From contig JAHHHH010000002.1 in assembly GCA_019359415.1 (NCBI GenBank), positions 1-64,000 on the forward strand: a stretch of 64,000 nt of DNA, given 5' to 3'. The translations under genes were made by a program, and so were the position numbers. Positions within the stretch are counted from its first letter, which is position 1. Each line of letters starts with the position of its first letter. The notes under the pieces were generated by a model, which worked only from the letters and a program-made list of their open reading frames with translations, searched no databases and was not told where the DNA came from. Origin of the DNA: Iphinoe sp. HA4291-MV1. Its GTDB lineage: Bacteria; Cyanobacteriota; Cyanobacteriia; Cyanobacteriales; Nostocaceae. Shown piece after piece: positions 1 through 64,000 of this stretch.

Positions 1-71
1 ACTATCCCTCTTTCTGTTCTTGCTTTGCAAGAATACGTTCAAAGGATGTTTCACATTTAACTGCCTTTCAT

Positions 72-101
72 CCCCACACTCCGCTTACGCGGAGTATGGG
101 G
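72..101. repeat. short perfect-loop hairpin
   Basis: The two arms 72-84 and 89-101 pair over 12 of 13 positions around a TTAC loop. It lies in gene-free DNA (1-388) that also carries dispersed-repeat style sequence around 165-225. No coding region is seen in this stretch. It could be a repeat unit or a transcript end from a gene left of the window. Confidence 0.6.
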
Positions 102-141
102 TCTTCCCGGCAATGTCGATAAAAAAGTATCCAAAATTTTC

Positions 142-290
142 TTGTGGGGTGGAGAGAAGTCTGATCGCCAGAACCTCCCTTCGGGTATGTCCTCCGGACA
201 CGCTATGCTAACGCCAGATGCCGTGACAGTGGGAAAGCCGTCCGTCATTCGCACGCTTACTCACCGCTCCAACTTCTCTCCATCCCACAA
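142..290. repeat. 149-bp element with 19-bp imperfect inverted ends
   Basis: Bases 142-160 and 272-290 are inverted repeats of 19 bp with one mismatch, separated by about 111 bp with no open frame of note. This is the shape of a miniature inverted-repeat element or a long hairpin. I see no clear target-site duplication at its flanks, so mobility is not shown. Confidence 0.5.
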
Positions 291-388
291 TATGGATAAT
301 TTCTTTCTTGGTTATCCCTAATGATGACTCACCCCTAGAGAAATTCTTATGCTACCCTGATACCTAATGTATACAAGGAGTCTACTTT

Positions 389-1063
389 GTGGCATGGCTA
401 CATGGTAATGATGTTGTGCAACAGCTAAGTGAAAACGTCGTCTTGTACGATTTAGCACAGATGCGTGGAAATAATGCTATTTTAAGCCGCATCCCTGACA
501 ATATCGGTGGTGTTTATGCTTGGTATCGCCGCTTCGAGATTGATTCTAATGCCATAGATGATCCTGAAATTTTTGTTAACTATATTATTGAGGAACTTTG
601 TAAGGATCATTCGGCTCCCAGAGAAACAAGACTTCCCCCAGCACACAGGATAAGACTTCAATCTGAGACTTCATTTCCTAAAGAGCTGTTGCTGAAAGAG
701 TTAGCGGTTGATTCATTTTTTCGTCAACTGGTGTTTATGCTCCTAGACAATTCCCTTATATTTCAGCAGCCACTATATATAGGAAAGACAACTAATTTAT
801 ACTCGCGAATTCGTAGCCATCTTAGTGAAGGCAGTATTCTACGCGAACGGCTTGCAGCTGCTGGACATAAGATTCATCGATGCAGGCTTTTAATCATTCA
901 CACTTATAGCGATTCAAGCATTGTTCTAAATGATTTCAATGATAACCATGAATTGCATAATCAACTTGAAGACTCTGAATGCTCTGAACTTTCTTCAGAC
1001 AAACTAATTGAAGATATTTTATCTAGGCTCTTTCTTCCATCGTTTACTCTTAGATACGGTTAA
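389..1063 (+). CDS. GIY-YIG nuclease-like domain protein
   Basis: 224 residues. A GVYAW motif at 41-45 and PLYIGKTTNLYSR followed by IRSHL at about 128-145 match the GIY and YIG halves of the GIY-YIG endonuclease fold, including the Arg (about 140) and His (about 144) after YIG. The gap between the two halves is about 85 residues, much longer than usual, so there is an insertion, and catalytic competence is unproven. The C-terminal 60 residues are unrecognised. The start is GTG at 389, chosen because AAGGAG lies 8 nt upstream (375-380). The gene faces away from the Dnd genes 400 bp downstream. A DNA-processing or defence role is inference from the fold and neighbours. It has a lower GC content than the conserved genes here. 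Confidence 0.7.
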   Translation: MAWLHGNDVVQQLSENVVLYDLAQMRGNNAILSRIPDNIGGVYAWYRRFEIDSNAIDDPEIFVNYIIEELCKDHSAPRETRLPPAHRIRLQSETSFPKELLLKELAVDSFFRQLVFMLLDNSLIFQQPLYIGKTTNLYSRIRSHLSEGSILRERLAAAGHKIHRCRLLIIHTYSDSSIVLNDFNDNHELHNQLEDSECSELSSDKLIEDILSRLFLPSFTLRYG

Positions 1064-1104
1064 CATACAGCGCTTTTGAGATAAGTGAGGTACACCAATT
1101 TTAG

Positions 1105-1383
1105 GGATGCTTTTTAAACTTTGAATTTGATTCAGTTGCTGTACCTCATAAACATCGAATCTGCTGTAAATGGGCAGGTTGTACTGATGCTTACAACCCA
1201 TTATACAAAGGATATAATACTGTTGCTTTCTATGGAAGAGAACATGAAAAAATGAATAGTCAGCAAAAAGATAAGCTGGTTCGTGAAAGGTTTTCTGCTG
1301 TGCTTGCTGCTGGCTTGCCTGAATTATATAGTCAATCTTTAGCTAAGCAAATATCTGATGATGATGAGCTAGATACAGAGTAG
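1105..1383 (+). pseudogene. open fragment without a start codon, unknown family
   Basis: From a stop at 1102-1104 the frame stays open to TAG at 1381-1383, about 92 codons, with no ATG or GTG before 1252. The coding-like part has several Cys and His residues (around 1170-1190) and then a polar helix with an acidic end. Starting at ATG 1252 would give a 43-residue protein. I do not recognise the family. The lack of an early start suggests a broken gene whose 5' part has been lost. Nothing else is seen between 1064 and 1455. Confidence 0.3.
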
Positions 1384-1455
1384 TGGATTCATGAGAGAAA
1401 AATTTTAATGAAAAAAAATTAACAATCAGTTTACTTAAGTTAAAAATCAGTTGAC

Positions 1456-1917
1456 TCAAGAGAGAAATCTGCTTAAATCAAATTCCTCTTCTTCTCTTTC
1501 TTGCTTAAATCGTTCAGAACTCAGAATCAATAAAAGCCGCTCTGAATAGTCTACCGCTCCATGTAGTTCATTTTGTAAAATTTCCAGTCCACCGTTAGCA
1601 TACTCTTCAAAAATATGAATGCGTTGCTCGTCAGCAACTTCATCATCACTGAGAATTTTGATATCTTTTGTTTCGGTAATAGCTAATAAATTAATTAACA
1701 GAGCAAAGCTGCTGGTAAAATAATCTTGCCGCAGAGGAGATAAATCTTTTGCGACTCCTTCTAAAGGAACTCGTTTTTTATGCTTCACACCCAAAGCAGC
1801 CGCAAACACCATCACTTCTACATAAGTTTGGAAAGATCCAGTTGTATCCTTTGAAGCTACTAAAGCTTTTACCAACTCAGTCTTATCTTTAGCAATTTTG
1901 ATTCTATTTGCAGCCAT
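1456..1917 (-). CDS. Dnd system-associated protein 4-like
   Basis: 153 residues. The pattern of a basic N-terminus, a VFAAALGVKHKKRVPL segment at about 37-52 and an IFEEYANGGLEIL segment at about 103-115 is what I recognise as the small protein family that accompanies DNA phosphorothioation (Dnd) genes (dnd_assoc_4). The biochemical role of the family is not established. It is probably a soluble accessory of the modification or restriction machinery. It lies on the same strand as dndD, 612 bp downstream, so it is likely part of the same island but perhaps not of the same transcript. The assignment rests on remembered family motifs; a profile search would settle it. Confidence 0.72.
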   Translation of the reverse strand: MAANRIKIAKDKTELVKALVASKDTTGSFQTYVEVMVFAAALGVKHKKRVPLEGVAKDLSPLRQDYFTSSFALLINLLAITETKDIKILSDDEVADEQRIHIFEEYANGGLEILQNELHGAVDYSERLLLILSSERFKQEREEEEFDLSRFLS

Positions 1918-2529
1918 TTTACTTAAATATAATTTGTCAGAATTTTAACTCAATACCCAAACTGATGTCTAATAACAATCTACTACGCGCATACACTTTC
2001 TTGCCTCATGTGTTTAAACTACGACTGCTCCAACAGTAGTCCCGCTGTGCTTCACAAAACTATTTGAGAAAACGTCCAACAGAAACACCACAAACTCCCC
2101 TCAGGTGATAGTAGAATAGAGATGGAAACTTCCATTATGGATAGTGGTTCTCCAGGCATTAGGGTGTCATCTCCTTGAGACAGTCTCTATCGCAATGATT
2201 GTCAACGTTCGGAAAAGTAAAAGCGTTCTGAGTTGATAGAGTAACAACAGAGGCGATTGTAATAGGGAGAGAAGTATTTCCAAAAACCATTAACTAAATA
2301 TTCACGTAGTGCTTGAACTATCCTAGAGTGAATTTGTTGTATTTCCACTATCGGAAGCAACAACACTCTATTTGTGACTCTCTCCCTTCTCTACGCTTCT
2401 GGGGTTTATGACTTCTATCAACTCACGCCAAGACGCAAAGTTCTTCTTAGCGCCTATGCGACGCCAGATACCTCTGTCGGGAAACCCTCCTGCAGTACTG
2501 GCTCGTTTTGGCGCGAAATTTTATAATTC
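1918..2529. other. gene-free spacer inside the Dnd island
   Basis: About 610 bp between the associated protein and dndD. I see no convincing coding frame. Around 2405-2515 it contains a dispersed-repeat module (GCGACGCCAGATACC followed by a TGCAGTACTGG block) also present near 34828-34880 and, reversed, near 22826-22870. The spacer may mark an insertion or deletion that separated two genes once adjacent. Confidence 0.5.
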
Positions 2530-4602
2530 CTACCCCTCGCGGTTCACCTCAATAATCTCTGTATACTCAAACTCATTTGGACTTTGTCTGACTAAAGGGT
2601 ATCGTTCCCCTGCCAACTCAATGTAATCTTGTTCACACTCAGGCTTAGAAGAATAGTATGTCAGTACATATTCTCTACCTATCTTATTTGCCATCTCTTC
2701 TTCTACTTCACCTCTCCACTGTGTCTTAGTCACCAACACAATCAACTGATTAGCCAATTTGGGAATTGTCTTTGCAATTTGTCGCCGAGAAATTTCATCC
2801 AAACTACCAAAGGGCGAATCCATAACAATCGGGAAAGTGCTACTATCGGGAACCAGCAGTATTTTTTTCTTTTCACTCCATTCCCGTACCCTATCGATAA
2901 TGCTGGCAATAAAAGATAAACTGAGAATTTGATTTTCTCCCGTAGAAGCTGCTACTGGCATTTCTGTACCCGCTGTATTCTCCACAAGCGTCAGTTCATA
3001 TTTTTCGCTAATTTTGGGAATATAAGGTGTGAATGAAATTTCGTTGAATATTTCTTGTACTCGCTTTTCTAATTGCCAACGAAACTGCTTTTCTTGACGG
3101 TTTCTGACTTCTGTAAATCGTTCAATGGCATCTTGAGTTGCAGCTATGCGCCGCTGCGCTAGTGCTTGTCTATCTTCATTAAATCTCTGCTTAGCAATTT
3201 GTTTTCTCAAAGCTTCCAACTCAGTTTTCAAGTTGGAAGTTTGCTGCTGATTTGCACCTTGCTCTAAGATTAACTCTCTGATTTTTTCTTCAATCTCATC
3301 TAAACGCTTTTGTAAACTGCTAATTTCTTCATTTGCATCTTTCCTCAACCGTTCTTGAAGATTATCTAACTCATCTTCAATTTGTGAGATGGTTTGTCTT
3401 AACTGATTAATCCTCGCTTGCTTTGTGTCAACCTCTTCCCAAAAGCTGACTGCTTGCTTATCAATTTCATCAACTTGAGCACTCATGCGGATGGCTGTTT
3501 CTTCCACCACTGAAGAACTCGCTTTATCCAATAATTTTCTCACATTCTCGTGCGAGTGACTTCCTTCGCGTAAGTCCATACCACAAATACAGCGTTGAGA
3601 GTGAAGTAATTCATTCACAAATTCCCGTGAAATGCCAGAGGTTAATTCACCTCGCTGCTTCAAATCATCTATAATTTCTCTAAATTGTGCTGTTGTTGCT
3701 GACAGTAATATAGTATAACCGCGTGCCGAAATTGCTTTTTTGATTTCTTCCTTGCTTTCTTTCAGGTTTTGCTGACTTGATGCTTTTTGTTTTTCTAACT
3801 CTTGCCTTCTTTCTTGCAATTCCTTGGCAGCGCTCAGTTCTCGTAAGCGGTTGTTTGTCTCTTTTTTAAAAGTTTCTTGATATTCCAACTCTTGTTTAAT
3901 TTCTGTTTGCCGCTTGCTGATGCTTTCAATTTCCTGTTCTATCTTATCCTGCTGTTTTAAAAGCTGTTTAATTCCCGAATCTCCAATTGTCTTTAACTCA
4001 TTGTCCAGGCTTTTTTTAGCTTCCTTGAGGTGATTTATGGAACGGTTAATCACTTCCACACCTAAGAAAATTTTCGTAGCTTCAGCAATTTCAGCTTTCT
4101 TGTCAGAACGGACTATCTCTTCTATGCGCTCACCATCAAAGAAGAAATATTGATATAAACTAATGGGTAAAATTTGTCCAATCACGTCCTCTGGTTGCTG
4201 AGGTGGAAAATACCAGCGTCCATCATCCCCAGCAACCTGCATACGTAATTCTGTTCTGGTAATGTTGAAGTCAGTTTCATTTTTATAAACCCGACACAGG
4301 CGTTTCACATTATAGCGTTTGCCGTCATGTTCCCATTCCACCTCTACCCAACATTCTACAACTTGCCCTGGTTTTGCTTCGGCTATGGCACGCTTATTTA
4401 CTAACTGTTCAATTGATGCAAAAGCTGCACTAAATTTCTCATACAGCACCCAAGTAAACGCATTCAAGAGACTGGTTTTTCCCGAACCGTTATTACCGTG
4501 AATGATCGTTGTGTTGCAAGTATCTTCTCCTGCAAGAACTATTTCTGGTGTCTTGCCATAAAAAGAGCGAAAGTTACAAAGCTTTATTGAAGTCAGTTTC
4601 AT
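2530..4602 (-). CDS. dndD: DNA sulfur modification protein DndD
   Basis: 690 residues, the usual length for DndD, an SMC/Rad50-like ATPase of the phosphorothioation complex that acts with DndC and DndE to put sulfur in the DNA backbone. Visible features: Walker A GNNGSGKTS at 36-44; a Q-loop region; long coiled coil from about 190 to 560; a zinc-hook-like CICGMD in its middle (about 335-340); ABC signature STGENQILSLS near 595; Walker B PIVMDSPFGSLDE near 635-648. The start codon overlaps the stop of the 57-residue upstream gene (ATGA, 4599-4602), which shows translational coupling. The frame is intact. The partner genes dndB, dndC and dndE are not in the window, so function depends on copies elsewhere. 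Confidence 0.93.
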   Translation of the reverse strand: MKLTSIKLCNFRSFYGKTPEIVLAGEDTCNTTIIHGNNGSGKTSLLNAFTWVLYEKFSAAFASIEQLVNKRAIAEAKPGQVVECWVEVEWEHDGKRYNVKRLCRVYKNETDFNITRTELRMQVAGDDGRWYFPPQQPEDVIGQILPISLYQYFFFDGERIEEIVRSDKKAEIAEATKIFLGVEVINRSINHLKEAKKSLDNELKTIGDSGIKQLLKQQDKIEQEIESISKRQTEIKQELEYQETFKKETNNRLRELSAAKELQERRQELEKQKASSQQNLKESKEEIKKAISARGYTILLSATTAQFREIIDDLKQRGELTSGISREFVNELLHSQRCICGMDLREGSHSHENVRKLLDKASSSVVEETAIRMSAQVDEIDKQAVSFWEEVDTKQARINQLRQTISQIEDELDNLQERLRKDANEEISSLQKRLDEIEEKIRELILEQGANQQQTSNLKTELEALRKQIAKQRFNEDRQALAQRRIAATQDAIERFTEVRNRQEKQFRWQLEKRVQEIFNEISFTPYIPKISEKYELTLVENTAGTEMPVAASTGENQILSLSFIASIIDRVREWSEKKKILLVPDSSTFPIVMDSPFGSLDEISRRQIAKTIPKLANQLIVLVTKTQWRGEVEEEMANKIGREYVLTYYSSKPECEQDYIELAGERYPLVRQSPNEFEYTEIIEVNREG

Positions 4603-4772
4603 CGCACTGCTTCCTTCACAATCGCCAGAATATCATCATTAATATGGCTATTAATTTTTTTATCTAGTCTGCTTTTTTCCAGTTGCCATACGCGATCAAT
4701 AATTTGCCTTACTTCTGGTGGAGCATCGGTAATTGGTTCTTGAACATAATCAATATTAGTTTCGTTTGTCAT
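4599..4772 (-). CDS. 57-residue protein coupled to dndD
   Basis: A small open frame from ATG at 4772 to TGA at 4599. It ends within the dndD start codon (ATGA). The product is acidic at the N-terminus and then helical and charged (VRQIIDRVWQLEKSRLDKK, roughly 22-40), with no membrane segment and no signal peptide. The tight overlap with dndD argues that it is real and made in step with DndD, perhaps as a small partner or a remnant of a longer dnd gene. I do not recognise a named family. Confidence 0.65.
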   Translation of the reverse strand: MTNETNIDYVQEPITDAPPEVRQIIDRVWQLEKSRLDKKINSHINDDILAIVKEAVR

Positions 4773-4953
4773 CTGCCTTGCGAGATATAGTTTTTATACA
4801 TTCTCATATTATATGGTTTCACAATTGTCAGTAAATACACTGGCGACAATATTTATCAAAAATTGAAAATATAAAGCTTTTATGAAAAAATAATAAGATC
4901 TAGTCCCGCAAAAACATAAAGTTTTCTTGATATCTTTGCAGGAAGCTTAAAAA

Positions 4954-6432
4954 TCAAATATCCAATAAACCGTATCGCTTCTGTAAGTTGAGTAACTTCA
5001 TCCTAGCTTCACCAGCATTGTCAGCTAAATCAGCAAACTCAACAAATCTAAGTAATTCCTTTCGCAATAAATTGCGTTCAACTTCTAAAGTTTTCCTATC
5101 CAAATCAGGCGGTAAAACAATCATGTCAAATATTGTGGCACGTTCCTTTCCTGGATGAGGACGTAAAACTCTTCCGCGCCGTTGAATGAACTGGCGAGGA
5201 TTAGCTGAACTTGCCAAAATCACAGCCGTTTGAATTGCTGGAATATCTACCCCTTCATCTAAACAGCGAATGGCAACTAAACCCTGCAATTCACCGCTTT
5301 CAAATTGACGACGTAAAACTTCTCTTTCTTCTATAGATGTTTGGGATGTGTAGGTGCTTACCTTGTAACCTAGTTCTACACCCAGAATTTTGACGACAGT
5401 TTTAAGCTGGTGCAAGTTAGAACGCTCTCCTAATTCTTGTGAACCATCACTACAATAGAAAAGTGTATGAGTTGTTTCAAGGCGAGTTAACATTAACTCC
5501 CGCAATGCGTTTAACTTATTTTCTGCTGCACCAATTAATCTTGCTCGCTGCATTAATAACGGCTTCAAATCTTCGTTATCTTCAAACTCAGCGAATTCAG
5601 CATTTCCCCTTTCTCTGTAGAGAAGCGCTCGTCCAATCTTTTGTGTTAATTTAGCATAGGCACGGCTTTCTGTTTCTGTTAACTCTACTAATATAGGATA
5701 ATAAAGATAATGAACCAAAGCACCTTGAGTAATAGCATCTTTGAGAGTGAATTCGCTTTGGAGAACAGGACCAAAATATTCAAATAAAGACTGGGTTCCA
5801 CCTTCATCAAAATACCTTTCTGGCGTAGCAGATAAAGCCAGTCGCAACCCAACGCGACGAGGTAAACTTTCTTCCAACTTAGGTGCGCCTAAGTTATGTG
5901 CTTCGTCTCCAATAATTAAAGTTTTTTCCGGAAAAAACTTGAGTTGAGATTGAAAGCCATCTCCAATTAAGGTAGAGTTACTGGCAATAACCGTAAGAAA
6001 CGGTTGAGAACCAGAACGCACATTATAAAGTTGTGTCGAAAGTTGACTCTGCCAATTCCGTAAATTTTCAAAAGCTAAGATAGGTTGCAAATTAAATTTT
6101 GCACATTCTCGCGCCCATTGAGTGACAAGATGTCGGTAGGGACAAACGACTAGCAAGACTTGCAAGTTTATTTGTTTGTATAATTCACAAGCGATCGCCA
6201 GCGCCGTAATTGTCTTCCCACTACCAGTCGCCATTTTTAGCGTTCCTCTACCGTTATTAGCAAACCAATTGTTGACGGCTTGTCGCTGATATCCCCGTAA
6301 TTGCAAAGATACTGGCATTCTAGGACATCCTGGTAATGGTTGTGTCTGATAATCGCCCCTACTTTCACCTACAAATGGTAATTTAAGTACGAAAATGGGC
6401 TGCTGCTTAACTTGATTTTTTATTAAATACAT
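4954..6432 (-). CDS. DNA phosphorothioation-type restriction helicase
   Basis: 492 residues from ATG 6432; the open frame extends to 6501, but the extra residues come from heptamer-repeat DNA. It is a superfamily 2 helicase related to type I and type III restriction subunits. Motif Q/I is LRGYQRQAVNNWF then MATGSGKT; motif II is GDEAH; motif III is SATPERY; motif VI is QFIQRRGRVLRP. I recognise the arrangement as the helicase called the DNA phosphorothioation system restriction enzyme in cyanobacteria, thought to act on DNA lacking the sulfur mark. No separate nuclease domain is obvious, so the cleavage activity is unclear. It lies 180 bp upstream of the dndD pair on the same strand and directly downstream of lexA. 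Confidence 0.8.
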   Translation of the reverse strand: MYLIKNQVKQQPIFVLKLPFVGESRGDYQTQPLPGCPRMPVSLQLRGYQRQAVNNWFANNGRGTLKMATGSGKTITALAIACELYKQINLQVLLVVCPYRHLVTQWARECAKFNLQPILAFENLRNWQSQLSTQLYNVRSGSQPFLTVIASNSTLIGDGFQSQLKFFPEKTLIIGDEAHNLGAPKLEESLPRRVGLRLALSATPERYFDEGGTQSLFEYFGPVLQSEFTLKDAITQGALVHYLYYPILVELTETESRAYAKLTQKIGRALLYRERGNAEFAEFEDNEDLKPLLMQRARLIGAAENKLNALRELMLTRLETTHTLFYCSDGSQELGERSNLHQLKTVVKILGVELGYKVSTYTSQTSIEEREVLRRQFESGELQGLVAIRCLDEGVDIPAIQTAVILASSANPRQFIQRRGRVLRPHPGKERATIFDMIVLPPDLDRKTLEVERNLLRKELLRFVEFADLADNAGEARMKLLNLQKRYGLLDI

Positions 6433-6465
6433 AAACGAAGAAATCAATAGTAAGAGAAATGGTGA

Positions 6466-6522
6466 GTGGGAATTGGGAATTGGGAATCGAGCATTACCCA
6501 TTCGCCATTCCCCATTCCCTAT
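6466..6522. repeat. heptanucleotide tandem repeat (STRR type)
   Basis: Degenerate copies of GGGAATT, then a reversed CCCATTC-type run, fill the space between the restriction helicase and lexA. Such heptamer arrays are known from heterocystous cyanobacteria and recur elsewhere in this window. Confidence 0.7.
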
Positions 6523-7128
6523 TTAGTTGTAACTGCGCCAAATGGCGACAAGAGAACCTTGTACCTGCACCTGAATGGCGTTCACTTCTATTGGATCGTA
6601 TTTCGGGTTTGCAGGTTTAAGGGTGACGCGATCGCCAAAGCGATAAAACCGCTTCAAAGTCGTACCAATACCATCCACTCTCGCGGCGACGATAGTCCCA
6701 TTTTTCAGTTGATCTGGTTCTGGTACTGGACGTAGAAAAACCAAATCTCCTTCTACAATAGAATCTTCAATCATGCTGTCGCCACTCACCCGCAAAGCAT
6801 ATGCTTGAGGAGGTAATGACAAATGAGCTAAATCTATATTTTCTACAGCCTCAGTGAAGGGTTCTATTAATCCACCCGCCGCGATCGTTCCCAAAATTGG
6901 CACACCTTGTTTGATCGATTGCAGAATTCTAATTGTCCGTGCTTTACCTTCATTCCATTCAATGTACCCCTTATTGCGTAAATGTTCCAAGCGGCTTTGA
7001 ATTGGTGCAGGCGATTTTAAATTCATCCCTTGCATCATTTGTCGAATAGAAGGCGAATACTGGTATACTCGTATGTATTCTGCCAGCCATTCGTAAAGTT
7101 CTCTTTGAGCTTCTGTGAGACGTTCCAT
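6523..7128 (-). CDS. lexA: LexA repressor
   Basis: 201 residues from ATG 7128. The longer frame to 7152 adds eight residues with no better start; MERLTEAQ is the usual cyanobacterial N-terminus. Residues 1-70 form the winged-helix DNA-binding domain. Residues 75-201 are the S24 autoprotease domain, with the cleavage bond Ala84-Gly85 in TIAAGG, nucleophile Ser118 in SGDSM and general base Lys159 in TTLKR, so self-cleavage looks possible. In cyanobacteria LexA regulates more than DNA repair (redox, carbon and salt responses are reported). A matching operator lies just upstream at 7161-7174, so autoregulation is likely. Its neighbour downstream on the same strand is the Dnd restriction helicase, about 90 bp away, which could be read from the same transcript. 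Confidence 0.96.
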   Translation of the reverse strand: MERLTEAQRELYEWLAEYIRVYQYSPSIRQMMQGMNLKSPAPIQSRLEHLRNKGYIEWNEGKARTIRILQSIKQGVPILGTIAAGGLIEPFTEAVENIDLAHLSLPPQAYALRVSGDSMIEDSIVEGDLVFLRPVPEPDQLKNGTIVAARVDGIGTTLKRFYRFGDRVTLKPANPKYDPIEVNAIQVQVQGSLVAIWRSYN

Positions 7129-7160
7129 AAATTCGTAGGGAGGTAAATACAAATGCTCCT

Positions 7161-7174
7161 AGAACATTAGTACT
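7161..7174 (-). promoter_or_regulatory. LexA operator upstream of lexA
   Basis: On the minus strand the site reads AGTACTAATGTTCT. It fits the cyanobacterial LexA consensus RGTACNNNDGTWCB at every fixed position. It sits about 33 bp upstream of the lexA start codon, as expected for autorepression. Confidence 0.8.
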
Positions 7175-7279
7175 ACAAAAAACCTCTCTATGCACTATTT
7201 ATTTTGAATATTTTGATTAATTAAAGTGAGAACAGAAGATTTGTTAGCTATTTATGGCTCACAACTCACAATTGGTAAC

Positions 7280-8206
7280 TTAAAATTCTTCTGCCCCTAA
7301 AAGACTTGCAAGTAAAGCTTTTTGAGCATGCATCCGATTTTCTGCCTGGTCCCAAATACGTGAGTGAGAACCTTCCATAACCTCATCAGTAATTTCTTCA
7401 CTACGATGAGCCGGTAAACAGTGTAAAACAATTGCCTCTGGATCCGCAAGACTCATCAGTTGTTCATTGACTTGATAAGGTTGGAAAATTGGCATTCTGT
7501 CATCTGCCTCTTGTTCTTGCCCCATACTTGCCCAAACATCAGTATAAATGACATGAGAACCTTTTGTTGCGACTTCTGGGTCATGAGTTAAGAGGACTTC
7601 GGTTTTATGAACTGCAATGGAACGTGCTGTTTCTATAATTGCTGCATTTGGTTCAAATCCACTCGGTGTGGCAATTCTCACATTCATTCCTACCAAAGCA
7701 CAGCCCAACAACAGGGAATTTGCGACATTATTCCCATCCCCTACATAAGTCAAAGTCAATCCAGAAAAAGTGCCAAAGCATTCTTGCACTGTCATCAAGT
7801 CAGCTAGGACTTGACAGGGATGCTCCAAATCAGTGAGAGCATTAATGACAGGAATTTTGGCATAGTTGGCAAAAATTTCTAATTCCTGCTGTGCAAAAGT
7901 ACGAATTGCCAAAACATCAAGGTATCTATCCAGAACCCGCGCTGTATCCTGTACTGGTTCCCCACGACTGACTTGGGTGACATTGGGATTTAGATCAATC
8001 ACCTGTCCACCCAGTTGGTACATTGCTACGGTAAAACTCACCCGTGTCCGAGTTGAAGCCTTGGAGAACAATAGCCCTAACACTTTAGGACACCGCAACT
8101 CCAGCCTTCGTGATTTTAGCTGGGATGCCATTTGCAGAAGTTCTAGAACTTCCGTTGGACTAAAGTCTGCCAAACTTAAGAAATCTCGTCCGATCAACGC
8201 TGTCAT
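7280..8206 (-). CDS. argF: ornithine carbamoyltransferase
   Basis: 308 residues, full length for the anabolic enzyme that joins carbamoyl phosphate and ornithine to citrulline in arginine synthesis, in the cytosol. The carbamoyl-phosphate motif STRTR is at 51-55, HPCQ at 129-132 and the ornithine-side HCLP loop at 262-265, with no missing catalytic residue. Arginine is also a building block of cyanophycin, whose synthetase lies at the right edge of this window, but the two genes are far apart. The gene stands alone on the minus strand, 130 bp downstream of the lexA promoter region. Confidence 0.96.
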   Translation of the reverse strand: MTALIGRDFLSLADFSPTEVLELLQMASQLKSRRLELRCPKVLGLLFSKASTRTRVSFTVAMYQLGGQVIDLNPNVTQVSRGEPVQDTARVLDRYLDVLAIRTFAQQELEIFANYAKIPVINALTDLEHPCQVLADLMTVQECFGTFSGLTLTYVGDGNNVANSLLLGCALVGMNVRIATPSGFEPNAAIIETARSIAVHKTEVLLTHDPEVATKGSHVIYTDVWASMGQEQEADDRMPIFQPYQVNEQLMSLADPEAIVLHCLPAHRSEEITDEVMEGSHSRIWDQAENRMHAQKALLASLLGAEEF

Positions 8207-8500
8207 GCTTGTTGCTTTGCAAAGAACACTTCCGTCTTTCTGTTCGGTGTACCCAGCCGTGTCAAAAAATCTTGCCTTAAAACTGCACCAGATATCTTGT
8301 GTCTAGCCCATAATTTTAAGATGGCTTTGGTCTATGACTAGTTTATCAATAATTGTCAGTGAAAAAAATCAAGAGTATGTTTGAGTTTCATTACACTTAC
8401 AGCGCTTGAAAGTCTATTTTAGGTTGCAAAATCGGCAGTATGATATTATGAGGCATCTGCTGCGCAGTCTGGACAGATATAACTCTTCATAATTAAGATG

Positions 8501-8529
8501 TTGTACAATCATCTTGCCTATGGTATAAT
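8501..8529 (+). promoter_or_regulatory. sigma70-type promoter for tRNA-Thr
   Basis: TTGTAC at 8501-8506 and TATAAT at 8524-8529 are separated by 17 bp. The predicted start, near 8536, is about 30 nt before the tRNA. The rest of 8207-8567 shows no gene. Confidence 0.8.
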
Positions 8530-8567
8530 AGCGAATTAGTGTGATGCTCAAATCTTAAACCAAGTAC

Positions 8568-8639
8568 GCCAGCATAGCACAGTGGTAGTGCATCCGACTT
8601 GTAATCGGAAGGTCGTCGGTTCAAATCCGACTGCTGGCT
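8568..8639 (+). tRNA. tRNA-Thr (anticodon TGT)
   Basis: A 72-nt cloverleaf. The acceptor arms GCCAGCA and TGCTGGC pair over 7 bp. The anticodon stem TCCGA/TCGGA encloses a loop with TGT, which reads ACA. The T arm has GGTTCAAATCC. CCA is not encoded. Confidence 0.95.
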
Positions 8640-8905
8640 TTTATCTTATCGAATCTCAGATTAAATGTCTTTATCTCAAATTGAGTGTCGTCTCATATTA
8701 AGCGTCGTTATCTCAAATTCATGTCGTTGAATCAAAACTTCCTTCTTACGTATACATATAAGTACTTTCCAAAAGTGCAATTCTCTAAAAAACTTAGATA
8801 CACTTACAAGTCAGATGCACCTTTCAACCCTCCTTAATTTTGATGATAATCACAACAACCTTGGTGTTGAAAGATTTTCTTACCCCTTAACCCGGATTTC
8901 TCACA

Positions 8906-9037
8906 ATGCTAGTTGAAATATTTTTAGAATCCTACTCCAAAGCGCCACGAAAGATAATTTTGGACTTGGATGTTACTGATGATTTACACCAAACTTTGCC
9001 CAACAAGCGTCTTCGAACAGGTAGTTCTCCATCATAG
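8906..9037 (+). pseudogene. IS1380-type transposase fragment
   Basis: A 43-residue open frame whose segment APRKIILDLDVTDD looks like the region around the first catalytic Asp of IS1380-family transposases (usually ILDLDATDD followed by a His-Gly step). After it the frame changes to unrelated residues and stops at 9035. No terminal repeats are visible near it. It is a dead remnant in the 430-bp gap between tRNA-Thr and the kinase gene, a common landing zone for insertions. The family call is from motif memory only. Confidence 0.5.
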
Positions 9038-9072
9038 GAGTAGAAAAATCTAACTTTCATGCCGGAAAAATC

Positions 9073-11517
9073 CTACCGTATTGTGGTATCTGGAGGCAAA
9101 TTCTTGCAGTCTTTTACCGAATTTTCAAAAGGACTTGGCAGCACAGGTATGGAAACAGTGAATTGTGAAGTATCCTCAGATGTTCCTATCCAAGGTGTGG
9201 TGGGAGTGTCTAACTCTTCTTCTGAAGAGAGAGTATTGGGTGAGACGTCTTGAAACAAACTTTGTTTGCTCGGTGAACCAGTTAACTCTTGCAGCACCTC
9301 TAAAGCTTGGGATGCAAATTGATAACGTTGTTGAAAATCTTCCCGCACCATTTTACTAAGTATGTTTGATAGAGAGTGGGTGACGTGTGCCTTGTCAACC
9401 CATTTCAACTCTGCATTCGCATCTCTTTCTATCTCGTGGGGAGCCATACCAGTTAAGGCTTTGATGCCAATCATCCCGACTGCATAGATATCACTACTAT
9501 ATTGTGGACGTCCGTAGCACTGCTCACTTGGTGCATAACCCCGAGTCCCAATTCCAATGGTAAAGGCAGTTTGCTCTGAATTATCAAGAATTTGTGTTGT
9601 GACTTCTTTGACGGCACCAAAGTCAATGAGGACCAGCTTGCCGTCTGAGTCTCGTCTTATGATGTTACTGGGTTTGATATCTCGGTGGATAACGCTATTG
9701 TTGTGGACAAATGCTAATGTTTCTAATAAATCTTGTAAAATCTCGATAACTGCTGTTTCTTGGAGCTGTTGACCTGGCGGCATTTCTTGGCTTAAAGCAT
9801 GACCAACTATATATTCTTGAACTAAATAAAATTCTTCTTCTTCTTCAAAATTAGCTAAAAGCTGTGGTATTTGTTCGTGAGTTCCCAGTTTTTGTAGCGT
9901 TTGAGCCTCGCAAGTAAATAAACGTCTGGCAATTGCCAACTGTTCTGGTTTACTGTTAGCTGGTTTTAGCTGCTTAACAACGCACAAAGGATTACCCGGA
10001 AGTTTGATATCTTCTGCAACGTAAGTTTCGCTAAATCCACCTGAACCAAGAACTTTGACAATTTTGTAGCGTCCATCCAAGATTTTTCCTGATATTGCCA
10101 TCTCCCTTTTCTGTAACAAGTTTTTCAAGTCATCCTGCTGACTAAGAATCTCTTGAACGACATGGTGAGAGGAATATTTCTGAAAAATATCGAGCAATTG
10201 GCTTTTTCTGACGATATCCCTTGCAATTTCAGTTCCTAGGTAACACAGTCCAATCATGGCGATCGCCACCATTGGTATAGCAGTAGGCAAGATAAGTAAA
10301 CCGTAGACAAAGGTAAAATAGCTGATGCTTCCCCAAGTCATGGCAAGGGTGATACTCGTAAAAAATCGAGTCATACCTCTTTTTTGTAAGGCAACAATAA
10401 CTCCACATCCACTGACTAAACAAAGCACAAACAAACTGCGTCCCAGTGGATTAGGAATTGCTTGCGTGATTGCTTTATCTTGCATTAAAGTTGCGATCGC
10501 GTTGGCGTGAATCTCCACCCCTGACATTCGCTCTGGATACAACCAACTGCTGGTAGCTGCGACTGGATGATAATCGTCCCCTTGGGAGAACTTAGCTGTT
10601 GCTCCTATCAGGACAATTTTGTCTTTAAAAAACTTGCCCTGCTCCAAATAGGTGTTCCAGTTTTCCGGATCGAGGACGTACCAAAAGGGAATTTGCTCAA
10701 ATGTTCCTGCTGAACCGTAAAAATGTATGCGATCGCCTTTGGGTGGAGAATAATTCACTTGGGCTGCTCTTAAAGCTGCTTCATCAAAAGAGAGCATCTT
10801 CACTGTGAGAACATCTCCTTCACCCATAAGCTTAGAAAATTCGCCAGCAAGTCTGTGAATCCTGCCATCTATCTCTAGAGGGAAATTGACAGAACCAATT
10901 GCGACAGAACCAGTGCGAAACATTTCCTGCGGCTGTTTTAATTGCGTGACAATGCCTTGGGCAGTTTCAGAATCTTCATAGAGCGCAGCCAGAGTCACTT
11001 GACTTCCATAGCGTTGCAGTGACTGTCGCAACTTTTCATCGTCTTCAACTCCGTAACTACTGGGCGTATCAAAAACCACATCCAAGGCGACAGAGCGTGC
11101 TCCTGCCTTGATCAGTTTCTCAATGACTTGGGCATATGCAGCACGTTTAAAGGGAAAAGCTTGCAGCGTTTCAAAGAAAGTATACTTTTGTGGATCTGTT
11201 TTATAGTACTGCTCGCCAACTGATATAGACTGTTCATCTATTGCCAAAATTACGATATCTTTTGGAGGAACTTCTGGTCCTCGAAGTAGATAAAATGTAC
11301 TTTGAGCTTGGCTTTCCATTAATTTAGCCAAGTTCACACTGAAAGTTGCCAACAGTGCTGCACTCACTGCTGAAACACCAGCAAGTAGATGACCTAAGCG
11401 AGCCAATAGCTTTGACCGACGTGCCGATACCGTCAAAGTCGCTTTTGTAGAGTTTTTTGACGGTCGATTGGCAGCAGAGACGTTTTTTTTAGTTAGTGTA
11501 GTGGGTTCTTCTGCCAT
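9073..11517 (-). CDS. CHASE2-domain membrane Ser/Thr protein kinase
   Basis: 814 residues. A short basic N-terminus is followed by a membrane helix (about 43-65), an extracytoplasmic CHASE2 sensor domain (about 70-345, with the VILAIDEQSI motif), and three membrane helices at about 350-430. A Hanks-type kinase domain follows at about 475-740: P-loop GSGGFSETY, HRDIKPSN catalytic loop, IDFGAVKE as the DFG segment, GYAPSEQ in place of APE. The Ser/Thr/Pro-rich tail resembles a linker. All kinase signature residues are present, so it should be active. It would sense an unknown outside signal and phosphorylate cytosolic targets. The gene stands alone. Confidence 0.92.
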   Translation of the reverse strand: MAEEPTTLTKKNVSAANRPSKNSTKATLTVSARRSKLLARLGHLLAGVSAVSAALLATFSVNLAKLMESQAQSTFYLLRGPEVPPKDIVILAIDEQSISVGEQYYKTDPQKYTFFETLQAFPFKRAAYAQVIEKLIKAGARSVALDVVFDTPSSYGVEDDEKLRQSLQRYGSQVTLAALYEDSETAQGIVTQLKQPQEMFRTGSVAIGSVNFPLEIDGRIHRLAGEFSKLMGEGDVLTVKMLSFDEAALRAAQVNYSPPKGDRIHFYGSAGTFEQIPFWYVLDPENWNTYLEQGKFFKDKIVLIGATAKFSQGDDYHPVAATSSWLYPERMSGVEIHANAIATLMQDKAITQAIPNPLGRSLFVLCLVSGCGVIVALQKRGMTRFFTSITLAMTWGSISYFTFVYGLLILPTAIPMVAIAMIGLCYLGTEIARDIVRKSQLLDIFQKYSSHHVVQEILSQQDDLKNLLQKREMAISGKILDGRYKIVKVLGSGGFSETYVAEDIKLPGNPLCVVKQLKPANSKPEQLAIARRLFTCEAQTLQKLGTHEQIPQLLANFEEEEEFYLVQEYIVGHALSQEMPPGQQLQETAVIEILQDLLETLAFVHNNSVIHRDIKPSNIIRRDSDGKLVLIDFGAVKEVTTQILDNSEQTAFTIGIGTRGYAPSEQCYGRPQYSSDIYAVGMIGIKALTGMAPHEIERDANAELKWVDKAHVTHSLSNILSKMVREDFQQRYQFASQALEVLQELTGSPSKQSLFQDVSPNTLSSEEELDTPTTPWIGTSEDTSQFTVSIPVLPSPFENSVKDCKNLPPDTTIR

Positions 11518-12813
11518 ATCATATTGCTAATTAGTTATGTTCAACATCTTTAAATTTATTGACACACTTTTGAAGTGCAACACACTTGAAATTAAATTGA
11601 AATGGAAAGCTTATACATTTGTAAACGATTCTGTATTCTTTTCCAAATTTCTGCAAGTGAAGCAGCCACCTTATGTGGTAGTTATTGCGGTAGATCCACT
11701 CTGGGTGGCTCCTCTTAAGAGGGAGTTCACAGTAGCTAAGAATGACTCATTCTTTACCGTAGACATGATGAACAATTTGCTACAGATGAGAAAATACTTT
11801 ACAAGTATCATTTGGAAAGCGTCTTGTGGTGGAACACCGTTTGCCTGACTGAACTCATAATAGTTATTGCTTCACAGATAAACAGGTTGAAACTAGTAGA
11901 TTTTACCACTTCTAGTGTGCTTTTAGTTTACCTAATCGATACGCTTCTTTCAAAAGATGAGCGCCTTGAGTGCTCAGCAATAGTGTAGATGCTCTGAGGA
12001 GGATTTGCTGTAAACACTTGCAAGGCAGGTTTTGCCACAGTAGAGTAGGCTCATAAAGCTACCCAGAAAAATTCTTGTGGAACTCACTCAACAGCTGCTT
12101 TATTTAATAGTCACGAATATTTTTGTACATTCTACCATTGATAACAAAATCTTAACCAGTGCGATCGCCTGTATATGTCCAGCCAATCTTCGATTGGCTC
12201 CCTGAACGGAGTTCAGGGGAAGCACGAAGTGTTTCGGGCATAGGGCGGCGAAGCCATCGCCATGCAGGGCGGCTCCCTCACCAGAGCATCGTCGCTTGCG
12301 CAAGGGTGTGGTCAAAATCTGTTGGTGAAGGAATGGACAAGGGGAGCCAGCGCCGTGCAGTGAGACAACCTGCTGCACCGACATCTCCCTGGTGTAGGCA
12401 TCTGGCGAACTCGGAGGGGGTTTCCCAATGCCCAATGCCCAATGCCCAATGCCCGATGCTAACCAACTACCTAACTACCCATATCTTATTCTTAAGCTAT
12501 TCCATACCTCTTTGGGAGTAAACTTGACTGATACAGAGCTAAGAAGGATGTAATTTAGCCTATTTAATTGGTAGATTTTGATTACAGGGGCAGGCTAAGC
12601 GAAGCTCACAAAGAAAGAAGTTAACACTAGTAAACAGGAGGAGAGCTACGACTTAAATGTTTCAGTCAATTTTTTGATATGCGAGAGGTTAGATAAAAGC
12701 TATATATGACAATATATAATTTATAGATACTAGCAAAATTAAGATTTTATAATTGCTGCTATAATCTATTGTTCAATCTAAATTCTTTATATATTATTAG
12801 GTGTAACTAACTC
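11518..12813. other. 1.3-kb gene-poor region with dispersed repeats
   Basis: No frame here is convincing. A 103-codon frame at 11537-11848 has no recognisable fold. Bases 12180-12475 are a patchwork of palindromic repeats, including TTCGATTGGCTC-type and GAACGGAGTTCAGG-type arms. They also include a decayed copy of the MITE described at 34942-35062 (left end GGGTGTGGTCA at 12304-12314) and heptamer repeats CCCAATG at 12424-12456. Bases 12600-12810 are AT-rich and probably carry the promoter of the NYN-domain gene. Confidence 0.6.
12304..12475 (+). mobile_element. decayed second copy of the 121-bp MITE
   Basis: The left 35 bases (GGGTGTGGTCAAAATCTG and onward) match the left part of the element at 34942, and GCTAACCAACTAC near 12458 matches its right part. 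The right inverted end TGACCACACCC is missing here, so this copy is probably immobile. Its interior includes an inserted repeat stretch and CCCAATG heptamers instead of CCCATTG ones. Confidence 0.55.
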
Positions 12814-13344
12814 ATGGGTTCTACGATGAATCGTCTGTCTATTTTTGTAGACGGAAACAATATGTTCTATGCTCAACAAAAAAATGGCTGGTTTTTTGAC
12901 CCACGAAGAGTTTTAGAATATTTCAGACATGAACAACCAGACACAACATTGATCAATGCTTTTTGGTACACTGGCTTAAAAGACCTACAAGATCAGCGAG
13001 GATTTAGAGATGCTCTCATTAGTCTAGGTTATACAGTTAGAACGAAAATTTTAAAAGAATATTATGATGATTCATCTGGTCGTTATTCACAAAAAGCGAA
13101 TTTGGATATAGAAATTGTTGTAGATATGTTTAATACAGTAGATCAGTACGACCGAGTTATTTTATTTAGTGGAGATGGAGATTTTGAAAGAGCAATAGAG
13201 CTATTACGCGGAAAAAATACTCATATTACAGTAGTATCAACAGAAGGGATGATAGCCAGAGAACTACGTAATGCTACTGACAGATATATAGATTTAAATG
13301 ATATTCGGGATGACATAGAAAAAGTAGATTCTCAGTTACCTTAA
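12814..13344 (+). CDS. NYN-domain (LabA/DUF88-like) protein
   Basis: 176 residues, or 172 if ATG 12826 is used. A NYN domain of the PIN-like nuclease fold spans nearly all of it. The Asp/Asn clusters FVDGNNM near the N-terminus, LDIEIVVDM in the middle and LFSGDGDFE further on are the acidic metal-binding positions. Members act as ribonucleases or as regulators; LabA in Synechococcus affects circadian output. The exact role here is unknown. The protein is soluble, with no extra domain such as OST-HTH. It lies 80 bp upstream of leuA on the same strand, though a shared transcript is not proven. Confidence 0.85.
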   Translation: MGSTMNRLSIFVDGNNMFYAQQKNGWFFDPRRVLEYFRHEQPDTTLINAFWYTGLKDLQDQRGFRDALISLGYTVRTKILKEYYDDSSGRYSQKANLDIEIVVDMFNTVDQYDRVILFSGDGDFERAIELLRGKNTHITVVSTEGMIARELRNATDRYIDLNDIRDDIEKVDSQLP

Positions 13345-13426
13345 CAATTATTTACAAAATGACTAGCAAAAAATTCAAGTAGAAGGTATTTTAAGTTACC
13401 AGTTAAAACCTAACAACAAGCCGCAA

Positions 13427-15028
13427 ATGAACACTACACAAGAGAGAATAATCATCTTTGACACGACACTTCGAGACGGTGAGCAGTGTCCAGGAGCAAC
13501 ACTGAATATAGATGAAAAACTCACTATTGCTAAACAACTAGCACGATTGGGTGTGGATATCATTGAAGCAGGGTTTGCCTTTGCCAGTCCTGGAGATTTT
13601 GAGGCTGTGACTAAGATTGCTCAACTTGTGGGGACAGAAGATGGTCCTGTCATTTGTAGTTTAGCAAGAGCGCGGCAAGAAGATATTAAAACTGCAGCCC
13701 AAGCAATCAAGCCAGCCGCAAAAGGGAGAATTCATACATTTATTGCTACGAGTGATATTCACCTCAAGTACAAGCTGAAAAAGACAAAATCAGAAGTTCT
13801 GGCAATTGCTGAAGAAATGGTGGCTTATGCTAAAACCTTTACTGATGATGTAGAATTCTCTCCTGAAGATGCAGGACGATCCGAGCCAGAATTCCTGTAT
13901 CAAGTTTTAGAGCGAGCCATTGCCGCAGGAGCAACAACAGTTAATATTCCTGATACTGTGGGTTATACAACACCTAGTGAATTCGGAGCGATTATTCAAG
14001 GCATTAAAGAAAACGTTCCTAACATTGATAAAGCAATTATTTCTGTTCATGGACATAACGATTTAGGCTTAGCAGTCGCCAACTTCTTAGAAGCTGTGAA
14101 AAATGGTGCAAGGCAGTTAGAGTGTACGATCAATGGTATTGGTGAACGTGCAGGAAATGCAGCATTAGAAGAATTGGTGATGGCTTTGTACGTCCGTCGG
14201 CAATATTTCAACCCCTTTTTAGGACGTCCAATTGATTCAGAAAAACCTTTAACAAATATTGATACCAGACAAATTTACAAAACATCCCGTCTCGTTTCTA
14301 ACTTGACAGGAATGCTAGTTCAACCTAATAAAGCAATTGTCGGTACGAATGCCTTTGCTCACGAGTCTGGAATTCACCAAGATGGTGTGCTGAAAAATAA
14401 GCTCACCTATGAAATTATGGATGCCCAATTAATTGGGTTGACAGAAAATAAAATTGTTTTGGGCAAACATTCAGGAAGAAATGCTTTCCGCACCCGCTTG
14501 AGAGAATTGGGCTATGAACTAACAGACACGGAATTAAATAAAGCGTTCGTTAGGTTCAAAGAAATCGCAGATAAAAAGAAAGAAATTTCTGATTGGGATT
14601 TAGAAGCAATTGTTAATGATGAAATTCAACAAGCTCCCGATTTGTTCCGTTTGGAATTAGTGCAAGTTTCTTGCGGTGATAATGCTCGTCCTACTGCAAC
14701 AGTCACACTCCGGACTCCAGAAGGCGAAGAATTAATTGATGCTGCGATCGGTACAGGACCAGTGGATGCGGTTTACAAAGCCATCAATCGTGTCATCAAC
14801 GTACCAAACCAGTTAATTGAGTTTTCTGTACAGTCAGTCACAGCAGGTATTGATGCCATTGGTGAGGTCACTATCCGTCTCAAGCATGAAAATAGAGTGT
14901 TTTTTGGTCATGCGGCAAACACAGATATTATTGTAGCATCAGCTCAAGCTTATGTAAATGCACTGAATAGACTCTATGCATTCTTGCAAAATCAACAACA
15001 GCAACAGCAAGTCGTTGCAAATAATTAG
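13427..15028 (+). CDS. leuA: 2-isopropylmalate synthase
   Basis: 533 residues, full length. It catalyses the first committed step of leucine synthesis, joining acetyl-CoA and 2-oxoisovalerate. The TIM-barrel part begins with [13 protein letters not shown] (metal-binding Asp and catalytic Arg), and HGHNDLG carries the metal-binding histidines. [14 protein letters not shown] and the HESGIHQDG loop (residues about 315-325) are also in place. The C-terminal regulatory domain for leucine feedback (about 390-520) is complete. The extreme C-terminus is a poly-Gln run (NQQQQQQ), a local slippage product. A strong inverted repeat follows the stop. Confidence 0.97.
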
Positions 15029-15033
15029 TCATT

Positions 15034-15071
15034 AGTAATTCGTAATTGATAATTAATAATTACGAATTACT
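15034..15071. terminator. bidirectional AT-rich hairpin between convergent genes
   Basis: 14-bp perfect arms at 15034-15047 and 15058-15071 enclose a 10-nt loop. They sit between the leuA stop and the convergent SDR gene stop, where a shared terminator is expected. Confidence 0.6.
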
Positions 15072-15080
15072 AATTATCAA

Positions 15081-15944
15081 TTATGAATTAGCTTGGGCTG
15101 TCTCAAAATCGGTACTAGCTGCTATTTGCTCCCAAGCATCCAATTCAGCAGTTAGGGACTCAATCTTTTTACGAAACTTACTGTATGCATACTTTCCAAG
15201 CACTAACCGTAGAGGTGGATTTTCAGAATTCACAACTTGGATAAGGACTTGTGCAGCTTTGTCTGGATCTCCTGGTTGAGTTCCCTCAATCTTGTCAAGA
15301 AACTGGAGGAACTTACCGACGGTTTGTTGGTATTCATCCATACTTTGTTCGGCTCGGTCAAGGGAGCGCCCAATAAAATCCGTACGGAAAGGACCAGGCT
15401 CGACAATTGTCACTTTGATACCAAGAGGTGCAACTTCACCTTGCACTGCTTCTGAAACCCCTTCTAGAGCGAATTTTGCACCACCGTAGATAGAAAAGCC
15501 GAGTTCATTAGAAAATCCCGCGATTGCGGACATATTGAGAATATGTCCTGATTTCTGCTGCCGCATAACTGGCAGGACAGCCCGTATCATATTAATTACA
15601 CCAAAAAGATTAGTTTCAAAGTTACGCCGGATCTGCTCATCACTGACTTCCTCCAACGCACCAATCAAACCATAGCCAGCATTGTTGACAAGAACATCAA
15701 TGCGTCCAAAGGTGGCGATCGCCTGCTTCACCGCCTCCCTCACCTCCTCAGGTTTCGTCACGTCCAATCGCACCGCTAAGGCGCGATTTGAAAATTTAGC
15801 TGTTAAATCTTCTACCTGCTCAGGCTTCCGTGCGGTGAGTACTACTGTCTCATTCTTGTCCAGTAATGCTTCTGCTAACGTCCGACCAAAACCAGTTGAG
15901 CTACCAGTAATAAACCATACCCGCGTTTGAGCAGAAATTGTCAT
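15081..15944 (-). CDS. short-chain dehydrogenase/reductase
   Basis: 287 residues of the classical SDR family. It has the Rossmann glycine motif TGSSTGFGR at about 13-21, NNAGYG at about 87-92, catalytic Ser in NMSAIAG near 137, and YGGAK near 152-156 with the active-site Tyr and Lys. After the core it carries a 40-residue tail typical of the oxidoreductases resembling retinol or 3-oxoacyl reductases. The substrate cannot be read from sequence. NADP preference is likely from the basic residue after the second beta strand (TARKPEQ). It faces leuA and is divergent from nothing close. Confidence 0.9.
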   Translation of the reverse strand: MTISAQTRVWFITGSSTGFGRTLAEALLDKNETVVLTARKPEQVEDLTAKFSNRALAVRLDVTKPEEVREAVKQAIATFGRIDVLVNNAGYGLIGALEEVSDEQIRRNFETNLFGVINMIRAVLPVMRQQKSGHILNMSAIAGFSNELGFSIYGGAKFALEGVSEAVQGEVAPLGIKVTIVEPGPFRTDFIGRSLDRAEQSMDEYQQTVGKFLQFLDKIEGTQPGDPDKAAQVLIQVVNSENPPLRLVLGKYAYSKFRKKIESLTAELDAWEQIAASTDFETAQANS

Positions 15945-16068
15945 GAAAATTCTCCATTTTTAAAAGCGTAAGTATTTTACGAAATTTCGCTATAATAATC
16001 TTGCATATTCTTGCGAAATCTATTCAATTTTTGTTCGCCTTGCTCAATTTTGCATCTATCACAAACTC

Positions 16069-17541
16069 CTAGTACTTGCTCTTTAGGATTTGAGCTATTT
16101 TACTAATGCTCTCCACGAGCTGCTGCTCTGTCAGTTCACCGTAACCAAAGATAAACTCACCTTGAGAATGCGGTCTAAGATAATGAGGTGCAGCAGACAT
16201 CATCCCGATACCATGCAAGGCTGCACGCTGAATAATCTCTTCATCACGAAAAGGGGTGTGTAATCGCACCATCACATGAATTCCCGCTTTCTCCCCTAAA
16301 ATCGTTGCTTTTTCCCCAAAATGAACGTTTAATGCTCTCACAAGGGCTTGACGACGCCTATCGTAAATTGCTCGCATTTTTCTGATATGACGTTCTAAAT
16401 GCCCTTCCTCGATAAAGTCTGTAAGAACCTGTTGTTCTAGTATTGGTAAGTGACGATCGCTCAACCATTTGGCATGAGCAAAAGCAGAAACCAGATTTTT
16501 TGGTAGCACCAGATAGCCAATTCGCAGCGAAGGAAACAGTACTTTTGAAAACGTACCGATGTAGAGTACAGAATCACTGCGATCTAATCCTTGCAAAGCT
16601 GGAATCGGTCGCTCACCATAGCGATATTCACTATCATAGTCGTCTTCAATGATGAAAGCCCCCGTTTTCTGTGCCCAAGTGAGTAGTTCTAATCGTCGAG
16701 ATAGAGAAAGTATTGCACCTGTGGGAAATTGGTGAGAAGGTGTCACGTAAACAAGCCGGACTTGTTCACTAGAATGGTGAGCTAAGTCTTTAACCACCAA
16801 GCCTGATTCATCCACAGCGATCGCCAAGAGTTTAGCAGCTTGAGTCTGAAAAATGAGCCGTGCGCTTAAGTAGCCTGGATCTTCCAAAGCAATAACATCG
16901 TCAGGTTCGATAAACAAGCGCACAATTAAATCGAGTGCTTGCTGAGTACCATTGACGATGAGCACTTGTTCTGGTTCGCAGTTGACAGCACGGGAACGAG
17001 AGAGATATCGAGAAATAGCTTCCCGCAAAGGTTTGTACCCTAGAATATCCGTTGAGTAGTCGAGCCATTGCAAATGAGAACAACAGTAACGAGAGAGTAG
17101 CTTGCGCCACAGATTTATCGGAAATTGCTCAAAGGCTGGTTGTCCGTAGCGGAAGTTAATCGGCATTTCTGGTTCAGCAACTCTGGGGACATTTTCTGTA
17201 TTAATTAAATATTCACCATATTTAGATAACTTGACTGGAGGACGAGTCATCTTTCCAGTTGATGGAATGGGTGTTGAATGCAGTAAATCATCAGGAAGTT
17301 GAGTGCAAACAAATGTACCCGAACCTACAACAGTTTCTATGTAGCCTTCACTCAGAAGTTGGTCGTAGGTTTGAGTTACAGTCGTGCGAGAAATCCCTAA
17401 AGATTTGGCAAGCTGACGTGTAGAAGGAATGCGTTTTCCTGGTAACAACCTTCCGCCAAGAATGGCTTGACGCAGTTGTTCGTAAAGCTGTTGATGGAGT
17501 GATAAAGAGGAATTGCTGTCTAGCGTAATGGCAAAATCCAT
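16069..17541 (-). CDS. MocR/PdxR-type regulator (GntR HTH plus aminotransferase fold)
   Basis: 490 residues. The N-terminal 70 residues are a GntR winged helix (KRIPSTRQLAKSLGISRTT). A linker leads to a fold-type I aminotransferase domain (about 115-480) with the PLP lysine in IGTFSKVLFPSLRIGY and the Asp/Tyr pair in IEDDYDSEYRYG. Such proteins bind PLP and regulate vitamin B6, GABA or related genes. It is transcribed away from a plus-strand operon 350 bp off that includes a pyridoxamine-oxidase-like flavoprotein. Control of that operon is a reasonable inference, since MocR genes often sit divergent from their targets. No operator was identified with confidence. Confidence 0.9.
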   Translation of the reverse strand: MDFAITLDSNSSLSLHQQLYEQLRQAILGGRLLPGKRIPSTRQLAKSLGISRTTVTQTYDQLLSEGYIETVVGSGTFVCTQLPDDLLHSTPIPSTGKMTRPPVKLSKYGEYLINTENVPRVAEPEMPINFRYGQPAFEQFPINLWRKLLSRYCCSHLQWLDYSTDILGYKPLREAISRYLSRSRAVNCEPEQVLIVNGTQQALDLIVRLFIEPDDVIALEDPGYLSARLIFQTQAAKLLAIAVDESGLVVKDLAHHSSEQVRLVYVTPSHQFPTGAILSLSRRLELLTWAQKTGAFIIEDDYDSEYRYGERPIPALQGLDRSDSVLYIGTFSKVLFPSLRIGYLVLPKNLVSAFAHAKWLSDRHLPILEQQVLTDFIEEGHLERHIRKMRAIYDRRRQALVRALNVHFGEKATILGEKAGIHVMVRLHTPFRDEEIIQRAALHGIGMMSAAPHYLRPHSQGEFIFGYGELTEQQLVESISKIAQILKSKY

Positions 17542-17887
17542 ACTTGAGAGCTTTTAAAGTGGACCTATATCAAATCATAAAAGTGGCTCTTGTAGAAGAC
17601 CACTTTGAGAATTACGCTAACAATAGTAAACCCAAGACCTGCACCCAGAATAATAGACCTGCCTTGAAAATAGAAGCTGAAACCAAGCAAAATTGTTCCA
17701 GCATCATTTCATTTTCATTGTTCCTTGTGAGTGTAGCTCATGGAGTCTCTTGCAAAAGTGAGATTTTATGAGGTTCTGTTTCCTGTTCTCTGTTCCCTGT
17801 TAAGAGTTCCCGACTTCTGCAAGAAGTCTAATGATGTTTTGAGTAGGCAAACGCCTTATTTCAAAAAAGGGGCGCTATCAAAGGAGT
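17542..17887. other. divergent intergenic region of the MocR gene
   Basis: 346 bp that must hold the promoters for the MocR gene and for the GATase operon. No protein frame is convincing. Short direct words (TTCCTGTTCTCTGTTCCCTGTT) near 17780 are low-complexity repeat. An AAAGGAG-like ribosome site lies at 17879-17884 before the GATase ATG. Confidence 0.5.
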
Positions 17888-17893
17888 TTGAAA

Positions 17894-18595
17894 ATGGAAA
17901 TTCACTACCTACAGCATGTTCCCTTTGAAGGTATTGCTAGTATTGAACACTGGGCAAAATCAAAAGGGCATTCCTTATCTGCAACAAGACTTTACCAAAA
18001 CGAACCTCTGCCAAAAGTGGAAGATATCGATTGGCTGTTAATCATGGGCGGTCCAATGAATATCTATGAGGAAATTAAATATTCTTGGCTGGCTCAAGAG
18101 AAAAGGTTTATAGAGCAAGCAGTCAAACATGAGAAAGTCATTTTAGGAATTTGCTTAGGAGCACAGTTAATTGCCGATGTATTAGGCGCAAAAGTGTTTT
18201 CCAACAAGTATAAAGAAATTGGTTGGTTTCCTATTGAACTGACGAGTGCAGCTCAAACATCACCCATTTTTAACTTCTTGCCAAAGCGTTTGAGTGTTTT
18301 TCACTGGCATGGAGATACGTTTGAGTTGCCTTCGGGAGCAATTCAGATAGCTAAAAGCGACGGATGCCAAAATCAAGCTTTTATCTACAATGAAAGCATT
18401 ATTGGTTTACAATTTCACCTCGAATCGACCAAGAACAGTGTTCAAGCACTCCTGGAAAACTGTGCGGATGAGATTGTTGAGGGTAAATATATCCAGAAAT
18501 CTGATCAACTACTCTCACACGAAGACAGTTTTAAAAAAATCAACGATGCTATGCATGGCATCTTAGATAGACTATCGAGCAAAACTTTTGCCTAA
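17894..18595 (+). CDS. class I glutamine amidotransferase domain protein
   Basis: About 233 residues; I take ATG 17894 (MEIHYLQHVPFEG), closest to the AAGGAG site, rather than 17888. A single GATase1 domain has the nucleophile Cys in LGICLGAQLIA and the His in GLQFHLEST. A Glu follows at the expected place, so the triad is intact. Such free-standing proteins resemble the glutaminase half of GMP synthase and hydrolyse glutamine or gamma-glutamyl compounds. The acceptor is unknown. The protein is distinct from PdxT (longer, no PdxT motifs). It is first in a three-gene cluster with an acetyltransferase and a flavin-binding protein. Confidence 0.85.
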   Translation: MEIHYLQHVPFEGIASIEHWAKSKGHSLSATRLYQNEPLPKVEDIDWLLIMGGPMNIYEEIKYSWLAQEKRFIEQAVKHEKVILGICLGAQLIADVLGAKVFSNKYKEIGWFPIELTSAAQTSPIFNFLPKRLSVFHWHGDTFELPSGAIQIAKSDGCQNQAFIYNESIIGLQFHLESTKNSVQALLENCADEIVEGKYIQKSDQLLSHEDSFKKINDAMHGILDRLSSKTFA

Positions 18596-18645
18596 AATAC
18601 ACTTTTTCTATAATCAGCCTCTTTTGGCGTAATGCCAAATTAGAC

Positions 18646-19134
18646 GTGAACTCACTTATGTGGACACAATCAACAATTCAGGTCAGAGAAGCAACTTCAC
18701 AGGAAGACTCACTGATTGCAAAGCATTTCTATTATATGTGGCGAGATATTGGCGTTCCTGATGACGCCATCAACCCTAACTGGCTTGAGATAACTCTCCA
18801 GTATATAGAACAAGCTCGTCGAGATTTGTTTTACAAAGCGTTTGTTGCAGAAGCTGATGGTGCAGTTGTAGGTTCTGCAAGTTGTCAACTCTACTCAGGT
18901 TTATACCCTAATGTTCTCATACCACAATATCGCAAATATGGTTACATCTGGGGTGTTTACGTTGAGCCAGCTTATCGTAGACAAGGAATTGCTAAGCAAC
19001 TCACTAACATGACGGTGAACTATTTGAAAGCTGTGGGTTGTCACCGGGTAGTTCTCAACGCTTCTCCAGCAGGGCAACCAGTTTATGAAAGTCTTGGTTT
19101 CTCCGGTAGTAATGCTATGTATTTGGATTTATAA
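18646..19134 (+). CDS. GNAT-family N-acetyltransferase
   Basis: 162 residues from GTG 18646; ATG 18658 is an alternative. The GNAT fold runs throughout, with the acetyl-CoA motif A as VYVEPAYRRQGIAKQL (about 107-122) and motif B as ASPAGQPVYESLGF near the C-terminus. The acceptor amine is unknown. It starts 50 bp after the GATase and ends 3 bp before the next gene, so the three genes look like an operon. Confidence 0.88.
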   Translation: MNSLMWTQSTIQVREATSQEDSLIAKHFYYMWRDIGVPDDAINPNWLEITLQYIEQARRDLFYKAFVAEADGAVVGSASCQLYSGLYPNVLIPQYRKYGYIWGVYVEPAYRRQGIAKQLTNMTVNYLKAVGCHRVVLNASPAGQPVYESLGFSGSNAMYLDL

Positions 19135-19137
19135 ACT

Positions 19138-19830
19138 ATGAGTACTTTAAACAATCAAATCAACCAGGAACAGTTAACTCCTACACAACGCAGTCAGATT
19201 AGACGAATCCCTCAGCGTAGTCATTATGAACGTCAGGTTATTTATCAGATTTTAGATGAAGGGTTGATTTGTCATGTGGGATTTGTTGTAGACAATCAAC
19301 CGTTTGTCATTCCAACTGCTTACGGTCGTGTGGAAGACAAACTTTATATTCACGGTTCACCAGCAAGTCGAATGTTACGTTCTCTGCTTAGTGGTATCGA
19401 AGTTTGCGTGACAGTCACTTTGCTAGATGGTTTAGTACTGGCGCGGTCAGCGTTTCACCACTCTATGAATTACCGTTCTGTAGTTATATTTGGTACAGCT
19501 ACTCTCGTGCAAGACACTGACCAAAAGCTAGAAGCACTGCGAGCCTTTACTGAGCATATTGTACCAGAACGATGGGCAGAGGTACGCTCACCCAATCGTC
19601 AGGAATTACAGGGAACTTTAGTACTTTCGCTCCCTATTACAGAAGCATCTGCTAAAGTGCGGACAGGTCCGCCACTGGACGATGAGGAAGACTATAGCTT
19701 ACCTATATGGGCGGGTGTTCTTCCCTTACAGCTTGTTGCAAGTGAAGCAATTCCTGATTCACGCCTGCACACAGGAATTAATTTACCGAATAGCATACGA
19801 AAATATACTGGCACAGAGATGACGATATAA
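19138..19830 (+). CDS. pyridoxamine 5'-phosphate oxidase-family flavoprotein
   Basis: 230 residues. It shows the split-barrel FMN-binding fold of the NimA/PNPOx-like group: RIPQRSHYERQVIYQIL, then GFVVDNQPFVIPTAYGRVEDKLYIHG, then a RSAFHHSMNYRSV segment. Members bind FMN, heme or F420 and include nitroimidazole reductases; true pyridoxal-phosphate formation is not implied. It starts 3 bp after the GNAT stop. With a MocR regulator divergent upstream, a link to amine or vitamin B6 metabolism is possible but only inferred. Confidence 0.85.
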   Translation: MSTLNNQINQEQLTPTQRSQIRRIPQRSHYERQVIYQILDEGLICHVGFVVDNQPFVIPTAYGRVEDKLYIHGSPASRMLRSLLSGIEVCVTVTLLDGLVLARSAFHHSMNYRSVVIFGTATLVQDTDQKLEALRAFTEHIVPERWAEVRSPNRQELQGTLVLSLPITEASAKVRTGPPLDDEEDYSLPIWAGVLPLQLVASEAIPDSRLHTGINLPNSIRKYTGTEMTI

Positions 19831-19945
19831 GGATAAATGAATCCTCAATAATCAGGAAATTAGCGATTTTAAATATGATTCTTGAGTTAGTAGCTGTTTG
19901 TTAGATAGTGTATTTATAATAACACTTAATTCTCGACGACTACTC

Positions 19946-21394
19946 ATGAATTATCCTAAAACATCATCTTGGGATGCAGTCCGCGCTGCATTTCAAAAAA
20001 TCTGGGGTTACGAAGATTTCCGTCCACCACAGGGAGAAATTATCCAGAGTTTGTTAGCAAAAAAAGACGCGCTCATTATCATGCCTACAGGTGGGGGAAA
20101 GTCAATCTGCTTTCAACTTCCAGCACTACTACAAACTGGATTAACGCTCGTTATTTCCCCTTTGGTGGCGCTGATGGAAAACCAAGTGCAGGAACTTCAA
20201 GAACGCAATTTACCAGCTGCGCTTTTGCATAGTGAATTGCCATCCGGTAAGCGGCGTATCACTTTACAAGCTTTGGGACGACAACAGCTAAGATTACTTT
20301 ACTTGTCGCCAGAAACTTTACTAAGCAAGCCAGTGTGGGAAATGTTATGTCAGCCGCAACTTGTGATTAATGGCTTGATATTAGATGAAGCACATTGTTT
20401 GGTACAGTGGGGAGAGACTTTTAGACCAGCTTATCGAAGGTTGGGGACGGTGCGACCAGCGCTACTCAAATCAAAACCATTGGGAACAAATATAGCGCTA
20501 GCCGCTTTTACCGCCACCGCCGACCCTCTAGCCCAAACCAAAATCCGAGAAGTTCTTCAGCTACAGCAACCAGATATTTTTCGTATTTATCCTTACCGTT
20601 CTAATATTAACCCTTTTGTTCGTATAGTTTGGACACCAAGAGGCAGAAAGCAACAATTATTAAAATTTTTGTCGGATAAACCAAAACAAACTGGACTAGT
20701 TTACGTTCGGACAAGGCGAGACAGCGAGGAGTTGGCTGCATGGCTGCAAGAGATGGGTTACGTCACAGCAGCTTATCATGCAGGATTGGGCGCAGAGGAA
20801 CGCCGCGATGTAGAAGCACAGTGGCTGAGTGGAAAAATGCCGTTTGTCATCTGCACGTGTGCTTTTGGTATGGGGATAAATAAAAGTGATGTCCGTTGGG
20901 TGGTTCATTTTCACCCACCTTTGTTGATTTCAGAGTACGTGCAGGAAATTGGACGCGCTGGACGAGATGGAAAACCGGCTCAAGCAATGATGTTGATCAG
21001 TGAACCTACAGGGTGGTTAGATTCACAAGACAAGCAAAGACAACGGTTTTTTGAGGAGAATTTGCAGCAGCAACAGCGAAGCGCACAACGAGTTCTGAAA
21101 AAATTGCCGAAAACAGGGGAAGTGAATGCTGTAGCCAGAGAATTTCCCGATGGTGCGATCGCTCTTTCTTTGTTACATAGCAGCGGACAACTCAAGTGGC
21201 TTGATCCTTTTCATTACACTATCGTTCCAGGGGCAAAAACTCAAAGCGTCACACAATTGCATGCTGCGAAGCAGATGAATCAATATCTTACGACGAAGCA
21301 GTGCCGGTGGCGTTTTTTGTTAAGTGCTTTTGGTTTTGAGGAAGACATGAAGAACTGGCGTTGTGGTCACTGTGATAATTGCTACCGCAAATAA
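19946..21394 (+). CDS. RecQ-family ATP-dependent DNA helicase, short form
   Basis: 482 residues from ATG 19946; the frame opens at TTG 19898, but MNYPKTSSWDAVRAAF is the usual start. Motif I PTGGGKS is at 47-53 and motif II DEAH at 147-150. FTATADPLA is motif III, then RTRRDSEELA and QEIGRAGRDG (motif VI). A C-terminal zinc-binding part with CRWRF, CGHC and CDNC cysteines ends the protein. HRDC is absent, as in other short cyanobacterial RecQ proteins. It unwinds 3'-tailed DNA in repair and recombination. It follows the PNPOx-like gene by 115 bp, so it likely has its own promoter. Confidence 0.92.
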   Translation: MNYPKTSSWDAVRAAFQKIWGYEDFRPPQGEIIQSLLAKKDALIIMPTGGGKSICFQLPALLQTGLTLVISPLVALMENQVQELQERNLPAALLHSELPSGKRRITLQALGRQQLRLLYLSPETLLSKPVWEMLCQPQLVINGLILDEAHCLVQWGETFRPAYRRLGTVRPALLKSKPLGTNIALAAFTATADPLAQTKIREVLQLQQPDIFRIYPYRSNINPFVRIVWTPRGRKQQLLKFLSDKPKQTGLVYVRTRRDSEELAAWLQEMGYVTAAYHAGLGAEERRDVEAQWLSGKMPFVICTCAFGMGINKSDVRWVVHFHPPLLISEYVQEIGRAGRDGKPAQAMMLISEPTGWLDSQDKQRQRFFEENLQQQQRSAQRVLKKLPKTGEVNAVAREFPDGAIALSLLHSSGQLKWLDPFHYTIVPGAKTQSVTQLHAAKQMNQYLTTKQCRWRFLLSAFGFEEDMKNWRCGHCDNCYRK

Positions 21395-21515
21395 CTTTCT
21401 ATGGAGTTGAAGAAGTGATTAGACTGATGTATAAATGCTGGTACTTATTCTTTCTTCAAATAAAGAGTAATGCTCACCTATACATCTACACAAGTTTCTC
21501 CTCTACCACTCTGCT

Positions 21516-21779
21516 ATGAATGAAAATCAAACCAGCGAGCCTCAACATAGCATTATTTCCATCAACGTACGAGTGCTTTCTCCCGCTGATGCTGAATCAT
21601 ATCGTTTTGTGCGTCTGCTTGCAGTCAACCTCACTGTCGTAACCCAACAAAAAGCGGCGATCTGTCTTTACCAATCGCTTGGCTTCCACATCTACGGTAC
21701 TGAGCAAGAGACATTTTCGAAAGCTGGACGTTTCTACGATGAACACCTGATGATGTTGGAACTCACTTCGGATAAATGA
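21516..21779 (+). pseudogene. GNAT acetyltransferase with internal deletion
   Basis: 87 residues. The first half (INVRVLSPADAESYRFVRL) matches the start of a GNAT domain. The second half (NLTVVTQQKAAICLYQSLGF, then EHLMMLEL) matches its end. The middle, including acetyl-CoA-binding motif A, is missing, as if about 80 codons had been deleted in frame. It is unlikely to be an active enzyme. Confidence 0.55.
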
Positions 21780-21791
21780 CCCCTAACTTTT

Positions 21792-22784
21792 TTAAAACTG
21801 ACGCAAAAAGCGCAAATCACTCGCATAAAGGCGGCGAATATCATCAATTTGGTGTAAAACCATTGCGAAGCGTTCTACACCAAAACCAGCCGCAAACCCT
21901 GTGTAAAGTTCTGGATCGTACCCCACGGCTTTGAGCACATTTGGATCAACCATACCACAACCCATAACTTCCAGCCAGCGACCATTCCACTGCAAATCAA
22001 CTTCAGCAGAAGGTTCTGTAAACGGGAAATAACTGGCGCGGAAACGAATTGGCAAGTCACCAAACATCGCCTGCAAAAATATCTTAATGGTGCCTTTAAG
22101 GTCAGTAAACGTCAGTTCCTCGTCAATTGCTAAAAGTTCTATTTGGTGGAAAACTGCCGAGTGAGTCGCATCGACGTTATCTCTCCGGTAAACTCGCCCT
22201 GGCGCAACAACCCGGATGGGTGGTTCCTCTGTTTCCATGTAACGAATTTGTACTGATGAGGTATGAGTCCGCAGTAGATTCCCGTCTGGCAGGTAAAAAG
22301 TATCCTGCATATCACGGGCGGGATGGTCGGGTGGGGTGTTCAAAGCCTCAAAATTGTAGTAATCTGTTTCCATCTCTGGTCCTTGAGCTACGGTGTAGCC
22401 CAAACCGACAAAGATATCCAAAGCTTTGTCGATGATGCCATTGAGGGGATGGACGCGACCTTGAGGACGGTAAATTCCTGGCATTGTCACATCCAAAGTT
22501 TCAGCATCTAACTGTGCCTGAATTTTCGCCTTTTCCAGGACTGCGCGTTGCTGGTCTAAGCTGTTTTGCAGGGCTTCTTTGACTGTGTTGGCGATCGCAC
22601 CAATTTTTGGTCGTTCTTCTGCACTCAGTTGTCCCATACTCCGCAACAGCGCGCCAAGTTGACCCTTTTTCCCTAGGTAGCTAACTCTAAGTTCTTCCAA
22701 ACGCTCTAGCGTATCAGCGGCGGCGATCGCTTTTTCTCCGTCCTCTCGCAGTTCTAAAAGTTGAGCCTCTAAACTGTTAGTCAT
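21792..22784 (-). CDS. pheS: phenylalanyl-tRNA synthetase alpha subunit
   Basis: 330 residues, full length. It is the catalytic subunit of the (alpha-beta)2 class II enzyme that charges tRNA-Phe. The N-terminal coiled coil is about 1-90. Motif 1 covers the [14 protein letters not shown] region. Motif 2 is [17 protein letters not shown]-like, and motif 3 is [13 protein letters not shown] at the C-terminus. PheT is not in the window; cyanobacteria often keep the two genes apart. Heptamer-like TAGTCATTAGT repeats follow directly upstream. Confidence 0.96.
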
Positions 22785-23522
22785 TAGTTAATAGTCATTA
22801 GTTAATAGTCATTAGTCATTAGGAGCCAGTACTGCACCGACGTTTCCCGACAGAGGTATCTGGCGTTCATTAGTCATTAGTCCAAGGCTTTGGACTATTG
22901 GACAAATAACACTTAGTAATATGCCATTGATTAGTCAAAGACAATAGTATAACCCAAACTTCTTTTTACCAGTTTAGCCGCTCCGCAGGGAAGACGGTCC
23001 CGATGAAAAAATTTCACCCTAGGACAAGGAAGAAATTATTAAAAATTTACCCCTCAAGCCAACCTTGACGCTCTACTACAACCACTTTCAAGTCAGTCTC
23101 CCATGAACTAGCTTTCACAAACTTTGCTATGAAAATACTTCTTCCCCATTCCCTATTTTCAAGACAGAAGGGGGATAATTGTTCATTGGTGTCCTCATCT
23201 GTTGAGTGTTGACTCTCAACTCTTACAGCACATTGCAACTAAATGAAGTACAAAGAGTAAGGTCTAAAAGCGAGACAGAAAGCCCTTTTGACTTCTGACT
23301 TCTCCCTTGTCTGCGACAGGCTTGCGCCAACGCCCTTGTCTGCGACACGCTGCTTTGTAAGTCCTGCGGACAGGCTTGCGCCAACGCCTCTGGCGTCGCC
23401 CAAGGGGCGAAGGGGAGACGCTACGCGATCTGACTTCTGACTTCTGACTCCTGACTCCTGACGGCTGTATTGCTGCTGTAACTATTGACTCATGACCAAT
23501 GACTAATGACTAATGACTAATT
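22785..23522. other. intergenic region dense in dispersed repeats
   Basis: No coding frame is credible. It holds TTAGTCATTAG-type tandem words at 22783-22826 and, oppositely oriented, near 23486-23522. A palindromic dispersed repeat lies at 22826-22870. A long repeat cluster at about 23312-23430 has TTGTCTGCGACA and CTTGCGCCAACGCC units and GGGGAGACGCTACGCGA, the last also found reversed near 24416-24440. These units are typical of repeat-rich Nostocales genomes. Confidence 0.6.
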
Positions 23523-24320
23523 ATGAAAATACTGATTAGCAACGATGATGGTATTTCTGCTCTAGGTATTCGTACTCTAGCAAATATTTTGGCTCAAGAA
23601 GGTCATGATGTTAGTGTCGTTTGCCCAGATCGAGAGCGTTCAGCAACTGGGCATGGATTAACGATGCATCAACCAATTCGCGCCGAAATGGTTGAGTCGA
23701 TTTTTCATCCTGCTGTCAATGCTTGGGCTTGTGATGGGACTCCCTCAGACTGTGTGAAGTTAGCGCTGTGGGCTTTGTTAGATTCTCCACCAGATTTAGT
23801 TCTGTCTGGCATTAATCAAGGTGCTAATTTAGGAACCGAAATTCTCTACTCTGGTACTGTCTCTGCAGCAATGGAAGGTTTGATTGAAGGCATTCCCAGT
23901 GTAGCGCTCAGTTTGACTAGTCATACAAATAAGGACTTTCAACCTTCTGCTAACTTTGCCAAAATCTTGGTGGAACAACTGGCGCAAAACCCTCTACCAG
24001 ACTTAATGTTACTTAACATCAACATTCCTGCTGTTGAATGGGAAGAAATTGCAGGAGTCTCTATCACCCGTCAAGGAGTACGGCGTTACGTCGATGTTTT
24101 TGATAAACGAGTTGATCCCCGTGGTAAAACTTACTACTGGTTAACGGGAGAAGCTCTAGAAGATGTGGAACCTCCAGTAGGTTTAAATTTTCCTCAAAAT
24201 ATACCTATAGATGTACACATGCTCCGTAAAAACTATATCAGTATAACTCCATTGCAATACAACCTCACTTATGCAAATGGATTGAATCAATTATCTCAAT
24301 GGAATTTTAAGTTTCCGTAA
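23523..24320 (+). CDS. surE: 5'/3'-nucleotidase SurE
   Basis: 265 residues, full length. A metal-dependent nucleotidase that releases phosphate from nucleoside monophosphates, and in some bacteria from short polyphosphates. The N-terminal [12 protein letters not shown] carries the metal-binding Asp pair. [15 protein letters not shown] carries the Ser/Thr site, and [25 protein letters not shown] the Asn and substrate loop. Repeat DNA abuts the start codon, with no clear Shine-Dalgarno sequence. The gene lies alone between two repeat clusters. Confidence 0.95.
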
Positions 24321-24781
24321 AGTCTTTTCTTGAATGAAGGCAAACTGTATCAGGCTTAATAGATGCATTACGGGAAAACATACAGCAGCAATACAGCGGT
24401 CAGGAGTCAGAAGTCAGATCGCGTAGCGTCTCCCCTTCGCCCTTCGCCCTTCGCCCTTGTCGCAGACAAGGGAGAAGTCAGAAGTAAAATTAGCTCTATA
24501 TCTGGCTCTTGAGTTGAAAAAGTGTACCTCAATAAAAATGCAAACTGCTGTAGGTTATAAAGTAGGAGAATTCTTTAGAAGATAACTTATACGCGCTTCG
24601 TTCGGAAACGATAACTGCTATCTTGAAATTTTTCATAAGTAAAGACAAAAGCAACCTTAAACAAGGTATGCTGTTTTACCAATAAATCTTACCACTAAAA
24701 TTGAGTGAGACAGAATAAACTTAACAAAATAAGTAACCATTTTTTGTATTGAGTGCCCGCTCAGTCCAGCAAGCAACACCC
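24321..24781. other. intergenic region with dispersed repeat cluster
   Basis: Bases 24410-24475 hold a palindromic repeat cluster (GATCGCGTAGCGTCTCCCC, then three CCTTCGC words) reverse-related to the one before surE. The rest is AT-rich and no frame is credible. Confidence 0.5.
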
Positions 24782-25702
24782 ATGTCTACGATAAAAAATC
24801 AATTTACTGTTCATTTCTGGGGCGTTCGCGGCAGTATTCCCTGTCCGGGACCACATACCGTTCGTTATGGCGGTAATACCCCTTGTGTAGAGATGCAAGT
24901 GAGCGGCAAACGCTTAATTTTTGATGGAGGCACAGGACTGCACGTTTTAGGGCAATCTTTGTTGCCTAATATGCCGATAGAGGCACACATTTTTTTCACT
25001 CACTCCCACTGGGATCATATGCAGGGGTTCCCTTTCTTTTCCCCAGGATTTATCAAGGGAAACACTTTTCATATTTACGGTGCGATCGCTCCTGACGGTT
25101 CAACCATAGAACAGCGTCTCAATGACCAGATGCTGCATCCAAATTTTCCTGTTCCCTTGCAGATTATGCAAGCAAATTTAGATTTCTACGACGTTATTCC
25201 AAGCCAACCGATTCACATTCATGACATTACCGTAGAAACAGCTTCACTCAACCATCCGGGAGAAGTCGTAGGATACAGAGTGAACTGGCGTGGTGGCGCT
25301 GTTGCTTATATTACCGATACTGAACATTATTCTGACAAGCTAGATAAAAACGTCCTATGGTTAGCTCGTAACGCCAATATCCTCATTTACGATTCCACCT
25401 ACACGGATGAAGAATATAGTTCTCCAACTCAGCCTAAAATTGGTTGGGGACATTCTACATGGCAAGAAGCTGTAAAAGTAGCCAGATCCGCTAATGTCAA
25501 AACTCTAGTCATTTTTCACCATGATCCATCCCATGATGATGAGTTTTTAGATCGTGTTGGACAAGAAGCCACAGAGAAATTTCCCGATGCTATCATGGCA
25601 CGTGAAGGAATGGTACTTCAGATTCCCGTACCACTTCCTTTATCAGAATCTTTTTCTATTAGGAAGTTTTCTACCTATAGATTACAGTCGGAGCAACTTT
25701 AG
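24782..25702 (+). CDS. MBL-fold metallo-hydrolase
   Basis: 306 residues from ATG 24782; a TTG at 24749 would add 11 unlikely residues. The first strand FWGVRGSIPCPGP and YGGNTPCVEM open the domain, and THSHWDHMQG is the dinuclear metal motif. Further metal ligands are LNHPG, ITDTEH and FHHDPSHDD. The group resembles cyclic-nucleotide phosphodiesterase or RNase Z-type hydrolases rather than beta-lactamases. The substrate is unknown. The protein is cytosolic with no signal. It is monocistronic, between surE and ribF. Confidence 0.88.
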   Translation: MSTIKNQFTVHFWGVRGSIPCPGPHTVRYGGNTPCVEMQVSGKRLIFDGGTGLHVLGQSLLPNMPIEAHIFFTHSHWDHMQGFPFFSPGFIKGNTFHIYGAIAPDGSTIEQRLNDQMLHPNFPVPLQIMQANLDFYDVIPSQPIHIHDITVETASLNHPGEVVGYRVNWRGGAVAYITDTEHYSDKLDKNVLWLARNANILIYDSTYTDEEYSSPTQPKIGWGHSTWQEAVKVARSANVKTLVIFHHDPSHDDEFLDRVGQEATEKFPDAIMAREGMVLQIPVPLPLSESFSIRKFSTYRLQSEQL

Positions 25703-25930
25703 ATTTTGGATTAGATTGGTGATTAGGAGCTTTCAGCAGTCAGTAGCTAGCACATAGAAAGTGCTCTTGCAATGAGGAGAGGAGCCAGTGCCATGCGAAA
25801 GAGTCTTCCGTTGAGGAGTCACTGAGCTCTTGGGGGTTCTCTCAAGGAAGTGCAACTGGCGTCGCTGAGTGAAATGACTCGTGACTCAATACTCACTAAC
25901 TGTATTAGCTGACAGCAAATAGCTTAACAA

Positions 25931-27022
25931 ATGTTAAATCCCAGTATCGACGTGCTAAATCTGTCTCAAAATGGGTGTTCTGTGTGGGTTACTTCTTCGA
26001 CCGAATTGGCTCGAACTCCAACTTTTGTTGCTCTTGGCAAATTTGACGGCGTACACCGTGGTCATCAAAGGGTTATTCAACCTATATTGTCGCCCAACAA
26101 CCGGGCAGATGACGCGCTTAACTTTGCAGAAAAACTCTCCGCGTCATCTCAAACTCCACACGTTTACTCGACGGTTGTCACCTTTAATCCTCATCCACAA
26201 GAATTTTTTACTGGGCAACCCCGTACTTGGTTAACACCACTGGATGAAAAAATTTATCAGTTGCGATCGCTAGGAGTAGAACAATTGGTACTACTACCTT
26301 TCGACAAAGAATTATCTGCCTTATCTGCTGAACAGTTTGTAGAAAAGATTCTGGTGGAACAACTGCAAGCTGCACAGATTAGTGTCGGGCAAGATTTTTG
26401 CTTTGGTTCCAACCGCAGTGGAACTGCTGTGGATTTGCAATTGCTCGCTGCCCAGTACGGCATTCCTGTTTCCATCGTTCCTCTAGAAACGTGTGCTTAT
26501 CATGGAGCCGCAGACAGCAGTTGTACCAGTGTTGCTTCCGGCGAGGAAACTCGCATTAGCACTTCACTCATCCGGCGAGTCTTACAAAGCGGCGACATTC
26601 AAAGCGCAAATCAACTGTTAGGACGTGCGTACACTCTTATCGGTACTGTCATCAAAGGTCAACAACTGGGCAGAACGATTGGCTTTCCCACAGCCAACCT
26701 ACAATTACCAAAAGACAAGTTTTTGCCCTGCCACGGTGTCTACGCTGTTCGTATTTTAATTATGGATGAAACACCAGACAATTCAGAGAATATTTACTTG
26801 GGTGTAATGAATATAGGTCATCGCCCAACGGTAAATGGTACATATGAATCTGTAGAAATCCATCTGTTGGATTGGTCTGGTGATTTGTATGGCAAAAAGC
26901 TGATGGTGCAACTAGAAAAATTCTTGCGGCCAGAACAAAAATTTCCTTCTCTAGAAGCCCTCAAAACACAAATTCAACAAGACTGTGATGTCGCTAGAGC
27001 TTTTTTTAGTACCGAGCGTTAA
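25931..27022 (+). CDS. ribF: bifunctional riboflavin kinase/FAD synthetase
   Basis: 363 residues. The N-terminal nucleotidyl transferase (about 30-210) has ALGKFDGVHRGHQRVI and the substrate loop FNPHPQEFF. The C-terminal riboflavin kinase (about 225-355) has GRTIGFPTANL and the VMNIGHRPTVNGT region. It makes FMN and then FAD from riboflavin. It is somewhat longer than the average RibF because of extra residues after the first helix (about 55-80). The stop is followed at 40 bp by the 21-bp repeat element. Confidence 0.95.
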   Translation: MLNPSIDVLNLSQNGCSVWVTSSTELARTPTFVALGKFDGVHRGHQRVIQPILSPNNRADDALNFAEKLSASSQTPHVYSTVVTFNPHPQEFFTGQPRTWLTPLDEKIYQLRSLGVEQLVLLPFDKELSALSAEQFVEKILVEQLQAAQISVGQDFCFGSNRSGTAVDLQLLAAQYGIPVSIVPLETCAYHGAADSSCTSVASGEETRISTSLIRRVLQSGDIQSANQLLGRAYTLIGTVIKGQQLGRTIGFPTANLQLPKDKFLPCHGVYAVRILIMDETPDNSENIYLGVMNIGHRPTVNGTYESVEIHLLDWSGDLYGKKLMVQLEKFLRPEQKFPSLEALKTQIQQDCDVARAFFSTER

Positions 27023-27060
27023 TTCTGGTATCTTGCACCATTCAGATGCACCCAATTATC

Positions 27061-27472
27061 AATACGGTTCGGTTAACGATGAACTGTCGTCACTCTATTG
27101 GGTACGCGCCACACCAAGCCAGGTGCAAATCGCCGTCGGGGGCGTACTCGCCTGCACCCTTATCCGAACCGTATTGCGAGTGGATGAGTATTAAACACTC
27201 GTCCACGAACATCAAACACTCGTCCACGAGTACCAAACACTCGTCCACGAGTACCAAACACTCGTCCGCGAACATCAAACACTCGTCCGCGAACATCAAA
27301 CACTCGTCCACGAGTACCAAACACTCGTCCGCGAACATCAAACACTCGTCCGCGAACATCAAACACTCGTCCGCGAACATCAAACACTCGTCCACGAGTA
27401 TCAAACACTCGTCCACGAGTACCAAACACTCGTCCACGAGTATCAAACACTCGTCCGCGAGTACCAAACACT
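27061..27472 (+). repeat. 21-bp palindromic tandem array with hairpin head (copy 1)
   Basis: The head is a 115-bp stretch bounded by inverted repeats AATACGGTTCGGTTAA (27061-27076) and TTATCCGAACCGTATT (27160-27175), which pair at 15 of 16 bases. Then follow GCGAGTGGATGAGTATT and 13 full copies of a 21-bp unit (27193-27465) plus a partial one. Each unit contains the dyad ACTCGTCCACGAGT or a close variant. All three forward frames are open because the unit is a multiple of three, so long frames here are an artefact. A related element lies reversed at 44917-45372. Confidence 0.8.
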
Positions 27473-27609
27473 GTGTAAACTTATTTTATTTTGTAATGCG
27501 GGCTGTCTAGCCCGCTTTCAATTGAAGTAGAGAGCTTTCCGGCTCCCAAAACCCGTCTTTTTTGCAAAATTGAGATTCTTCCATAACTATTGACTATTTT
27601 CAAAAAAGC

Positions 27610-27638
27610 TTGACAACTTTTGAGAGGATAGCTATAAT
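27610..27638 (+). promoter_or_regulatory. consensus sigma70 promoter for tRNA-Asp
   Basis: TTGACA at 27610-27615 and TATAAT at 27633-27638 are exactly 17 bp apart, a perfect consensus. The tRNA begins 19 bp after the -10 box, so the 5' leader is short. Confidence 0.9.
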
Positions 27639-27657
27639 AGGGAAGTTGCCAAATTGA

Positions 27658-27731
27658 GGGACTGTAGTTCAATTGGTTAGAGCACCGCCCTGTCACGGCG
27701 GAAGTTGCGGGTTCGAGCCCCGTCAGTCCCG
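27658..27731 (+). tRNA. tRNA-Asp (anticodon GTC)
   Basis: A 74-nt cloverleaf. The acceptor arms GGGACTG and CAGTCCC pair over 7 bp. The anticodon stem CCGCC/GGCGG has the loop CTGTCAC with anticodon GTC. The T arm is GCGGGTTCGAGCCCCGT. CCA is not encoded. Confidence 0.96.
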
Positions 27732-27859
27732 TCTAAAGATATGAGTGCTGAGTTCTGAGTAAACAGGAAGTTATTCAGAACTCAGTATTCATTGCTTAAA
27801 GCTTAAAATTAAGCTACATAAATTGTCGTTTGCAAAAGTACACAAGAGAGAAAACACCC

Positions 27860-29302
27860 GTGACTGTTAGAGTCCGTATTGCCCCCAGTCCAACTGGAAA
27901 TCTACACATTGGAACAGCTAGGACAGCTGTATTTAACTGGCTGTTTGCCCGCCACCACAGCGGTCAATTTATTCTGCGAATTGAAGACACAGATAGCGAT
28001 CGCTCGCGTCCTGAATATACCGAAAATATTCTCCAAGGACTGCGCTGGCTGGGATTGACCTGGGATGAGGGACCGTTTTTCCAAACTAAGCGTCTAGAAA
28101 TTTACAAACAAGCGGTTCAAACCCTCTTTGATAAAGGATTAGCATATCGCTGCTACACCACAACAGAAGAATTAGAAGCACTGCGCGAAGCTCAGAAAGC
28201 CAGAGGTGAAGCTCCTCGCTATGATAACCGTCACCGCAACCTTACACCAGAACAAGAAGCCGCATACAAAGCTGAAGGTCGTAACTTTGTCATTCGTTTC
28301 AAAATTGATGACAACCGGGAAATTGTCTGGAATGACCTGGTACGGGGAAAGATGGTTTGGCGAGGTGGCGATTTAGGTGGTGATATGGTCATTGCTCGCG
28401 CTGCAGCAGATGGTATTGGTTTGCCATTGTACAATTTTGCTGTTGTTATAGATGACATGGATATGCAAATTACTCATGTCATTCGGGGAGAAGACCATAT
28501 CGCCAACACCGCTAAGCAAATTCTGCTGTATGAAGCTTTTGGCGCAAAAGTGCCAGAGTTTGCCCATACACCCCTCATTTTGAATCAGGAGGGACGTAAG
28601 CTTTCCAAGCGGGATGGAGTCACATCCATTTTTGACTTTAAGCAAATGGGGTTTACAGCTGAGGCTATGGTGAATTATATGACCTTGCTAGGTTGGTCGC
28701 CCCCAGACTCAACTCAGGAAATTTTTACTTTAGCAGAAGCAGCCAAGCAATTTAGCTTTGAGCGCGTCAATAAAGCTGGGGCAAAGTTTGACTGGGCAAG
28801 GCTGGATTGGATAAACAGTCAGTATATTCACAGTATGTCTGTAGATAAGCTAACAGATTTGCTCATTCCATACTGGGAAGAAGCAGGATATCAATTGACA
28901 GGAGGACGCGATCGCTCTTGGTTAGAGCAGCTTGTCACTTTAATTGGTCCCAGTTTGACTCGCCTTGTTGATGCGATCGCTATGAGCAAACTGTTTTTTA
29001 CAGAAACAGTTGAATTTAGTAACGAAGCAAGTGTTCAATTAAAACAGGAAGGTTCTGCCACTATCCTCAAGAGTGTCATTGCTGCTTTGGAGAATCATCA
29101 ACTCACTGAAGCTAGCGCTCAAGAAATGATTAAGCAGGTGGTTAAAGAACAAAACGTCAAAAAAGGCTTGGTCATGAAAGCACTTCGAGCTGGCTTAACA
29201 GGAGATTTGCATGGTCCCGACTTGATTCAATCGTGGTTACTCCTGAATCAAATTGGTTTAGACAAGCCGCGCTTGCTTCCGGCGGTAAAAGAAGCTAGTT
29301 AG
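27860..29302 (+). CDS. gltX: glutamyl-tRNA synthetase
   Basis: 480 residues from GTG 27860, which gives the usual start [13 protein letters not shown]; the longer TTG frame from 27830 adds nothing conserved. A class I synthetase that attaches glutamate to tRNA-Glu, which in cyanobacteria also feeds chlorophyll and heme synthesis through GluTR. The HIGH motif is HIGTARTA and the KMSKS-like motif is KLSKRDG. It is usually a non-discriminating enzyme in this phylum, since GlnRS is absent; that is family knowledge. The anticodon-binding C-terminal domain is complete, ending in LLPAVKEAS. Confidence 0.96.
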
Positions 29303-29661
29303 CAGCAATTTATTTACAATTGTCTTGATATGGAGAATATTTTAGCTTGCTCGATATTTGCCACTGATATTTGTGGTATGCTAGATTATTTTCCTGTTTT
29401 TCTTTCTAGAAGTTGTATATAGAATTAAAACACTCTAGATCATTAGGGAGCATCTTGTGAATATCGAAACCGATCGCGGTAGTGGCAGGTTTTTCCTGCA
29501 CGATTTTAGTTAATCCCGAACCTACACACTAAACTTTTTGTTAAGACTCGAGTTGAGGAGTGAAGTGTTTAGTTGTAGTGAAGATTGTGGTACTTTCCGG
29601 ACACCCCACATTCTTTAAAGTCCTTAAATTTTTGTTACACTGCGTGAATCCGATCATCAGG

Positions 29662-29690
29662 ACTCCACCTAGTTGCTGTCTAGGTGGAGT
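29662..29690 (+). terminator. intrinsic terminator-like hairpin
   Basis: The arms ACTCCACCTAG (29662-29672) and CTAGGTGGAGT (29680-29690) pair over 11 bp and are followed by TATTGTTT. It lies 360 bp after gltX, so it may end a long gltX 3' region or a separate small RNA. Confidence 0.6.
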
Positions 29691-29727
29691 TATTGTTTCG
29701 GGTCAACAAGATTTGTTAGCTAACACG

Positions 29728-29759
29728 AAAAAACCCTCCTTAGCTTGCATTAAGGAGGG
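29728..29759 (-). terminator. intrinsic terminator of the small membrane protein gene
   Basis: Read on the minus strand, a GC-rich stem (CCCTCCTTA/TAAGGAGGG, 29734-29759) is followed by six T, the classic intrinsic form. It lies about 65 bp downstream of the 63-residue minus-strand gene. Confidence 0.8.
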
Positions 29760-29823
29760 GGGTGAAGATTGATAGAGAAATCCTGAATCTGATTCATTCT
29801 TTCTTCATCCGTCTTATAAATAC

Positions 29824-30015
29824 TTACTGCCAAAGAAAAACCAATGTCACAATCAAAACAGTAATCACGAGTGGCGCTATAGCCAAAATAAACAAAAGGA
29901 AGGGCGTCACCGTAGGATTCCTCATCAAAAAGGAGAAAGGCGCAGAGTCGCGTATCTCTCGGAAAATTTGACGTTTGGCTGACGGCGCTTGCTGTTGTTT
30001 TTCTGATTTGTCCAT
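29824..30015 (-). CDS. small single-span membrane protein
   Basis: 63 residues from ATG 30015. On the minus strand GGAGGG lies about 8-10 nt before the start, and a strong terminator follows at 29728-29759, both supporting a real gene. The first half is polar (MDKSEKQQQAPSAKRQ) and the second half is a long hydrophobic stretch (TPFLLFILAIAPLVITVLIV) predicted to cross the membrane once. I do not recognise the family. Confidence 0.6.
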   Translation of the reverse strand: MDKSEKQQQAPSAKRQIFREIRDSAPFSFLMRNPTVTPFLLFILAIAPLVITVLIVTLVFLWQ

Positions 30016-30024
30016 TTTTAACAC

Positions 30025-30555
30025 CCTCCGAATCTGCTTCTGGGAGATTTCGGTTTATAGATATAGGATTCCTATTTGATTTTTGCTCAGCTAGGTACAC
30101 CTTTATTCCTTCTTCCCTGTTACCTGTTCCCTCCCCCTACGAGTTAGTTCACCAAATCAAACCGGATTCCTATAGTATTATTACCTTTTTTTGACTTCTT
30201 CTTCAGTCATTTGCTTGTTTCAATCCCTAATAGGGAACTCTTAACAGGGAACTCTTAACCCACCCTTAAAAGAGTGGGATTGTGACATCGCCCTTGGCGT
30301 CTCCCTTTGGGAGAAGGACGCCGTTTTTCACGAGCTTTGCGTCGCACTTCTCCTGTCGGAACAGGTGAGCCAACATGCCGCTGAGTCCCAAGGGGACACG
30401 CGCAAGGGACGCTAACGAAAAACATCTTTTTTAAAGTGGGCGCCCTACCCACAACGCGCATTTTTTATCACTGTTAAGAGTTCCCACATGAGCTGTTCCC
30501 TACCCCGAACGCGAGTGCGTCTCGCACCAGAAGGGGTCTGTAAAGGAAATAATAA
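30025..30555. other. intergenic region with dispersed palindromic repeats
   Basis: No credible gene. Bases 30285-30445 are a nested palindromic repeat: TTAACAGGGAACTCTTAAC direct repeats near 30230-30258, then arms containing AAAAGAGTGGG and CTTTTTTAAAGTGGG, with GGCGTCTCCC-type units between them. Confidence 0.5.
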
Positions 30556-31350
30556 CTACATTGATTCTAAACGCTGACGTAATTTGCTACTAAGAGCATC
30601 AATCACAGTCACAACTACCGACAGTATCAGTATCATAGTTGTTGCCTTGGTATACTCAAAGCCATCTATATAACTTTTTAACTCAAAGCCAAAGCCACCA
30701 GCACCAACAGCACCAAGAACTGAAGCAGCACGGATATTGTACTCAAACATCCACAAGGTGTAGCCTAACACTAAAGGTAGTACTTGAGGCAAAATACCGT
30801 ATTGGGCAATTTGTATTCGTGATGCACCAGCAACTTGTAAAGATTCTATAGAACGAGGATCAACCGCTTCAATAGCTTGCTGATAGAATTTTCCTAAATA
30901 GCCAATTGTGTAAATACTTAAAGCCAATGTACCCGCGAATGGACCCAATCCAGTTGCTGCAACAAATAATAATCCAAGAATAATTGAAGGAACAGAACGT
31001 ACAGCATTTTGCAGAAAATTCGCTAACCATTGTAGCCAAACAGGAGCGACATTGCGGGCGCTTGCAATTGCAATAGGTAAAGAAAGCATTGCTCCAAGAG
31101 TTGTTCCTATCACAGACATCTGTACAGTTTCTACTAGTGCTTTGATTGTTTTATTAAAAATATCCCAACTTGTATTTGGGGGAAACAATCGTGATACAAA
31201 ATCAATGATGTTAAACCAGCTCTGTTTTAAGAGCCCAAAATCAACTTTAAGACCTTGCAACGCCCAACCATAAACCAAAATAACAACGCACAGGATGAGT
31301 AGGCGACTCACCCAAGAAAAGCGTTTCCAAACACGAGAAAAATTTTTCAT
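30556..31350 (-). CDS. phnE: phosphonate/phosphite-type ABC transporter permease
   Basis: 264 residues with about six membrane helices. The first is LLILCVVILVYGWALQG near 16-32. The transporter coupling loop (EAVDPRSIESLQVAGASRIQIA) is near the middle. It forms the membrane channel of a PhnCDE system that imports phosphonate, phosphite or phosphate. It is third in the minus-strand order phnD, phnC, phnE, with 39 bp between it and phnC. There are no C-P lyase genes nearby, so phosphite or phosphate scavenging is as likely as phosphonate use. Confidence 0.9.
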   Translation of the reverse strand: MKNFSRVWKRFSWVSRLLILCVVILVYGWALQGLKVDFGLLKQSWFNIIDFVSRLFPPNTSWDIFNKTIKALVETVQMSVIGTTLGAMLSLPIAIASARNVAPVWLQWLANFLQNAVRSVPSIILGLLFVAATGLGPFAGTLALSIYTIGYLGKFYQQAIEAVDPRSIESLQVAGASRIQIAQYGILPQVLPLVLGYTLWMFEYNIRAASVLGAVGAGGFGFELKSYIDGFEYTKATTMILILSVVVTVIDALSSKLRQRLESM

Positions 31351-31389
31351 CTGAAAAAAGAGTTCGCCTACTATATGCGATCAAATCGA

Positions 31390-32118
31390 CTACACCTGAG
31401 CAAATTGAGCTTGCAAGTTATCACAACACCCATCATGAACAACACGTCCAGCATCCAACACAATTGCTCGCTGGGCGTACTGCGCTGCTACACCCAAATC
31501 GTGTAAAACCGTGACAATTGTCATACCTTGCTGCGAGTGCAGCATAGATAAAGCTTCCATCACCTGTTTAGACGCCTTGATATCTAATCCTGTAATGGGT
31601 TCATCTGCAAGCAGAATTTGAGGAGATTGAATTAAAGCACGAGCGATCGCCACCCGTTGTTGTTGCCCGCCGCTAAGTTGACCTGTTTTTTGATAAGCTT
31701 GCTCTCTTAAGCCCAGCTGTTCTAACAGTTCCAATGCTTGACGACGGTCATTTTTAGGAAACCCAAGTAGCGTTTGCCAAGTTGTCCTAGCGCCAAGTCG
31801 TCCGCACAGTACATTTTCAATTGCTGATAACTGACGAATCAATCCGCCGCCCTGAAATAACATACCAACATCTCGCCGAATATGAGGTAGCGTGTGTGGA
31901 GTCAAATGCACCCCGTTGATCTGAATTGCTCCCCGCACGATTGGTACTAACCCAACTAAAGAACGCAAAAGCGTAGACTTCCCCGCACCATTCAGTCCCA
32001 GCAACACAACAAGCTCACCCTGATGAATCTGGCAATTAATTCGGTTAAGGATAGGACGATTCAAAGCTGCAGAATAAGCAGTTTCTACGTCCTGACACTC
32101 AATCACTGGCTGAGTCAT
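31390..32118 (-). CDS. phnC: phosphonate/phosphite-type ABC transporter ATPase
   Basis: 242 residues. Walker [14 protein letters not shown] is near 42-54, the Q-loop MLFQGGGLI near 86-94, signature LSGGQQQR near 148-155, and Walker B ILLADEP near 170, with the switch His in VLHDLG. It powers the PhnE permease. A heptamer-repeat array fills much of the 143 bp between it and phnD, so the two may not be tightly coupled. Confidence 0.92.
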
Positions 32119-32158
32119 ATGCGGCTAAACATCTCACTCATTTAGTTGAGGAAGTGGA

Positions 32159-32260
32159 AATTGGGAATTGGGAATTGGGAATTGGGAATTGGGAATTGGG
32201 AATTGGGAATTGGGAATTGGGAACTGTGAATCGAGCATTGCCCATTGCCCATTGCCCTCA
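32159..32260. repeat. GGGAATT heptamer array
   Basis: About nine tandem GGGAATT copies followed by CCCATTG words in the gap between phnD and phnC. This is the STRR class of heptamer repeat in heterocystous cyanobacteria. The run could affect transcript stability or fold with its own reverse part. Confidence 0.85.
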
Positions 32261-32261
32261 T

Positions 32262-33236
32262 CTACGGTTCAATTCCTGCATTCTTCAGTGCTTCACGAAT
32301 TGCTCCTAAGTGCTTATTATGGTCAACTTTCACCAATTCTGTGGAGTTATACAAGTTGCGAAGCATCTCGTTGTTTTGCGGGTTATTTAATTTCAGCAAA
32401 GCATTGATAATTCGTTCGCGCATGGGAGCAGGAACGTCATCATCAATGACTACACCATGTGCTGGGACACCAGGAATTTTATAGAGAACCCGTAACTGAT
32501 TCTTTTCAGTTTCTGAAATATATGGGGTGTTGAGAGCGTATTCTGACACAGCACCCGCATCTGCTTGACCTTGCACAACTGCTCTCAATGCTTTACTGTA
32601 ATCGCCACCGTAGACAACTTTACTAAAGAAACTATCCAAGCGATCGCGGTTTTCCACAAGTTTCTGTTTGACTAACTCACTCATAGGAAAGATAAACCCC
32701 GATCCAGAAGTTGGCGAAGTAAATGCCATTCTCTTACCCCGCAACTGTTCCAAAGTTGCTTTGGATGAGTTTAGGGTTTTGAGGGAGCTATCTTTGGGGA
32801 CAACAATGATTGAGTTATAAGTATATCTTCCAGAGTAATTTGGACGTACCTCAGCTAAGTACAAGCGTGCGCCTGCGAGTTCCTCAGCTTTTAAAGCCGG
32901 ACGGCTACTCAAGATAGCCACATCAGCGCTATTTCCTCTCAAGGCTTCTACAGCAGCTGTATCATCGCTGACTTTTGCCTGAACTGGCATTTTTAGTTCT
33001 TTTGATAAAAACGCTGCGACTTTATCTGCCTTGCTTTGCAAGTCTGGTGCATCTTTCCTAGGAGGAAAGATCATTGTTAAAGTTTTCTGCTGTCCTTGAG
33101 CAAGTAAGGTTGAACTCTTTGGATTTCGGGTTGAGTTAGCAATTGCTTGCATACTCCCCAAGCTGCTAGCAAGCAAACCTGCAAGCACGACAAATGCAGC
33201 GCCAGCACTCAATACACCCTTTTTCCTCACACTCAT
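32262..33236 (-). CDS. phnD: phosphate/phosphite/phosphonate-binding protein
   Basis: 324 residues. The N-terminus is a basic patch then a hydrophobic run ([20 protein letters not shown]), a secretion signal, so it acts in the periplasm. It is the type 2 binding-protein fold of the PhnD family ([23 protein letters not shown], then [16 protein letters not shown] and [13 protein letters not shown]). The start has AAGGAGG 8 nt upstream. It is first in the phnD-phnC-phnE order. No Pho box could be recognised with confidence upstream, so regulation by phosphate is not claimed. Confidence 0.9.
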
Positions 33237-33707
33237 TTGCTACCCTCCTTATAGAAATATTTCTTAGTAATTTTGCTAAAGTGTTTTAACAAGCTAGTTA
33301 TTAGAAAAGAATACTATTAAGATTCCAGCTTTTTGAGGAAAAAGTCAATAAGTGTTGAGTCCTTTGATTGTAAAGAAACTTGAAATTACAACTTTAGCCC
33401 CCAACGCAGGGCTGTTGCACTCCTGTGTCCAAGTGCCAGGGAATAAACTTGCTGTCTTATAGCGAAAGTCTTCTAAAGAGGAATATGGTTGCTGATAAGA
33501 TAATTTGCAAGAACAATAACTTTTGTAGAGACGTTACATGCAATATTTCTACACGTGTAAAGTTTTGAAAAACAATCATTAACTGAGCGGTATTGCTCTA
33601 AAATCTATACGCCTCGGTAGGGGCACGGCATGCTCCATTGGTGTCAACTTAACGTTCAAGCCTTGATTACACGTTGATTTTTTTAAATCCCAGTGTCTTT
33701 GTCACCT

Positions 33708-33770
33708 ATGTTTGCCAAACGTGGTGCAAAGGTTATGGTTGCAGCACGTAGCGAAACGGGGCTAAAGTCT
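33708..33770 (+). pseudogene. remnant of a short-chain dehydrogenase N-terminus
   Basis: The first 21 codons from ATG 33708 read MFAKRGAKVMVAARSETGLKS, typical of the second strand and following loop in SDR enzymes. The frame then runs into unrelated residues and stops at 33833. No TGxxxGIG segment precedes it, so this is a small internal fragment. The 33237-33852 gap otherwise shows no gene. Confidence 0.45.
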
Positions 33771-33852
33771 TTTAGTAGATTTAACTTTAGAATGATGTCG
33801 TTTCCTAGCTGCTGTCTCCACGATGGAAATTGATGGTACATGAGGTATTCCT

Positions 33853-34758
33853 ATGTTTTTACCGCCTGGGTTTGGTGAGAAATATGCTATGACCACGCTA
33901 GGGAGAATGGTGTACTACACTACTGTGGGAAAACCTTGGTCTGATACAGATGTTGAGCAATCAAGCGATAGGACATTAGTTTTCCTACATGCGTTTGGTG
34001 GTGGTTCTTCTGCCTATGAGTGGTCTAAAGTTTATCCGGCTTTTGCTTGTGACTATCGAATCTTAGCACCGGATTTGATTGGGTGGGGACGCTCTGACCA
34101 TCCAGTTCGAACTTATCGTGTTGATGACTACATTAAGACCATTATCGAGTTCATAGAGAAAACTTGCAATGGTCCAATAACTGCGATCGCTTCCGGACTC
34201 ACTGCTGCTTTTACCATTCGTGCTGCGATTATTCGCCCTGATTTGTTCAAGTCTCTCATTTTGACCACACCAGCAGGACTGGCTGAATTTGGACAAGATT
34301 ACAGCCGTAGCTTATCTGCTCAAATCGTCAACATCCCAATTGTGGATCGGTTGCTCTATATGACTGGGGTTGCTAGTAGTTTTGGCATTCGCAGCTTTTT
34401 GGAAGAACGTCAATTTGCCCGTGCAGAGCGAGTTTATCCTGAAATTGTCGAAGCATATTTGCAATCTGCCCAACAGTTTAACGCAGAGTACGCTGCTCTT
34501 GCTTTCGTGCGTGGCGATTTATCTTTTGATTTATCTCAATATATTACTCAATTAACCGTTCCCACTGCTATCATTTGGGGGCAAAAGTCAGAATTCACAG
34601 GACCAGAAGTCGGTCGCCGTCTTGCAGAAATGAATCCTCAGGCAATTCGTCTCTTTTATCATTTAGATGATGTGGGTTTTACTCCCCAACTGGAACTTCC
34701 AGCTGTCACTATTGGGTTAATTAGGAAATTTTTACCTTTATTAGAGTCGTCTGTTTGA
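33853..34758 (+). CDS. alpha/beta-hydrolase fold protein, catalytic His apparently lost
   Basis: 301 residues with the full alpha/beta-hydrolase fold: oxyanion LVFLHAFGGGSSAYEW and APDLIGWGRSDHP at the usual places. The nucleophile elbow reads AIASGLTAAF, so Ser is present but the flanking Gly pattern is altered. In the C-terminal segment where the family has Gly-His before the PQLELP stretch, this protein has GFTPQLELP, with Phe in place of His. It may therefore be non-catalytic or use another residue. It stands alone, with a MITE 180 bp downstream. The oddity may hold for a whole subfamily, which I cannot check. Confidence 0.8.
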   Translation: MFLPPGFGEKYAMTTLGRMVYYTTVGKPWSDTDVEQSSDRTLVFLHAFGGGSSAYEWSKVYPAFACDYRILAPDLIGWGRSDHPVRTYRVDDYIKTIIEFIEKTCNGPITAIASGLTAAFTIRAAIIRPDLFKSLILTTPAGLAEFGQDYSRSLSAQIVNIPIVDRLLYMTGVASSFGIRSFLEERQFARAERVYPEIVEAYLQSAQQFNAEYAALAFVRGDLSFDLSQYITQLTVPTAIIWGQKSEFTGPEVGRRLAEMNPQAIRLFYHLDDVGFTPQLELPAVTIGLIRKFLPLLESSV

Positions 34759-34827
34759 ACAGCTTTTTCTGGCGTTGCATAAATGCGGGATGAATTGAGA
34801 TTTTTGACTAAGGCTAAAGATAGATTC

Positions 34828-34925
34828 TTTGCGACGCCAGATACCTACGGAGGGAAACCCTCCTGCAGTACTGGCTCGCCTTTGCGCCTACTCTGCGAGA
34901 ACGGCTCCGCCGAATGCGTGAGGAA
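34828..34925. repeat. dispersed palindromic repeat cluster
   Basis: Begins with GCGACGCCAGATACC, then a CCTGCAGTACTGG block and a CTCTGCGAGAACGGC unit. Near copies occur at 2440-2515, 22826-22870 (reversed) and, for the last unit, 47884-47925. Confidence 0.6.
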
Positions 34926-34932
34926 AATTCAT

Positions 34933-35071
34933 CCCATTAATGGGTGTGGTCAAAATCTGTTGGTGAAGGAATGGACAATGCCCATTGCCCATTGCCCCTT
35001 GCCCATTGCCCCTTGCCCCTTGCCCATTGCCCATTGCTAACCAACTACTTATGACCACACCCCCCATTAAT
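34933..35071. mobile_element. 121-bp MITE with 11-bp ends and 9-bp target duplication
   Basis: The element 34942-35062 starts with GGGTGTGGTCA and ends with the exact reverse complement TGACCACACCC. It is flanked on both sides by CCCATTAAT (34933-34941 and 35063-35071), a 9-bp target-site duplication. It has no protein frame. The middle is a CCCATTG/CCCCTTG heptamer run. The clean duplication suggests a fairly recent insertion. A decayed copy is at 12304. Confidence 0.88.
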
Positions 35072-35602
35072 CAGCAACGCCCTTTTTCTTTCTTATGACG
35101 GATAAGCTGACAGACTACTAGATTGTATAAGACTAAAACGTAAAATCATTGTAGTGCCAAGAGTTGCGCGTTGCGGTGAATCCAGCGCTGCAGGCGGGTT
35201 TCCCGCCGTAGGCGACGGGCGTTCCCGAAGGGAGCCAGTGCGTTGGCGGGGTTCCCCCGCTTGTTCGCATGATTGCGTCTCCCCTTGGGAGAAGCATCTG
35301 GCGTCGGGTTAAGCGCGTTGTAGCGACTTCGGGGCCGGACAGCCCGCGTCCGATATACAAATTAAATACGCAACAGCTTAAACAGGTAAACCTATTGACT
35401 GATGAACATCTGGGTTATAGAAGACAAACTAGAAAAAGATTGTCTGAGTTCCATGTAGTTATACATTGAAAGCGTATCGATACGCTGCTGTATAATTATG
35501 GGGAATCGCTCAGACATTTTTCATCTTTATTTAATAAGTACACTCAGATACAAACTTTAAGAACAGCAACTTTAAGTCCTATTAGCACAACAAATTTTAG
35601 GT
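35072..35602. other. repeat-rich non-coding stretch
   Basis: Bases 35165-35300 are a palindromic repeat cluster (GGTGAATCCAGCGCTGCAGG, GGCGACGGGCGTTCCCGAAGG). The same units recur at 56471-56560. A hairpin-forming CGTATCGATACG sequence lies near 35472-35483. No protein frame is credible before 35603. Confidence 0.5.
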
Positions 35603-35776
35603 ATGGATTTGTTCAAGACCATACAACTCATTGTGGTTCTCTTTCTTTCAACCTGCTTATTCTGCTGGATATTTACTTCCAACTGGATTTTTGGTCCTAT
35701 AGTGTCCGTAGTTTCTTTCTTGGGTGGACTGCTTCTGATTAGTTTTATCGGAGTTCTGATAATTAAACGGGAATAG
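35603..35776 (+). CDS. 57-residue two-span membrane protein
   Basis: ATG 35603 to TAG 35776. A short polar N-terminus is followed by two hydrophobic segments (TIQLIVVLFLSTCLFCWIF and VSVVSFLGGLLLISFIGVLI) and a charged tail KRE. A hairpin with T tracts lies 50 bp downstream at 35827-35858. I recognise no family, and small membrane frames occur by chance, so confidence is moderate. Confidence 0.45.
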   Translation: MDLFKTIQLIVVLFLSTCLFCWIFTSNWIFGPIVSVVSFLGGLLLISFIGVLIIKRE

Positions 35777-35796
35777 TCGGGAAATTAACACTACCT

Positions 35797-36186
35797 TCAT
35801 TTCCTGATAGTATCAGTATCAATTAAAAAACCCGATTGCTCATTTGCAACCGGGTTTTCAATCAAAATTCTGATAAATGCGAGGTTAATAGCCAGAGAAT
35901 TTAATCTCTGGCGAGACTGAATGCGGTGATAGAGGGTGATGCTGTCAGTGAGCTGATAGCCAGACAAAGAGGTAAAATGACTATGTGTCCAATCAAAATC
36001 GCGGTCGAACCAGAAACGACACACAGCAAATGGATCGGCGACGTTCAGTTTTTTTGATTTGCGATCGCACGGAGCGCACAACTCCATCAACATCACCATT
36101 AATTTGCCGAAACAGCTGCTAAATAATTTTAGTAATGTGCGACGGGAGATAATAGATGATTCTGGTGAATTGAAGACTTGACTCAT
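35797..36186 (-). CDS. hypothetical protein, doubtful
   Basis: 129 residues with no recognised domain. The first part (ISRRTLLKLFSSCFGKLMVM) looks like a signal or membrane segment; the middle is basic and aromatic. The last 20 codons run across a strong bidirectional hairpin (35827-35858), which is unusual for coding DNA. There is no clear ribosome site. It may be a chance frame. Confidence 0.25.
   Translation of the reverse strand: MSQVFNSPESSIISRRTLLKLFSSCFGKLMVMLMELCAPCDRKSKKLNVADPFAVCRFWFDRDFDWTHSHFTSLSGYQLTDSITLYHRIQSRQRLNSLAINLAFIRILIENPVANEQSGFLIDTDTIRK
35827..35858. terminator. bidirectional intrinsic terminator-like hairpin
   Basis: The stem AACCCG-TTGC/GCAA-CGGGTT is flanked by A6 on one side and T4 on the other. 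It can stop transcription in both directions. It follows the 57-residue plus-strand gene. Confidence 0.7.
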
Positions 36187-36308
36187 GTGTTACCCAATTA
36201 GCTCGTCGTACCGAAGATGTTAACGCTTTGGTAGGAGCGTTTGGGGTTCCTTTGTCAGCCGGTGAGGTTGGAGTATATTTATTTGGAGTTGACGCAATAG
36301 AAGTTTAA
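36174..36308 (+). pseudogene. C-terminal fragment of an unidentified gene
   Basis: Open from 36174 to TAA at 36306-36308, about 44 codons with no start codon. The end reads like a real protein: RRTEDVNALVGAFGVPLSAG, then VGVYLFGVDAIEV. I do not know the family. The fragment is immediately upstream of the tail-to-tail junction with the PhoD-like gene and could be what is left of a deleted gene. Confidence 0.35.
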
Positions 36309-36387
36309 ATAAATATTTTTCACGCAGAGACGCAAAGACGCAAAGAAGAGCGCAAAAAGAGTGAATGAGTGCTAGAAGTCTAATGAC

Positions 36388-38844
36388 TCAGGGTTTAATT
36401 TCCTTGAGCACTTCATCCATTGGATAATTTGGGTCATCAAACACTAGCGACACTTCACATCTCGTTAACGGGAAAGGTTCTAAAAGCTTGCTCTTTTCCC
36501 AGCTTTCTAAGCGCCACCAAAGAGTTTGCACAGCTATCTCTTTACCATCAACCGACTCAAAAGTGATTTCACCAATATTATTTAATCCGACAACTTCTTT
36601 GCCTTTTTTGTTGTTATCTATATAATCGCGATAGTTTTTTGCCATTGCTAGGTATTGTTCTAAAGGCTGTTGGCGGTTTTGTCCTGGGAGAGGTGCTTTG
36701 ACAGAATGTAATTGTTCGGAATGGTAGTCTCTCGGTTCATGAATTTCTTCTGCTTTCGCTGATAAAAAATCAATTCGGTACCACCATTCAGGGTGTTCGG
36801 TAATTTGTAAGACTCTAAACCAATCACGTTCTTGCACCAAATCGACTTTAGCCGGACTACATTTTATCCTCCAAGGAAGATGTTGAACTGTTTCGTCTAC
36901 AAGAGTATAGTAAATACCAATTTCTAGTTCCTTCCCTCCTTTATTTTCCCACCCTAGAACTTCTGCTGTGGGTAGATACTTGATAATCCCAAAAGGGACA
37001 AAACCCTTTTTATGTAATGAGTGACTTCCACCTAAACCCTTGGCTTCATTCTTAAAGGAACTACTCGTAAATTGGGCAACAATAAGTTCAGTTTTGATGT
37101 TTTGGGAACTTTGGAAAGGACGTATGGCTGAGTATTGCAAGCGAGCTGCAAAACTATAATGAACATCACCGGATAAGATAATGATACGATTTTGTTGAGT
37201 TGGTGATGCTCGTAGTGCAAGTTTAGCAAGCAGCCTTTCAAATGCTGTTTCTTCTAAACCCCAAGCTTCTGGATCAAAACCCCAAGCCGCAGCGCCTAAT
37301 GTTTCTCCAACACTTTTCGCAATCTTTTGTACAGTTTCTAAAAAAGGTAAGCCAATGAATGGACCAGGTGATATAATTAAAGTCGCCCGTGTATTTTGTG
37401 GGCAAACGACTTTTGAGATTTGTTCATCGCATCCTTGCGCGCTTAAAAGTCCGGGAAAATCAAAGTCCTTACCTGGAAATTCCCGCCATGTGCGTGTGTC
37501 CAGAACTAAAACTTCATATTCTGGAGCAGTCACAGTGTAGTGCCATTTTAAAGAACCTTGTTGATGAGTGACTCGCCTTGGCTGACTTGTTCTGATATCT
37601 GCAAGGGATGGCAAACCAATACGCAGAGCAATTTCTTGTTCGTTTTGTGTATCTGTACCAAGAGAAATTGACCAAGCTTCGGCTGCTTTGAGTAGTGCTT
37701 CTCCTGGTTTTCCTTGCTCAAACTGTTCTGGTGTGTTTCCCCAAGCTTGACAGACAGCATAAGCAAGTAAAGCATTTTGTAGGACGCGCCTAGCAAGGGG
37801 TTTATTGAGAGTGCGATCGCACCACGCGGTATTTAAAAACCAGTCATCTGTAATTTCATGGTCATCAAATATCATGTAGGTGGGAATATTTGCCAAAGCA
37901 CGTCTAATATCTTTGAGGGTTGCTTGAAAATCTTGTAAATAACCAACGTCTTTTTTAAATGAAGTTTGCTCTTTTCCAGATTTTGGTGCATTGGGATGAA
38001 CTTCTGCAAATGTTGGGAAATCTTCAGGTTGAGTCCACAGCACATCACTCCAAGCAAATAAATACATTGCCAAGAATTCACCTAATGTGAATAAATGACT
38101 TTTCGATAAGTCGGAAATTGTGTTCAGTTTGCTCAGACTTCCTGTAAACCCAGCAGTGTGTGTTGCTAAATTATTACGCTTTCCTGGATTTAATTCTTCA
38201 GTATTTTGGACATTTGGTAATTTTTCCGTCCATCCCAAAAGTGTTTGACTCGCATCCATCAACATGAAAAGTAAAGCATCAGCCACATCATCTACATAAA
38301 TTTGGTCGCCTGTGAGGAAGAGTTGATGCGGTCGTTTTTTCGGGTATTGTTCTAATGCTTCTCTAATCATTTTGTCTACTGTCGCCAGCGCATCAAGACT
38401 TTCGCCGTGGGGTTTGCGACAAGAACCGTGAATGATTCGCACATCATTTAAATGGTTTGGTACAAGTGCGAAACTTGGTAAGTCATAGGGAAAATATATG
38501 ATGTCTTCTATTGAACCTTCTGGAGTTAACACCCCAGGCTGAGTCAGCGTTTCTCCATTACCAAAATATAAGTTGTAAAGATAGTTGTCTCCGTGCAAGA
38601 GAGCATTTGATGAAGCTTTAGCAGTGACAGCAACTATATATAAGGAAGTTCCAAGTTGAGTTGTCTTTCGACTACCACTAAATAGTCTTTTTTGATTCGT
38701 ATCAAAAATTTCTAAAGTCACAGTGCGACTTTCTTTCAAAGCCAGCCATACTGTTACAGCGTTGGGTTCAGTACGTCTGAGAATTGGTCCAGCGAGAACA
38801 AGTGGCAGTTGATTAATTCGTTCTCTTAAAGGGGTCCACGTCAT
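36388..38844 (-). CDS. PhoD-like metallophosphatase family protein
   Basis: 818 residues. An N-terminal domain with PhoD-type beta structure (about 15-110) is followed by a metallophosphatase core: GSCRKPHGES, LTGDQIYVDD, FDDHEITDDWF and SGDVHYSFAAR, the last three carrying metal-binding Asp, Asn and His positions. The region after about 620 is unassigned. No signal peptide is seen, so unlike classic PhoD it may be cytosolic. Substrate unknown: phosphodiesters or phosphomonoesters. A near-palindrome (38880-38915) upstream may be part of the promoter region or a terminator. Confidence 0.88.
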   Translation of the reverse strand: MTWTPLRERINQLPLVLAGPILRRTEPNAVTVWLALKESRTVTLEIFDTNQKRLFSGSRKTTQLGTSLYIVAVTAKASSNALLHGDNYLYNLYFGNGETLTQPGVLTPEGSIEDIIYFPYDLPSFALVPNHLNDVRIIHGSCRKPHGESLDALATVDKMIREALEQYPKKRPHQLFLTGDQIYVDDVADALLFMLMDASQTLLGWTEKLPNVQNTEELNPGKRNNLATHTAGFTGSLSKLNTISDLSKSHLFTLGEFLAMYLFAWSDVLWTQPEDFPTFAEVHPNAPKSGKEQTSFKKDVGYLQDFQATLKDIRRALANIPTYMIFDDHEITDDWFLNTAWCDRTLNKPLARRVLQNALLAYAVCQAWGNTPEQFEQGKPGEALLKAAEAWSISLGTDTQNEQEIALRIGLPSLADIRTSQPRRVTHQQGSLKWHYTVTAPEYEVLVLDTRTWREFPGKDFDFPGLLSAQGCDEQISKVVCPQNTRATLIISPGPFIGLPFLETVQKIAKSVGETLGAAAWGFDPEAWGLEETAFERLLAKLALRASPTQQNRIIILSGDVHYSFAARLQYSAIRPFQSSQNIKTELIVAQFTSSSFKNEAKGLGGSHSLHKKGFVPFGIIKYLPTAEVLGWENKGGKELEIGIYYTLVDETVQHLPWRIKCSPAKVDLVQERDWFRVLQITEHPEWWYRIDFLSAKAEEIHEPRDYHSEQLHSVKAPLPGQNRQQPLEQYLAMAKNYRDYIDNNKKGKEVVGLNNIGEITFESVDGKEIAVQTLWWRLESWEKSKLLEPFPLTRCEVSLVFDDPNYPMDEVLKEIKP

Positions 38845-38933
38845 GCAGATTCTGCCAATAATAGCACATTGAGAGTAGATTTTTTCCCTAAAAGAAGTCG
38901 GTTTTAGAGAAAAAATATTCTACAATTGTAAGA

Positions 38934-39000
38934 CTCAGCGGCAAAATAGTTCCACAGTAATTGACCAGCGTCCGTCAATTTCTTGAACGACATGATGGCG
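38934..39000 (-). pseudogene. duplicated C-terminal fragment of the GVA-repeat ATPase gene
   Basis: Bases 38948-38984 are identical over 37 nt to 40605-40641, the winged-helix end of the large ATPase gene, and the flanking bases are similar. On the minus strand it encodes VQEIDGRWSITVELF. The rest of the paralogue is gone. It shows that a second ATPase gene of this type once stood here, or that a segment was copied. 38845-39169 has no other gene. Confidence 0.7.
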
Positions 39001-39169
39001 GTTTTTTCAATACTTAGTACAGCTTTGCGTAAAATGGTGGCGAGTTGAGGGTTGAAGTTTAAACGCAGAGGGACGCAGAGGTAAACGCAGAGAGAAGTTT
39101 GAGCGGAGGTTTCCTCCGATCAAAGCTTCGGTGGGAACGCGGAGAATTCGCGCTCGTATTAATGAAATG

Positions 39170-39564
39170 TTAAGGGGTTATGAGCTGTAGATTGGGAATT
39201 TCTAGGAAGTCTTTGGTATTGTGAGTGACTAACGGTAAGTTGTAGCGTAAAGCCGTTGCTGCAATCCAAGCATCTTGAGGAGAAATTGGTCGTCCCGCGC
39301 TTTGTCGATTGGCACGAACCTGTGCCCATTCTCGACAAAGGAGTTGATCGACCGGAATGATGAGGTAATTCGACAGGTATTGTTCTAGCTGGGCAAAGCG
39401 ACGATCGCCCACTGACGCAAAATTGCCCACTGAAACAGTTCAGCGATAGTCATGAATAACAATGCTAATTCTTGACCGCTCAAAACTGGTAGGTAAGGGT
39501 CAGCATAATCACTACCTTTGAGGATAAAGGAAGCAATATCAGTATCGATGAGAAGAAGACTCAT
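39170..39564 (-). pseudogene. PIN-domain (VapC-type) toxin with a one-base frameshift
   Basis: From ATG 39564 the frame gives MSLLLIDTDIASFILKG and then TIAELFQWAILRQW, the first part of a PIN toxin with its Asp and Glu. At the G run near 39407-39411 it goes out of frame. The next frame (39170 to about 39415) continues with GDRRFAQLEQYLSNYLIIPVDQ, then SPQDAWIAATALRYNLPLVTHN and TKDF, the remaining PIN acidic residues. One missing G would restore WGDRRF. It starts 10 bp after the antitoxin-like gene. It is either a dead toxin or a sequencing error. Confidence 0.8.
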
Positions 39565-39574
39565 GAGAATTTGG

Positions 39575-39868
39575 TTAAATCACCTCTTGGCGCTGCTGTC
39601 GCAGGAAGGTGAGAAAATCCTCAATGGAGTCTTCTTGAGGCCAAAAGTTAGCAGCAAAATCGTTGAGGTTATGAACGGTCGTGGGAGTCTGGGTGGCGAG
39701 TAGCTGCGTGAGCGTGGTACCTTGCCAAAACTGATTACTGAGGTTTTTAAGATCGGTTTGAGAATTTGAGGATGAATTGCTTTGAGTGAGGATTTGCAGG
39801 AGTTGTTGGCGCTCTGTGGATGAGAGGAGTTGGATGGCAGCGATCGCAGCTTCGAGTTGTGGAGTCAT
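39575..39868 (-). CDS. antitoxin-like partner of the PIN toxin
   Basis: 97 residues. A helical N-terminus (PQLEAAIAAIQLLSSTERQQLLQIL) is followed by a Gln/Ser-rich linker and a C-terminal segment rich in acidic and aromatic residues (FAANFWPQEDSIEDFLTFLRQQR), the kind that wraps a PIN toxin. It lies 10 bp upstream of the toxin gene. The family is not a well-known VapB fold, so the antitoxin role comes from position. It looks intact even though the toxin is frameshifted. Confidence 0.65.
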   Translation of the reverse strand: MTPQLEAAIAAIQLLSSTERQQLLQILTQSNSSSNSQTDLKNLSNQFWQGTTLTQLLATQTPTTVHNLNDFAANFWPQEDSIEDFLTFLRQQRQEVI

Positions 39869-39893
39869 AGTGCGGTCTTGTGGTTATCTGGTT

Positions 39894-40169
39894 CTATTCT
39901 TTTGTTAACCGTAATGTGCCTAGAAAGTATATCACGAAAACACGAAAAATCAAACCTTTGTTGATTCGCTCATAAGCATAGACAGTGATTGTTGCTACAT
40001 CATGAGTAAGCAAAATGCGTTCTTCATTGGCTGCCCACTCTAAGATAGTGGAATCATCAGTATGGATTAGACCTATATCTTGGATACGAACAATGTCCAA
40101 TCGAGGTAAACGTCTGATCAAGCCCCGCAATATCGAGCCATTGAAGTTCTCATCAGTCAATAGACGCAC
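39894..40169 (-). CDS. DUF5615 PIN-like protein, C-terminus altered
   Basis: 91 residues. It opens with MRLLTDENFNGSILRGLIRRLPRLDIVRIQD, then DDSTILEWAANEERILLTHD, with the acidic residues of the DUF5615 PIN-like fold, which is usually paired with a DUF433 antitoxin. The last 20 residues (FRVFVIYFLGTLRLTKE) are not family-like, and the protein is about 20-30 residues short, so a small deletion or frameshift at the 3' end is likely. It overlaps the DUF433 stop by 13 bp (40157-40169). Activity as an RNase is uncertain. Confidence 0.75.
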   Translation of the reverse strand: MRLLTDENFNGSILRGLIRRLPRLDIVRIQDIGLIHTDDSTILEWAANEERILLTHDVATITVYAYERINKGLIFRVFVIYFLGTLRLTKE

Positions 40170-40543
40170 TGGCTATAATTCTCCTTGGGGCTGATAGCGA
40201 TGCCTCCGGCAAGCCGCAAAGCGTCTACGCGTAAGCGCTGTCTAAGATTAGCTAAGTTATACTCCTTTTCAAATTGATTTCGTTGTTGTTGAGCTTGTTT
40301 GCGACGCTGCACTAGGTAGTTGTCGATTTCTTGGCGATGGGTGAGATAGTATGCGATCGCTGCGTATATCTCCCCTAAACAGAGAACAGGATACTGAACA
40401 GCAATTTCTTCAGGTGTAGAGCCGTTATGGTATGTGGCTAGTAAGCTATCGAGAGTAACGCGACTCTGACCAATACGAATACCTCCACCTTCGTCCCAAC
40501 GAAACGGTGGAGCGGTAACCTTAAATTCGATTTGAACGCTCAT
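40157..40543 (-). CDS. DUF433 antitoxin-like protein, C-terminus built from a repeat
   Basis: 128 residues. An N-terminal adapter strand (IEFKVTAPPFRWDEGGGIRIG) is followed by the DUF433 helical DNA-binding domain: VTLDSLLATYHNGSTPEEIAVQYP, then EIYAAIAYYLTHR. DUF433 proteins are antitoxins for DUF5615 partners. The last 22 residues (DALRLAGGIAISPKEN onward) are encoded by a dispersed repeat (40190-40240) that kept the frame. Its ATG overlaps the stop of the large ATPase gene (ATGA, 40540-40543), so it is translationally coupled to that gene, which is not usual for toxin-antitoxin pairs. Confidence 0.82.
   Translation of the reverse strand: MSVQIEFKVTAPPFRWDEGGGIRIGQSRVTLDSLLATYHNGSTPEEIAVQYPVLCLGEIYAAIAYYLTHRQEIDNYLVQRRKQAQQQRNQFEKEYNLANLRQRLRVDALRLAGGIAISPKENYSQCVY
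40190..40245. repeat. dispersed palindromic repeat inside the DUF433 gene
   Basis: Contains GATGCCTCCGGCAAGCCGC, then AAGCGTCTACGCGTAAGCGC, the same kind of unit found between genes elsewhere in the window. It lies in frame at the end of the DUF433 gene. Confidence 0.6.
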
Positions 40544-43473
40544 GGGGGAAATTCTTGGATTTGTGGTATTTCTTTCTTCAGTTTAGTGACCCAGCGACGA
40601 AAGAGTTCCACAGTAATTGACCAGCGTCCGTCAATTTCTTCAACAACATCATGACGCTTGAGAGTATCAAGTGCTTTCTCTAAAGAAGCAATTTCTATAT
40701 TTGTACTGTGAGATAACGCCTCAATACTTAATCCTTCTGGATGTGGTGCGATTGCCTTTGGCACTGCGCTTTGCGCGATCGCTTTTAGTATCGCTTGTTG
40801 TCCAGCTGCACCTCGCGCTGCCTGACCCCAAACACCATCAAAGTAGTAACGTCCCCGCTGGAAGAACTCAGGGTCATTGACAACAGCATCGACCTCCTCT
40901 ATTTTAAGGATATGATCCCGGGCGCGTTCTGTCTGAAAAACTTCGTCATTGTAACGGCGGACGAGTTGGAATCCGACTAACTGTACTAAATAAGGTTGTC
41001 CGTGGGTGAGATGGTAGATTTTATCGAGAGCTTCTGGGGTGTAGTCGAGGGGAAAGTCTTCAACAGATGGATTTGTAAGAATTTGGTGAGTCGCCCCAGC
41101 TTCCATGAAACCAACTTTGATTGGAATGACACTGGCGAAGAAAGGTTGAAAATAATCTGCTGTCATCTCTTCTAAGGTGTGCAAACCTGCTAAAGCAAAA
41201 GCGATTTTAGAGCTTTTGTGCGCTAACCCCCGGAGATATCCCATAAAATCTACAGGGATTTTTCCCACCGAAATCAGTTCCTCGATTTTCTCGAACTCGT
41301 CTAAGGCGATGATTAAACCCTGAGTTTCTAGTTCTGCTTCCACCTGTGTCAAGTATCTTCTAAATGTCGGTTGTGGAAGACTCAGCAAATCTTCATTGCT
41401 TGGAGGTGGAATTTGCATGACTTCAGAAATTGCATCAGAAATTGTCATCAGCACTTCCACAACTCCTTGGGGAGCATCTCCAACTTCTAGAAGATTGACA
41501 TAAGCGACTTGTACACTTGGTTTTATAAAACTGGCGACATTCCGCAGAATAGAAGTTTTGCCCATCCGCCTGTGTCCGTAGATAACCACAGACTGAAGTT
41601 GAGAACCCCTTACCCACAACTCCTCTAATTGTCTGATCACATCTTCCCGCCCAACAAACAATTCTGCCTCAACCGGAGGACCGACAACATAGGGATTCAC
41701 CACAGGTTTGGTGATGGAAATTTTCCCGACTTCCTTGGCTATCCCCTCAAAGGCTCTTCTCCAAGTTCGGGCAATATCTATAATTAAGTCGCGCTCTGCT
41801 TGCGGGAGAGTATCGGCATTATCTAGAATTTCTGTGAGTTCCCCGAAGGCGCGGTTGAGAGCTAAGGAGCGTTGATAAGTAGACCGACTGCGCTGTATAA
41901 TCGCGGCATTCTCAACGACAGAACGTAGAGATGTGAGAGTTTGCCAGGTTACTGGACGCAGTAAGGGTTCTTGTGGAAAGGAAGGAATTTCAACTGTAGC
42001 GATCGCGTTTGGTTCTTTTGCTTTGTTAAAGGCTGCTAGAGTTTGAGCGAGGGTGAACATTTCTTCACCATAGGGAAGAGAACGCACTTTTGTAAAAGCC
42101 TCCTCAGCTTTCGCTGGTTCTTTTTCATGAAGATACCAGAAACCAGCCGCAGTAGCACGGGCGGGAGTGTCTAAGCGAGTATCTGTGAAAAAACGAGCTT
42201 GGAGTTGTTCTTTCCAACGACGAGGAAAGAAAAAGAACAACGGGAAAGAAAAGAAATCTTTGACAAACTTTGACTTGAGCGTTTCATTGAGAGAAGCTGA
42301 GACAAAACGCACGAGTTGCCAATCAAAAGGTTTTTCAGCAACCTGAACGACACGAAAGACGACTTGCTCTGAAGGGATTTCCGCCAGCACCAAATTGACA
42401 GCTTGAATCACGGGGATGAATTGAAGAGTGTAAGCTAGCAATTGGTTCGCATTATGCAAACCATTCTCCCAGTCTTGACGCAGCCAATTTTTCAACCGAG
42501 AAGACAGAGAGTAAAGAGGAAATGGCGTGACATGGGAGATTTGCCATTGTTTATTGTGGGGAAACCACATGACAAGGGGTAAACTCAAAAGCCAATTTTC
42601 CAGACGGAGTATCGCCACGCCAAACGCCACGCCAAACGCCACGCCATACGCCACGTTGCCCACCACGCCGCTCCCCACGCCGTGCGCCAAGCCAAACGCC
42701 ACGCCGCTCGTCACGCCAAGCACCACGCCAAACGCCACGCCAAACGCCACGCCGCTCGTCACGCCATACACCACGCCGCTCGTCACGCCGCTCGTCACGC
42801 CATACACCGCGCCATACGCCCCGCTGCTCACCACGCCATACACCGCGCCATACGCCACGCCAACCGCCACGCCGCGCGCCACGCCTAATGCCAAGATGCC
42901 GCTTGCCACGCCAAACACCACGCCGTGCGCCAAGCCAAACGTCACGCTGCTCGTCACGCTGCTCGCCACGCCAAACGCCACGCCGCGCGCTACGCCGCGC
43001 GCTACGCCGCGCGCTACGCCGCGCGCTACGCCATACGCCACGCCATACGCCACGCCATACGCCACGCCTAACCAAATAAAAATAATAGGAACAACATCTA
43101 TTTGCTGAAGAAGCCAAGCCAACGTCATAGGAACATCTATTTGCTGAAGAAGCCAAGCCAACGTCATAGGAACATCTATTTGCTGAAGAAGCCAAGCCAA
43201 CGTCAGTGGTGTCACAACTGTTAACACCAATCCTTGGCAAAGCAAATTTCGCTGAATGGAATTTTGTTGCAGCAACTCCCATCCCTTGCGCCAATTCATT
43301 TCCCATAAAGGAATATATCCACCCCCAAAGTTATCCACATACCATCGCAAAGCTTGGGGAAAGTAAAACACCCAGTACAACAGGCGCAGGTAATCCAGCG
43401 GGTTCCACAGGGAGAGGGGGCGCTTGAGTTTGGGCGCTAAATCTAGGCGGGGTACGGGTGGGTGTTGGTTCAT
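40540..43473 (-). CDS. 977-residue membrane-repeat AAA/STAND-like ATPase
   Basis: Start ATG 43473, because it overlaps the upstream stop (ATGA, 43470-43473). Residues 1-90 hold Trp/Tyr-rich helices. At about 90-126 a 13-residue unit (TLAWLLQQIDVPM) is repeated three times. From about 135 to 287 the chain is nearly all GVAx tetrapeptides (GVAY, GVAR, GVTS, GVAF), a glycine-zipper-like hydrophobic array likely to sit in the membrane. The ATPase domain has Walker A YGHRRMGKTS at about 628-637 and Walker B LIIALDEFEKI near 715. A winged helix lies at about 905-960. The next gene, DUF433, overlaps its stop. It may be a membrane-anchored sensor or effector; function is inferred only. Confidence 0.8.
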   Translation of the reverse strand: MNQHPPVPRLDLAPKLKRPLSLWNPLDYLRLLYWVFYFPQALRWYVDNFGGGYIPLWEMNWRKGWELLQQNSIQRNLLCQGLVLTVVTPLTLAWLLQQIDVPMTLAWLLQQIDVPMTLAWLLQQIDVVPIIFIWLGVAYGVAYGVAYGVARGVARGVARGVARGVAFGVASSVTSSVTFGLAHGVVFGVASGILALGVARGVAVGVAYGAVYGVVSSGAYGAVYGVTSGVTSGVVYGVTSGVAFGVAFGVVLGVTSGVAFGLAHGVGSGVVGNVAYGVAFGVAFGVAILRLENWLLSLPLVMWFPHNKQWQISHVTPFPLYSLSSRLKNWLRQDWENGLHNANQLLAYTLQFIPVIQAVNLVLAEIPSEQVVFRVVQVAEKPFDWQLVRFVSASLNETLKSKFVKDFFSFPLFFFFPRRWKEQLQARFFTDTRLDTPARATAAGFWYLHEKEPAKAEEAFTKVRSLPYGEEMFTLAQTLAAFNKAKEPNAIATVEIPSFPQEPLLRPVTWQTLTSLRSVVENAAIIQRSRSTYQRSLALNRAFGELTEILDNADTLPQAERDLIIDIARTWRRAFEGIAKEVGKISITKPVVNPYVVGPPVEAELFVGREDVIRQLEELWVRGSQLQSVVIYGHRRMGKTSILRNVASFIKPSVQVAYVNLLEVGDAPQGVVEVLMTISDAISEVMQIPPPSNEDLLSLPQPTFRRYLTQVEAELETQGLIIALDEFEKIEELISVGKIPVDFMGYLRGLAHKSSKIAFALAGLHTLEEMTADYFQPFFASVIPIKVGFMEAGATHQILTNPSVEDFPLDYTPEALDKIYHLTHGQPYLVQLVGFQLVRRYNDEVFQTERARDHILKIEEVDAVVNDPEFFQRGRYYFDGVWGQAARGAAGQQAILKAIAQSAVPKAIAPHPEGLSIEALSHSTNIEIASLEKALDTLKRHDVVEEIDGRWSITVELFRRWVTKLKKEIPQIQEFPP
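42613..43068 (-). repeat. 12-bp tandem array encoding GVAx tetrapeptides
   Basis: About 38 degenerate copies of a 12-bp unit such as ACGCCATACGCC (plus strand) lie inside the large ATPase gene. Frame is kept in every copy, and substitutions fall mainly in the fourth residue or swap Ala, Thr, Val and Ser, as for coding selection. Confidence 0.85.
43094..43206 (-). repeat. 39-bp in-frame triplication
   Basis: Three nearly exact copies starting at 43094, 43133 and 43172 encode TLAWLLQQIDVPM three times. The near identity means recent expansion. Confidence 0.9.
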
Positions 43474-44228
43474 TCCCCACCTCCCGTATACCGCGCATAA
43501 CTTCGATAGCATAGCTGCATAAGTTTCCGAGGATGTCCGCCGCTTTCCTCCACCGATCGCACAATTTCCTCTTCCAAAAAACTCACAGAAGTTCTCGCCA
43601 AACGCCTAGCAATAAAATCACGCATGGTAGTTTCATTCCAAGGCTGAATGTGTTCCTCCTGGCAAATACCTGCCAACGGTGATGTCTTACCTTCATCATG
43701 ACTATCATTAAACAAGTCGTTGAGTGGTTCACTCGCAGCTAAAATCAACTTCAATGGCGCATCACTTCCCTCAGCTAAGCCGCGCAACTTATCCCGTACT
43801 CCACGAGTAAACCCTTGCCAAGTCAGCTTCCCCACATTGTCCAAAGCCAGTAGTATCTTATTTTTATGTGCTTTCAAATTCCGGGTTAACAGATACCCTG
43901 TACATTCTTTGATACCAACCTCGTGACACAACGCGCTGTAGAAGTCTTCTTCATTATCTATATAATTCAAGTCTAGAAAAACTGACTGACGCGGTGAATA
44001 TAGACGACTTCCCGCCTGTTGGCAAATCGCCCATAGTAAAGAAGACTTGCCAATTCCTTCTTCTCCTATCAAAGCAACACTGCTTCCGCTGTTAAGCACT
44101 TCAAACACCCGCCCAATTTCTCGCTCTCGGTTAAAAAACAACTGTAAATTTTCTATTCTGCCATGTTGGGGAATGAAGGGGTTGGGAATTGCCTTTTCTG
44201 CTCTCGGTTTTGGAACAAGAACTAAGTC
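43470..44228 (-). CDS. nSTAND-like ATPase half, joined to CHAT by frameshift
   Basis: The frame is open from beyond the A9 tract (GAC at 44226-44228) down to TGA at 43470. A linker reads DLVLVPKPRAEKAIPNP, then the ATPase FFNREREIGRVFEVLNSGSS with Walker A IGEEGIGKSS and Walker B ILLALDNVGKL, and a C-terminal lid (EEEIVRSVEESGGHP). There is no in-frame ATG before Walker A, so independent initiation is unlikely. In the -1 frame after the CHAT part the fused product is about 443 residues: CHAT 1-191, linker 192-220, ATPase 221-443. It ends overlapping the ATG of the large ATPase gene. Confidence 0.8.
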   Translation of the reverse strand, partial: DLVLVPKPRAEKAIPNPFIPQHGRIENLQLFFNREREIGRVFEVLNSGSSVALIGEEGIGKSSLLWAICQQAGSRLYSPRQSVFLDLNYIDNEEDFYSALCHEVGIKECTGYLLTRNLKAHKNKILLALDNVGKLTWQGFTRGVRDKLRGLAEGSDAPLKLILAASEPLNDLFNDSHDEGKTSPLAGICQEEHIQPWNETTMRDFIARRLARTSVSFLEEEIVRSVEESGGHPRKLMQLCYRSYARYTGGGE

Positions 44229-44800
44229 TTTTTTTTTACATAAATAATTGGTTTAAGATGCTCTGGAATACCTTGTAATCGAATCTCTACACAGCCAAAC
44301 TTATAAGCATCCTCAATGGAACGATTTGCAGCTAATGCTTTGTAAAAACCAACAGCAAAGGAAATCGCCGCTTGATCACCAATTGCGTCATTCATCCCAA
44401 TCACAAACGGGATATGTTCGGTGATCGCCTTTGCCTGAATTTCAGAGTAGCAAGCATTTAGCACCACACAATTTACGTGCTGTGCAAACAGCTCAAACAT
44501 TGCTGCTAAAGCATCAGGCTGCACAGGCTGAAATTTGCCCACTTCATTCTCAAAACAAAGCTCTCCTTGACTTGTACCATGTCCAGAAAAATGTATAATG
44601 TTTGGCTCAACATCAAATATAGCTTGGGTAATATCCCCAACACGAACTGACTCTCGCTGTTCCAACTGATATTTTTCTGGCACTTTGGCTATTCGCAATC
44701 TTTCTTTAATATCTCGTAACTCTTGCCCTAAACGTAACCGAGAATCATCACTCGGATCGGCTGCTAAAAACAAGATTTTTACAGAAATAGCACCGCTCAT
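44222..44800 (-). CDS. CHAT-domain (caspase-like) protease
   Basis: 192 residues in the zero frame. A CHAT domain with the catalytic dyad His74 in IIHFSGHG and Cys117 in VVLNACYSE; ILFLAADPSDDSRLRLGQEL is the usual first strand and helix. It has no TPR domain of its own. The zero frame stops soon after a run of nine A (44229-44237), while the -1 frame continues into an ATPase, so both a short and a fused product are possible. CHAT proteases serve in bacterial defence and cell death, often next to STAND ATPases; that is family knowledge. Confidence 0.88.
   Translation of the reverse strand: MSGAISVKILFLAADPSDDSRLRLGQELRDIKERLRIAKVPEKYQLEQRESVRVGDITQAIFDVEPNIIHFSGHGTSQGELCFENEVGKFQPVQPDALAAMFELFAQHVNCVVLNACYSEIQAKAITEHIPFVIGMNDAIGDQAAISFAVGFYKALAANRSIEDAYKFGCVEIRLQGIPEHLKPIIYVKKKT
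44228..44234 (-). promoter_or_regulatory. A_AAA_AAG slippery heptamer, candidate -1 frameshift site
   Basis: In the zero frame of the CHAT gene the codons read AAA AAG with a preceding A, the same heptamer and phase as the dnaX -1 programmed frameshift site. The -1 shift joins exactly the CHAT and ATPase frames. No strong downstream hairpin or upstream Shine-Dalgarno-like booster is obvious. RNA polymerase slippage on A9, or an assembly error, are alternatives. Confidence 0.65.
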
Positions 44801-44916
44801 TTAGGCAATTATAAGAGTTCAGTTACTGAAGAATATAACACTATAATGACTGAGTTAGGCTTCTTGAGAGCATTTGCCAGTATCAAAAGTGCGATCGCTG
44901 TGCGCCATCGCACTCC

Positions 44917-45372
44917 AATACGGTTCGGATGAGCTCTTAAAGCTCTTGATACCTGTGGACGAGTGTTTGATACCTGTGGACGAGTGTTTGATACCTGTGG
45001 ACGAGTGTTTGATACCTGTGGACGAGTGTTTGATATCTGTGGACGAGTGTTTGATATCTGTGGACGAGTGTTTGATATCTGTGGACGAGTGTTTGATATC
45101 TGTGGACGAGTGTTTGATATCTGTGGATGAGTGTTTAATACCTGTGGATGAGTGTTTGATACTCGCGGACGAGTGTTTAATACCTGTGGATGAGTGTTTG
45201 ATACCTGTGAACGAGTGTTTGATACCTGTGAACGAGTGTTTGATACTCATCCACTCGCAATATGGTTCAGATAACCCCGCAGGCGATTGCGCTCCCGACG
45301 CAGTTTGCACGCTCTGCTTTGAATGGTGCTCACGCGGCGAGGGTGACAGCTCACCGTTAACCGAATCGTATT
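44917..45372 (-). repeat. 21-bp palindromic tandem array with hairpin head (copy 2)
   Basis: Reverse orientation of the element at 27061. Head inverted repeats are at 45356-45372 (GTTAACCGAATCGTATT) and 45259-45274 (AATATGGTTCAGATAA). About 14 units of 21 bp (44949-45246, AAACACTCGTCCACAGGTATC on the minus strand) follow. A second AATACGGTTCGGAT sits at 44917-44930, closing the array. Copy 1 lacks this last piece. Long frames here are artefacts of the unit length. Confidence 0.8.
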
Positions 45373-45388
45373 GGATCGCACTCAACAT

Positions 45389-45958
45389 CTACACAAAAAA
45401 TCTTCCTACAGAACAACCAAAACCAGGTAACAGCGGTGAACTCAATTCATCATTTGCAAGCAGTGTTACCATCAATCTTAAACTCGCATTTTCCCGGCGG
45501 TAAACTTCAACTTGTTGCAAACGCCAATCAGCAATCCAATATTCCTGCACACCGCGTGATGCGTAAAGCTTGAGTTTAGCTTCTCTATCGCGACGTTCAT
45601 TTTCCACACCAGGAGACAATACCTCAACAACTAACTCTGGTGCGCCAGTCAGATGTCCCGCTTCATCTAACAAAACTGCTAAGCGTTCATTGCTAGCCCA
45701 AACCACATCTGGAATCACATTATCCGATTCCGAAAATAGAACCCCAGCAGTAATGCTTGCTTCTCCCAAACCACTAGACTCTGACCAAGAATCAAGTTCT
45801 CGAAAGATTTGACCACAAGCGCGTTGATGTTTCCAGTGAGGTACCCTAGTCATGAATAACTCACCATCAATTATCTCATAGCGCGTACCTTCGTTTTCAG
45901 GTAAGAAGTTTAAATCTGTCGTCGTCCAACGCACACCCTCAGTTGCTGTTCGATTCAT
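45389..45958 (-). CDS. Uma2-family (PD-(D/E)XK-like) protein
   Basis: 189 residues. Uma2 features: GTRYEIIDGELF at about 24-35, VIPDVVWA with the metal-binding Asp near 83, ELVVEVLSPG near 107-116 and KLKLYASRGVQEYWIAD near 127-143. The fold is that of restriction-type nucleases and the family is hugely expanded in cyanobacteria; the cellular role is unknown. It stands alone beside the 21-bp array, whose head begins just past its stop. Confidence 0.9.
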   Translation of the reverse strand: MNRTATEGVRWTTTDLNFLPENEGTRYEIIDGELFMTRVPHWKHQRACGQIFRELDSWSESSGLGEASITAGVLFSESDNVIPDVVWASNERLAVLLDEAGHLTGAPELVVEVLSPGVENERRDREAKLKLYASRGVQEYWIADWRLQQVEVYRRENASLRLMVTLLANDELSSPLLPGFGCSVGRFFV

Positions 45959-46060
45959 AGCAGAACTCCTTTTTAGTCATTTCATCAATTGCTGAAACCA
46001 AACTTTGCATAAAGACAACCGTACTAAAATTAATGAATAACTTTTAAACTCATTCTAACT

Positions 46061-46696
46061 ATGACACTTCTCCAAGCCAAAAACTTATCACTAGCAGACA
46101 TTCACCGACTTTTCGACTTCCAAAGACAGTACGACAGTTCATTCACTCCTCTGTTATCCCTCGAACCCTTAACCGAACTTGAACAACAAGAACTCATTCA
46201 AATTCAGAAAGATTTTGACAATTACTTAATAGAAGGGAAAGTTTCCGAAGGACTCGTTAAAGTATTAACCATCTTTCCATTATTGCGACTCGCCGGATTT
46301 TATCGCTTTCCTATCAAAATCAGCCTGGAAGAAAAAATCGCAGACATTGACATCACAGATGAAGACACTAAAATTACAGGACGAATCGATATATTAGCTG
46401 TCAATAAAGCTCAACAGACAACAGCTAAAACATATTTCTGGATTTTGGTAATAGAATCTAAAAACAGTAGCATAGCAGTTTCTGAAGGTTTACCACAATT
46501 ACTGACTTATACCCATGACAGTCTGAAACATCAAAAATCAGTTTGGGGGCTTATTTCCAATGGACAAGATTACCAATTCATTTATATCCTACAGGGTAAT
46601 CACCCAACTTATCATTTAATGCCGAAGCTATATTTAATGGAACCAGAAAGTGCAACTCAATTACTACAAGTCCTCAAAGCCATTTGCAAACTGTAA
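46061..46696 (+). CDS. PD-(D/E)XK-like protein of cyanobacterial type
   Basis: 211 residues. An N-terminal helical part (to about 90) is followed by a nuclease-like core: ITGRIDILAV with Asp near 110 and FWILVIESKNSS with Glu and Lys near 132-134, giving a D...ExK set. Such proteins are often labelled restriction endonuclease subunit R in cyanobacteria, but they lack helicase motifs. DNA cleavage is possible but unproven. It is divergent from the Uma2 gene, 100 bp apart. Confidence 0.75.
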   Translation: MTLLQAKNLSLADIHRLFDFQRQYDSSFTPLLSLEPLTELEQQELIQIQKDFDNYLIEGKVSEGLVKVLTIFPLLRLAGFYRFPIKISLEEKIADIDITDEDTKITGRIDILAVNKAQQTTAKTYFWILVIESKNSSIAVSEGLPQLLTYTHDSLKHQKSVWGLISNGQDYQFIYILQGNHPTYHLMPKLYLMEPESATQLLQVLKAICKL

Positions 46697-46825
46697 AAAC
46701 CCTCATCATACCGGAAAAAACTCTCCTCCTCTCTGGTGCGCCTCTCTTGTCTGTGCGGCTCATAAAAAAAGTTTCCGGAACCAACCCGAAAACCTCTTTC
46801 TCAAACTTCAATCACAAACAAAACC

Positions 46826-47851
46826 CTAATACTTAATCCTTGGATCAACATAAGCATTGATAACATCAATCACAATACTAGCAACAACCACAATCGCTGC
46901 AAAAAACACCAAAACCCCTTGCACCAAGGGATAATCCCGTGCATTAATCGCATCATATAACTTATTCGCCAATCCCGGCCAAGAAAATGTCACCTCAGTC
47001 AAAATCGCCCCACCTAACAAAGAAGCAAAAGTCAATCCCATAACAGTAATCACAGGAATCAGCGCATTCTTCAAAGCGTGAGAAAACAAAATCCTTCTTT
47101 CAGGAATCCCCCTTGCTCTAGCAGCTTCCACATAATCAGCCTTGAGAGTTTGCTTCAAATTCACTCGCACAATTCGCTCAAAAATACCACTCAACAAAAC
47201 GCCCAAAGTCACACTAGGAAGCGCAAGATAATATAAAGCAGTAAAAAACTGACTCAAATTTCCACTCAACAAACTATCAACTGTATATAAACCAGTGATA
47301 CCATTTGGAGCAGGCATAGTTGTCGGGAAGCGCGTTCCTAAAGGAAACCAACTTAACTGGACTGCAAAAATCAATTGCAAAACCATCCCAGCCCAAAACA
47401 TGGGAAGCGAATACGTAATAATCCCAAATAATCGTCCTCCAACATCTAAAGCACTTCCAGGACGAGAAGCAGAAAGAACACCAATACCAATTCCAACTAT
47501 AAGTGCGATCGCCATACTGCAAATCGCTAATTCCACAGTAGCAGGAAAATATTGCCCAATCACCTCCCAAACCGACTGTCCGCGACTCGCGATAGAAGTT
47601 CCCAAATCAAGACGCAGCAATTGTCCTAAGTACTTCAAATACTGTAACCATATTGGAAGATTCAAACCCAGTTTAGCTCGCAATGCTTCCTTAGCACTTT
47701 CCGGCGCACGTCCACCAATAATCGCATCTACTGGATCTCCCGGAGTTGCACGTAGCAGGAGAAACACAACCGTTGTGACAGTCAACAGCATCAATGGAGC
47801 TAAAAGTAAACGAGTGATAATGTAATATTGTAAAGCTTTGGATCTAGACAT
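46826..47851 (-). CDS. peptide/nickel-type ABC transporter permease (DppB class)
   Basis: 341 residues with six predicted membrane helices. It has the DppB N-terminal signature (RLLLAPLMLLTVTTVVFLLLR, then TPGDPVD) and the coupling loop KADYVEAARARGIPERRIL. It forms half of the pore of an Opp/Dpp importer. The matching binding protein is directly upstream; the second permease and the ATPases are not in the window, which is common in cyanobacteria. Confidence 0.92.
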   Translation of the reverse strand: MSRSKALQYYIITRLLLAPLMLLTVTTVVFLLLRATPGDPVDAIIGGRAPESAKEALRAKLGLNLPIWLQYLKYLGQLLRLDLGTSIASRGQSVWEVIGQYFPATVELAICSMAIALIVGIGIGVLSASRPGSALDVGGRLFGIITYSLPMFWAGMVLQLIFAVQLSWFPLGTRFPTTMPAPNGITGLYTVDSLLSGNLSQFFTALYYLALPSVTLGVLLSGIFERIVRVNLKQTLKADYVEAARARGIPERRILFSHALKNALIPVITVMGLTFASLLGGAILTEVTFSWPGLANKLYDAINARDYPLVQGVLVFFAAIVVVASIVIDVINAYVDPRIKY

Positions 47852-47977
47852 ATTCTTTCTTTTCGCGCTCTTATTTGCGCCTTTGCGTCTACTCTGCGAG
47901 AACGGCTTCGCCGAATGCGTGAGACAAAATTATGCAAGAAATTTCAAGTCAACAGTCAAATAACTAACAACTAACGA

Positions 47978-49630
47978 CTATTTCTTGATTGTTTTGTAAA
48001 TCAGATTTTGAGTTGGATTAATCTGCACACCACTGACTCCCTTGCGAGCAAATACATAATCTTTGCTTTGCCATAAAGGAACATATGGAACATCAGTTGC
48101 TATTTGTGTTTGAATCGTTGCAAAAATGTTCTTACGTGCTTCCGGGTTTTGTTCCTGGCGTTGTTCTGCAATCAACTTATTCATGTTTTCGCTGTAGTAA
48201 AATGAACCCTGCGTTTGACTTCCTCCCTGTTCGCATCCCTTTGCGTCTGACCCTTTATCACAACCTAAAAATGGTTGAATGTAATTATCTGCATCTACAA
48301 AGTCTGGATACCAATCTAGCAAAGCAGTGGGATAAAAACTCCTAGGCATATCTTTAAAGAAGGTAGCACCGTCTACAACGTTGAGTTCAAATTGCAGCAT
48401 ACCATCCATGTATTTATCAGCATAAGCTTTTAGTAGTTGTGCTGCCAAACTCCGGGTTGGAGAACTAGAAGGATACCAAACTGGTAGCTTGACTGGATTT
48501 TCTTTGGAGAAACCAGCAGAAGTTAACAATTGTTTAGCTTTATCCACATTGCCATCGCCGTATTTATCTTTAAATAGTGGCTGGGAAACCTCAAGCGTTT
48601 TTGGTATCATGCTGTATAAGGGACTGCCTTGACCTAATACAACACGCTGAGTCATCAGTGGACGGTCAACCATTGAAGCTATGGCTTGTCGAACTTCTGG
48701 TATATCCAACGGTTTTTGATTCCGATTTAAAACTAAGTAACTAACTACACTACCTTGAACTGCAATTGCTTGCCAATCTTCTTTTTTAGCACTTTCTTGT
48801 AAACTGCGAATTTGATCTGGTTCTAAAGATAGGTAAGCAACATCAATTGCACCTGTGCGGAAGGAATTATACAAATTAGCTGAACTACTTAAAATTTGTA
48901 AATTAATACCTTTATTCGCTGGCTTTTCTCCCCAATATTTATCAAATACATCAAACTGCATAGAATCTGTGCCATACCGTGCTAATTTATATGGACCAGT
49001 ACCAATAAAGATATTTGGCTTAAATTTATCTGCACCAATTTCATAAGCTTTGGGAGAAACTGGACAAAAAGCCGAAAACGCTAACACCGATGGCAACGCC
49101 GCAAAGGGTTTTTTCAGTTGTATGGTTAACTCATACTCACTCGTCGCTTTGACTGAAGCCACTACATCTGTTAATAAGAAAGAAGGTTTACCACCGTTTT
49201 TGATAAAGCGTTCCAGACTAAACGCCATTGCCTTGGCGTCAAAGGGAGTTCCATCATGAAATATCACTCCCTGACGTAGAGGGATTGTGTAAGTTAAACC
49301 ATCTTGACTCACTTTGGGTAAAGCCGTGGCTAACTGAGGTTTAACTTCAGTGCTTCCTGGTTCATAAGTGTAAAGGCGATCGCTCATGTTGTACACTAAC
49401 CCAAGCGATCGCAATTCATAAGCATCAGCTGGATCAAGGGTACGCGGATAAAGCGTCGTACCTATAGTAATGCGACCATTTCCTGTTAAGGCATTAACTG
49501 CATCAGATGATGTCGTGACTTGTTGGCTTCTCGAACAACTAACCGCCAAAAGTAAACACAAACAAAATAAGGAAAGGAGCTTAGTAATTTGACTCCACTG
49601 TCTCGCAGACAAGGAAAACCTAGTCATCAT
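47978..49630 (-). CDS. family 5 peptide-type substrate-binding lipoprotein
   Basis: 550 residues. The N-terminus has a signal helix (ITKLLSLFCLCLLLAVSCS) with a lipobox Cys, so it is anchored in the cytoplasmic membrane facing the periplasm. The SBP_bac_5 core is clear: ITIGTTLYPRTLDPADAYEL, LRQGVIFHDGTPFDAKAM, FIGTGPYKLARYG. It binds peptides or similar ligands for the permease 126 bp downstream. Start MM at 49630; the second Met is equally possible. Confidence 0.93.
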   Translation of the reverse strand: MMTRFSLSARQWSQITKLLSLFCLCLLLAVSCSRSQQVTTSSDAVNALTGNGRITIGTTLYPRTLDPADAYELRSLGLVYNMSDRLYTYEPGSTEVKPQLATALPKVSQDGLTYTIPLRQGVIFHDGTPFDAKAMAFSLERFIKNGGKPSFLLTDVVASVKATSEYELTIQLKKPFAALPSVLAFSAFCPVSPKAYEIGADKFKPNIFIGTGPYKLARYGTDSMQFDVFDKYWGEKPANKGINLQILSSSANLYNSFRTGAIDVAYLSLEPDQIRSLQESAKKEDWQAIAVQGSVVSYLVLNRNQKPLDIPEVRQAIASMVDRPLMTQRVVLGQGSPLYSMIPKTLEVSQPLFKDKYGDGNVDKAKQLLTSAGFSKENPVKLPVWYPSSSPTRSLAAQLLKAYADKYMDGMLQFELNVVDGATFFKDMPRSFYPTALLDWYPDFVDADNYIQPFLGCDKGSDAKGCEQGGSQTQGSFYYSENMNKLIAEQRQEQNPEARKNIFATIQTQIATDVPYVPLWQSKDYVFARKGVSGVQINPTQNLIYKTIKK

Positions 49631-50093
49631 ATGAGATATTTTTAAACTTAGTGGTCAGTCATTATACTATATGTTTGGCACAATGCCTGAAAAGAATTCA
49701 GAATTTAGGAACCCCTGGTGGTCAATAAGTTCAGAGTGCGTGCAAGTCAAGTTATTGACTTAAGAGCGCCCTACTGGCGGCGCACCACCTGCTACGAATG
49801 AAAGAAACACCTTTTTCCCTTCTTCTCTGTTCCCTGTTCCCTTCTTCTCTGTTCCCTGTTCCCTGTGTTTATTTAGTTAAACATATAAACAATTTATAAA
49901 TTTGTTCTAAACTTACACTATACCAAGGCAAAGATTTGTTAAGCTTTTTCCGTAGCCTAAAAGGTGTATATTAGGGGTTTGTCTACGTATATCCCAATGC
50001 AAGAAAAAATACTTAGCTCAAAGGGAACCGACTGGCATCATTAACGCCAATCAAAAATAGTAGATTTCGAGTCGAATAGCGAGACTAAAAAGT
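49631..50093. other. intergenic region, no gene seen
   Basis: 460 bp with low-complexity words (TTCTCTGTTCCCTGTTCCC, about 49815-49865) and otherwise AT-rich DNA. It probably carries the promoters of the binding-protein gene and of the 110-residue gene. Confidence 0.4.
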
Positions 50094-50426
50094 GTGAAAT
50101 ATTTTTTTCTATCTGAAGGTTGGACAGTTGGCAGAGTATGGGCATCTGATGGACTTTGGCAGATGACCGCATGGCGACGCCAACCAGACATTCAGCGAAT
50201 GAATATCTGTCTAGTAGAACAAAACGAAGTGTTATGGCTTTATCGGGTTGAAGATGTTGTTTTAACCGTGGAAGTAAAACCCGTAACACAAATACAAGTT
50301 AATAAATCCGGTCAGGCGATCGGTCAAGTTGTCCTCAAGCGGTTGATGAGTGCTGAACAAGTCATTGAACGCTTGGGAACAGCCTCGGCGAGATGTCAGC
50401 TGCAAGATATTCAATCTGTGGTTTAG
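50094..50426 (+). CDS. conserved cyanobacterial hypothetical protein
   Basis: 110 residues from GTG 50094. The first part (FFLSEGWTVGRVWASDGLW, then WRRQPDIQRMNICLVE) is rich in Trp, typical of a conserved soluble family I have seen only in cyanobacteria. The second part is a helical, Gln-rich region. No catalytic motif is visible. It lies upstream of psbB, an arrangement I think recurs in related genomes, but a role in photosynthesis is not shown. Confidence 0.65.
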   Translation: MKYFFLSEGWTVGRVWASDGLWQMTAWRRQPDIQRMNICLVEQNEVLWLYRVEDVVLTVEVKPVTQIQVNKSGQAIGQVVLKRLMSAEQVIERLGTASARCQLQDIQSVV

Positions 50427-50842
50427 GTGTAGGTTACACCAAATGAGGGAGATGGGGGGAATGAGGGCATTGCCCATTGCCCGTTGCCCATTGCCCATTG
50501 CCCATTGCCCATTGCCCATTACCCATTACCCATTACCCATTGCCCCTTGTCCCCTTTCTCATCCAAAGTTACGTGGCTTGATACACTGTCAAGCTACGTA
50601 AAGGCTTATGTTTACACGCTTGCAAACAGCTCCATCAAAAGTTACACTTTTTTAAACATTCTCATTTTTCGTTTGGCGATCGCTACTCTACGGGATGAAA
50701 ACTCCCGAAGTCTGTCAGCATTGTCAAACTAACCACGCTGTCTGATTTATAAGACAGAGCTGTGGAAAAATAAAGGCTCTGGCAATAACAAAAACTGAAA
50801 AATTGCTTTGTAAACATAAATCATCGAGGAGGAGCGTAGTCG
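50427..50842. other. psbB upstream region with heptamer array
   Basis: Bases 50470-50550 are a CCCATTG/CCCATTA heptamer array. The rest is the psbB promoter and leader, including a GAGGAGGAG ribosome site (about 50827-50835) 7-8 nt before the psbB ATG. No gene seen. Confidence 0.6.
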
Positions 50843-52372
50843 ATGGGACTACCCTGGTACCGAGTACATACAGTTGTTCTGAATGACCCAGGACGGCTGA
50901 TTTCTGTACATTTGATGCATACAGCCTTGGTGGCAGGCTGGGCTGGTTCAATGGCTTTATACGAACTAGCTATTTATGACCCCAGCGACGCAGTACTCAA
51001 CCCGATGTGGCGTCAAGGTATGTTCGTGCTGCCTTTTTTGGCACGTTTGGGCGTCACCCAATCTTGGGGTGGTTGGAACGTTACTGGCGGTCCATCAACT
51101 GATCCTGGTTTTTGGTCATTTGAAGGCGTTGCGGCTGCTCACATCATTCTTTCCGGTTTGCTGTTCTTAGCTGCCGTTTGGCACTGGGTTTATTGGGATC
51201 TGGAGTTGTTCCAAGACTCCCGCACTGGTGAACCCGCCCTCGACCTGCCAAAAATGTTTGGCATTCACCTATTTTTGTCTGGTCTACTCTGCTTTGGTTT
51301 TGGTGCTTTCCACCTCACAGGATTATTTGGACCTGGAATGTGGGTTTCTGATGCCTACGGCTTAACAGGTCACATCCAACCAGTAGCACCAGAGTGGGGA
51401 CCAGATGGCTTTAACCCGTTCAACCCTGGTGGTATCGCCGCTCACCACATTGCTGCTGGCATCGTAGGTATTATCGCTGGTTTATTCCACCTGGCAGTCA
51501 GACCCCCCGAAAGGCTCTACAAAGCTCTCAGGATGGGTAATATCGAAACTGTGCTGTCCAGCAGTATAGCTGCTGTCTTCTTCGCAGCGTTCGTTGTGGC
51601 TGGCACCATGTGGTACGGTAATGCTGCCACCCCAATCGAACTGTTTGGTCCTACCCGCTATCAATGGGATCAGGATTACTTCAAGCAAGAAATTGATCAC
51701 CGCGTACAAGCAAGGCTTGCAGAAGGTGCAAGCCTTTCTGAAGCTTGGTCACAAATTCCGGAAAAACTTGCCTTCTACGATTACGTTGGCAATAGCCCTG
51801 CTAAAGGTGGTCTATTCCGTACAGGTCCCATGAATAAGGGTGATGGTATCGCCCAATCTTGGCAGGGTCACGCGGTCTTCAAAGATGCTGAAGGTCGTGA
51901 GTTGACCGTGCGTCGTCTTCCCAACTTCTTTGAAACCTTCCCAGTGATTTTGACCGACAAAGATGGTATTGTCCGTGCTGACATTCCTTTCCGTCGAGCA
52001 GAATCCAAGTATAGCTTTGAACAAACAGGTGTTACCGCTAGTTTCTACGGTGGCGACTTAGGCGGTCAAACCTTCACAGACCCAGTTGATGTGAAGAAAT
52101 ATGCCCGTAAGGCTCAAGGCGGTGAAATCTTTGAATTTGACAGGGAAACTTTAAACTCTGATGGTGTGTTCCGCACCAGTCCCAGAGGTTGGTTTACATT
52201 TGGACACGGTGTATTTGCGCTGTTGTTCTTCTTTGGTCACATCTGGCACGGTGCTCGGACTATCTACCGAGATGTCTTTGCTGGTATCGACCCAGAACTC
52301 GAAGAGCAGGTCGAATTTGGCGTGTTCCAGAAAGTGGGTGACTTAACCACTCGTAAGAAAGAAGCTGTGTAA
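50843..52372 (+). CDS. psbB: photosystem II CP47 reaction-centre protein
   Basis: 509 residues, the exact size expected. CP47 is a six-helix thylakoid protein that carries chlorophyll a and beta-carotene as the inner antenna of photosystem II. The start [19 protein letters not shown] is the invariant N-terminus. The chlorophyll-ligating histidines are in place, for example [10 protein letters not shown] near 23 and [10 protein letters not shown] near 100. The large lumenal loop lies between helices 5 and 6 (about 260-440). A GAGGAGGAG ribosome site precedes it. psbT follows at 174 bp. Confidence 0.99.
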
Positions 52373-52546
52373 AGTTTTGTAGCGAAAAGTTAAGAATGGT
52401 CTAATGAGCGGGACTAGTGACTGGTGAGGTGGAACACCGAAAGAATTCTTCCTTATCCTCAATCCCTAAGTCCAATTCCCACCGACCATTCTTTCCTGTA
52501 GCTTGGTACACTAGTAATGGTGGGTAAATAAGCAGGAACTAAAGCT

Positions 52547-52645
52547 ATGGAAAGCGTTGCGTACATCCTAATTTTGACTTTGGCACTAGGAACTCTCTTC
52601 TTTGCGATCGCCTTCCGCGAACCTCCTCGCATTCAGAAGAAATAG
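52547..52645 (+). CDS. psbT: photosystem II reaction-centre protein T
   Basis: 32 residues, one membrane helix ([18 protein letters not shown]) and a basic C-terminal tail REPPRIQKK, the typical PsbT. It helps dimerise and repair photosystem II. It is next to psbB in the same direction, as in most cyanobacteria and plastids. A perfect palindrome follows at 52697-52722. Confidence 0.95.
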
Positions 52646-52965
52646 AAGTCACCTCACCAAGTCCTGTTTAGGGATAAGGTGTAAAGTTGTAAGAACGAAG
52701 GGCGCAATGCATTGCGCCCTTCCAGTACAAATATAAAGTGAATGCAGCTATTCTTGATAATTCATTTTGATAATTAACTGTTAATAAATACAAAAGAGTA
52801 GATAATTTGTGATATGATGTAGGATCTGGAAGGTAATGTGTTCAGATCCACTTTTCTGCGCTAGTATGAAAAGGGATGTAGGTGTGGAATGCCTATTCGG
52901 CTCTTGCATATACATCGCTAGGAGGCAAAACCTTTACGGAGAAAAATAACCGGGTAACAATCAGC
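52646..52965. other. psbT-rps1 intergenic region
   Basis: It holds the psbT terminator and then the rps1 promoter and leader. A 7-bp inverted pair GGATCTG/CAGATCC (52822-52849) and a TATGAT box near 52813 lie in the leader. AGGAGGC at about 52920 has no start codon close to it, which suggests leader structure or a short upstream frame. No gene is assigned. Confidence 0.5.
52697..52722. terminator. perfect 26-bp palindrome after psbT
   Basis: A fully self-complementary 26-bp sequence that can form a GC-rich hairpin 50 bp after psbT. It has no T tract, so it may protect RNA ends rather than terminate. Confidence 0.6.
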
Positions 52966-54174
52966 ATGGTCAATCAGAAATTAACCGCTCCTGAAATTGG
53001 ATTTACTCACGATGATTTCGCTGCTCTGCTAGACAAGTACGATTATCATTTTAGCCCAGGTGATATAGTACCAGGTACAGTATTCAGCATAGAGCCACGC
53101 GGCGCTCTGATTGACATAGGTGCGAAAACAGCAGCATATATACCTATACAAGAAATGTCTATTAACCGGGTGGATAGCCCGGAAGAAGTCTTACAATCTA
53201 ACGAAACGCGGGAATTTTTCATCCTCACCGATGAAAACGAAGATGGTCAGCTCACGCTCTCTATTCGCCGTATTGAGTATATGCGGGCTTGGGAACGTGT
53301 ACGACAGTTGCAAGCAGAAGACGCAACTGTCCGTTCTGGAGTTTTTGCCACCAATCGCGGTGGAGCTTTGGTTCGGATAGAAGGCTTGCGTGGTTTTATT
53401 CCCGGTTCCCATATCAGCACCCGTAAACCAAAAGAAGAGTTGGTTGGTGAAGAACTGCCATTGAAGTTCTTAGAGGTAGACGAAGAGCGTAACCGCCTTG
53501 TTTTATCTCACCGTCGTGCGCTAGTTGAGCGCAAGATGAACCGTTTAGAAGTTGGAGAGGTAGTGATTGGTACTGTACGTGGTATTAAGCCCTACGGTGC
53601 CTTTATTGATATTGGCGGTGTCAGCGGTCTACTCCATATCTCCGAAATTTCCCATGAACATATAGATACACCTCATAGTGTCTTTAATGTCAATGATGAA
53701 GTCAAAGTCATGATCATTGACTTGGATGCAGAACGTGGTCGTATTTCTTTGTCTACCAAACAACTGGAACCTGAACCAGGCGACATGATTAAGAATCGCG
53801 ATTTGGTCTATGATAAGGCAGAGGAAATGGCTGCTAAGTATCGGGAACAGCTGCTAGCCAAACAGCAAAGTGCTGCTGCTGCGCCTGCCTCCCCTGCTGA
53901 AGCTGCCTCCCCTGCTGAAGTTGTGGCTGAAGAAATACCAGCAGCGGTTGAAGAGGAAATACCAGCAGCGGTTGAAGAGGAAATACCAGCAGCGGTTAAA
54001 GAGGAAATACCAGCAGCGGTTAAAGAGGAAATACCAGCAGCGGTTAAAGAGGAAATACCAGCAGCGGTTGAAGAGGAAATACCAGCAGCGGTTAAAGAGG
54101 AAATACCAGCAGCGGTTGAAGAGGAAATACCAGCAGCGGTTAAAGAGGAAATACCAGCAGCGGTTGAAGAGTAA
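52966..54174 (+). CDS. rpsA: 30S ribosomal protein S1 with acidic repeat tail
   Basis: 402 residues from ATG 52966 (MVNQKLTAPEIGF is the usual start); a longer GTG frame exists from 52882. Three S1 RNA-binding domains are seen: GDIVPGTVFSIEPRGALIDIG at about 31-100, ATVRSGVFATNRGGALVRIEG at about 117-185, and GEVVIGTVRGIKPYGAFIDIG at about 200-270, followed by the short cyanobacterial C-terminal part. It binds mRNA leaders at the 30S subunit. From about 321 the tail is an Ala/Pro-rich stretch then ten copies of EEIPAAV[E/K], encoded by 24-bp repeats. The tail is much longer than in most S1 proteins of the phylum. Confidence 0.96.
   Translation: MVNQKLTAPEIGFTHDDFAALLDKYDYHFSPGDIVPGTVFSIEPRGALIDIGAKTAAYIPIQEMSINRVDSPEEVLQSNETREFFILTDENEDGQLTLSIRRIEYMRAWERVRQLQAEDATVRSGVFATNRGGALVRIEGLRGFIPGSHISTRKPKEELVGEELPLKFLEVDEERNRLVLSHRRALVERKMNRLEVGEVVIGTVRGIKPYGAFIDIGGVSGLLHISEISHEHIDTPHSVFNVNDEVKVMIIDLDAERGRISLSTKQLEPEPGDMIKNRDLVYDKAEEMAAKYREQLLAKQQSAAAAPASPAEAASPAEVVAEEIPAAVEEEIPAAVEEEIPAAVKEEIPAAVKEEIPAAVKEEIPAAVEEEIPAAVKEEIPAAVEEEIPAAVKEEIPAAVEE
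53927..54174 (+). repeat. 24-bp tandem array coding the S1 C-terminal tail
   Basis: Ten units of GAGGAAATACCAGCAGCG plus GTTGAA or GTTAAA. Each adds the octapeptide EEIPAAV[E/K], so copies can be gained or lost without a frameshift. Confidence 0.9.
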
Positions 54175-54257
54175 TGCATTTGCCGTTGTTGTTGCGTACA
54201 GCGGCTGTTCATGTAAAAGCTTTGGGATAAAGAGGGGGAACCCCTCTTTTTTTATAA

Positions 54258-54863
54258 CTAATGCTTAACCACAGGCGAAGTTTGTCCCCAATTTCCAGTG
54301 AATACAAACGTCTCAAAGGACTTTCGCTGGCGTGAAGAAAACTGGCGCTGTCGGTATTGTTCGGGTAGTGCTTCGGGGTTACCGGGGTATCCAACAGCGA
54401 TCGCTGCTACTGGCTCATATCCTTGGGGAATGTTGTACACCTCTTTTGCCTTAGGCACATCAAATCCTGCCATCTGGTGGATAAACAAACCTAAAGAAGT
54501 CGCTTGAATTGCGAGAAGACTAGCCGCCGCTCCAACATCGTGAAATGCATGGCGGTTTTCTACACCATTCTTTTCAAAATAAAGCTTTGCTACCGAAATC
54601 ATTAAAACAGGAGCGTTTTTTGCCCATACTTGATTTCCTTCTGCCAGACAACTCAACAGACGGTTGAATTCCTCTGGATTGTCCTGAGTAGCAACGATAA
54701 AGTGCCAAGGCTGCTCATTAAATGAAGAAGCAGCCCAACGAGCAGCTTCCAGCAAACTGCAAAGTGTTTCTTTTTCAACAGGTTGACTTGAAAATGCCAG
54801 GGGACTCCAGCGCCGTTTCAGCAAGTCATGAATTGGAAATTGGGTATCAGCAGGTTTCTCCAT
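54258..54863 (-). CDS. nitroreductase-family flavoprotein
   Basis: 201 residues. It shows the nitroreductase fold with FMN-binding features: RRWSPLAFSSQPVEKETL and ARWAASSFNEQPWHFIV, then GAAASLLAIQATSLGLFIHQM and the C-terminal IAVGYPGNPEALPE. It probably reduces nitro compounds, quinones or enones with NAD(P)H. The substrate is not evident. It converges on the rps1 gene. Confidence 0.9.
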   Translation of the reverse strand: MEKPADTQFPIHDLLKRRWSPLAFSSQPVEKETLCSLLEAARWAASSFNEQPWHFIVATQDNPEEFNRLLSCLAEGNQVWAKNAPVLMISVAKLYFEKNGVENRHAFHDVGAAASLLAIQATSLGLFIHQMAGFDVPKAKEVYNIPQGYEPVAAIAVGYPGNPEALPEQYRQRQFSSRQRKSFETFVFTGNWGQTSPVVKH

Positions 54864-55180
54864 AACAGTGCCTGGTATAGCGTTTTCTGACCAGAAAATG
54901 AGAACTTACACATTGACATATGCAAAGATTTTGACATATTGTTAACAAGTTTGCTTTATTAACAAAGGTTTGAGCAACCCTAACTTGCGTAAGCAAGCTC
55001 AACTTTACTCTGGTTTCATACAAGCTCAAATCCGATGAGGGCGTAAAATCCCTTACAACTAAATTTAGCTAAATTTCAAATTTTTAGGGATCTTTCAGGG
55101 TTTTGCCTCTACCGATTTGGAGCACGAAGACTCCACCATAGGTGAGATTCAACCAATATTGAACAGAAGAGAAGAGGCAA
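54864..55180. other. promoter region between nitroreductase and exported protein genes
   Basis: AT-rich, with a short inverted pair around 55120-55136 (GGAG ... CTCC). No gene seen. Confidence 0.4.
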
Positions 55181-56425
55181 ATGATCATTTTCGACCCTAG
55201 TACCTTAAGTGCTATTAGCCATACTCTCAATACTGCTTCTGTAATCAGCGTTAGCATTCAAAATCAATCGAGCTTGAGTCTGAGTCAAGATACTAAATCA
55301 CAGCTAGCAAAATCACAGCTAGCAAATAGCTCAAGAAAGCTTTCACATCTGACAAGAACTATTACCCCTACTCTCATAGCCCAAGCCACCACCCCAACAC
55401 CGAACTCAGATACGAGTAAATGCGGTTCTGGTCAACCACGCGATAAGTACACACAGCCGTTTGCTTGCAACAGCATTTGGAATATGCCAATTGGCTCGAA
55501 CGCGAAATACGTTGATGCTTATATCGGCTCAAAGGGTGTTGGAGTTGACACAGACTGGTTTATCAGAACCCAGGAAAGCGATCGGGCTGTGGCAACTTAT
55601 ATGCCTGGCTCGTGGGGTCCAGGTCGCTGCACTGGTACTCAGCCGCAGCAGCAAGCGCAGTGGCATCCCGAAGCAGGTGAGTGGTTAAAGGTTCCTGACA
55701 GTCTTATCATTGAGGATGCAAGGCAAGGGTTTACTCCAAACAACTCCTCGGCGTTTCTGAAGCCGGATGGTAGAACACTGGTGTCTTTTAACGTGACCAC
55801 CCGTTGTTGGCAGGGTGGTCCGCTTTACGGCGTTTGGTTTGGACAGCAAGACATTTACGGTGATGGTATTGACGGTGGACACGGCGGCTCAGGAATGTCG
55901 AGCATTGGTGGTAGCATTCGCAAAGGTGAGTTGTTGAACGACGAACCTATCCGTCACGCACTCAAGATTGTGCTTTGGGGCAAGTGGTTGCACTACAACT
56001 CTTCATCGTCAACTCCCGGTCGCCGCTGGCCAGCTCGTCTGGCTGATGCTAATGCCGCAAACCAATACCAGGGGTCCAATTCGGCGCTGGTCATGGGTTC
56101 CTTGCTAGCAATTCCACCTAATGTCACGGCACAGAGCTTGGGACTGACTTCCAAAGCAGGTAAGAAAATTTTCCAAGCGATGCAAGACTACGGTGCTTAC
56201 GTCGTAGATGATGCGGGCTGGGACTACAATTACCTCTGCGTTGAGCGGAGTGCCGAGCAAGAGTATGAGGCTCTTAACGGACATCAAATTCACGGAGATA
56301 CAGCGCTCCAAGAAGACTTCGCCAAAATTATTGCTGCTGTGAAGGTTGTAGACAACAACGAATCGAACAGCATTGGTGGAGGTGGTACACCACGCCAACC
56401 TTTGGCACCACCAATTGGAAATTAG
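55181..56425 (+). CDS. probable exported protein, function unknown
   Basis: 414 residues. A ribosome site GAAGAGG precedes ATG 55181. Residues 1-70 are polar and Ser-rich and end in LIAQATTPTP. They do not make a strong signal peptide, but the rest looks extracellular: paired Cys (DTSKCGSGQ, PFACNSIWNMPIG, GPGRCTG), Trp-rich, and a GDGIDGGHGGSGMSSIGG glycine motif near 227-244. The part DYGAYVVDDAGWDYN near 345-359 resembles proteins of soil actinobacteria and fungi that I cannot name. It may act on polysaccharide, but no catalytic set is clear. The tail is low complexity. Confidence 0.6.
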   Translation: MIIFDPSTLSAISHTLNTASVISVSIQNQSSLSLSQDTKSQLAKSQLANSSRKLSHLTRTITPTLIAQATTPTPNSDTSKCGSGQPRDKYTQPFACNSIWNMPIGSNAKYVDAYIGSKGVGVDTDWFIRTQESDRAVATYMPGSWGPGRCTGTQPQQQAQWHPEAGEWLKVPDSLIIEDARQGFTPNNSSAFLKPDGRTLVSFNVTTRCWQGGPLYGVWFGQQDIYGDGIDGGHGGSGMSSIGGSIRKGELLNDEPIRHALKIVLWGKWLHYNSSSSTPGRRWPARLADANAANQYQGSNSALVMGSLLAIPPNVTAQSLGLTSKAGKKIFQAMQDYGAYVVDDAGWDYNYLCVERSAEQEYEALNGHQIHGDTALQEDFAKIIAAVKVVDNNESNSIGGGGTPRQPLAPPIGN

Positions 56426-56467
56426 AAGCGAGCAGTGCTGTTTTTAATTAAGTAGAACATAGGAGGC

Positions 56468-56645
56468 CATGCGTTGCGGTGAATCCAGCGCTACAGGAGG
56501 GTTTCCCTCTCCTAAGGGAGACGCTACGCGAACCGTAGGCGACGGGCGTTCCCGAAGGGAGCCAGTGCGAATGACGGCTTTCCCTCTCCTAAGGGAGACG
56601 CTACGCGTTGGCCCAAGCCTCCGCAGGACTTACCGTAGGCATCTG
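56468..56645. repeat. dispersed palindromic repeat cluster
   Basis: Shares GGTGAATCCAGCGCT, GGCGACGGGCGTTCCCGAAGG and GGGAGACGCTACGCG with clusters at 35165-35300 and 23400-23425. It contains two copies of CCCTCTCCTAAGGGAG about 75 bp apart. Confidence 0.7.
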
Positions 56646-56738
56646 GCGTTGGGGTTTGCCCCGTTGTTCAAAGTTGATTCTCCGGGGCACAGCAATGCTG
56701 TGCCCTTACCATGTAGTTTGTAGCAATTTGATGTTAGT

Positions 56739-56841
56739 AGGACTTACGCAGAATCTGTCAGAAACCCGGTTTCTTTGTTCGTTTTTCGTTGCAAAACAGA
56801 CGATTTTTGGTAGAAACCGGGTTTCTTTGCGTAAGTCCTGG
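56739..56841. mobile_element. 103-bp MITE-like element with 12-bp ends
   Basis: AGGACTTACGCA (56739-56750) and its exact reverse complement TGCGTAAGTCCT (56830-56841) bound the element. Inside, two more palindromes AGAAACCCGGTTTCT and AGAAACCGGGTTTCT face each other. GTTAG occurs at 56733-56737 and at 56843-56847, one base outside each end, a possible 5-bp duplication. No protein frame. Confidence 0.65.
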
Positions 56842-56979
56842 TTAGATACGATAACCACACCTTCACGGACGGATACCACGAACATTACAAAGATTAAAAC
56901 TACTTAACATTCCGTTACCATAGAAACATCAACAGAGGTGAAACAAAACCTCTGCAAGTTGAAATCAAAGGTGAACGGT

Positions 56980-58104
56980 ATGAACGGGACTATTCGTGTT
57001 GGCAATCTCTTCGGGATTCCCTTCTATATCCATCCATCCTGGTTTTTAATCCTGTTCCTGGTAACTATAAGCTACAGCGGTGGACTAGCAGCGCAATTTC
57101 CCCAATTGGGTGGGGGATTAGCTTTGCTACTGGGATTGCTGACAGCGCTATTGTTATTTTCTTCGGTTGTCGCTCATGAATTAGGACATAGTTTTGTCGC
57201 TATTCGTCAAGGCATAGATGTAAAATCAATCACACTTTTCATATTTGGTGGCTTGGCAAGCCTAGAAAGAGAGTCAAAAACCCCAGCAGAAGCTTTTTGG
57301 GTTGCAGTTGCAGGTCCTTTAGTTAGCTTATTACTCTTCGGAATACTGACAGCTATCGGTTTTGTGGCTGCTCCAACAGGAGCATTGGCAGCAATTCTTG
57401 GTCTATTGGCTTCTATTAACTTGGCATTAGCTCTATTTAATCTCATTCCGGGTTTGCCTTTAGATGGCGGAAATATACTGAAAGCACTTGTTTGGAAAAT
57501 CACAGGTAATCCATATAGAGGCGTGGTTTTTGCTAGTCGAGTTGGGCAAATCTTTGGTTGGATTGCCATAACCTCTGGTTTACTCCCACTACTGTTCTTT
57601 GGTAGCTTTACGAACTTCTGGAACTTGTTAGTCGGTTTCTTCTTACTGCAAAATGCTGGGAACGCAGCTCAGTTTGCCAAAGTGCAGGAACAACTCACAG
57701 GTTTAACAGCAGCCGATGCAGTGACGCTGGATAGCCCAATTGTATCTGCTCATCTCACCCTGAGAGAGTTTGCTGACGCCCGTATCTTGAATTGGCAAAA
57801 CTGGAGTCGCTTTTTAGTAACTGATGAGAGTGGACAATTGGTAGGAGCGATATCTGTTCAAGATTTGCGAACCGTTCCCCCAGCAATGTGGTCAGAAACT
57901 CAAGTGCGAGAAGTCATGCGACCACTGGAACAAGTAGTCACTGTGCAATCTGACAAACCCTTGTTGGAAGTTGTGCAGCTTTTGGAACAACAAAAGTTAT
58001 CTGCACTTCCCGTCATTCGTGACAATGGCGTACTTGTCGGACTTTTAGAAAAAGCTGCAATTCTCAACCTCCTTCAAAGGAGAGTGCAAACGAATCCTGC
58101 ATAA
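56980..58104 (+). CDS. site-2 protease family membrane protease with CBS pair
   Basis: 374 residues from ATG 56980, with AAAGGTG about 9 nt upstream; the longer frame opens at 56938. Membrane helices at about 18-35 and 47-70 carry the zinc motif AHELGHSF (His66, Glu67, His70). A later helix has NLIPGLPLDGGNIL with the third ligand Asp. A CBS-domain pair fills about 240-370 (LREFADARILNWQ, then VMRPLEQVVTVQ). It is an intramembrane metalloprotease probably controlled by a nucleotide or small-molecule signal through the CBS pair. Its substrate, often an anti-sigma factor in other bacteria, is unknown. A strong hairpin follows the stop. Confidence 0.92.
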   Translation: MNGTIRVGNLFGIPFYIHPSWFLILFLVTISYSGGLAAQFPQLGGGLALLLGLLTALLLFSSVVAHELGHSFVAIRQGIDVKSITLFIFGGLASLERESKTPAEAFWVAVAGPLVSLLLFGILTAIGFVAAPTGALAAILGLLASINLALALFNLIPGLPLDGGNILKALVWKITGNPYRGVVFASRVGQIFGWIAITSGLLPLLFFGSFTNFWNLLVGFFLLQNAGNAAQFAKVQEQLTGLTAADAVTLDSPIVSAHLTLREFADARILNWQNWSRFLVTDESGQLVGAISVQDLRTVPPAMWSETQVREVMRPLEQVVTVQSDKPLLEVVQLLEQQKLSALPVIRDNGVLVGLLEKAAILNLLQRRVQTNPA

Positions 58105-58180
58105 GCATAATTGATATCTTCCACACCCTTAGCTTCACTCCATTCCGGTTGAGGATGAAGTACTCCCAGCGGATCTTGAT

Positions 58181-58216
58181 AGACCTGTATTGAAAGTAAA
58201 TTTTCAATACAGGTCT
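58181..58216 (+). terminator. strong hairpin after the site-2 protease gene
   Basis: 15-bp perfect arms 58181-58195 and 58202-58216 with a 6-nt loop, then TATTGTTCTTG. It is a likely intrinsic terminator 75 bp after the stop. Confidence 0.75.
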
Positions 58217-58359
58217 ATTGTTCTTGCCATTTTGAGATTAGCTGTGACATACTCTAAAGTACGGTAATTCGATAAAATTAATGTATTTTGTCAACTCAAA
58301 AAGTTGGTGCGTTAACGGGTGTTGAACCTGCTTTCTGACCAATGAACCAGGAATGAACA

Positions 58360-59610
58360 ATGCTAAAAGACGCTCAAGGACTTGAAGTCACAACAGACGC
58401 AAAAGAGACTATTGCAGCTATTAACCGTTTTATCGAACAAGCCCTCAGCTATGGCAAGGATGCTGAAGCTGTCATTTTCCAAGGAATTGCGGCAGATCCA
58501 ACCTGTGCATTGATTCATGCTTATGCAGCTGCTCATTATCTGTCTCAAGAAAATGCCGTAGCTTGCTTCCAAGCCACACCTCATCTACAAGCAGCTCAAC
58601 AGCATTTGCCAAAGGTCACAAAACGAGAGCGATTGTACATACAAGCAATTGCAGCTTGGGCAACAGGAGCAATTGACCGAGCGATCGCATTACACGAAGC
58701 TCTTGCTCAAGAGTTTCCCCGTGACCTTATCTCTATTCAGCAAGGACAGTATCACTACTTCTATTTGGGTGATAAAGAGAGATTACTCAAAATTGCTCAA
58801 AAAGTTTTAAAAGCTAATCGCGAAAATCACTATGTGTATGGGATGGTAGCGTTTGGTTTGGAACAGTGCCATCGGCTGATGGAGGCAGAAACAATGGCTC
58901 GCATGGCAACAACGATGAATCGTCATGACCCTTGGGCACATCATGCTATTGCTCATGTGATGGAAACTCAAGGACGAGTGGATGAGGGTATTGCTTGGAT
59001 GGAGAGTCACGCTGACACTTGGGAGTTCTGCAACTCCATGTTGTATACACACAATTGGTGGCACATGGGACTGTACTACCTAGAACAAGGCGACGAAGAA
59101 AAGGTTTTGAGGCTATACGATACTCACGTATGGGGACGCGCTCAAAAGACATCTCCTAAAGACCAAGTGGGGGCGATCGCACTATTGTTACGGCTGGAAT
59201 TGCATGAAGTGGATGTAGGCGAACGATGGCAGGAGTTGAGTGCTTATCTTTTTCCCCGCCTTCACGAACACGCGTTGCCCTTTCAAGACTTGCATTATGT
59301 CTACGCACTAGCAAAAGCAGAACGTACGGAATGGTTAACCCAAATGCAGTTTAGTATGCTAAGACATGCTGCGAGTGTCAACCCCTACTTAAATCAAAAC
59401 TGGACTCTGGTAGCAATTCCGGCTGCTATAGGTATGATTGCTCACGCTAAAGGTGATTGGTCAACAGCGATCGCTGAACTGAAACCTGTCTTACCCCTAT
59501 TGCACAAAATTGGTGGAAGCCATGCTCAGCGAGTTTTGTTTGAGCAAGTTTATCGAGATGCTCTGTTGCGAAGTGAAAAACAAAGTAGAGTTTATTGTAC
59601 AATTGCTTGA
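58360..59610 (+). CDS. TTC38-like tetratricopeptide repeat protein
   Basis: 416 residues, helical throughout. The motif FCNSMLYTHNWWHMGLYYLE near 222-242, and the surrounding repeat helices (ALHEALAQEFPRDLISIQQG, AHHAIAHVMETQGRVDEGIA), match the TTC38 family of TPR proteins found in bacteria and animals. A biochemical role is not known. There is no signal peptide, so it is cytosolic. The start codon ATG 58360 follows AATGAACCAGGA, a weak site. It is monocistronic. Confidence 0.8.
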   Translation: MLKDAQGLEVTTDAKETIAAINRFIEQALSYGKDAEAVIFQGIAADPTCALIHAYAAAHYLSQENAVACFQATPHLQAAQQHLPKVTKRERLYIQAIAAWATGAIDRAIALHEALAQEFPRDLISIQQGQYHYFYLGDKERLLKIAQKVLKANRENHYVYGMVAFGLEQCHRLMEAETMARMATTMNRHDPWAHHAIAHVMETQGRVDEGIAWMESHADTWEFCNSMLYTHNWWHMGLYYLEQGDEEKVLRLYDTHVWGRAQKTSPKDQVGAIALLLRLELHEVDVGERWQELSAYLFPRLHEHALPFQDLHYVYALAKAERTEWLTQMQFSMLRHAASVNPYLNQNWTLVAIPAAIGMIAHAKGDWSTAIAELKPVLPLLHKIGGSHAQRVLFEQVYRDALLRSEKQSRVYCTIA

Positions 59611-59650
59611 AAATCTCGCGCTAATACCGTTTCACTTTAAGGTTGATACA

Positions 59651-59775
59651 AATGGGAATTGGGAATTGGGCATGGGGCATTGGGAACCCAGAACTGGTAA
59701 CTAGGAACTCTTCATCGAGCATTGCCCATTGCCCGTTGCCCATTGCCCGTTGCCCATTGCCCGTTGCCCATTGGC
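59651..59775. repeat. heptamer arrays GGGAATT and CCCATTG
   Basis: Two GGGAATT-type words near 59653-59670, then about eight CCCATTG/CCCGTTG words (59722-59772). STRR class. Confidence 0.8.
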
Positions 59776-59796
59776 GCTAAGAACCTTTGCGGGAAA

Positions 59797-60615
59797 TTAA
59801 AAGAACTGTAAATTAGCATCGTATATCTCAGCCAGCACATTGTAATCTTCCAACTTCACTGCTGCAAAACGCTGGACTCCCACTCGTTGCATTGCGGCTT
59901 TTAGTTCTACATCTGGGTTAAGTAGAGCAAACTGAAGCTGCTCAATCAGGTATGCATCAAGATGCTGAGCAACTACCAAAGGCGGCATAGGACACGCCCC
60001 AAGTACTTCCACAACTTGTAGATACTCAGACAGTTCAGGAAAGTCGCACAGTTCCTGTTCTAAGACGACGCTGTCAATCGCTGCACAATCTACCAACCCA
60101 TCTGCTACCCATCGAATTGAACGCTGGTGAGAACCTGATTGTATTGCTTTGCTAAAAAAGTTTTTGGGATGTCCGCCTTGAATGAGTCGGTAGCGCAGCA
60201 GATTGTAGCCACTGTTAGAGCCTGGATCATTGTAGCAGACTGTTTTCAGAGCCAAATCCTCAAAGCTTGCTAAGTTGCTCGCAGCATTCACAATCACATC
60301 TGAAAAGTAGATGGGACGGTTTTGATAGCGTGGTGCTTGCATCACAGGGGCAACCAACGCTTGTAGCTGATTTGGTACAACCTGGCAATATCGAATCAAC
60401 GGTAATCCACAAATGAATGCTAGATCCAGTTGGTCTTTTATGAGTACGAAGTCTTCCAATGGATCGCATTTACCTGGGTGAAGCTGTGTTTCAACTCCCA
60501 ATACACAACCCAAATAAGTCACAATGGTTTCGTAGAAATTAAACCAATTGGGAGCCAGGTAAGACACAGCCCGCAACTTGGTTAATCTAGTGACTTGCGA
60601 CTCAAAGTATGCCAT
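59797..60615 (-). CDS. PhnD-like periplasmic-binding-fold protein, orphan
   Basis: 272 residues. The fold is that of phosphate/phosphonate-type binding proteins (VSYLAPNWFNFYETIVTYLG, then LDLAFICGLPLIRYC and VCYNDPGSNSGYNLLRYRLIQ). It has no signal peptide and no permease or ATPase gene beside it. It is unlike the 324-residue phnD at 32262 in length and sequence. It may be a cytosolic sensor or an enzyme-like binding protein. It overlaps the 94-residue membrane frame upstream by 34 bp, so the two may be coupled. Confidence 0.75.
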   Translation of the reverse strand: MAYFESQVTRLTKLRAVSYLAPNWFNFYETIVTYLGCVLGVETQLHPGKCDPLEDFVLIKDQLDLAFICGLPLIRYCQVVPNQLQALVAPVMQAPRYQNRPIYFSDVIVNAASNLASFEDLALKTVCYNDPGSNSGYNLLRYRLIQGGHPKNFFSKAIQSGSHQRSIRWVADGLVDCAAIDSVVLEQELCDFPELSEYLQVVEVLGACPMPPLVVAQHLDAYLIEQLQFALLNPDVELKAAMQRVGVQRFAAVKLEDYNVLAEIYDANLQFF

Positions 60616-60866
60616 TCAGGTTCTTCAACGCTTTGATGAGTTGAAACTAACAGCAGCTTGCGATAAGTCCAATGAATACGCAAGAATATCAAAGTTAGTA
60701 AGGTCAGCAACCCGATAATCAAGACTGTTCCATATGCCTTGGTGTGCCACCAAAACCGTACAAGCATTGCTGTACTAAGTTGTACAGGCTTCCATAATCC
60801 GGAAGTTAGTTTTTTTGAATCATGGATGGTAACAACCAAAGACGTTGCTCTATTCACCATTGCCAT
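60582..60866 (-). CDS. small one-span membrane protein, tentative
   Basis: 94 residues. A central hydrophobic segment (GTVLIIGLLTLLTLIFLRI) is flanked by polar ends. The 3' end overlaps the start of the PhnD-like gene. No family is recognised. The coupling with the next gene and the membrane helix make a real gene plausible: it could anchor or signal for the PhnD-like protein. Confidence 0.4.
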   Translation of the reverse strand: MAMVNRATSLVVTIHDSKKLTSGLWKPVQLSTAMLVRFWWHTKAYGTVLIIGLLTLLTLIFLRIHWTYRKLLLVSTHQSVEEPEWHTLSRKSLD

Positions 60867-61390
60867 TTTTATTACTCCTTGAATACATAACCATAGCTAC
60901 TCAATTTCGTTATACAAATACGGTAAGTCGGTAGATTTAGTGTACTTTATAGGCAATATCTCATAGCTGGGTGAAAAAAGCAAGGTCTAATGCCAGTTGC
61001 TACAGGAAAATGCATGTATTTTGAAAACTTTTGGCGCTCGTCGCACTCGCGTTCACCTTGGCATACGCTCTGCGCTTACGCTCTTGCGAACGCGTTGGCG
61101 CAAGCCTCCGTAGAAGATACGGACAAGGAGACAAGGGGGAAAGAGTTAATCCCACATTCCGCACTTCGTTTTGTAATATGCTTGTCTTACGAAGTTTGGG
61201 CTAATGGTAGTTAAATAGCGATCGCCAAAAACCTAAAAAGTAGCAATGTTAATACTTAATACCATAAACGGTTTTTTGTAAGATTTGTTGAAGCATTCAT
61301 GTATGACATTTTGAAGTGCAAAATGTGGGTTAATTGTCCATTAACTCTTTCTTCCCCAGCTCAAGAACTGCTCTCTTGGTTGATTGAGGA
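60867..61390. other. intergenic region downstream of cphA
   Basis: It holds a dispersed repeat at about 61029-61115 (GCGCTTACGCTCTTGCGAAC, CGTTGGCGCAAGCCTCCG) and AT-rich DNA. No gene seen. Confidence 0.45.
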
Positions 61391-64000
61391 CTATAACAGC
61401 GTTTTGACTACAGAAGATGTCACTCCAATTTGGGAATCTACGGTAGACGAGTTGGTGTCTTGTTCGGTTATCTCCTCTTTGACGACTCCACGCGCTGTAA
61501 TTGAGCTAATAGCGCGGTTGATGCTTTCTGGCAAAATGACAACTAAACTGTTCTCTGGAGCAGTCTCCAAAGCTCTGTTGACCGCTTCTGTTTCATTCAG
61601 AATTACTTCATACTCGCAGTCGGGATTGACTTCCTTGATACCTTGAACAATAAAATCAGCAGCGCTACCTCGTGTCCGTCCTCTGGTGTCATCATCTTCT
61701 TTGACAATAATGTGATCAAAAATTTCCGCTGCTAGTTTGCCAAGCATGATAAAATCTTCGTCACGGCGATCGCCTGGTCCTCCAATGACCCCAATACGTT
61801 TACCAGAAGTCCAATTGCGGACAAAAGCGCCTAATGCTTGATAACTGGCTGGGTTATGAGCGTAGTCTACCAAAGCGTGGTAGTTCCCCAAATTAAATAA
61901 GTTCATCCGTCCCGGCGTTTGACTTACCGAAGCACGAAAGGTATTCAAGCCTGCACGAATCTGCTCTATTGAGACATTTTGCACAAACGCGGCTAAAGAA
62001 GCTGCTAAAGCGTTAGCTATCATAAACGGCGCACGTCCGCCCATTGTCAGGGGTATATTTTCTGCCCGTTCAATTCGGTGCGTCCAATCGCCTTTCAAAA
62101 TTGACAGATAGCCATTTTCATAGACTGCTGCTACTCCTCCCTTCTGAATGTGATGTCGCACTAATTCCGAATCTAGATTCATGGTGAAGTAGGCAATATT
62201 CGCTTTTGTTTTTTCTGCCATAGCAGCGACTCGTGGGTCATCGGCGTTAAGGACTGCGTAGCCGTCAGGAAACACAGCTTCAGCAACGACACTCTTGAGA
62301 TGTCCTAACTGTTCAATAGTATCAATATCGCCTATTCCTAGGTGGTCAGAGGCAACATTTAATATCACACCTACGTTAGCAGCTTCAAATGCCAGCCCAG
62401 ACCGGAGAATACCCCCACGAGCAGTTTCCAATACTGCCACTTCCACAGTTGGATCTTGCAAAATGAGTTGGGCGCTTTGGGGACCTGTATTGTCTCCTGA
62501 CTCCACTAAGTAATCTCCAATGTATGTCCCATCAGTTGTTGTATAACCTACGACTTTATTCGTTTGTTTGAAAATATGTGCCAATAGTCGGGTAGTAGTG
62601 GTTTTGCCGTTGGTACCCGTTACGGCAAGAATGGGTATATAGCTGACTTTATCAGCCGGAAACAACATATCCATCACTGCTCCTGCGACATTACGAGCAA
62701 TACCCCGGCTAGGAGCAACATGCATTCGGAATCCAGGAGCAGCATTAACTTCTACAATGACACCATCCACTTCTCGCAAGGGACGGCTAATATCGGGTGT
62801 AACAATATCAATTCCTGCAATATCCAAACCGATAATTTTTACTATTCGTTGTGCCAGCCAAATATTTTCTGGATGGATTTCATCTGTACGGTCTACAGCA
62901 ATGCCCCCTGTACTCAAGTTTGCCGTTGCTCGCAAATAGCAAATTTCACTCTTCGGTAATACGCTATTGAGGGTGAGACTTTGCTTTTCCATTAGATGGT
63001 AGCTGGTGCGGTCTAGTTCAATTTTGGTGAGGAGATTGTCATGTCCTTCACCACGGCTTGGATCTTTGTTAGTCTCCTCAATGAGTTCAAGGATGGTAGA
63101 TTTGCCATCGCCTACTACATGAGCTGGCACACGTTCAGCAACTGCCACAACTTTGCCATCCACCACCAGTACCCTGTGATCACGTCCAGTGTAATACCGC
63201 TCTACAATAATTGATCGAGAAATCTGTCTAGCAGAATCGTATGCTGCTTCTGCTTCTTCCCTGGAACTGATATTGATGGAGATACCGCGTCCGTGATTGC
63301 CATCTAAAGGTTTGATGACAATAGGGTAGCCACCAACATATTCTATGGCTTCTTCTAAATCATCCAAGAAGTTGATGACTGTACCTCTTGGTACTGGGAC
63401 TCCAGCATTGGCAAGAATGCGTTTGGTAGCTTCTTTATCGCAGGCAAGTTCCACTCCCAAAATGCCGGTGTTGTCTGTCATCGTCGCTTGTACCCGTTTT
63501 TGATTCACGCCGTAGCCCAGCTGAATCAAAAAGCGTGCACCAAGGTGCATCCAGGGAATGCTTCTTTTTTCTGCTTCTTTGATAAGTGTTTCCGTACTCG
63601 GTCCTAATGCTGCATCACGCCATAAGTCTTTCAGGTCTTGCAAATCTTGCTCTAATTCTGCCTTTGGATAGCGATCCCGATCAACAATACTTTGGCACAG
63701 CCGCACTGCTGCTCTGCCAGCGTAGCGTCCCGCTTCCTCGTTGAGATACTCGAACACTACCTGGTAAACTCCCGATGTTGATGTTTCTCGGGTTCGACCA
63801 AAGCCTACATCCATCCCAGCCAAATCTTGCAGTTCTAGGGCTACGTGTTCCACAACATGACCCATCATGGTGCCTTCGCGCACCCGTATTAAAAAACCAC
63901 CACGACAGCCCGGTGAGCAATAATGACCTTCCAGACTGGGTAGAGCCTCAACTAATCCTTCATAGAAGCCGGGAATTTCGTTTGTGGGTGTCTCACCAAG
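61391..64000 (-). CDS. cphA: cyanophycin synthetase, 5' end outside window
   Basis: 869 codons are visible to the window edge; about 30 N-terminal residues are missing. CphA polymerises aspartate and arginine into cyanophycin, the nitrogen reserve granule. The visible start (LGETPTNEIPGFYEGLVEALPSL) is the N-domain. The ATP-grasp part (about 200-470) has VPVPRGTVINFLDDLEEA and VIKPLDGNHGRGIS. The Mur-ligase-like part has the P-loop AVTGTNGKTTTTRLLAH near 520-536 and the YAHNPAS segment. The C-terminal tail ends SSVVKTLL. The reading frame is intact to the edge. Confidence 0.97.
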   Translation of the reverse strand, partial: LGETPTNEIPGFYEGLVEALPSLEGHYCSPGCRGGFLIRVREGTMMGHVVEHVALELQDLAGMDVGFGRTRETSTSGVYQVVFEYLNEEAGRYAGRAAVRLCQSIVDRDRYPKAELEQDLQDLKDLWRDAALGPSTETLIKEAEKRSIPWMHLGARFLIQLGYGVNQKRVQATMTDNTGILGVELACDKEATKRILANAGVPVPRGTVINFLDDLEEAIEYVGGYPIVIKPLDGNHGRGISINISSREEAEAAYDSARQISRSIIVERYYTGRDHRVLVVDGKVVAVAERVPAHVVGDGKSTILELIEETNKDPSRGEGHDNLLTKIELDRTSYHLMEKQSLTLNSVLPKSEICYLRATANLSTGGIAVDRTDEIHPENIWLAQRIVKIIGLDIAGIDIVTPDISRPLREVDGVIVEVNAAPGFRMHVAPSRGIARNVAGAVMDMLFPADKVSYIPILAVTGTNGKTTTTRLLAHIFKQTNKVVGYTTTDGTYIGDYLVESGDNTGPQSAQLILQDPTVEVAVLETARGGILRSGLAFEAANVGVILNVASDHLGIGDIDTIEQLGHLKSVVAEAVFPDGYAVLNADDPRVAAMAEKTKANIAYFTMNLDSELVRHHIQKGGVAAVYENGYLSILKGDWTHRIERAENIPLTMGGRAPFMIANALAASLAAFVQNVSIEQIRAGLNTFRASVSQTPGRMNLFNLGNYHALVDYAHNPASYQALGAFVRNWTSGKRIGVIGGPGDRRDEDFIMLGKLAAEIFDHIIVKEDDDTRGRTRGSAADFIVQGIKEVNPDCEYEVILNETEAVNRALETAPENSLVVILPESINRAISSITARGVVKEEITEQDTNSSTVDSQIGVTSSVVKTLL

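Follow-up and report, generated by a model that had tools for sequence, protein, structure and literature searches.

Do the closely packed genes on the minus strand at positions 39894-44800 of this locus act as one unit, and what does the run of adenines between the first two frames do? The window, i.e. the whole 64-kb stretch of DNA that was analysed, comes from a genome of 140 contigs (7.36 Mb) whose nearest named relatives, judged by the GVA-repeat ATPase, are Scytonema and Brasilonema. The original prediction joined a CHAT/ATPase gene, a GVA-repeat membrane ATPase and genes for DUF433 and DUF5615 proteins into a single defence or cell-death unit. Its gene positions hold, and all the sequence features on which it relied are present in the DNA, read on the minus strand: a slippery site, which is a run of nine A (A9, 44229-44237), two ATGA overlaps (43470-43473 and 40540-40543) and a 13-bp overlap (40157-40169). 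The unit itself was nevertheless wrongly drawn, since the first two genes belong to it and the DUF433 and DUF5615 genes do not.

By Pfam, the neighbours in the window are PhoD-like, ABC-transporter and Uma2 genes; no MoxR or vWA gene was found among the window neighbours scanned in this way, related loci having been compared with window proteins only. Scans for promoters and terminators gave 11 (against 8.0 in shuffled sequences) and 8 (against 7.0) respectively, i.e. values near chance. A 21-bp tandem repeat of 14 copies (window 44946-45246) lies immediately 5' of the CHAT gene.

A conserved pair of genes with an interchangeable N-terminal domain

The first frame (44222-44800, minus strand, 192 aa) ends with a TAG right after the A run. 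It matches the Pfam family PF12770 with 34.6 bits (cut-off 24), the PADLOC chat profile with 67.7 bits, PADLOC matches being domain-level only, and PDB 8tl0 with an E value of 2.8e-15. The His and Cys motifs (H[FL]xGHG and LNAC) are intact in 21 of the 21 CHAT-STAND loci compared. Profile and motifs together identify the predicted product as a CHAT (caspase-like) protease, relatives of which occur at E<=1e-40 in 161 of 218 genomes of the family.

The STAND-type NTPase frame (43470-44237, minus strand) has no stop between the A run and its terminal TGA at 43470. Pfam reports AAA_22 (32.9 bits, cut-off 27) and nSTAND1 (30.1 bits, cut-off 27.1), and residues G245, G250, K251 and D320 (numbering of the reference row) are invariant in a 19-row alignment. 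With a STAND/AAA profile, a Walker A motif and an acidic Walker B motif, the window frame is predicted to encode an nSTAND1-like protein. STAND NTPases typically end in a sensor made of repeats such as TPR or WD40; the window frame stops directly behind the NTPase region, and Pfam detected no repeat family at E<=0.1. Within the order, 89 of 388 genomes have a match to the STAND part at E<=1e-20, and a PDB search with the STAND-type profile returned seven sequences, all weak and generic P-loop matches.

An ATGA stop/start overlap (43470-43473) leads from the STAND frame to the GVA-repeat ATPase (40540-43473, minus strand, 977 aa, probably membrane-bound); the span in the list of open reading frames is 40540-43512, and the ATG at 43473 is common to the homologues, whose identity to the window protein is 49-82% in a 43-row alignment. 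The protein matches ATPase_2 (PF01637, 36.3 bits, cut-off 33.2) and AAA_16 (PF13191, 34.1 bits, cut-off 32.6), and carries a Walker A motif GHRRMGKTS and a Walker B motif LDEFE. Ahead of the ATPase domain, a 12-bp repeat found by TRF (42613-43068, minus strand) codes for the G-V-A-x segment, which is preceded by a perfect 39-bp tandem repeat of 2.9 copies (43093-43205, minus strand; TRF). Most of 46 complete GVA-ATPase proteins show a glycine period of four in this segment. Six of them (L283, L257, L290, L291, L263 and L266) have no glycine period and little glycine, and the five whose sequence was inspected resemble ordinary hydrophobic stretches. The GVA repeat is thus probably a membrane anchor, with a putative membrane insertion, and not a special motif. 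At E<=0.001 the C-terminal part has matches in 62 of 100 relatives, distant ATPases among them, and it gave no match in the plasmid and phage collections; the GVA-ATPase profile gave no match in PDB. At four loci (L074, L075, L076 and L078) the GVA-ATPase gene is reduced to 3'-end remnants. Those of L074 and L078 adjoin a relative of the PhoD-like gene of the window, which suggests that the unit was lost there.

The gene order was compared in other cyanobacterial genomes, using the best 80 of 206 GVA-ATPase relatives from named genomes. Sixteen of these loci had too little upstream DNA and were left out; in 60 of the 64 testable ones a STAND gene precedes the GVA ATPase on the same strand at a distance of at most 5 kb. 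The same linkage is seen in a second genome set, whose assemblies partly overlap those of the 80 loci. Thus the CHAT/ATPase and the GVA ATPase form one conserved unit, as had been proposed. STAND is absent upstream in four loci (L234, L258, L275 and L288), and in L288 its place before the GVA ATPase is taken by a Trypco1 gene (6831-7166, 59.4 bits), a family named, in passages of PMC7159879, after trypsin conflict systems. One further locus, L198, has a single frame of 798 codons that joins STAND to the soluble part of the GVA ATPase. We rejected it as evidence of a fusion: the hydrophobic segment and part of STAND are missing, and it looks like a deletion product.

The core therefore consists of one gene for a STAND-type NTPase, whose N-terminal domain is interchangeable, followed by one for a second ATPase with a hydrophobic segment that is mostly a GVA repeat. 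At the N-terminus, 12 of the 60 loci have CHAT, 4 a trypsin-like domain, 1 TIR and 43 an unassigned domain of ~100-150 aa; Pfam covered one member of several of these types rather than all 60 loci, and the single TIR match (27.0 bits) is slightly below the 28-bit cut-off. Because CHAT, trypsin-like and TIR domains replace one another in one slot, we infer a role in conflict or cell death. To this extent the proposed defence role fits the CHAT/ATPase and the GVA ATPase, and it does not extend to the DUF pair. Judged by this domain company, the protease/NTPase and GVA-ATPase pair looks like a cell-suicide module that would serve defence.

The DUF433/DUF5615 insert

Collinearity of the window with related loci breaks off at ~40588 and starts again at ~39004. 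Between these points lies an insert of ~1.6 kb (39005-40587, minus strand, delimited by the breaks in homology) that holds the DUF433 gene, the DUF5615 gene, a gene of 97 aa and PIN fragments. It is flanked by a duplication of ~70 bp of the GVA-ATPase gene end, the degenerate second copy of which (38920 to 39003 or 39004, minus strand), recognised by sequence comparison, adjoins the PhoD-like gene. Among relatives of the insert, homology begins at 40585 in 7 of 10.

Both DUF genes are altered. DUF433 (40157-40543, minus strand) matches PF04255 with 36.2 bits (cut-off 23.6); its relatives match over residues ~1-105 and then diverge, i.e. the C-terminus is altered in the window. DUF5615 (39894-40169, minus strand, GTG start) scores 41 bits (cut-off 23.8) but covers only 55 of 110 profile positions; it is truncated, matching ending at residue 73 while L299 and L300 run ~43 residues further. 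A PIN-domain gene (window 39170-39564) is broken into two overlapping frames.

At E<=1e-25, DUF433 is matched in 11 of 218 family genomes, the window's own included, and in none of seven other genomes of its genus; the closest relatives, with 88-95% identity, are in seven genomes of one other genus. Neither DUF433 nor DUF5615 was found near the core in any of 74 loci of named genomes (tblastn E<=1e-3, within 3 kb, same strand); DUF433 matches on the opposite strand occur in L248 and L250 and, in the second genome set, in L056, L173 and L182. The gene-order comparison thus supports the linkage of the CHAT-ATPase with the GVA ATPase and fails to support that of the DUF pair, which we reject as functional partners of the core given the insert, the absence of linkage and the truncated DUF5615. 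From these comparisons DUF433, DUF5615 and the broken PIN gene can be taken as a decayed later insertion, and we infer that it arrived horizontally. An ATGA-coupled DUF433 within a late insert is a case in which overlapping genes mislead.

The poly-A junction

The A9 at 44229-44237, at the boundary of the CHAT and STAND frames, is the sole A or T run of at least nine within the 64-kb window. The ATPase frame is -1 relative to that of CHAT and stays open through the tract. We compared 21 CHAT-STAND loci, after removing duplicates of genomes already represented as well as L218/L043, in which the contig starts near STAND. The frame changes across an A8 or A9 run in 8 of the 21: six with A9 (the window, L045, L046, L059, L143 and L144) and two with A8 (L140 and L142). 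The 13 others are in one frame, and among these L224 has a stop inside STAND. A8 and A9 loci require opposite frame corrections. In all six A9 loci the CHAT frame reads GTA AAA AAA AAG, with a stop one codon later.

The STAND frame has no stops in 8 of 8 split loci. For the seven pairs of split loci its dN/dS is 0.224, 0.245, 0.440, 0.130, 0.212, 0.234 and 0.166, the first two of these values coming from the window paired with two other A9 genomes; for in-frame pairs it is 0.233 (L042/L139), 0.141 (L070/L147) and 0.237 (L224/L279). The downstream STAND frame of the split loci is under purifying selection. These loci form three clades, and the CHAT and STAND trees need four changes each, three of them forced by well-supported branches. 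An internal re-start of the NTPase is disfavoured: L140 and L142 have no ATG, GTG or TTG between the tract and Walker A, and in five of the other six split loci (window included) the first start codon follows the NPF motif, which is invariant in the 19 rows; the exception is L046, with a GTG ahead of NPF.

How common are such tracts? The 80 loci contain 114 runs of A>=8. At four of these one long frame gives way to another, and all four are CHAT ends; these control loci were picked for the GVA ATPase, so that CHAT-STAND ends are over-represented. On the coding strand of stop-to-stop frames of at least 200 codons (862 kb), there are 7 runs of A>=9 and 44 of A>=8, CHAT runs included. A degenerate pattern of a CHAT end plus poly-A gave 17 matches in 16 of 218 genomes and one match in the reversed control. 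Of the 17, 14 are CHAT ends, in 13 genomes, and three (L314-L316) are not; the pattern was built from known CHAT ends, and its count measures specificity, not discovery.

The tract is also found in a second family. In L154, L156, L157 and L158, CHAT ends with A10, A12, A10 and A10 respectively, at the same place as the CHAT-STAND tract, continue out of frame into 520-529 open codons with a TRADD-like_N domain. The split, intact CHAT-TRADD genes are thus four, from four genera. The dN/dS of the TRADD part is 0.088-0.155 in six pairs, ratios that are rough at dS of 1.24-1.85, i.e. above 1. CHAT and TRADD are in frame in L307 and L308 (A6) and in L309 and L152 (A8), and L311 has A9 with a degenerate CHAT. 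L154 additionally matches sigma-70 region 4.

The poly-A run between protease and switch seems to be kept by selection. A recurrent homopolymer with a selected downstream frame, as found at this junction, marks a putative programmed slippage gene.

Proposed mechanism, rival readings and known systems

The best reading is a programmed slippage that would give both free CHAT and CHAT-NTPase. RNA polymerase would slip on the A run; the unslipped mRNA would yield a free CHAT protease, of 192 aa in the window, and the slipped mRNA a CHAT-STAND fusion of ~443 aa. The second (GVA) ATPase would sense membrane or infection stress and signal to the STAND NTPase. The latter would then activate the effector joined to it, the CHAT protease here and, in other species, a TIR or trypsin-like domain, and the infected cell would be killed or arrested, DUF433 and DUF5615 playing no role. 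We hold this whole model, a STAND/GVA-ATPase cell-death module with polymerase slippage at the CHAT A run, to be reasonably likely. We give an even chance to the idea that cyanobacteria obtain free and switch-bound CHAT from one gene by slippage on a poly-A hinge, that they do so at least in two immune-like protein types, STAND NTPases and TRADD-N proteins, and that homopolymer length sets the dose of loose effector. Runs of nine A or nine T are known slippage sites according to passages of PMC5009743. The module would function without slippage, because most CHAT-STAND loci (13/21) are in one frame. Against slippage, CHAT relatives are mostly without the tract (161 of 218 genomes have such relatives, 13 the poly-A CHAT end), the linker that holds the tract is rich in Lys, which favours the emergence of A runs, and the split loci stem from few lineages.

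Replication slippage could instead alter the A run between cells or strains, with the fusion on at A7 and off at A8 or A9. Close relatives do differ in this way: L042 and L139 have A7 against A9 in the window, L045 and L046, and L140 and L142 have A8 against A9 in L059. But the out-of-frame states come from separate genomes, in which purifying selection acts on the frame after the tract, and the four intact split CHAT-TRADD genes are far diverged (dS >1) across their four genera, and we find such phase variation unlikely. A programmed -1 ribosomal frameshift would use the A AAA AAG in the tract, which we take to be a dnaX-type site, and the sequence common to the six A9 loci, with its stop one codon on, agrees with it. 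The A8 loci, however, need the opposite correction, so that RNA-polymerase slippage accounts for both tracts and a single ribosomal -1 site cannot; moreover the 80 nt past the tract fold no better than shuffled sequences in five of five loci tested (z -0.79 to 1.26), and no Shine-Dalgarno-like stretch is seen by eye ahead of the tract in the window. As sole mechanism a ribosomal -1 shift is therefore disfavoured, and we judge frameshifting at this site quite improbable. The split genes could also be decayed, as frameshifted pseudogenes or as errors of assembly in A runs, in line with the broken DUF5615 and PIN genes nearby, the stop inside STAND of the in-frame L224 and the degenerate CHAT of L311. 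An A9 common to separate genomes, the intact and selected STAND frame in every split locus and the CHAT motifs intact in all 21 loci make decay the remotest of these readings.

The role of the pair can be questioned independently of the tract. It might govern development or stress responses and not phage defence, the other N-terminal domains being adaptors or DNA-binding; this is compatible with slippage, so that its probability overlaps with the others, and we rate it as possible but rather doubtful. It agrees with the 43 of 60 N-terminal domains that have no assigned function, one of which recurs in other, mostly larger proteins with 3-17 matches per genome in 10 of 10 genomes, and with the plasmid and phage collections having given no match. 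The sharing of one slot by CHAT, trypsin-like and TIR domains is on the other hand typical of conflict systems, as passages of PMC7159879 and PMC8195603 describe them.

Among open-licence papers we found no description of the gene pair or of the poly-A CHAT junction. The window CHAT aligns at HFxGHG and VLNAC with the CHAT domain of PDB 8tl0, which is presumably the SAVED-CHAT protease (PADLOC SAVED_CHAT); the window CHAT differs in being joined to a STAND NTPase, and no SAVED domain was found there. The title of the 8tl0 entry reads CHAT domain-containing protein.

If the model is true, bacterial innate immunity gains a module built on two NTPases, with protease and TIR domains as exchangeable effectors, and recoding serves there to set how much of the death protease is free relative to how much is restrained. 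The nearest likeness is to the NTPase-centred conflict systems of multicellular bacteria (iSTAND, TRADD-N, EACC1 and nSTAND1). In the passages of PMC7159879 and PMC8195603 that treat them, a constant NTPase carries a variable N-terminal caspase, trypsin, TIR or adaptor, such systems are frequent in cyanobacteria, and they include TRADD-N proteins with an N-terminal caspase. The present locus differs from what is described there by its second constant gene, the GVA-repeat ATPase, and by a junction that can be an out-of-frame poly-A. With the transcriptional slippage genes (dnaX, Shigella and insect endosymbionts), as passages of PMC5009743 and PMC3711429 present them, it shares a tract of about nine A across which the frame changes and beyond which the new frame is intact. 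It differs from these in that slippage is here deduced from sequence, and in that the tract lies at the junction of effector and switch, in two types of CHAT fusion.
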